23,378 nucleotides of DNA from an uncultured Halioglobus sp. (GTDB lineage Bacteria > Pseudomonadota > Gammaproteobacteria > Pseudomonadales > Halieaceae). The first letter of the stretch is position 1. The number at the start of each line of letters is the position of its first letter. Positions 1-23,378 of this stretch are shown in pieces. The DNA lies in NCBI GenBank assembly GCA_905480565.1, contig CAJQQW010000203.1, positions 1 to 23,378 of the forward strand, read 5' to 3'. The notes under the pieces are model-generated. The model searched no databases. It saw nothing but the letters and a program-made list of their open reading frames with translations, and was not told where the DNA came from. Both the position numbers and the translations under genes were made by a program.

Positions 1-247
1 GGGATACGGTGACGCTGTTTCATTTTTGACCGCCAAAAAACGGCAGAGCACAGGCTGGCGGGGGCCGCACAAACAGCGATACGGTGGGCCTGCCTGACCT
101 GTTTCGACCAGCCGCAGGTTTGTCAGCCCCCACCAGAACTACAGCTTGACTGAACAGAAGGCTCGTCTATGCGCAACGATTTCTGCCACTGCCATCCAGC
201 CATAACACACGTGTACCCGGCCTATGCTGATCAGCCCGAGGACTGCA
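1..247. other. Left edge, no supportable gene
   Basis: I see no convincing gene. A short frame open from the window edge on the + strand (2 to about 97) could be the tail of a truncated gene, and an ATG on the - strand at 23-21 runs off the left edge after eight codons. Neither is long enough to assign. The pectin acetylesterase-like gene ends at 248 on the other strand. Confidence 0.4.
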
Positions 248-1435
248 CTAGTCGCTGACCGAAACCCAGTCCGCTGAATCGTCCAGTTGGGCGCGGATGA
301 AATCGAACACAGATACACCCCCATTGATTCCTACTCCAGACGTTGCCTCGGGATCTCGCTGAATGTAAGTGTGTGTACTGCCGTCAACTACCCAACTGCG
401 CACCCGGTCGGGGTGCCGAGCTTCCATATCCGCCAGCTCCGGGATCAAAGCGGCCTCATGGGCCGGCCCACCGATTTGCAAAAAGCCCAGAGCAATCACT
501 GAATCCTGCTTGGAGGTAAGATAGGAACGTCTTGTGAGAGTATCGACGTCTAGCTGCCAGCTTTGATAGTCACTGAGGTGACCATCTTCACCCAGGCATG
601 GTAAACCGGAGCACTCCTCCGGGATGAAGGCACTTTGGTTCCAGTCATTCATCAACAACATCAAGTAGCTTTGATCATCGGGAATACCGATACCGACGCC
701 GGAATCATTGACAAGCTCGATGGGCACGTCCGGGTAAAGGTGCCGCACCAACGGCAGAGCAAAGGTCGTGCCATAGGCACCAGCGCTTGCCCCTGTCAAC
801 AGGATGCGACTGGGGGATGGAAACGCGTTGACGGCTACATCCAACGAGGCGGAGAGGTTATGCAGGCCCCGTTGACGGGTCTCCGGTGTGCCATCGCCAT
901 CGTAGTCGTTGTCGGCGTCACTGGCATGCAGGCCACCATCGCAATAGGGCAAATAGACCTGATTCCAGCTTTTAACCGGGTTATCCTCACGGTCGGGGTC
1001 AAGAATCCCGGCCTGCGGAATGCCAGTCTCGGCTGACTGCGTAGCCGAACAGAGAGTAGACCAGCAAGCACCGCCACCCTGCAGGAAAATCACCAGCTCG
1101 TCGGACCCTTGGTCATATGTGGCCATGCGATATTCGGAGCCGTCCAGACACAGGGGGCCATCGCCTGCGCCAAATGCATGCGCGACCACACCGCTCTCGA
1201 GTGTTTCGGAGGTCATGGGCGTGTAAAGGCCGAGATACCGTGCAATGCCGCTTTCGATCAACTCAGCAAAGGGCTCTGCGCCGCCGCCCTGACTGCCGTC
1301 GCCGTTGTTGGAGTTGTTGGAGTTGTTGGAGTTGCTATTGCTGTCAGAGCAGGCGCTTAAAAGCGACAACAGGAGGAGCATTGCGACACTGCGCGCAGAC
1401 CAACGGTGCGTGGCAGGGGAAGTCATTTTTGTCAT
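248..1435 (-). CDS. Pectin acetylesterase/Notum-family lipoprotein
   Basis: Predicted exported serine hydrolase of the pectin acetylesterase (PAE/Notum) family, which removes acyl esters from carbohydrate or other substrates; the true substrate is unknown. Seen: 395 residues; a basic N-terminus, a leucine-rich segment and a lipobox LSAC with the lipidated Cys at 30; a Ser/Asn/Gly-rich linker (about 31-50); the family motif GGGACW at 120-125; a GASAG nucleophile elbow with Ser217; and His355 in DGSTHTY as likely catalytic His. Ser at +2 after the Cys suggests outer-membrane sorting. I chose the ATG at 1435 because AAGGA lies 10 bases upstream; the frame stays open to 1504, but that would put 23 extra residues before the signal peptide. 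It stands alone and is divergent from the next gene. The family call is firm, pectin as substrate is not. Confidence 0.85.
   Translation of the reverse strand: MTKMTSPATHRWSARSVAMLLLLSLLSACSDSNSNSNNSNNSNNGDGSQGGGAEPFAELIESGIARYLGLYTPMTSETLESGVVAHAFGAGDGPLCLDGSEYRMATYDQGSDELVIFLQGGGACWSTLCSATQSAETGIPQAGILDPDREDNPVKSWNQVYLPYCDGGLHASDADNDYDGDGTPETRQRGLHNLSASLDVAVNAFPSPSRILLTGASAGAYGTTFALPLVRHLYPDVPIELVNDSGVGIGIPDDQSYLMLLMNDWNQSAFIPEECSGLPCLGEDGHLSDYQSWQLDVDTLTRRSYLTSKQDSVIALGFLQIGGPAHEAALIPELADMEARHPDRVRSWVVDGSTHTYIQRDPEATSGVGINGGVSVFDFIRAQLDDSADWVSVSD
1304..1330 (-). repeat. Three tandem 9-bp repeats encoding Ser-Asn-Asn
   Basis: Three perfect copies of GTTGTTGGA (+ strand) lie head to tail and encode SNN repeats in the linker just after the lipidated cysteine of the pectin acetylesterase-like protein. 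The unit is a multiple of three, so copy-number change would alter linker length without a frameshift. A degenerate partial copy follows at 1331. Confidence 0.8.
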
Positions 1436-1875
1436 TTTGGATAAGTCCTTGGCTGCGAGAGGTAACAAATACATGAATTTCACGGTAAGACAGATACGAC
1501 CCATTTAGTTCCGTGGATCTCTTAAAAAAATTTATGCTTTGCTGGCGTCAGCAGCATCGCAAACGGCCACTACGGCCCACTCATTCGCTGCTTTGCTGCA
1601 CCGCACGCCCTCATTACGCCGTGACGATGGCACGAAGCGCGGCGCCCATGACGGCTCAGTTACTGGTCACTGTCAGCGAGGGCCAAATATTACCACCAAT
1701 AGCGAGATTGTGGCCATGAATCGCGCAAAAGCACTCGCTATACTCGTTGTCTATTGAGGTAACAGTGCAACGATGCGTCTGAGCAGACCCCCCGGGCGTT
1801 TAACGTCTTGGCTGGAGGGCCTGACCACACTCATTGCCGATTATGCTCTGCCCCACACCCTAGCGGAACTCGCCC
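1436..1875. other. Divergent intergenic region, no gene seen
   Basis: 440 bases separate the divergent pectin acetylesterase-like and PepSY-TM-like genes. Two short overlapping + frames (1513-1719 and 1539-1757) have no Shine-Dalgarno site and no recognisable protein character. Both genes should have their promoters here, including an A/T-rich patch near 1524-1540, but I could not identify a convincing -35/-10 pair. Confidence 0.5.
1446..1450 (-). promoter_or_regulatory. Shine-Dalgarno that sets the start at 1435
   Basis: AAGGA on the - strand, 10 bases before the ATG at 1435. The spacing is slightly long, but no comparable site precedes the upstream candidate at 1504 or the second ATG at 1426. 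Confidence 0.5.
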
Positions 1876-2415
1876 ATGAATCGCAAACTACTCATTACTG
1901 TTCACATGTACCTCTCCGCATTCTTTGCTCCCGCTGTGTTGCTTGTCGCGATCTCCGGAGGCCTTTATTTAATAGGCATCAAAGGCGAGGTGACGCAAGA
2001 GGTGATTTTTCAGAGTAATGAAATAATGATCGATAGCGACTCGGCGTCGCTGCACGCCGATGTGGCGAACCTGCTATCCATCGCCGGGGTGCGCTCGTAC
2101 ACGTTTGACTACGTGAAAGTGAAAGGGACGAGCCTCTACACTCGCCCGACCTCCTCCGACCACTATGTGATTAAAATCAAGCCAGGCCAACTCGAGCTTA
2201 TACACGCACATCCCGATCTTCAGAGCCGATTGATCGAGTTACACAAGGGCCATGGCCCCCCGGCGTTCAAAACGTTTCAGCAAGTCTTCGCCCTTGGCTT
2301 GGTGATTATTATCCTGACAGGATTATGGCTCGGAATATCCGCCACTCGTCTTCGCCGGTCTACCCTTTTGACACTCAGTGCGGGGGCTGTAGTTTTCGGG
2401 CTGCTGTTACTTTAA
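1876..2415 (+). CDS. Small PepSY-TM-like membrane protein
   Basis: A 179-residue inner-membrane protein resembling a shortened PepSY-associated TM protein. Seen: an N-terminal helix following MNRKLLITVHMYLS (about 10-33), a soluble segment of about 85 residues presumably outside the cytoplasm, the HKGHGPP motif near 123, then two hydrophobic helices (about 135-157 and 163-179). His residues next to the first helix and in HKGHG are typical of this group, whose larger members accompany siderophore receptors or ferric reductases. Here there is only one soluble domain and no iron gene nearby. The role is unknown; the family call rests on motif pattern and topology only. Confidence 0.65.
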   Translation: MNRKLLITVHMYLSAFFAPAVLLVAISGGLYLIGIKGEVTQEVIFQSNEIMIDSDSASLHADVANLLSIAGVRSYTFDYVKVKGTSLYTRPTSSDHYVIKIKPGQLELIHAHPDLQSRLIELHKGHGPPAFKTFQQVFALGLVIIILTGLWLGISATRLRRSTLLTLSAGAVVFGLLLL

Positions 2416-2620
2416 GCGAATCCGGTCACTGCGCGCGCCCGCATCTCTCACCCTGCGAGAGAATGGTCGCGCACAGGTAACCTATCAGCATCGCGCTGGC
2501 TCGCAGCAGAACGCCAGCCGAACCCGCCGGGGATGCATCGAGCGAATCGTTGTGCGTGATCGCCATATTTGCGCTGACCCAGCCGGCTATTCTGCAGTGA
2601 CTTGCCAGCGCCGAAATTCC

Positions 2621-2649
2621 TTGAACTGGTCCTGTATTTTAATTACTGT
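2621..2649 (+). promoter_or_regulatory. Candidate promoter of the SOS operon
   Basis: TTGAAC at 2621-2626, a 17-base spacer and TACTGT at 2644-2649 form a plausible sigma70 promoter whose -10 lies inside the LexA box, so bound LexA would block RNA polymerase. The -10 is only a 4/6 match, so the exact elements are tentative. Confidence 0.45.
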
Positions 2650-2663
2650 ATATATATACAGTA
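2644..2663 (+). promoter_or_regulatory. LexA (SOS) box, exact consensus
   Basis: TACTGTATATATATACAGTA is identical to the gammaproteobacterial LexA consensus (CTGT-N8-ACAG with an alternating AT core). The perfect palindrome extends to 24 bases (2642-2665). It ends 19 bases before the TTG start of the radical SAM gene and overlaps the candidate -10, which is the usual geometry for LexA repression. An exact consensus implies tight binding, so low uninduced expression and induction after DNA damage are expected. Confidence 0.93.
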
Positions 2664-2682
2664 ATAGATACGGGTTCACACC

Positions 2683-3954
2683 TTGGACGTTCTCCAAAAA
2701 TTAGAGATCCTGGCAGACGCCGCAAAGTATGATGCGTCGTGTGCCAGCAGCGGGACAGAATCTCGTAATTCCCTCAAAAATCAGGGTATCGGGTCAACGA
2801 GCTCCGGCATGGGTATCTGTCACAGTTACACCCCCGATGGAAGATGCATTTCTCTATTAAAAATTTTACTCACCAACTTCTGTCTCTATGAATGCGCATA
2901 CTGCGTTAACCGCACATCCAGCAACGTCCCAAGGGCGCGGTTCTCTATCGATGAAGTAGTTAACTTGACCATGGATTTCTACAAGCGGAACTATATCGAA
3001 GGCCTGTTCCTCAGCTCAGGCATCATAAAAAGCGCCGACTATACAATGGAGCAGGTGGTGGCAGTTGCACGAAAGCTCAGACTCGAACATCGCTTTGGTG
3101 GGTACATACATCTCAAGACCATACCCGAAGCCTCACCCGAACTGCTCGCAGAAGCCGGCCTCTATGCCGATCGACTGAGTATTAACGTGGAACTGCCCTC
3201 TGAGAAATCTCTCAAACGCCTCGCGCCCGAAAAAAATGCGCACTCCATCGTGCGATCAATGGCTAACCTGAGCAGCGGCATAGAAGAATACAAAGAATCC
3301 CAAAAATTGGCCCGCAAGAAGGCAAACAAAAAGCTCATCGCGCCTAAATTTTCCCCAAGCGGCCAGAGCACGCAGATGATCGTAGGTGCCGATGCATCTA
3401 ATGATGCGATTATTCTGCGCAAGGCAAGCCAGCTGTATAAATCGTTCAAGATGAAACGGGTTTACTATTCCGCGTTCAGCCCAATACCCGATGCATCATC
3501 AGAACTGCCATTAAAGCCTCCGCCATTAGTCAGAGAGCACCGCCTTTATCAAGCCGACTGGCTGCTTCGCTTCTACGGTTATGGTGTTGATGAGCTGACT
3601 GACGTGACCAATGAAAGCCAAGCACCCGGAATGCTGTCTCTTGATGTCGACCCCAAGCTGGCTTGGGCAATTCGGCATCGTGATGCATTCCCGGTCGATC
3701 TCAACCGTGCCGATTTCGAAACGATATTGCGCGTTCCGGGCATAGGCGTCATCAATGCTCGTCGGCTCGTCGCGCAACGCAAGGTAGCGACCCTTCGCTA
3801 TCAAGATCTGAGTAAACTTCGCTTGCCCATCGAAAAACTGAAATATTTCGTCACCACAATCGACCATTGTCCTAACCCAACACAATTAGACGCGGCCAAT
3901 TTCTCGAGCTTGTTTATCGCGCAAAAAAATCAGCAAATGAACCTTTTTGAATGA
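2683..3954 (+). CDS. Putative DNA modification/repair radical SAM protein
   Basis: 423-residue radical SAM enzyme matching the family annotated as putative DNA modification/repair radical SAM protein (TIGR03916 type), often found with DUF4130 and uracil-DNA-glycosylase-like proteins. Seen: family-like N-terminus (LQKLEILADAAKYDASCASSG), the 4Fe-4S motif C67-x3-C71-x2-C74, the conserved stretch YIEGLFLSSGI, LSINVELPSE and RLAPEKN, and a C-terminal helix-hairpin-helix (RVPGIG near 350) of the non-specific DNA-binding kind. The start is TTG: a TAG at 2665-2667 closes the frame, and the next ATG (codon 43) would remove conserved residues. There is no clear Shine-Dalgarno site. It sits behind a perfect LexA box and nine bases before the DUF4130 gene, so I infer a damage-inducible operon. 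The reaction is unknown. Confidence 0.9.
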   Translation: MDVLQKLEILADAAKYDASCASSGTESRNSLKNQGIGSTSSGMGICHSYTPDGRCISLLKILLTNFCLYECAYCVNRTSSNVPRARFSIDEVVNLTMDFYKRNYIEGLFLSSGIIKSADYTMEQVVAVARKLRLEHRFGGYIHLKTIPEASPELLAEAGLYADRLSINVELPSEKSLKRLAPEKNAHSIVRSMANLSSGIEEYKESQKLARKKANKKLIAPKFSPSGQSTQMIVGADASNDAIILRKASQLYKSFKMKRVYYSAFSPIPDASSELPLKPPPLVREHRLYQADWLLRFYGYGVDELTDVTNESQAPGMLSLDVDPKLAWAIRHRDAFPVDLNRADFETILRVPGIGVINARRLVAQRKVATLRYQDLSKLRLPIEKLKYFVTTIDHCPNPTQLDAANFSSLFIAQKNQQMNLFE

Positions 3955-3963
3955 ACAAGACCT

Positions 3964-4860
3964 ATGTATTCCTTTTCTGTCACTGACTTCGACGGCTGGC
4001 GAACAATCGCCCGGGGGTTGTTACAGGCCAACGTAGCACCTTCAGAAATAAGCTGGCAGCCTCCGGAACAACACGGCCTATTTTCGCCAAGCTCTCTAGA
4101 GAACATTATTGATTCTGCAACGCGAGTAAGCAGCAGCTACACACATAAGATACCGCGAGACTTCCTGCAGCGCGCTCAACAGGCCGCCTGCTTTTCAGAT
4201 AGGAAAGACCCCGCAAGAAAATGGTCAATCCTGTATTCGTTGTTGTGGCGCATCGTGAATTGCGGGAAAGAAACGTTACTTTTGACCTCTGACCCGGACG
4301 TGCGTTGCCTGGGCAGCATGTGTAAAGCGGTCAGTCGTGACAAGCACAAAATGAAAGCATTTGTGCGCTTTCAGCAGGTCGTTAGCCACGACGTTGAGAT
4401 TGCCGGTCAAGCGTCCTGTGAGGGTGATGCTGAATATTACGTGGCATGGTTCGAACCCTGCCACGCTATCATCGAATCGATTGCGCCATTTTTCGTTAAG
4501 CGTTTTACCGGTATGAAATGGTCAATTCTGACCCCCGATGGCTGCGCCCATTGGGATATGACGCAACTCACACTATCGGAGGGAGTGCTAAAGCCCGAAA
4601 TCGATGCTGATGCTTTTGACCTTTTTTGGAAGGCTTACTATCGCAATATCTTCAATCCTGCGCGTCTGAAGGAGCAGGCGATGCGCAGCGAAATGCCAAA
4701 AAAATACTGGAAATATCTGCCGGAGGCGACGTGCATTCAAGACTTGACCAGAGGCGCTGCTGCAATCACTGAGCAGATGATTAATGCGCCAGCGACGAAT
4801 AGCAATCGCGCCCGTGACAAATCCAAGCGGTCGCGCAGTTTCAAGACACTCTGCGGTTAA
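3964..4860 (+). CDS. DUF4130 (TIGR03915-type) DNA-metabolism protein
   Basis: 298-residue partner of the radical SAM protein, of the DUF4130 family annotated as probable DNA metabolism protein. Seen: RDKHKMKAFVRFQ, then EYYVAWFEPCH, PFFVKRF, WSILTPDGCAHWD, FWKAYYRNIFNPARLKEQAM and MPKKYWKYLPE, the hallmark DUF4130 series, in the region of about residues 120-258. In many bacteria DUF4130 is fused to, or next to, a UdgX-type uracil-DNA-glycosylase-like domain; here the protein stops after a basic Ser/Arg/Lys-rich tail (last ~30 residues) and no such domain follows. The nine-base gap to the previous stop argues for cotranscription under LexA control. The molecular function is not established for the family. 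Confidence 0.85.
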   Translation: MYSFSVTDFDGWRTIARGLLQANVAPSEISWQPPEQHGLFSPSSLENIIDSATRVSSSYTHKIPRDFLQRAQQAACFSDRKDPARKWSILYSLLWRIVNCGKETLLLTSDPDVRCLGSMCKAVSRDKHKMKAFVRFQQVVSHDVEIAGQASCEGDAEYYVAWFEPCHAIIESIAPFFVKRFTGMKWSILTPDGCAHWDMTQLTLSEGVLKPEIDADAFDLFWKAYYRNIFNPARLKEQAMRSEMPKKYWKYLPEATCIQDLTRGAAAITEQMINAPATNSNRARDKSKRSRSFKTLCG

Positions 4861-5193
4861 ACAATCGTATCGATCAGAATACTGGTGCCTGAACTGACGA
4901 ACCCCATAAAAAACAGTATGTTGTTCATTAGCCGGCACAAGCCAGCTATGCTTGGCTATTGATTTACCTTGTTCCCCCTGATTATTAATACGTACAGCAA
5001 AAGCCATAGGCTGACGCCGCACAAATATACACCCACGGCTTGCTAATACTGCACCAGACTTATCGCATGCTTTTCGACACAAATTACGGTCTGTCATCTA
5101 CCCATTCAGGACAAATCTCATTAGTCTTGTGTTTTACTGGATGTCATACCCCCCCCTGCGATTTTGCATGACGTCGTATAAAAAGGAGTAGCT
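4861..5193. other. Intergenic region, no gene seen
   Basis: 333 bases between the SOS operon and the DUF1214 gene. The frame of the DUF4130 gene stays open for 33 codons after its stop but shows no glycosylase-like motif. A - strand frame covering 4588-5097 mostly overlaps the DUF4130 gene and I do not accept it. AGCCA/TGGCT arms near 4950 could pair, but there is no T tract to call a terminator. A strong AAAAGGAG Shine-Dalgarno at 5181-5188 serves the next gene. Confidence 0.45.
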
Positions 5194-5799
5194 GTGCTGA
5201 AGAATCTGTCCAAGCTGACTGCTGCCGCAATCATCACCATAGTGCTGTCGGCCGTCCTGCTGGCGCGCACCATTGGCGCGGGTCTGAATGAAATGAACCT
5301 GCAGAACGGGGATTGGGTAACCAGCACCGCCACAGGCACGAAAGACGCCAACATCATGCTAAAAGCGACGGTAGCACTGGGTGGTTTGCTTGCATCGGCC
5401 AAAAAAGACTCCATGTACTACCGCCTCAGTACAATAGCCGGCGAACCGTTGCGCCTGAATTGTCGTTACCGCATTGAAGGCACCGACTATGACGCGAACT
5501 GGTGGAGCGTCACCGCCTACGGCTGGGACAATTACCTGATTCCCAATTCGCCGCGACGCTACTCTTTCAACAATGAAAACCTGGTGCGCAATGGCGACGG
5601 TAGCTGGGTGATAACGGTTGCTGAAACTGAACAGCCGGGAAACTGGTTGCCAATTGGTCCCGCCGGGGCACCCGCATGGCGTAAACTTACCAATCACGAC
5701 TTCGATTTATTGTTGCGCCTGTATACGCCGGGGGAGGCGTATCTTGATACTCCACTGTCCGCGCCACTGCCCAGGGTGACCCGAGAGGCCTGCCAATGA
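5194..5799 (+). CDS. Membrane-anchored DUF1214 protein
   Basis: 201 residues. One N-terminal membrane helix or uncleaved signal (about 9-28) leads to a periplasmic domain with the DUF1214 signature: WWSVTAYGWDNYLIPN, RYSF, DGSWVITVAE, GNWLPIGPAG and a C-terminal LLLRLYTPGEAYLD. In many bacteria DUF1214 forms the C-terminal half of a larger DUF1254-DUF1214 protein; here it is separate and comes first. The start is GTG, fixed by AAAAGGAG ending five bases upstream. The stop overlaps the ATG of the DUF1254 gene (ATGA at 5796-5799), indicating translational coupling and probably a physical complex. The biochemical role is not established. Confidence 0.82.
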   Translation: MLKNLSKLTAAAIITIVLSAVLLARTIGAGLNEMNLQNGDWVTSTATGTKDANIMLKATVALGGLLASAKKDSMYYRLSTIAGEPLRLNCRYRIEGTDYDANWWSVTAYGWDNYLIPNSPRRYSFNNENLVRNGDGSWVITVAETEQPGNWLPIGPAGAPAWRKLTNHDFDLLLRLYTPGEAYLDTPLSAPLPRVTREACQ

Positions 5800-6326
5800 A
5801 ATGGTTGAAATGGTTGCTCGGCATTGCAGCCTTCGCGTGGGCGGGCCAATACGTGCTGGCGCTACTACTCCCTAACCTGGCTATGGAGACCCTCTACTTA
5901 CTTGGTGATGAGCGATATGGCCACAATCAACTAGTGGTAGCTCCAGTGCCCGACGAGAACTCCCGCCAAGTGGTGCGCCCCAGCCCCGACCTGCTGTATG
6001 CCAGCTGCCTCTACAACCTGCAAGACGGTGCGCTGACAATAGAAGCACCCGTCCCTGAGCGCTACTGGTCCATGCAGTTCTACCAAATGAACACGGACAA
6101 CTACGCCGGTATCACCAACCAGCGCGACGAGCGTGACCGAGTCGGCACCATAGCCAAAGTGACCCTGATAAGCGCCGATCAATCACCTGAGGACTATGAA
6201 GGCGAAGTCATACAGTCGCCCACGTCACGGGGCATAGTGCTATTGCGCGCATCGGCGATAGGCGATCGCACAGAACAGCAAGCCGCACTCGACGCCAGCA
6301 GCTGTAGCCCGACCGCCCCCTCGTAG
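5796..6326 (+). CDS. Membrane-anchored DUF1254 protein
   Basis: 176 residues. The N-terminal hydrophobic segment (about 5-27) is a membrane anchor; the rest resembles the DUF1254 core: QVVRPSPDLLYASCLYNLQDGALTIEAPVPERYWSMQFYQ, followed by a short NTDNYAGITNQ stretch. It is coupled to the DUF1214 gene by a 4-base overlap, and GAGAGG upstream of its ATG supplies a ribosome site. Together the two proteins cover the two domains that elsewhere occur in one chain of roughly 450 residues, although in the opposite order. The C-terminus after about 155 is polar and not recognisable. Function unknown. Confidence 0.75.
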   Translation: MKWLKWLLGIAAFAWAGQYVLALLLPNLAMETLYLLGDERYGHNQLVVAPVPDENSRQVVRPSPDLLYASCLYNLQDGALTIEAPVPERYWSMQFYQMNTDNYAGITNQRDERDRVGTIAKVTLISADQSPEDYEGEVIQSPTSRGIVLLRASAIGDRTEQQAALDASSCSPTAPS

Positions 6327-6577
6327 CGTAAATGAGTGAACCTGGCGCTTCTGCTGCAATCCGGAGGCCTGAAGGGAGGCGAATTTAACCTGCCTGCCCC
6401 AAACGATTTCCGCGCTATGCATGATTCGGCGTTTCATCGCATTATCGGTTATTGTTAGGTAGCAAAGATTGAAACCAGATTAAACACGGCGCGAATGTCT
6501 ATTGCTGCCTACCGCACTGAGGGCCTTGTTAGGCAACGGGATTCCCTGTTATGGCAACGTGGGCTATGACGCAGCCA

Positions 6578-7858
6578 CTAGGTCCCGAAGACACCCTTGA
6601 ACACGAAGAAAAATAGAATCGCCAGACTTGCGCCCGCGGGCAGTGTAATGACCCAGGAGGCAAAGATATTACCGATGACACCGATATTCAGCGCACCGAT
6701 ACCCCGGGCGAAACCAACGCCCAACACCGCACCGACCAGCGTGTGGGTCGTCGATATGGGAAGACCCGTGCCGGACGCAATCACCACCGTAGCAGAGGCG
6801 CCCAATTCGGCGGCAAAACCTCGACTGGGGGTCAACTCAGTAATTTTCTTGCCCACAGTCACGATCACACGCCAGCCGTAGGTGGCCAGGCCAACCACGA
6901 TGCCAACCGCGCCAACCAGTAATATCCACCAGGGCACGGCGGACTTGGCCGCGATTTCGCCGCCAGATTGCACTGTGCTCGCAACCGCGGCAAGGGGGCC
7001 TACCGCATTAGCCACATCGTTGGATCCATGAGCGAAGGCCATAGCGCACGCGGTGAAGACCATCAACACGCCGAAAACCTTCTCCACCGAGGCAAACCGC
7101 TGTGTGCCGCCGGTAACCTCCTTGATGTTGCGTATCATCAATGTACCCAGAGCCGCCACCAGCAGCCCTACCCCGACTGAGATAGGTATCGCGTTCGCAA
7201 ACGTACTACCAAGGCCCAGGTCCAGGTCCAGGCCGACGTGTTTGAGTCCCTTCAGCAGGGTGACCATGGAGATCATAAATCCCACCATCCACATATAGAT
7301 GGGAATATATTTCTTGGCCCGGCGGAACGGGTCCTCCGTATCAAGAATGAGGGCCTTGACGCTCATGAATAGACCAAAGGAAATAGTGCCGGCCAACAAA
7401 GGAGAAACGACCCAACTCGCTACGATGGTGCTGACCTTGCCCCAGTTCACCGCATCCGCAGAAATGCCCACAGCGGCGAACCCGACAATCGCGCCAACAA
7501 TGGAGTGGGTAGTAGAGACAGGCCAACCCTTGATACTGGCGATCATTAACCAGGTGCCCGCCGCGAGAAGCGCGGAGAGCATCCCGTAGACCATGAGCTC
7601 CGGATTATCGTTCATGATCGACGGATCGATAATGCCCTTCCGAATCGTTGACGTGACCTCGCCCCCGGCAAGATAGGCCCCCAGAAATTCGAACAGCATG
7701 GCCACCAGAATGGCCTGCTTCAGAGTCAACGCACCCGAACCCACCGACGTGCCCATGGCATTGGCCACGTCGTTGGCGCCGATGCCCCAGGCCATGAAAA
7801 ATCCGAACAGGCAGGCCATAATCAAGAAAACAGTGCCGTACTGGGCGATAATCTCCAT
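6578..7858 (-). CDS. PiT-family inorganic phosphate transporter
   Basis: 426-residue inner-membrane transporter of the PiT (SLC20-like) family, moving phosphate, usually as a metal-phosphate complex, with a coupling ion. Seen: about ten to twelve hydrophobic helices and the two inverted-repeat signatures GANDVANA at 27-34 and GSNDVANA at 278-285, each at the start of one half; repeated PxSTTH motifs (WPVSTTHSIVGA and LPISTTHTLVGA) complete the pattern. GGGAGG five bases before the ATG overlaps the stop of the upstream DUF47 gene, so the two are translated from one transcript. H+ versus Na+ coupling cannot be read from the sequence. Nothing appears truncated. Confidence 0.95.
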   Translation of the reverse strand: MEIIAQYGTVFLIMACLFGFFMAWGIGANDVANAMGTSVGSGALTLKQAILVAMLFEFLGAYLAGGEVTSTIRKGIIDPSIMNDNPELMVYGMLSALLAAGTWLMIASIKGWPVSTTHSIVGAIVGFAAVGISADAVNWGKVSTIVASWVVSPLLAGTISFGLFMSVKALILDTEDPFRRAKKYIPIYMWMVGFMISMVTLLKGLKHVGLDLDLGLGSTFANAIPISVGVGLLVAALGTLMIRNIKEVTGGTQRFASVEKVFGVLMVFTACAMAFAHGSNDVANAVGPLAAVASTVQSGGEIAAKSAVPWWILLVGAVGIVVGLATYGWRVIVTVGKKITELTPSRGFAAELGASATVVIASGTGLPISTTHTLVGAVLGVGFARGIGALNIGVIGNIFASWVITLPAGASLAILFFFVFKGVFGT

Positions 7859-7867
7859 ACTGCCTCC

Positions 7868-8551
7868 CTACTTGGCCATGAGTATCTGCAGTCGATCGCC
7901 AACCGCTTCGGCATCGTCTGCCACCGTGCAGACCAAAGATATGATCTGGTAAAGGAACATTACTTCCACCGGCGGAAGATTTTTTTCCAATTTGAATAAC
8001 CCCGCGCGCATCTTGATCGCCATTTTGTCACTGGTCCGCTCGAGCTTATCGAGTGTCTTGAGCATATCCTCTACCCGGCGAACCTCTTCCTGCCCGGTAA
8101 ATCCAACCGTCAGCAATTCGTCCAGTTCCTGAATAGCGCTGAGCGCCTGATGAGAGGTTGCCGCAGACGCTTCTGCCAGCTCGACGGCGGCATCCTGTAG
8201 CTTCTCGGGAAACCGAATGCTGCGCCCGATCACCAGCCCCGCTATATCCTTGGCGGTATTGGCAACATGGTCCTGAATCCCGACCAGAGTCAATAAATCG
8301 GAGCGGGGCACTGGCAGGAAAAGGTTATTCGGTAAATGCTTGCGAACAGAGCGCTTTATTTTATCTGCCGCAGATTCCGCAGAGACAATATCTTTGTGCA
8401 CCTGCTTGGCGGAGTCCCAGTCATCGGTGGCCATGGCCCGAAACAGCGCTGGCAACAGCTGTGCCGCCTGGTCTGCCAGCGCCATATGTTCCTGAATGGG
8501 ACCGATCGGTGACCGTCCAAACAAGTTGCCAAGAGGGCTTAAAATTGCCAT
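7868..8551 (-). CDS. DUF47/PhoU-like Pit accessory protein
   Basis: 227-residue all-helical cytoplasmic protein of the DUF47 (TIGR00153) family, related to PhoU. Seen: the family N-terminus with LGNLFGRSPIGPIQEHM, EsaADKIKRSVRKHLP near residue 50, LFLPVPRSDLLTLVGIQDHVANTAKDIAGL, and acidic/charged helices through the C-terminus (YQIISLVCTVADDAEAVGDRLQIL). Members of the family almost always precede a Pit transporter and are thought to regulate or assist it. Here it is nine bases upstream of the Pit gene and is the first gene of the operon. A candidate promoter lies 30-60 bases upstream. Confidence 0.93.
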   Translation of the reverse strand: MAILSPLGNLFGRSPIGPIQEHMALADQAAQLLPALFRAMATDDWDSAKQVHKDIVSAESAADKIKRSVRKHLPNNLFLPVPRSDLLTLVGIQDHVANTAKDIAGLVIGRSIRFPEKLQDAAVELAEASAATSHQALSAIQELDELLTVGFTGQEEVRRVEDMLKTLDKLERTSDKMAIKMRAGLFKLEKNLPPVEVMFLYQIISLVCTVADDAEAVGDRLQILMAK

Positions 8552-8582
8552 AAAGTTTGCTCTCGCTTCTCAGATTGTCGCA

Positions 8583-8611
8583 AGTGTAGGGACAAATACT
8601 GCTGTTGTCAC
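8583..8611 (-). promoter_or_regulatory. Candidate sigma70 promoter of the DUF47-pit operon
   Basis: On the - strand, GTGACA (8611-8606), exactly 17 bases, then TACACT (8588-8583). The -35 matches 5/6 and the -10 4/6, and the predicted leader is about 25 bases. I see no convincing Pho box, so phosphate control by PhoB is not supported by sequence. Confidence 0.45.
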
Positions 8612-8770
8612 GATGCCAACACGTTAACTCATGCTAATGGGTTAATTCGACACAGATTGGGTTTTACACGCCTGACATTCGCCTCAATACGCCACTAAAT
8701 ACCCTGCTCTTGCGCGATGCCTGCAGTTCATTCCCACTTTTGCGGGAAATGGCCCGCCGGTTAGCGATAC

Positions 8771-10297
8771 CTAACCCGCTATTGCCCACAGATCCTCTCC
8801 GCGTGCCCAGCTGGCATGAAAGCCTGAGGGAACCCTCTGTGGCAGCTGCACCCTGCAAATGGGGCCCACGGTAATGTCGCGGGCATCGAACACCAGGCAT
8901 TTCGATTGCCAGGTGTTCGAATCCGTAACAATCGTGGTCAGGTAGCCATCGTCTTCTTCGCTGCTGCGGGTGGCGCCCGGCTTGGGAGCAAAGACCGTCT
9001 CACTGCCAAATACACCCTCACCATAGTTCCACTGGGTGCGTTCTCCGGTTTCGTTATTGTACTTAACCAGGCCCGTAAAGCGCAGCGTATGGCCGCCCTC
9101 ACTGAGCAAGGGTATGCGTTGGTGATAAGCATACTTTGATTGCACCCCATGGAACACCGGGTTGGTCTTGTTAAATTCGGTATTGAGATCGTCGATATCG
9201 CCTTCCCGCACTTCGCCGGTTAAGAGGTTAAAGCGCCAACGATAGTTATTCGCTTCAAGGCGCATATAAGCCAGCATATGCGCCAGCTCGCCCTCGCCTG
9301 CCTGGGCGTCAGGCATAGGGTTAGTCGAGCGACAGCCGTCCATCACCACCCAATCACCCACTTCCCAGCAATTACTCACGTGCAGTACGTAACAGGGTTC
9401 GCACTCGAACCAGCGCACATCGCCAGCGTTGCCGCGGCGCGGGAGAATACCGAATCGGGTGGGGATGTCCTGATGAAATGTCAGCACCCTCAGCTTGTGA
9501 CGGCGCAGCACCTCAAGATCGTGAAAAAAAGGCAGATCATGTAATACGGCGTAATGCGTGGTAAAGCCGATGTCATGGGGCAGCCGAGGGCCGGGTAGGT
9601 CGATCGGCACCTCGTGCACTAAGTTTCCAGCGGCATCGGCAATCCCAAAGGTGAGATACGGCAGCTCGTCGCCATAGTCAAAAAACAAGAGTTCGCCCGT
9701 TGCCCAATCCACTTTCGAGTGCGCTGACAAACGCCGCTGATTGCGCCCGTCCAACGTAAACGGGCCCTTGCTTTCGAGTGTGCGTCCATCGAGAAGAAAC
9801 GGATTACCCGCGTTGTACCAGAGGGTTACCAAATCGCCCTTGTAACAAAACACATCCGTATTGGAGGTATCCTTTATACCAAATTCAGACACACCGTAAT
9901 CAAACGGGCCCATCACGCCTGGTGAAAAGGAACAACCCCGCTGCTGCTCTGCTAACAGAGCGTCTGTTCTGACCAGGCGGTTTCGGTAGGTCGCTTTACC
10001 GTCTTTGAAATAGACCGCATGTACCATGCCGTCACCGTCGAAGGGGTGGTAGCGGTTCTTGGGCTGGAACATGGGGTTGGCTCCGTTGCGCAGGTAAGCG
10101 CCGACCAGATCTGCCGGCAGTTCACCCTCAAACGGGAGATTTTCAGACACAATCTCATGCCGCGTCGGCGCATAGACCCCATGCAGATACGGGTTGTCCA
10201 GCTGATAGATCCACGGCGGTGCGTCATCAAACGCTGTAACAGCGCCGAGACAGCGCTCAGTACTGCCGAAGTTGGTGAGTGTCTGGTCTGGATTCAT
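8771..10297 (-). CDS. Carotenoid oxygenase family protein
   Basis: 508-residue non-haem iron dioxygenase of the carotenoid cleavage oxygenase/RPE65/lignostilbene dioxygenase family. The four iron-binding His are present with family spacing: H193 (LSAHSKVD), H241 (LPHDIGFT), H306 (YVLHVSNCWE) and H494 (GFHASW). Also typical are ADLVGAYLRNGANP, YHPFDGDGMVHAVYF near the N-terminus and NCWEVGDWVVMDGCR. These enzymes cleave conjugated C=C bonds of carotenoids, apocarotenoids or stilbenes; the substrate cannot be told here, and no carotenoid biosynthesis gene is in view. No signal peptide, so cytoplasmic. The ATG at 10297 has AGGAG five bases upstream. Transcribed alone; the GGTTAG/CTAACC stem just at its end lacks a T tract. 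Confidence 0.93.
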   Translation of the reverse strand: MNPDQTLTNFGSTERCLGAVTAFDDAPPWIYQLDNPYLHGVYAPTRHEIVSENLPFEGELPADLVGAYLRNGANPMFQPKNRYHPFDGDGMVHAVYFKDGKATYRNRLVRTDALLAEQQRGCSFSPGVMGPFDYGVSEFGIKDTSNTDVFCYKGDLVTLWYNAGNPFLLDGRTLESKGPFTLDGRNQRRLSAHSKVDWATGELLFFDYGDELPYLTFGIADAAGNLVHEVPIDLPGPRLPHDIGFTTHYAVLHDLPFFHDLEVLRRHKLRVLTFHQDIPTRFGILPRRGNAGDVRWFECEPCYVLHVSNCWEVGDWVVMDGCRSTNPMPDAQAGEGELAHMLAYMRLEANNYRWRFNLLTGEVREGDIDDLNTEFNKTNPVFHGVQSKYAYHQRIPLLSEGGHTLRFTGLVKYNNETGERTQWNYGEGVFGSETVFAPKPGATRSSEEDDGYLTTIVTDSNTWQSKCLVFDARDITVGPICRVQLPQRVPSGFHASWARGEDLWAIAG

Positions 10298-10647
10298 GGC
10301 GCTCCTGCTCCTCTTTCACCTCAATCCGTTTACTCAATACTTAGTGTAGCGTATTGACAGGGTTCTTACGCCTCTGCACGACGAATTCCAGCCACTGCTC
10401 GGCGTGAGACAATTTAATCAAAACCCCCTGCTGATTTGCTCTGTACTGCGCTCAGGTACGAATAAAGATGGCCGCCATCTTCGTTCGATGCGACAGCACA
10501 GGTAACACGATTTGCATTCTATTATTGGACATCGGCGACGAGTATCCTCCCGGGCTTGCCCGATGAGGGTGCTATCCGGACCATCACAACCTTTATGCTT
10601 CCCGCATCCACAACCCACTGCGGGCTTGGGGCCAGAGTTCTCTGCTG
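10298..10647. other. Divergent intergenic region
   Basis: 350 bases between the carotenoid oxygenase (-) and the lipoprotein esterase (+). It should hold both promoters. The clearest structure is the 17-base inverted repeat at 10465-10481. No small gene with a ribosome site is visible, and a - strand frame (10418-10684) is without support. Confidence 0.5.
10465..10481. repeat. Perfect inverted repeat, possible operator
   Basis: AAGATGGC-C-GCCATCTT is a perfect palindrome with 8-base arms about one base, placed between two divergent genes. It could bind a dimeric regulator or form a hairpin. Read on the - strand it is followed only by TTTATT, which is weak for an intrinsic terminator. Confidence 0.55.
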
Positions 10648-11712
10648 ATGCGCTATAAATACACACTTTGTGCCCTTTGCTCACTTCTGTTGCTCACCGC
10701 TTGCAGTAATTCCTCCGATTCGCCAGAAGATCCGCGCCCCTCATTAGCACTGTCTGTGGCGCCAGCGCCCATTGATCTCAGCGGGATCAGTGCCCGTTTC
10801 TCGCCCGATGTGCCCTATGGCCCCTACGAGCGCAATCTTTTCGATATCTTCCTGCCAGACTGTGAAGAGCCGACGCCGCTGATTATCTACATCCACGGCG
10901 GCGGCTTTACCGGCGGCAACAAAGAGCGTTACTCGGAGGAGCAGATACGTGACGTTCTGCAGCAGTGTATCGCGTGGGCCACTATTGGCTATCGCCTGCT
11001 ACCACCGCGCAGCGATGTGCCGCACTCCCCGGGAACGGAAAATGAGCGCGGCGTCATTGTTTCCCTCTCCGATGCTGCACGCGCCCTGCAGTTCATGCGC
11101 TACCATTACCAAAGTCTCAATCTGGACCCACAAAATGTCGCCGCCTGGGGTCGCTCCGCCGGCGCCGGCACGGCACTCTGGCTGGGCACCCGCGACGACA
11201 TGGCAGACCCCGGCAACACGGGCCCGGTGCTGCGCGAGTCGACACGGATCAAGGCGGCAGGTGCACTTGCCACCCAGTCCACCTACGACATCCTTGGCTG
11301 GGAAACAGTGCTTCAACCGCTAGTGGATAGTTTGGTACCCGCGTTGTTCCCCAGCAATGATTTCCAGGCCGTGGCTGAGACTCTGGGCGCCACCGGCTAC
11401 CTGCTGCGGTTTCTGGGCGCTGCCACTTTCGAGGACTTGTCTACCCCGGAATACGTGGCTTATCGAGACAACGTGGATATGCTCCAACTGATGGACGCTG
11501 GCGATGCGCCGATTTTTGTGGCTAACAGCACACCGGCACTGAATAATCCGCTCAATTTTGTGCTGCACCATTCATTACACGCACTGACGGTGAAGGCCCG
11601 CGCGGATGAAGTCGGCCTGCACAGCGTTGCGTATTCGACCGATCCTGCCTGGCCTTTGTACGACCCGTCCGGCGAGGAACTCACCCAATTTCTGTTGCGA
11701 CATATTCGGTAA
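10648..11712 (+). CDS. Carboxylesterase-type alpha/beta hydrolase lipoprotein
   Basis: 354 residues. A lipoprotein signal ends with lipobox LTAC (Cys19), followed by Ser/Asn, which suggests outer-membrane sorting. The body is an alpha/beta hydrolase of the carboxylesterase type: FDIFLP, oxyanion-hole motif HGGGF (83-87), GYRLLP, and nucleophile elbow GRSAGAG with Ser170. A C-terminal HHSLHALTVKARADEVGL stretch may supply the catalytic His. No clear catalytic Asp stands at the usual place before it (the segment reads ANSTPALNNPLN), so activity is uncertain. No strong Shine-Dalgarno precedes the ATG; the start is fixed by the signal peptide. No partner gene is near; it is divergent from the carotenoid oxygenase. 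Confidence 0.83.
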   Translation: MRYKYTLCALCSLLLLTACSNSSDSPEDPRPSLALSVAPAPIDLSGISARFSPDVPYGPYERNLFDIFLPDCEEPTPLIIYIHGGGFTGGNKERYSEEQIRDVLQQCIAWATIGYRLLPPRSDVPHSPGTENERGVIVSLSDAARALQFMRYHYQSLNLDPQNVAAWGRSAGAGTALWLGTRDDMADPGNTGPVLRESTRIKAAGALATQSTYDILGWETVLQPLVDSLVPALFPSNDFQAVAETLGATGYLLRFLGAATFEDLSTPEYVAYRDNVDMLQLMDAGDAPIFVANSTPALNNPLNFVLHHSLHALTVKARADEVGLHSVAYSTDPAWPLYDPSGEELTQFLLRHIR

Positions 11713-11801
11713 CTTTGGCTGACCCAGTCACGCCAATGCATCTGCGTGGCTCTGAGCTCTGGCCTGTGATCACGGGCACAGGACATGTCACTTAATCCAC
11801 A

Positions 11802-11832
11802 TTGAAGGAACTGCCGTATGTTCTTATATACT
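11802..11832 (+). promoter_or_regulatory. Candidate promoter for the DUF6482-like/methyltransferase pair
   Basis: TTGAAG at 11802-11807 is followed after 17 bases by TATATA (11825-11830) or after 19 bases by TATACT (11827-11832). The leader to the ATG at 11896 would be about 55-60 bases. Both elements are imperfect. Confidence 0.35.
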
Positions 11833-11895
11833 CAACACGACTTTTACATCTCATTTTACTTCCAGGGCAGTGAAGTCTGAAGACGGAGCAAAATT

Positions 11896-12216
11896 ATGAA
11901 AATCAACATTACCCAATTTGCCGCTTTGACAGAGATCGCTGACGTCACCATTCACTCGCTTGAGCAGGCACTTTATCAGGTAACAGTCGCTCTGCCCTCC
12001 GGGCCTCATTTGCTGGTCGATAAAAAGGGTAAGACGCTCCGCAGCCGCAATCTGCAAAGCATGAGAGAGATGCTACAGACACTGCCCGTTCGCTCGATAA
12101 CCCTGCGGCATGAATCCGCCTATGACGAGATGATCGGGCAGCCCATTAGAGAATCCAGCAACGCACTTGAAGTCAAACTGTCTCATGACATGTATCCGGA
12201 GCCAATCGTTCACTGA
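11896..12216 (+). CDS. DUF6482-like small protein
   Basis: 106 residues, no signal or membrane helix, so probably cytoplasmic. The pattern (Leu-rich start, LYQVTVALPSGPHLLVDKKGKTLRSRN, then ITLRHESAYDEMIGQP) fits the DUF6482 family of small gammaproteobacterial proteins of unknown function; I judge the match by motif memory only. A GGAG seven bases before the ATG supports the start. It ends 20 bases before the exported methyltransferase gene, on the same strand, so the two may be cotranscribed, although nothing links their functions. Confidence 0.68.
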   Translation: MKINITQFAALTEIADVTIHSLEQALYQVTVALPSGPHLLVDKKGKTLRSRNLQSMREMLQTLPVRSITLRHESAYDEMIGQPIRESSNALEVKLSHDMYPEPIVH

Positions 12217-12236
12217 ACGACCGCTGGTTCCTAAAG

Positions 12237-12980
12237 ATGAGCCACCACCTGCCCATTCCTAACTTTACCGCACGATTCTATATGCTCGCTGCGCTATTAA
12301 TTACGGCAATGCTGGACGCTACCGCACAGGAGGCGACCCGCGACTCCTATGTTTATAGCCAGCCCAGTCGCGATGGCATCGGAAAATTTTATATGGGTAG
12401 GGAAATCGCCCAGGTTATGGGGCACCGTGGCGCCGGCTGGCTGCAAAGACCTGAACGAGAGAAAAAGGAGCGCACAGACTTGCTACTTGGGCTACTGGCA
12501 CTGGAGCCCGGAGATACTGTCGCCGACATTGGCGCGGGAACGGGATACTTTTCACTCCCCATGGCCGCTATTGTAGGCCCGACCGGGCAAATATTGGCTG
12601 TAGATATACAGCCGGAGATGCTATCCATCATCAGAGGAAAAGCAGAAGCGGCAAATATTGACAATGTCCTGCCGGTACTGGCAAGCGAGGCCGATCCTAT
12701 GCTTCCTGCCCATACGGTTGATGTTGTGCTCATGGTCGATGCTTACCATGAGTTCTCATATCCGCGCGAAGTCCTGACACGCACCGTGCGCGCCCTGAAA
12801 GAGAACGGTCGAATTGTACTGGTAGAATATCGAGCAGAAGATGCTGCCGTTCCGATCAAGCGCTTGCACAAAATGAGCGTTGCTCAAGCCCAGCGCGAGA
12901 TGTCCGCCGTAGGTCTCGTTTTAGACCAGGTGCTTGATACCCTGCCATGGCAGCACGTGATGGTTTTTCGTCGTCAGTAA
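12237..12980 (+). CDS. Exported class I SAM-dependent methyltransferase
   Basis: 247 residues. Seen: an N-terminal hydrophobic stretch (about 14-27) ending in ATA-Q near residue 30, which reads as a cleavable signal peptide; a conserved N-terminal segment IGKFYMGREIAQVMGHRGAGWLQRPER; motif I DIGAGTGYF with Gly at 99, 101 and 103; the ribose-binding acid Asp123 in AVDIQ; motif IV-like VLMVDAYHEF; and RTVRALKENGRIVLVEY. Class I Rossmann methyltransferases are normally cytoplasmic because they need SAM, so a family with a signal peptide is odd: either the N-terminus is an anchor facing inwards or the protein acts outside on another ligand. No clear Shine-Dalgarno. The substrate is unknown. Confidence 0.85.
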   Translation: MSHHLPIPNFTARFYMLAALLITAMLDATAQEATRDSYVYSQPSRDGIGKFYMGREIAQVMGHRGAGWLQRPEREKKERTDLLLGLLALEPGDTVADIGAGTGYFSLPMAAIVGPTGQILAVDIQPEMLSIIRGKAEAANIDNVLPVLASEADPMLPAHTVDVVLMVDAYHEFSYPREVLTRTVRALKENGRIVLVEYRAEDAAVPIKRLHKMSVAQAQREMSAVGLVLDQVLDTLPWQHVMVFRRQ

Positions 12981-13144
12981 TATCTCGCACCAACGACGTA
13001 CTAAAAATATTTTCGCTTGGAGCACAGTAACTACCTGATTTTTCAGCATAGTGCCCATGAGCGTCGTTGAAACAGTAAATAATGAATAGCCGGGCTGCAT
13101 GGTACGAGGCGGAGATACTGATTGGGTATTTTTGGATTTACAAA

Positions 13145-13157
13145 AAACGCGGCGTTT
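13145..13157. repeat. Short inverted repeat upstream of the esterase
   Basis: AAACGC-G-GCGTTT, arms of six bases, 64 bases before the ATG at 13221 and next to a TATTCT-like -10. It may be an operator, but palindromes this short also occur by chance. Confidence 0.25.
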
Positions 13158-13220
13158 ATTCTATGCTTGCAGAGTGCGTACTGTTTCGCATAAACGGTTT
13201 ATGACTCGTGACTATCGGAA

Positions 13221-14117
13221 ATGACTGTAATGCATGCTGACGAACTGAGAACACTTTTCCTGCAGCATATAAATCTCGCCAATGGTGACGTGGCGGAGGT
13301 ATCTCGGGCTTTTTCAGCGCTTTATCGCGATTTTCAAACCGATGTCATTAGAGACGTTAATTGCTACAGCGTTGAGGGCACACCCTACACCTGGGTGGAC
13401 TCGCTCTCCGGACGCAGTGAGCAGGTCATTCTTTTTTTTCACGGTGGTGGCTACACTATGGGAAGCACGGACGATCATCTTCAGTTAATTGCGTCGCTGG
13501 TCACCTTATCTGGAAAAAGCATGTTGGGCGTCGACTATCGTCTGTGCCCGCAGCACACATTTCCGGCTCCCCTTGATGACGCAGAGCGCGCCTATTGCTG
13601 GCTCCTCGATCAAGGTTATACCTCCGGGAAAATTGGCGTCTCTGGCATTTCAGCCGGAGCAACACTGGTAACACAATTACTGCACCGCTGTGAGTCTAAA
13701 GCACTCGATATGCCTGCAGTTGCGCTTGTCATGGCCGGCGTTATGGACTTTACCTTCGAGCGCGGCTCGATCTCCACTAACGGCATTTACGATATTGTTT
13801 CTCGAGAGCGGCTTGAAATGATCTCTAGTCTCTACCTCAAAGACGTTGACTCCCGTGATCAAACTGATATCTACTGCATACATCAGCCCTATGCCAACTA
13901 TCCGCGCACTCTTTTTCAGGTAGGAGACCGAGAGGCGTTACTAGACGACGCTGTCGCGTGTCACGCGATACTGTCGGACGCGGGTCATGATGTATCACTG
14001 CATGTAGTACGGGACCTGATTCACTGCGGTCAGCTTTTTTCTTCAGTCTTTGAACCCGGGCAGCTCGCTTTAGCTGAAGCCGGTCGATTTTTGCAAGCGT
14101 CATTCAACGGCTTATAA
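13221..14117 (+). CDS. HSL-type alpha/beta hydrolase (esterase)
   Basis: 298-residue cytoplasmic esterase of the hormone-sensitive-lipase type. Seen: oxyanion-hole motif HGGGY (74-78), the family stretch GVDYRLCPQHTFPAPLDDA, nucleophile elbow GISAG with Ser144, Asp236 in QVGDREALLDDA and His268 in DLIHCGQLF, giving a complete Ser-Asp-His triad at the spacing of the family. It probably hydrolyses short or medium acyl esters. The first ATG is used; a second in-frame ATG four codons on is possible, and neither has a strong Shine-Dalgarno site. It has 240 bases upstream and 341 downstream, so it is probably its own unit. Confidence 0.9.
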   Translation: MTVMHADELRTLFLQHINLANGDVAEVSRAFSALYRDFQTDVIRDVNCYSVEGTPYTWVDSLSGRSEQVILFFHGGGYTMGSTDDHLQLIASLVTLSGKSMLGVDYRLCPQHTFPAPLDDAERAYCWLLDQGYTSGKIGVSGISAGATLVTQLLHRCESKALDMPAVALVMAGVMDFTFERGSISTNGIYDIVSRERLEMISSLYLKDVDSRDQTDIYCIHQPYANYPRTLFQVGDREALLDDAVACHAILSDAGHDVSLHVVRDLIHCGQLFSSVFEPGQLALAEAGRFLQASFNGL

Positions 14118-14458
14118 AGCTATTCATCGACCGTCACTTTGTATGTAGAGAGGTTCACCTGGTGCTGCCACTTCACCACATCCACGGTCCAAAATCAGGC
14201 GAAAAATGGCCAACAGGGTACTATCGGTTTCTGGCTTACTCGCTATAAGTTGCAAGATATTGCAATCTGTTTCAGGCAACGCTGCTCACAAGCTTTTTCA
14301 TCTGAAAATACATTGACGCTCTATCAATGCTATTACCGGTTTTGCCTATACTGTGAATACGCATGGCAGGTTTTACTCAGCATTTGGGGACATATTGCGC
14401 TTAACGTTTGTTGTTGGTGCGTCAGCATATAGACCACATGCCTTATGAGGAACAGTGA
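14118..14458. other. Intergenic region, no gene seen
   Basis: 341 bases between two hydrolase genes on the same strand. A 97-codon + frame (14139-14432) has no Shine-Dalgarno, an odd Cys-rich composition and no family look; I reject it. A TTGACG near 14312 has no correctly spaced -10. GAGGA at 14447-14451 is the ribosome site of the next gene. Confidence 0.45.
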
Positions 14459-15313
14459 ATGATCGACATCGACATTAATTTTGTGGAGCGTGGTACTGGC
14501 AGTATTACAATAATTTTTGTCCACGGTTTCACATGCAGCCTTTCCGACTGGAGCAACCAGATGCCCAGTCTATCTGACCGTTACCGTTGCGTGGCCGTGG
14601 ACCTCCCTGGCCATGGCGATTCGGCCGCTCCGCGGGAAGCAACTATCGAGACGCTGGCAAACTCTGTTAATCACATGCTGGACAAACTGGCATTGGACGA
14701 GGTAGTGCTCATAGGGCACAGCATGGGCTGCCGCGTGATTTCTGAAATGGCTCGACAATCACGCGCTCGTGTTCGTGGCCTCGTTTACATCGACGGCAGC
14801 ATAGTCGCAGACGAAAACGTCGAGGCTGCAGTATCAAGCTCGATTGAAATAATTGACCGTGTCGGTATGCGTCAGTTTCTTGACATGTTCTATCACGATT
14901 TTTTCGCGGTAAGCACAGCTTTAGCAATTAGAGAATCAATATGGGGACGTTTTTCGTCAATCGATATACCCTTCGCCCAAGAGCTTTGGCTCAACATGAT
15001 TCGCTGGGATGCATTACAATCAAGATCGATATTGACCAGCCTTGACGTGCCAGCATTAGTAATACAGTCCACGTTTCTTAACTCAGACCTAAAGCGGGTT
15101 TCACTGTCGCCGGGGCAATCATCAACATGGGTAGACGAGGTATCAAAAGCGGTGGATGGTGCAGTCGTTCAAATAATAGAAAACGTCGGTCATTTTCCAA
15201 TGCTAGAAGCACCTGAGCAGACAAACGAGGTGATCCACCGTTTCATTCAAAAGATACGCGGGGATGTACCGGCCAGATCAGCTAATAGTACAACATCGTC
15301 CAGAGCGGGTTAG
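14459..15313 (+). CDS. Alpha/beta fold hydrolase
   Basis: 284-residue hydrolase of the general alpha/beta (Abhydrolase_1) group. Seen: FVHGFTCSLSDW as oxyanion-hole loop, VDLPGHGDS, nucleophile elbow GHSMG with Ser88, a probable acid Asp210 and His245 in NVGHFPMLEAPEQ, so the triad is complete. No signal peptide. The lid region between about 115 and 190 (FYHDFFAVSTALAIRES and after) decides the substrate and is not diagnostic to me; esterase, lactonase or C-C hydrolase are all possible. The start is well set by GAGGA seven bases before the ATG. A hairpin terminator follows within 100 bases. Confidence 0.9.
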   Translation: MIDIDINFVERGTGSITIIFVHGFTCSLSDWSNQMPSLSDRYRCVAVDLPGHGDSAAPREATIETLANSVNHMLDKLALDEVVLIGHSMGCRVISEMARQSRARVRGLVYIDGSIVADENVEAAVSSSIEIIDRVGMRQFLDMFYHDFFAVSTALAIRESIWGRFSSIDIPFAQELWLNMIRWDALQSRSILTSLDVPALVIQSTFLNSDLKRVSLSPGQSSTWVDEVSKAVDGAVVQIIENVGHFPMLEAPEQTNEVIHRFIQKIRGDVPARSANSTTSSRAG

Positions 15314-15381
15314 AGAGCTAGTGTAGAGGTCGATCTCAATTCTGCCATATGTCTTCTGGATGAAGACGTATTGATCCCCAA

Positions 15382-15405
15382 CGGGGTTTGCCCCGCATAT
15401 TTTTT
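15382..15405 (+). terminator. Rho-independent terminator
   Basis: CGGGG-TTTG-CCCCG forms a tight 5-bp stem with a 4-base loop, followed after CATA by six T (15400-15405). It lies 69 bases after the stop of the + strand hydrolase and just short of the convergent MFS gene end. In the opposite direction there is no T tract, so it serves the + strand. Confidence 0.7.
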
Positions 15406-15407
15406 CA

Positions 15408-16664
15408 TCAGACAATGTTCGGTCGTTTACTGAATAGAGCAATAATTCCGAGTGTAAAAAAGACCAAAATTGCAAGAAGAAGATAACTTTCGGAGTAGCT
15501 CCATCGCTCCGAAACTGTTCCAAATAACTTTGATCCGAGAGAAATGCCTAAATTTGCCGCTGACATATACACCGCAAACTGAGTTGCGGATACTCGTTTG
15601 GCACAAATACTCATGGCAATAGAAATCACACAGACCATCGCTACCGGATCGAGTAAAACCCAAATCGCCAACATTACCAGCACATACGTTTCTTCACGCC
15701 AGAGGTGCTCGGTTTGGGCAAGAATCAGGGCATGAGCGAAAACCACTGCTGTGGTGATAACCGACATTTTTTTTACCCCAAATTTATCAATAAATGGCCC
15801 CAGCGCCAATGCGACAAAGGCACCTAATAAACCCATAGTCGCGACAAGATTCGACCACTCTGCCGTAGACAAGCCAAACAGGCGCACAGCGGCAATTGGC
15901 ATCAGCGCGTCACCATAGCCATTCACCAAACCGTGGAAAAACAAGATCAGAAATACAGTAAGACTCATCCGGCTCCAGAGTACTCGGTTTAGCGACGTAA
16001 CCAGAGAGAAGATAGACGTTTTTTCCGGCAGAGAACCAGTGTGCTCGCCAACGCTCCAGGGAAGTCGCTTTTCACCTTTTCGCTCAGTGATACAAAAAAA
16101 GCCAAAAAAAATAATCGAGCAGACCGCAGCGCCGAGCAGTGCAGTCGCACCAAGACCGACTGATGTGAGCATAATGCCGCTAACTGCAGCCGCGGATGCC
16201 CAGCCGATGGCCTTGCCAAAGCTCATAAACGCATTGACTCTTCCCTGCTCGTGCTCCGGCACAAGATCTATTGCCATACCGTCGACCGCGACATCCTGCG
16301 TGGCCGCAAATGCTTGCACTGTTGCCGCTAGAACTGTTAGGAGAGTAATTTGCTGCACAGGATCGTCGATTATAACAAGCGCGCACATGGCGAGCGTCAT
16401 GCCTAGTTGTGCAGCCAATATCCAGGGCCGACGCAATCCCATAGCAGGAAATTGAAAGCGATCCATCAGCGGACCAGTCGTCAGTTTAAAAACCCATGGC
16501 AACACGATGATCGCCAGATACGATGCAATAGCCGAGGCAGACATACCTTGACTGGCCAACCATGCTGGCATCGCTATATTGAGTAGACCTTTAGGAATAC
16601 CCTGGGCGAAATAAAGCAGGCCGCACGCACAGTAGCGTAGAGAAGAGCTTTGAGATAGATACAA
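15408..16664 (-). CDS. MFS transporter, AmpG/PAT-like
   Basis: 418-residue major facilitator with about 12 membrane helices. The start CGLLYFAQGIPKGLLN, the loop GPLMDRF, and especially ATQDVAVDGMAIDLVPEHEQGRVNAF resemble the AmpG/PAT (SLC33-like) branch, whose classic member imports anhydromuropeptides from the periplasm. No peptidoglycan-recycling or beta-lactamase gene lies nearby, and several AmpG-like paralogues carry other cargo, so substrate is open. The start codon is TTG, chosen because a full AGGAGG lies five bases upstream (16675-16670). The C-terminus ends just after helix 12. Convergent with the alpha/beta hydrolase gene. Confidence 0.88.
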   Translation of the reverse strand: MYLSQSSSLRYCACGLLYFAQGIPKGLLNIAMPAWLASQGMSASAIASYLAIIVLPWVFKLTTGPLMDRFQFPAMGLRRPWILAAQLGMTLAMCALVIIDDPVQQITLLTVLAATVQAFAATQDVAVDGMAIDLVPEHEQGRVNAFMSFGKAIGWASAAAVSGIMLTSVGLGATALLGAAVCSIIFFGFFCITERKGEKRLPWSVGEHTGSLPEKTSIFSLVTSLNRVLWSRMSLTVFLILFFHGLVNGYGDALMPIAAVRLFGLSTAEWSNLVATMGLLGAFVALALGPFIDKFGVKKMSVITTAVVFAHALILAQTEHLWREETYVLVMLAIWVLLDPVAMVCVISIAMSICAKRVSATQFAVYMSAANLGISLGSKLFGTVSERWSYSESYLLLAILVFFTLGIIALFSKRPNIV

Positions 16665-16669
16665 AATGA

Positions 16670-16675
16670 CCTCCT
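16670..16675 (-). promoter_or_regulatory. AGGAGG site that fixes a TTG start
   Basis: A consensus Shine-Dalgarno on the - strand, five bases before TTG at 16664. The next in-frame ATG would be inside the protein, beyond the first conserved helix, so the TTG start is well supported. Confidence 0.8.
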
Positions 16676-16960
16676 ATTATATATTTTCTTTGGGCATTTT
16701 TTTCTCGACAACGGCGCACCACCATCGGCGATAAGTATAACTAGAGCATAAAAAATGGCATCATTTATCTGCGCAATAATACCGCCCACAAACGGACCAG
16801 TGCAGTCGAGCACAGAATACAGTCGCGGCTATTCGGTACTAACTCCTTGTTTTAGTGGCCAATCAGGGCCGTTGACTAAACTGTTGGTTGCGAATGTATA
16901 AACACAGTGAATACTGCGTGAAGCAATCTGAAGAGACTCTACTCTCGAGATAACGTCGTG

Positions 16961-17311
16961 CTATTTCCCGGACAATGGAGCGTTACTTTGGCGACGCTGG
17001 CGTCCCAGCCAAGAAAAAGATCTGCCTAGTTTTTCGTCGCTCAACAAGAGTTCCAGACTACAAAAATTTTTTGCGAGCTCCATCTCTGAATAGGCAGAGT
17101 GGATGGCCGTATGACAGTCACGGCAAATGTAAACTCCCATCGCCAGCTGTCGTTTCGAATAGAGCCGTGCGAAGCGAACACGTCGGTGGACTTTGCGTGG
17201 AATCAGATGGTGGAAGCTGAGATCGAGCTGACGGGCACAACAGGGGCACGGGCCAACCGTCGCCTTGCGCTGCCTCCATGTCGGTATGGTGCTAGGCCGA
17301 TTAGTGGACAA
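16961..17311 (-). CDS. Small HNH-endonuclease-like protein
   Basis: 116 residues, basic. The layout is that of a small treble-clef HNH protein: CPCC at 22-25 as first zinc knuckle half, HHLIPRK from 34 (His34/His35 as likely general base), GVYICRDCHTAIH with Cys63/Cys66 as second knuckle half, and His67/His71 as metal or catalytic ligands. The full set of key residues is present, so nuclease activity is plausible; target unknown. The likely start is TTG at 17311, overlapping the last 11 bases of the upstream gene, with no Shine-Dalgarno of its own; translational coupling is expected. No methyltransferase or integrase accompanies it. Confidence 0.78.
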   Translation of the reverse strand: MSTNRPSTIPTWRQRKATVGPCPCCARQLDLSFHHLIPRKVHRRVRFARLYSKRQLAMGVYICRDCHTAIHSAYSEMELAKNFCSLELLLSDEKLGRSFSWLGRQRRQSNAPLSGK

Positions 17312-17594
17312 TATTGTCGTCTGCAGAAAACGTGTGCGCTACGTGCTGTGCGTGCTCCAAAACGCGATCCGCCATCATGGTAGCGAACGGATCCATACAA
17401 AAACCCTGAAAAGCGGTCATGGACAGCAATAAAAAAAACTCTAGCAACTGCTCTTCGTCATCTACTCCCTTTAGCCGATCCTGCGCCTGCATGAAAAAAG
17501 CATACGCCTCGGGCTGACCAGAGCTTTCCAAATAGACGACCAGATCACCAACCACGGACGACATATCCTTCACAACTTCATCAATATTACTCAT
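17301..17594 (-). CDS. Small acidic helical protein upstream of the HNH gene
   Basis: 97 residues from the ATG at 17594; a GTG at 17639 would add 15 residues that look non-conserved. No family recognised. The protein is acidic, with amphipathic helix character throughout (IDEVVKDMSSVVGDLVVYL, then DDEEQLLEFFLLLSMTAFQGF, and MMADRVLEHAQHVAHTFSA). No signal or membrane helix. Its stop lies inside the next gene, so the two are surely one transcript and probably functionally linked. An acidic partner next to a basic HNH protein could be an inhibitor or adaptor, but this is inference from charge and gene order. No clear Shine-Dalgarno at either start. Confidence 0.6.
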   Translation of the reverse strand: MSNIDEVVKDMSSVVGDLVVYLESSGQPEAYAFFMQAQDRLKGVDDEEQLLEFFLLLSMTAFQGFCMDPFATMMADRVLEHAQHVAHTFSADDNIVH

Positions 17595-17761
17595 AGAACA
17601 AGTACGCAGACATACACTAGCCAGATCAGCCGTTAACACACTATCGTCCAGGAAGAAATCAAGAAATAGTGCAGAAGTTCAGCTCAATTCAATGATGGCA
17701 GGCTCAGACCGAGTAGTCGACGATATCGAAAAAACTCGCCAAGATGGCTATACGATATTCA

Positions 17762-17782
17762 CTGGCATGTTTTGATTGCCAG
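17762..17782 (-). repeat. Hairpin after the kinase gene
   Basis: CTGGCA and TGCCAG pair perfectly around a 9-base loop, 11 bases beyond the stop of the 7TM kinase gene. No T tract follows on the - strand, so it may be a weak terminator or an RNA-stabilising stem. Confidence 0.3.
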
Positions 17783-17792
17783 ACGTTTGATC

Positions 17793-20384
17793 CTACCCTG
17801 TCTGTGCGGCCCTGCTCGGGTGCAACAGCACATCAATCGACTCTATCAGCGACTTTCTCCGATATGGCTTTTGGATGAAACTGTCGCAGTCTATGTTCCA
17901 GCCCTCCAATTTATACAGCGCTTCTTCCGGGTGACCGCTCGACATGATAATTGGCAAGTCGCTGTATTTTTCTCTGATCTTGCCCCATGTCTGAACTCCA
18001 CTGAGTCCTGGCATGGTAATGTCTAAAATCACTAGACAGAGGGACTGACCAATATCGTCTAGCGTATTAAGCGCCTCTTCGCCGCTCGACGCAAGGTGGA
18101 CATTAAATCCTGCGGCGACCAAATGTTGCTTGAGAATAGAGCGAATCCCCTCTTCATCATCGACGACCAATACGTCACTGTCAGAGAAATCGTCGGGAGT
18201 ATCTGATACCTCATCTTTTACAGTACGAGAGATTTCCTCTGTATCTGCGGGAAGCAAAAACGTAAACGTAGTGCCCTTTCCTTTCTCCGTCTCGATTTTA
18301 AGTTGGCCTTCATGACTATCAAGGATGCCACGGGTTGCAGCCAATCCAAGCCCACGTCCAGTAAATTTTGTAGTAAAAAAGGGATCAAATATTTTCGCTA
18401 ATGTTTCGGAATCCATCCCCGCACCGTTATCACAAACCGTTACGTAGACCACTTCACCTGAAACTTTGCCATGCTCGAGGCAAGCACAGGAATCGCTTCT
18501 CGCGCTTGGAAGACCAGTACCCGTACTGACCGTAATTGTACCCGCCCCATCGCCGATTGCATCCGCCGCATTAGTGATCAGGTTCATCAGGACCTGACGA
18601 ATTTGGGCAGACCCGCCGCGCACCAATGGCGGTTCGTCTGATAGCTGAAAGTCAATCTCTATATTTTTCGGTATCGTAACCGAAACCAAACTGCTGACCT
18701 CACGGATGAGCGAAGACAAGTCAAGAGCTTCTGTCATGTAGGTGGTCTCACCAGCATAAGCAAGAAGCTGGCTTGTAAGTTCCGCTGCGTTCGTAGCAGC
18801 GGTTTCGATATCACCGAGAGTCGATTGCATTGGTGAGCCCTCGTCAATGTCTTTACGAACGATCTCTGTGTTTCCTAACACGGTCATTAGCAAATTATTG
18901 AAATCATGCGCGATTCCACCTGCCAGAAGACCAAGCCCTTCCAGCTTTTGCGCCTGAATCATCGCCTGAGACTCTTTTCGGGCTTTTGTCACATCAGACA
19001 TACGCCAAGCGCGGCCCTGAGTTACTCGGTCCGTTTGGACTGACAGAGTAATCACTTCCACCACTCTGCCGTCGCTCAAAGAAAGATCACACACCTCTGT
19101 CCTTGAAGATTCGAATGCCCCACTTCCCGGACGCCACATCTCTTGCATTACTTTCGGTTGCGGCTCACGAAGCTTTCCGTCCAGATACTCATCGATTCTT
19201 TGACCAATACCAAGTATTTCTTGCCTTGACGTACCCCATAGTCGTGCAAAAGCCTCATTGAGATAGCGAATTTCGCCGTTCTGATCTTTAAACAGAAGAC
19301 CTTCCCCCATCGCCAGATCAAGGGTCTCCAATAATGCAAAGTGCTCCTCAGATTCATCTAGAGCGGCCCGGAGAGCTGTTCGGTCCCTGAGACGCAAACA
19401 CTTTCCAGCCTCATGCCCACGACTTTTTTGAACGGTGGACACTTCGATTACAACAATACTTTGCACGCCCGCTGGTGACGTGAACTGATGCTCCAGCAAA
19501 TCTGGCTCAGTTCTATCAGCCCGGCCAAGCGAAAAAGTAGGAACAACACTCTGCAGTATGTCATCAATCGGTGCTCCGGGATTTAACGTTCCCTCACCGA
19601 ACAATTCCTGAGCATTTACATTGGCATAAAGAATCTGATGGTGACGAGTAATAATTACGATTGGATCGGCATCATGATCAAGTACGCTGGGAAGGGAAAC
19701 ACGCTCCAGGACAAAAAGATCACGACGTTCTACAGCGAATAGAAAAAGTAAACAGCTGAAGGCATATCCCAGTGCAGTGGGATCATATGAGAGTGGCACC
19801 GGACTGAATACGTAGACCATGTTCATAGACATTGGGACCGCTACTGCAGCGACGAGAAACCGACACTGCGCGCGGATCGTTGGATCCTGCGCAGCATAGC
19901 CTTCCGATGCATGGACAAAAACCGTAGCGAGGAGCGCTAAATAGTTGACAGCTGCCGTGACATACCAGAGAGGTCCGTACTCGCTTCTCATGAACGGTCG
20001 GATCTCAATAAATTGATAGTGCCAAGGATTTGTGATCAGAGCGATCCAAAGCATCGCATTAATCGCGATAAGTATGGGCAGACCACGGGTAAAATAGACT
20101 CTTCGGTAACCGACCATCTTTGAAAAGCCAGAAGTAAACAGCCACCAGCCCGGAGCGATCGTTAGTAGCCCCGTATAGACCATAACCATCCCAGCCCAGT
20201 GGAGTGATGCATTGCCGTGATGAATCGAGGCCAGCAGGTCTCCGAAAGAAAAGATTAGGGCCGAGGAAAACACAAGGGGTAGCGCAGGCCATAGGGCCGC
20301 TGGAGGACGTCGATAAAAGATATGGGTGGAAAGCGCCACCAGCAGGACGATACCGAGCGAAGTGGCGATCTGAGCTTCAGACAT
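17793..20384 (-). CDS. Hybrid sensor histidine kinase, 7TM-PAS-PAS-HK-REC
   Basis: 863 residues from the ATG at 20384. Order: about seven membrane helices of the histidine-kinase 7TM type (about 5-225); a PAS domain (about 235-340, LDHDADPIVIITRHHQILYAN); a second PAS (about 360-470, GLLFKDQNGEIRYLNEAFARLWG); HisKA with GGIAHDFNNLL (His493); HATPase with N box NLITNAADAI, DNGAGMD and GRGLGL; and a receiver domain (about 736-855) with DDEE and phospho-accepting Asp788 in VILDITMPG. The frame is open to 20501; I prefer 20384, the ATG just before helix 1, although no start has a good Shine-Dalgarno. All catalytic residues are intact. No output domain or response regulator is encoded near, so an Hpt protein or remote regulator must take the phosphate. 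Confidence 0.92.
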   Translation of the reverse strand: MSEAQIATSLGIVLLVALSTHIFYRRPPAALWPALPLVFSSALIFSFGDLLASIHHGNASLHWAGMVMVYTGLLTIAPGWWLFTSGFSKMVGYRRVYFTRGLPILIAINAMLWIALITNPWHYQFIEIRPFMRSEYGPLWYVTAAVNYLALLATVFVHASEGYAAQDPTIRAQCRFLVAAVAVPMSMNMVYVFSPVPLSYDPTALGYAFSCLLFLFAVERRDLFVLERVSLPSVLDHDADPIVIITRHHQILYANVNAQELFGEGTLNPGAPIDDILQSVVPTFSLGRADRTEPDLLEHQFTSPAGVQSIVVIEVSTVQKSRGHEAGKCLRLRDRTALRAALDESEEHFALLETLDLAMGEGLLFKDQNGEIRYLNEAFARLWGTSRQEILGIGQRIDEYLDGKLREPQPKVMQEMWRPGSGAFESSRTEVCDLSLSDGRVVEVITLSVQTDRVTQGRAWRMSDVTKARKESQAMIQAQKLEGLGLLAGGIAHDFNNLLMTVLGNTEIVRKDIDEGSPMQSTLGDIETAATNAAELTSQLLAYAGETTYMTEALDLSSLIREVSSLVSVTIPKNIEIDFQLSDEPPLVRGGSAQIRQVLMNLITNAADAIGDGAGTITVSTGTGLPSARSDSCACLEHGKVSGEVVYVTVCDNGAGMDSETLAKIFDPFFTTKFTGRGLGLAATRGILDSHEGQLKIETEKGKGTTFTFLLPADTEEISRTVKDEVSDTPDDFSDSDVLVVDDEEGIRSILKQHLVAAGFNVHLASSGEEALNTLDDIGQSLCLVILDITMPGLSGVQTWGKIREKYSDLPIIMSSGHPEEALYKLEGWNIDCDSFIQKPYRRKSLIESIDVLLHPSRAAQTG

Positions 20385-20638
20385 AACTAACCCAACTGAG
20401 GCTGACAGTTCCGGATACAGGAACCTCCATCGTCTCATAGCGCTACTTTGTACAGTATAGGTAGTTTTACGGGTACATTGTGTCCGACACGGCGCCCGCA
20501 ATGTTCAAACGGCCCGGTTTAAACACTAAATCACCTACAGACAGGCTGCAGGATAAATCAGGCCAGAACCGTTATGGTAACCGCCCCGCGTCACTACTGA
20601 TTGTAGATAGATTCGTGCAGAGGCAACGTAAAAAGAGA

Positions 20639-22504
20639 TCATGCAGGTAAATTCAGAGTTCTTTTCACAGCCAATGCCAGCTGCTCCCCGGCGTACGGTT
20701 TGGCAAGAAACTCACTGACGCCTGCAGCCAGGGCCTCTTTTACGTCGTTACTTTCAGAGAACCCACTGACAATAACGGCTTTCTGCCCAGGGCAGATTTC
20801 AGCGAACTTTTTATAGGCTTCGAGACCATTCATATTGGGCGGCATCAGCATATCAAGTACCACCAGATCAGCACGCGAGCGATTGAGAAACTCTATCGCG
20901 GCTTCGCCGGAGCTAGCCGTTACCACATTATAGTTTAACGATCGAAGAATAGATGACGCTATCTCACGCTGCTCCTCCTCATCGTCTACAACGAGAATAA
21001 TCTCACCTGAACCCTTTAAATCGACAGGGCTCTCCGACAATTTGGTTTCCTCGAAATCATCGCTGCACACCGGAAAACTCATAGAGAAACAGGTGCCAGA
21101 GATAGCATCACTGGTTACGTCGACATGACCGTTGTGCTCCTGCACGGTGTTCCAAACAATAGTAAGCCCCAAACCCGTACCACTCACACCCATAACTTTG
21201 CGGGTATAAAATGGTTCGAAAATTCGCTTTATATCGTATTCTGCAATGCCCGTCCCGGAGTCACGTACCTCAAGCGTTGAGAATTCACCCTGAACCCGCT
21301 CATCTCCTTCGGAAGAATTATGAAACACATTTCCTGCAGTTCTTATCAGTATATTGCCTTTACCTTCTATACTTTCCGCACTATTTATTACAAGATTCAT
21401 GAGACTTTTGAATATATGAGTACGCGAACAAAATATATTTTCTATATTTTTGTCGAGCTGCTTTTCAATTGTGATTTGAGGATACCGGGTTCTCAGTGAG
21501 GAGGCTTCTGGCGACTCAAGGTACTCATCCACTATGCTGTTTAAACAGCAAGATTGTTTTGTACTGGCAACACCTCGAGCAACAGTTAGCAGATCTGCCA
21601 CCACATCGGCCGCTCTGTTTCCCGATCGTATCACTGCCTCCAAAGGCTTTCGAAACTCACTGTCTGCCGGCAGTTTCATCAATATCAGCTCCGGATAATT
21701 AATAACTCCTGAGAGGATATTATTCAGATCGTGAGCAACGCCGCCGGCCATCATGCCTATAGCCTCCATTTTTTGAGACTGCTGCAACTTCCTGTTTATC
21801 ACTTCTTTTTCTGCCTCCGCAGTAATACGCTGCCGAATTTCATAAATCAAAGTTTCCCGTTCGGCATCAAGATTCATGTTCGCAGATATGAGTTTATCAA
21901 GGGTACGCTTTAGTTGTTCAAATACTATCGAGATGCTTATAGCGGTCACCGCGTTTAATACGATAGCACTCACCGAGAGAAGTGCCCAACCTTGCATGAG
22001 ATTGCTCTCTGAATTAGTCCAGTTTGCGTAGCCAGCGTGTATTGAAAAGCCCGCCACAGTCATCATCAGTGTAGTAACGCCCAAGGTGACAATTGCAGCT
22101 TGAAGCCCAAGCAGTACTGCAGCGAAAATCGGTGCTGAAAAAAACCAGTTGATCGAGTAGTCCGCATCAATAGTAAAGAGCAACGATATGCCAATGAGAT
22201 AGCATGCGACTATCAGAAATAATGTCTTAACCAGAAACGAAAACGTTTTATAAAAGTGAAAGAAAAGAACAGAGCCATAAATTAGCGTATTAAGTATTAC
22301 GAGATTCCAGAACCCCTGACCGGCAGCAGCATAGGTGCTTGGAATATAGGCGACTAGGCCGAATAGTGAAAAAATTAAATAAACGAAATTTAACTGTTTT
22401 TCCCGCCAGTACTGTAGATTTTTGATCTCCCCAGAATCGCCAAGGAAAGGCTGAATTTCTGGAAACATTTTCGTTATGAGGTTCTTGTTTTTTTCAACAG
22501 CCAT
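20639..22504 (-). CDS. Hybrid sensor histidine kinase with multi-TM sensor
   Basis: 621 residues. Order: a short cytoplasmic N-terminus; five or six membrane helices (about 38-210) of no family I recognise, with almost no periplasmic loops, so the signal is probably sensed in the membrane; a charged helix (about 210-245); HisKA with GGVAHDLNNIL (His258); HATPase with NLVINSAESI, DSGTGI and GTGLGL; and a receiver domain (about 501-618) with DDEEE and Asp551 in VVLDMLMPP. AGGAGG five bases before the ATG gives a secure start. Its kinase core is of the same HisKA subtype as the 7TM kinase downstream, but the sensors differ. The sequence is more A/T-rich than its neighbours, which may point to recent acquisition. 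Confidence 0.92.
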   Translation of the reverse strand: MAVEKNKNLITKMFPEIQPFLGDSGEIKNLQYWREKQLNFVYLIFSLFGLVAYIPSTYAAAGQGFWNLVILNTLIYGSVLFFHFYKTFSFLVKTLFLIVACYLIGISLLFTIDADYSINWFFSAPIFAAVLLGLQAAIVTLGVTTLMMTVAGFSIHAGYANWTNSESNLMQGWALLSVSAIVLNAVTAISISIVFEQLKRTLDKLISANMNLDAERETLIYEIRQRITAEAEKEVINRKLQQSQKMEAIGMMAGGVAHDLNNILSGVINYPELILMKLPADSEFRKPLEAVIRSGNRAADVVADLLTVARGVASTKQSCCLNSIVDEYLESPEASSLRTRYPQITIEKQLDKNIENIFCSRTHIFKSLMNLVINSAESIEGKGNILIRTAGNVFHNSSEGDERVQGEFSTLEVRDSGTGIAEYDIKRIFEPFYTRKVMGVSGTGLGLTIVWNTVQEHNGHVDVTSDAISGTCFSMSFPVCSDDFEETKLSESPVDLKGSGEIILVVDDEEEQREIASSILRSLNYNVVTASSGEAAIEFLNRSRADLVVLDMLMPPNMNGLEAYKKFAEICPGQKAVIVSGFSESNDVKEALAAGVSEFLAKPYAGEQLALAVKRTLNLPA

Positions 22505-22542
22505 CCTGGCCTCCTGCAGCCTGAAAGCAATCGCAATATTTT

Positions 22543-22556
22543 TTGGATTTATCCAA
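22543..22556. repeat. Inverted repeat in the kinase leader
   Basis: TTGGAT-TT-ATCCAA, 6-base arms, ends 39 bases upstream of the kinase ATG at 22504. It could be an operator or a leader hairpin. Confidence 0.3.
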
Positions 22557-22669
22557 GTGTTTAGTGCGTTTCAGCTATATCGTCGATTCTTTAAAGGCGC
22601 GGAACTGATCAAAATTTCGGGCAAAGCTTCCCGTTCCTGTATTTCTCTGTTTGTATAATCTAACGCACC

Positions 22670-22683
22670 ATAACAATTGTTAT
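22670..22683. repeat. 14-base perfect palindrome upstream of the kinase
   Basis: ATAACAATTGTTAT is a perfect palindrome in an A/T-rich stretch about 165 bases before the kinase start. It may be a regulator site, but the base composition makes chance palindromes likely. Confidence 0.3.
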
Positions 22684-23378
22684 TGTCTTATTTCCGTTTT
22701 TATGTGCATCTTCTTTAGATAATAACCTATTCAGACGAGAACAGACATCGCTTTTATCCGCGTCTACACTACAGATATAAATCAAAATTCCCTATAGAAA
22801 AAAGAAAACTCCAGAGTCAAAAAATTCGCAACGCTTATTTTTTTAGCATCATATTACGCACTCAAGCTTCCGGGGCTGAATGCCTATGTCGATGAACAAC
22901 GTGAGGCGCGTCTAAGTACAGTAATTAATCGTCCTTACGGTCAGTTTTTTCGCAGCTAGATCCAATGAGATTATCTTTTACAAAGATTCAGGCTGCCCAC
23001 ACGTTACCTGCGGCTCAGGAGCTCGCGATTGCTGCGGAGGTCAGTCCCGGATAGCTATGAAAGATAGGGAGATCGCATGGTATGTAGGCCAATGTCACGT
23101 CATGATGAACAATTCAATTTAATACTGACAGAACTGGTTGTAAGAATTAGCGATTGTCTACTGGATTTGCATTACACTAAATAGAAATACTCTGGCAAAG
23201 TTCAACTCTTGACGACTGAGCAAATCGTGAAACCATCGCTCTCTAGTGCGAGAAGCCAACGAACGCAGAGTGATTGGTACAGTCAGGAAAACGCAGTGAA
23301 GACGTGAGCAGGGCCTAATAGAAACAGGATTCGCTTTTTGAAAATGCTGGTAACATCGTTCGTTTCCTTGTCTGCGGG

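Follow-up and report, generated by a model that had tools for sequence, protein, structure and literature searches.

A radical SAM and DUF4130 operon behind a LexA box in an uncultured Halioglobus sp.: a putative SOS-induced repair module with beta-clamp-type motifs

The operon described here lies on a stretch of 23,378 nucleotides from an uncultured Halioglobus sp. (contig CAJQQW010000203.1), referred to below as the window, and all coordinates are positions of that stretch. The first gene (2683..3954, + strand) has a TTG start and encodes a radical SAM protein of 423 aa. With a score of 570.2 bits over residues 4-419 against a curated cut-off of 343.5, this protein belongs to the TIGR03916 family (rSAM_link_UDG). 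The second gene (3964..4860, + strand) encodes a protein of 298 aa belonging to TIGR03915 (score 211.4, cut-off 112.25) and to Pfam DUF4130 (score 130.2, cut-off 27), the DUF4130 domain occupying residues 85-254 (4216..4725, + strand). The two genes are separated by 9 bp on the same strand, in keeping with the two-gene operon of a preliminary description of this DNA. The operon is flanked at the 5′ side by a PepSY-TM-like gene and at the 3′ side by DUF1214 and DUF1254 genes, and given these neighbors it is most simply taken as consisting of two genes. At its very end (4800-4860), the DUF4130 protein is read in a different frame to that of the relative L024, leaving a shorter tail (298 vs. 315 aa). 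This one-base length difference occurs past the conserved DUF4130 domain and is either an assembly error or real.

Conserved residues were read from two alignments of chosen sequences, one (A1) with 50 radical SAM proteins out of some 200 and the other (A2) with 47 DUF4130 proteins. The radical SAM protein possesses the 4Fe-4S motif CxxxCxxC (Cys67, Cys71, and Cys74; 2881..2904, + strand), which is matched by Pfam Radical_SAM and is invariant in 50/50 aligned proteins. Three additional cysteines are likewise invariant in all 50, namely Cys20, Cys46 (with His47), and Cys55 (codons within 2740..2847, + strand), and the stretch Cys20/Cys46/His47/Cys55 could possibly form an auxiliary metal or Fe-S site. 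A helix-hairpin-helix (HhH) was located at residues 337-367 (3691..3783, + strand). In the single protein this falls under the Pfam HHH_3 cut-off (20.4 vs. 27), but the family profile matches the HhH chain of a ComEA-related protein in the PDB (2duy, E = 1.2e-4), and this profile supports the previously suggested C-terminal HhH. The DNA-linked role suggested earlier likewise holds. PDB profile matches of the protein were to HhH chains and to a short radical SAM stretch, and these solved structures were uninformative on the chemistry. The TIGR03916 family is large, with at least 8000 candidates scored, all of which matched.

Upstream of the operon, TACTGTATATATATACAGTA (2644-2663) is an exact match, 20/20, to the LexA consensus, and AT/AT flanks extend this core to a perfect palindrome of 24 bp (2642..2665, no strand assigned). 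Scanning of the sequence thereby confirmed both features as first described. The core ends 19 bp upstream of the TTG start of the TIGR03916 gene, and in relatives the half-sites are kept while the center is variable. It is the sole site in the window at three or fewer mismatches and no such site arose in 100 dinucleotide shuffles, while its 16-bp core has a single occurrence in the genome of 3,115,436 bases (~3.1 Mb), where a reversed-pattern control had none. A chance origin of the box was rejected on these grounds. A weak candidate for a -35 element, TTGAAC (2621..2626, + strand), is spaced 17 bp from the box core on its upstream side, and TTGAA at this spacing (counted by eye) is kept in 4/4 aligned upstream regions. 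However, no sigma-70 consensus promoter was found by a scan of the region upstream of the TIGR03916 gene, and the proposal that the box overlaps the -10 element is therefore no more than plausible.

The pattern WACTGT-N8-ACAGTW has four exact places in the genome of the window. When one mismatch was allowed, it was found at 12 places compared to 14 for the reversed control, so the loose pattern alone is not enriched genome-wide. One of the exact places, TACTGTATATAAATACAGTA, is situated 34 bp ahead of the start of imuA (an ORF scoring 204 bits against the ImuA model). It is near-identical to the window box and is the only exact place besides it with an A/T-rich center. No lexA gene was found in this genome, which is 74% complete. 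Within the genus, lexA was present over the cut-off in 16 of 18 genomes, and CTGT-N8-ACAG sites were found in all seven of the lexA promoters inspected from these 16, with three carrying two sites. Given the imuA box and these promoters, it is very likely that the LexA of the genus recognizes the window box. The exact box, the imuA box, the lexA promoters of the genus and the boxes of orthologs together bear out the proposed SOS control, and LexA control of the operon is, as a prediction from sequence, well supported.

A scan of genome contigs for related loci kept 80, and box counts were taken in the 150 bp upstream of the aligned start. Among 145 genomes of relatives, eight (own included) hold a radical SAM gene over the cut-off, giving six more upstream regions besides that of the window. 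Locus L017, taken as a copy of L024 since both contigs have the same length (14,872), and the sub-cut-off loci L022, L023, and L171-L184 were excluded from the counts. The preliminary description had proposed a search for the same box upstream of orthologs, and this largely succeeded, with the boxes proving to be lineage-specific. Among Gammaproteobacteria, CTGT-N8-ACAG was present in 11/12 regions, that of the window among the 12 (expected 0.08); in the twelfth, L014, the motif is at -173, with an open frame whose first ATG is at -120. GAAC-N7-GAAC was found in 8/9 alphaproteobacterial regions (expected 0.05). For a group of mainly Firmicutes, the strict form of GAAC-N4-GTTC was found in 15/24 regions and a form loosened after the regions had been viewed in 22/24 (expected 0.25). 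In Bacteroidetes, CTAA-N5-TTAG occurred in 4/10 regions (expected 0.06) and GGA-N5-TCC in 2/10 (expected 0.39), the latter count being near chance as this motif also occurs in 2/12 gammaproteobacterial regions. Both are motifs named for Bacteroidetes in PMC8565304. Boxes of the tested types were absent from the 150 bp upstream in Bacteriovoracaceae (0/3), Acidobacteriota (0/1), and L076 (0/1), and TTAC-N3-GTAA, tried for Bacteriovoracaceae, was rejected (0/3). A class-wide sample had a radical SAM gene over the cut-off in 11/369 genomes and provided eight further upstream regions: four with the exact box, one with a box one base off (by eye), one with the Xanthomonadales palindrome described below, and two with none recognizable, both from one genus. 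The exact CTGT-N8-ACAG was not found in 220 bp at lexA (L154) of the Arenicella genome holding L026, and no lexA was found in the Woeseia genome holding L060.

In the tree of radical SAM proteins, the Woeseiaceae, G406, and G501 rows, which have CTGT boxes, group with alphaproteobacterial rows, which mostly have GAAC boxes (support 98/92). The type of box thus goes with the host group and not with the position of the gene in the tree, and because it changes with the host group, the reading of one LexA box passed on along with the gene was rejected. The window protein itself is placed with Arenicella and with gammaproteobacteria of other families, and not with L014 from its own family. Its gene is found in only 3/18 genomes of the genus. 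Taken together, these two observations suggest that the gene arrived horizontally, and would have been captured by the local SOS system. The distribution of the gene is patchy, as the eight genomes of 145 indicate, and relatives were identified on 158 plasmid records, mostly alphaproteobacterial (58 from Phaeobacter). Among the control genomes, Caulobacter vibrioides also matched TIGR03916. Ten records of a phage collection also contain a relative, two of these being 240-kb records of putative Acinetobacter phages. The copy on L031, a contig labeled Bacillus subtilis SK7B5, is 64% identical to that of the window, the level of the Stenotrophomonas copies, and is probably contamination.

The Xanthomonadales (27 loci: L027-L048, L050, L058, L059, L071, and L084) were found to differ, with CTGT-N8-ACAG in 0/27 operons and another palindrome in its place. 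The core of this palindrome, TCTCA-N5-TGAGA, is located ~38 bp ahead of the start in 24/27 operons and nowhere else in 282,594 bp of the same loci, although the pattern was read from the same upstream regions in which it was counted and its expected value is not independent. The palindrome was searched for in four Xanthomonadales genomes, and in two of these again at one mismatch; the additional loci concerned are L132, L137, L143, L135, L147, L148, L161, L194, and L199. In at least one of the four it was also found upstream of uvrA, a TIGR03817-like helicase gene, and a PA0069-family radical SAM gene, and, by eye, upstream of umuDC and imuA-like ORFs; the remaining sites are beside no recognized repair gene. 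At lexA, three of the five lexA-like loci read carry TTAGTAGTAATACTACTAA (absent from L155 and L159), and so a regulator other than LexA may run an SOS-like regulon in this order. Upstream of the umuD-like gene of L161 (~1339-1381), a TTAG..CTAA-type site adjoins a GTCTCG-N5-TGAGAC site, a pairing which suggests two regulators. Two Stenotrophomonas genomes (L133 and L144) have a similar palindrome ~170 bp ahead of an mraZ-like gene, the gene of L133 scoring 96.8 against a MraZ cut-off of 98.35. This could possibly be a link to cell division, or chance.

Using a search profile built from 47 DUF4130 proteins, DUF4130 was identified downstream of the radical SAM gene, on the same strand and within 1.2 kb, in 79/79 loci with room for it (one of the 80 had none), and in 75 of the 79 the distance from the radical SAM match is no more than 130 bp. 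In 37/79 loci, DUF4130 is followed within 2.5 kb by a UDG domain, L056 being cut by the contig end. Several of these DUF4130-UDG loci are single ORFs of ~485 aa, and both Pfam domains are present in fused proteins, P0218 among them. P0218 aligns with the solved structures of UdgX (PDB 6ail, 6ajo, and 6io9), including a GKRRIH-like loop that we presume to be catalytic; the structures are, we assume, from Mycolicibacterium smegmatis. No PDB relatives of DUF4130 were found by profile search. The association with UDG-like proteins asserted earlier therefore holds for the family, while the window locus has no UDG domain and none homologous to UdgX was found in its incomplete genome, where TIGR03914 had no match. 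The same model had no match in six other gammaproteobacterial genomes that have the radical SAM gene (G003, G017, G074, G109, G118, and G141), and in a seventh, G125, it had a sub-cut-off match only. With DUF4130 constant, UDG present in 37/79 loci, and TIGR03914 not found here, the core of the system as read from gene content is the radical SAM protein plus DUF4130, UdgX being optional. That other lineages have a UdgX-like domain fused to DUF4130 suggests that at least one substrate is uracil or an abasic site.

Both proteins also carry a putative motif of the beta-clamp type, for which the canonical form is QLxLF according to PMC11791011. In the radical SAM protein this is QMNLF at the C-terminus (residues 418-422; 3934..3948, + strand). 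Gln418 is the one invariant residue of the tail after residue 366 (50/50), and a hydrophobic position 421 followed by Phe422 is found in 47/50 aligned proteins. Tail forms elsewhere include QGSLF, QLSLF, and QLNLF; common forms such as QGSLF deviate from QLxLF, and many members are off the strict consensus. The pattern Q..[LIMVFW][FLWYM] was found in the last 60 residues of 173/200 radical SAM proteins compared to 18% of shuffled tails, with the remaining 27 having mostly six-residue forms such as QLGFGF (by eye). Among the 80 loci, the loose pattern was present in all and the strict Q..[LIM]F in 73, again within the last 60 residues. Controls were scored with the strict pattern only, and it occurred in 7 of the remaining 479 long ORFs at these loci; three of the seven have it in the last 12 residues and seem to be radical SAM proteins missed by the filter. 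The DUF4130 protein carries QHGLF in its N-terminal part (residues 36-40; 4069..4083, + strand), with Gln36 conserved in 40/47, and a loose motif within residues 21-65 was found in 96/120 homologs vs. 13.5% of shuffles. Both proteins accordingly share with beta-clamp clients a conserved QLxLF-type motif, and we infer that each may dock on the clamp through QxxLF. The SOS polymerases Pol II, Pol IV, and Pol V of E. coli are described with clamp motifs in the same source (PMC11791011). They resemble the present pair in SOS control and in the QLxLF-type motif, but no polymerase domain was found in the pair, which has instead a radical SAM enzyme.

Regulation of this kind is not new, contrary to what had been supposed. 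Presuming that COG4277 is the TIGR03916 radical SAM family, the COG1573-COG4277 operon in print shares with the window operon its LexA control and its radical SAM enzyme. It differs in the partner, named as a uracil-DNA glycosylase (COG1573), whereas the second gene of the window encodes DUF4130 alone. PMC8565304 predicts LexA control of this two-gene operon in Bacteroidetes and says that such control is reported in Verrucomicrobia and Alphaproteobacteria. An unspecified radical SAM protein is listed in Gram-positive and Balneolaeota LexA regulons (PMC7739468). The module type and its LexA control are thus already known from other phyla, and what is added here is the cross-phylum survey of boxes, the recognition of DUF4130 as a constant partner and of UdgX as an optional one, and the description of the extra cysteines and of the clamp-type motifs. 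In the literature searched by family and by LexA, SOS, and UDG context, no paper on the biochemistry of the radical SAM or DUF4130 families was found.

Together, the box survey, the constant presence of DUF4130, the optional nature of UdgX, the additional invariant cysteines, and the motifs of the clamp type favor a fork-coupled repair complex, and we consider it reasonably probable that the operon encodes an SOS-induced, replication-coupled complex for the repair of DNA lesions that docks on the clamp. LexA on the palindrome would block the promoter, and damage would remove it, so that both proteins are produced at the same time. Of these, the radical SAM protein would bind DNA via the HhH and dock on the beta sliding clamp via its C-terminal QxxLF, while DUF4130, its constant partner, would dock by its own QxxLF to form a complex and probably recognizes or processes the lesion. 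A 5′-deoxyadenosyl radical would then attack the damaged nucleotide, at base or sugar, which would be restored or made removable at the stalled fork. With clamp-type tags in both proteins, the mending of DNA at stalled forks by radical chemistry is probable. The preliminary description was correct in its SOS control, operon, DNA role, and UDG link, but it had missed the clamp-type motifs, the three extra invariant cysteines, and the failure to find a UDG partner (TIGR03914) in this incomplete genome.

Several other roles may be considered for the pair. Although radical SAM proteins linked to DUF4130 are described as SplB-like photolyases in a figure legend of PMC3765255, and a role in UV damage fits SOS control, it is unlikely that the enzyme directly reverses a UV thymine lesion in the manner of spore photoproduct lyase with DUF4130 as an accessory. 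There was no match to TIGR04070 at E 0.001 (a PA0069-family radical SAM protein matches this model weakly), so membership of the spore photoproduct lyases was rejected, and the fusion with UDG seen outside this lineage argues for uracil or abasic sites instead. The three further invariant cysteines and the C-terminal HhH also speak against it, and we know of no spore photoproduct lyase with either. It is quite unlikely that the pair is a translesion or mutagenesis accessory, regulating error-prone synthesis or marking lesions from its seat on the clamp and carrying out no repair itself. The invariant radical SAM cluster motif (50/50) implies catalysis on a substrate, and no polymerase gene was found among the model-named ORFs of the window (a minority of its ORFs were scanned), but such a role would suit the clamp-type motifs in both proteins, the box common to imuA, and the description of DUF4130 as a predicted mutagenesis-related enzyme in PMC3765255.

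A system for base modification (hypermodification) or against phage, again with no repair, is very improbable. The NCBIfam name of "putative DNA modification/repair" allows for it, as do the patchy distribution and the 158 plasmid records. However, neither protein matched PADLOC at E 0.01, and the damage-type boxes in several phyla and the clamp-type motifs fit repair better. With these zero PADLOC matches and one marginal PHROG match (E 0.0094), the anti-phage reading was rejected.

The repair complex at the fork can be elaborated into a more detailed picture, which is offered tentatively and is possible rather than probable. The pair would be a replisome-tethered radical SAM machine, the radical SAM enzyme having an extra N-terminal metal site; both proteins would sit on the beta clamp, and lesions would be repaired in place at stalled forks, as an SOS branch beside the translesion polymerases. 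UdgX, an optional add-on, would trap abasic sites covalently and pass them on to this radical chemistry. The clamp-type motifs would place the radical enzyme at the replication fork and so provide a physical setting for its role. The family is large (at least 8000 matches) and stands under damage-type boxes in several phyla. If the reading is true, the SOS tools coupled to the fork would include radical chemistry, and UdgX would gain a pathway.
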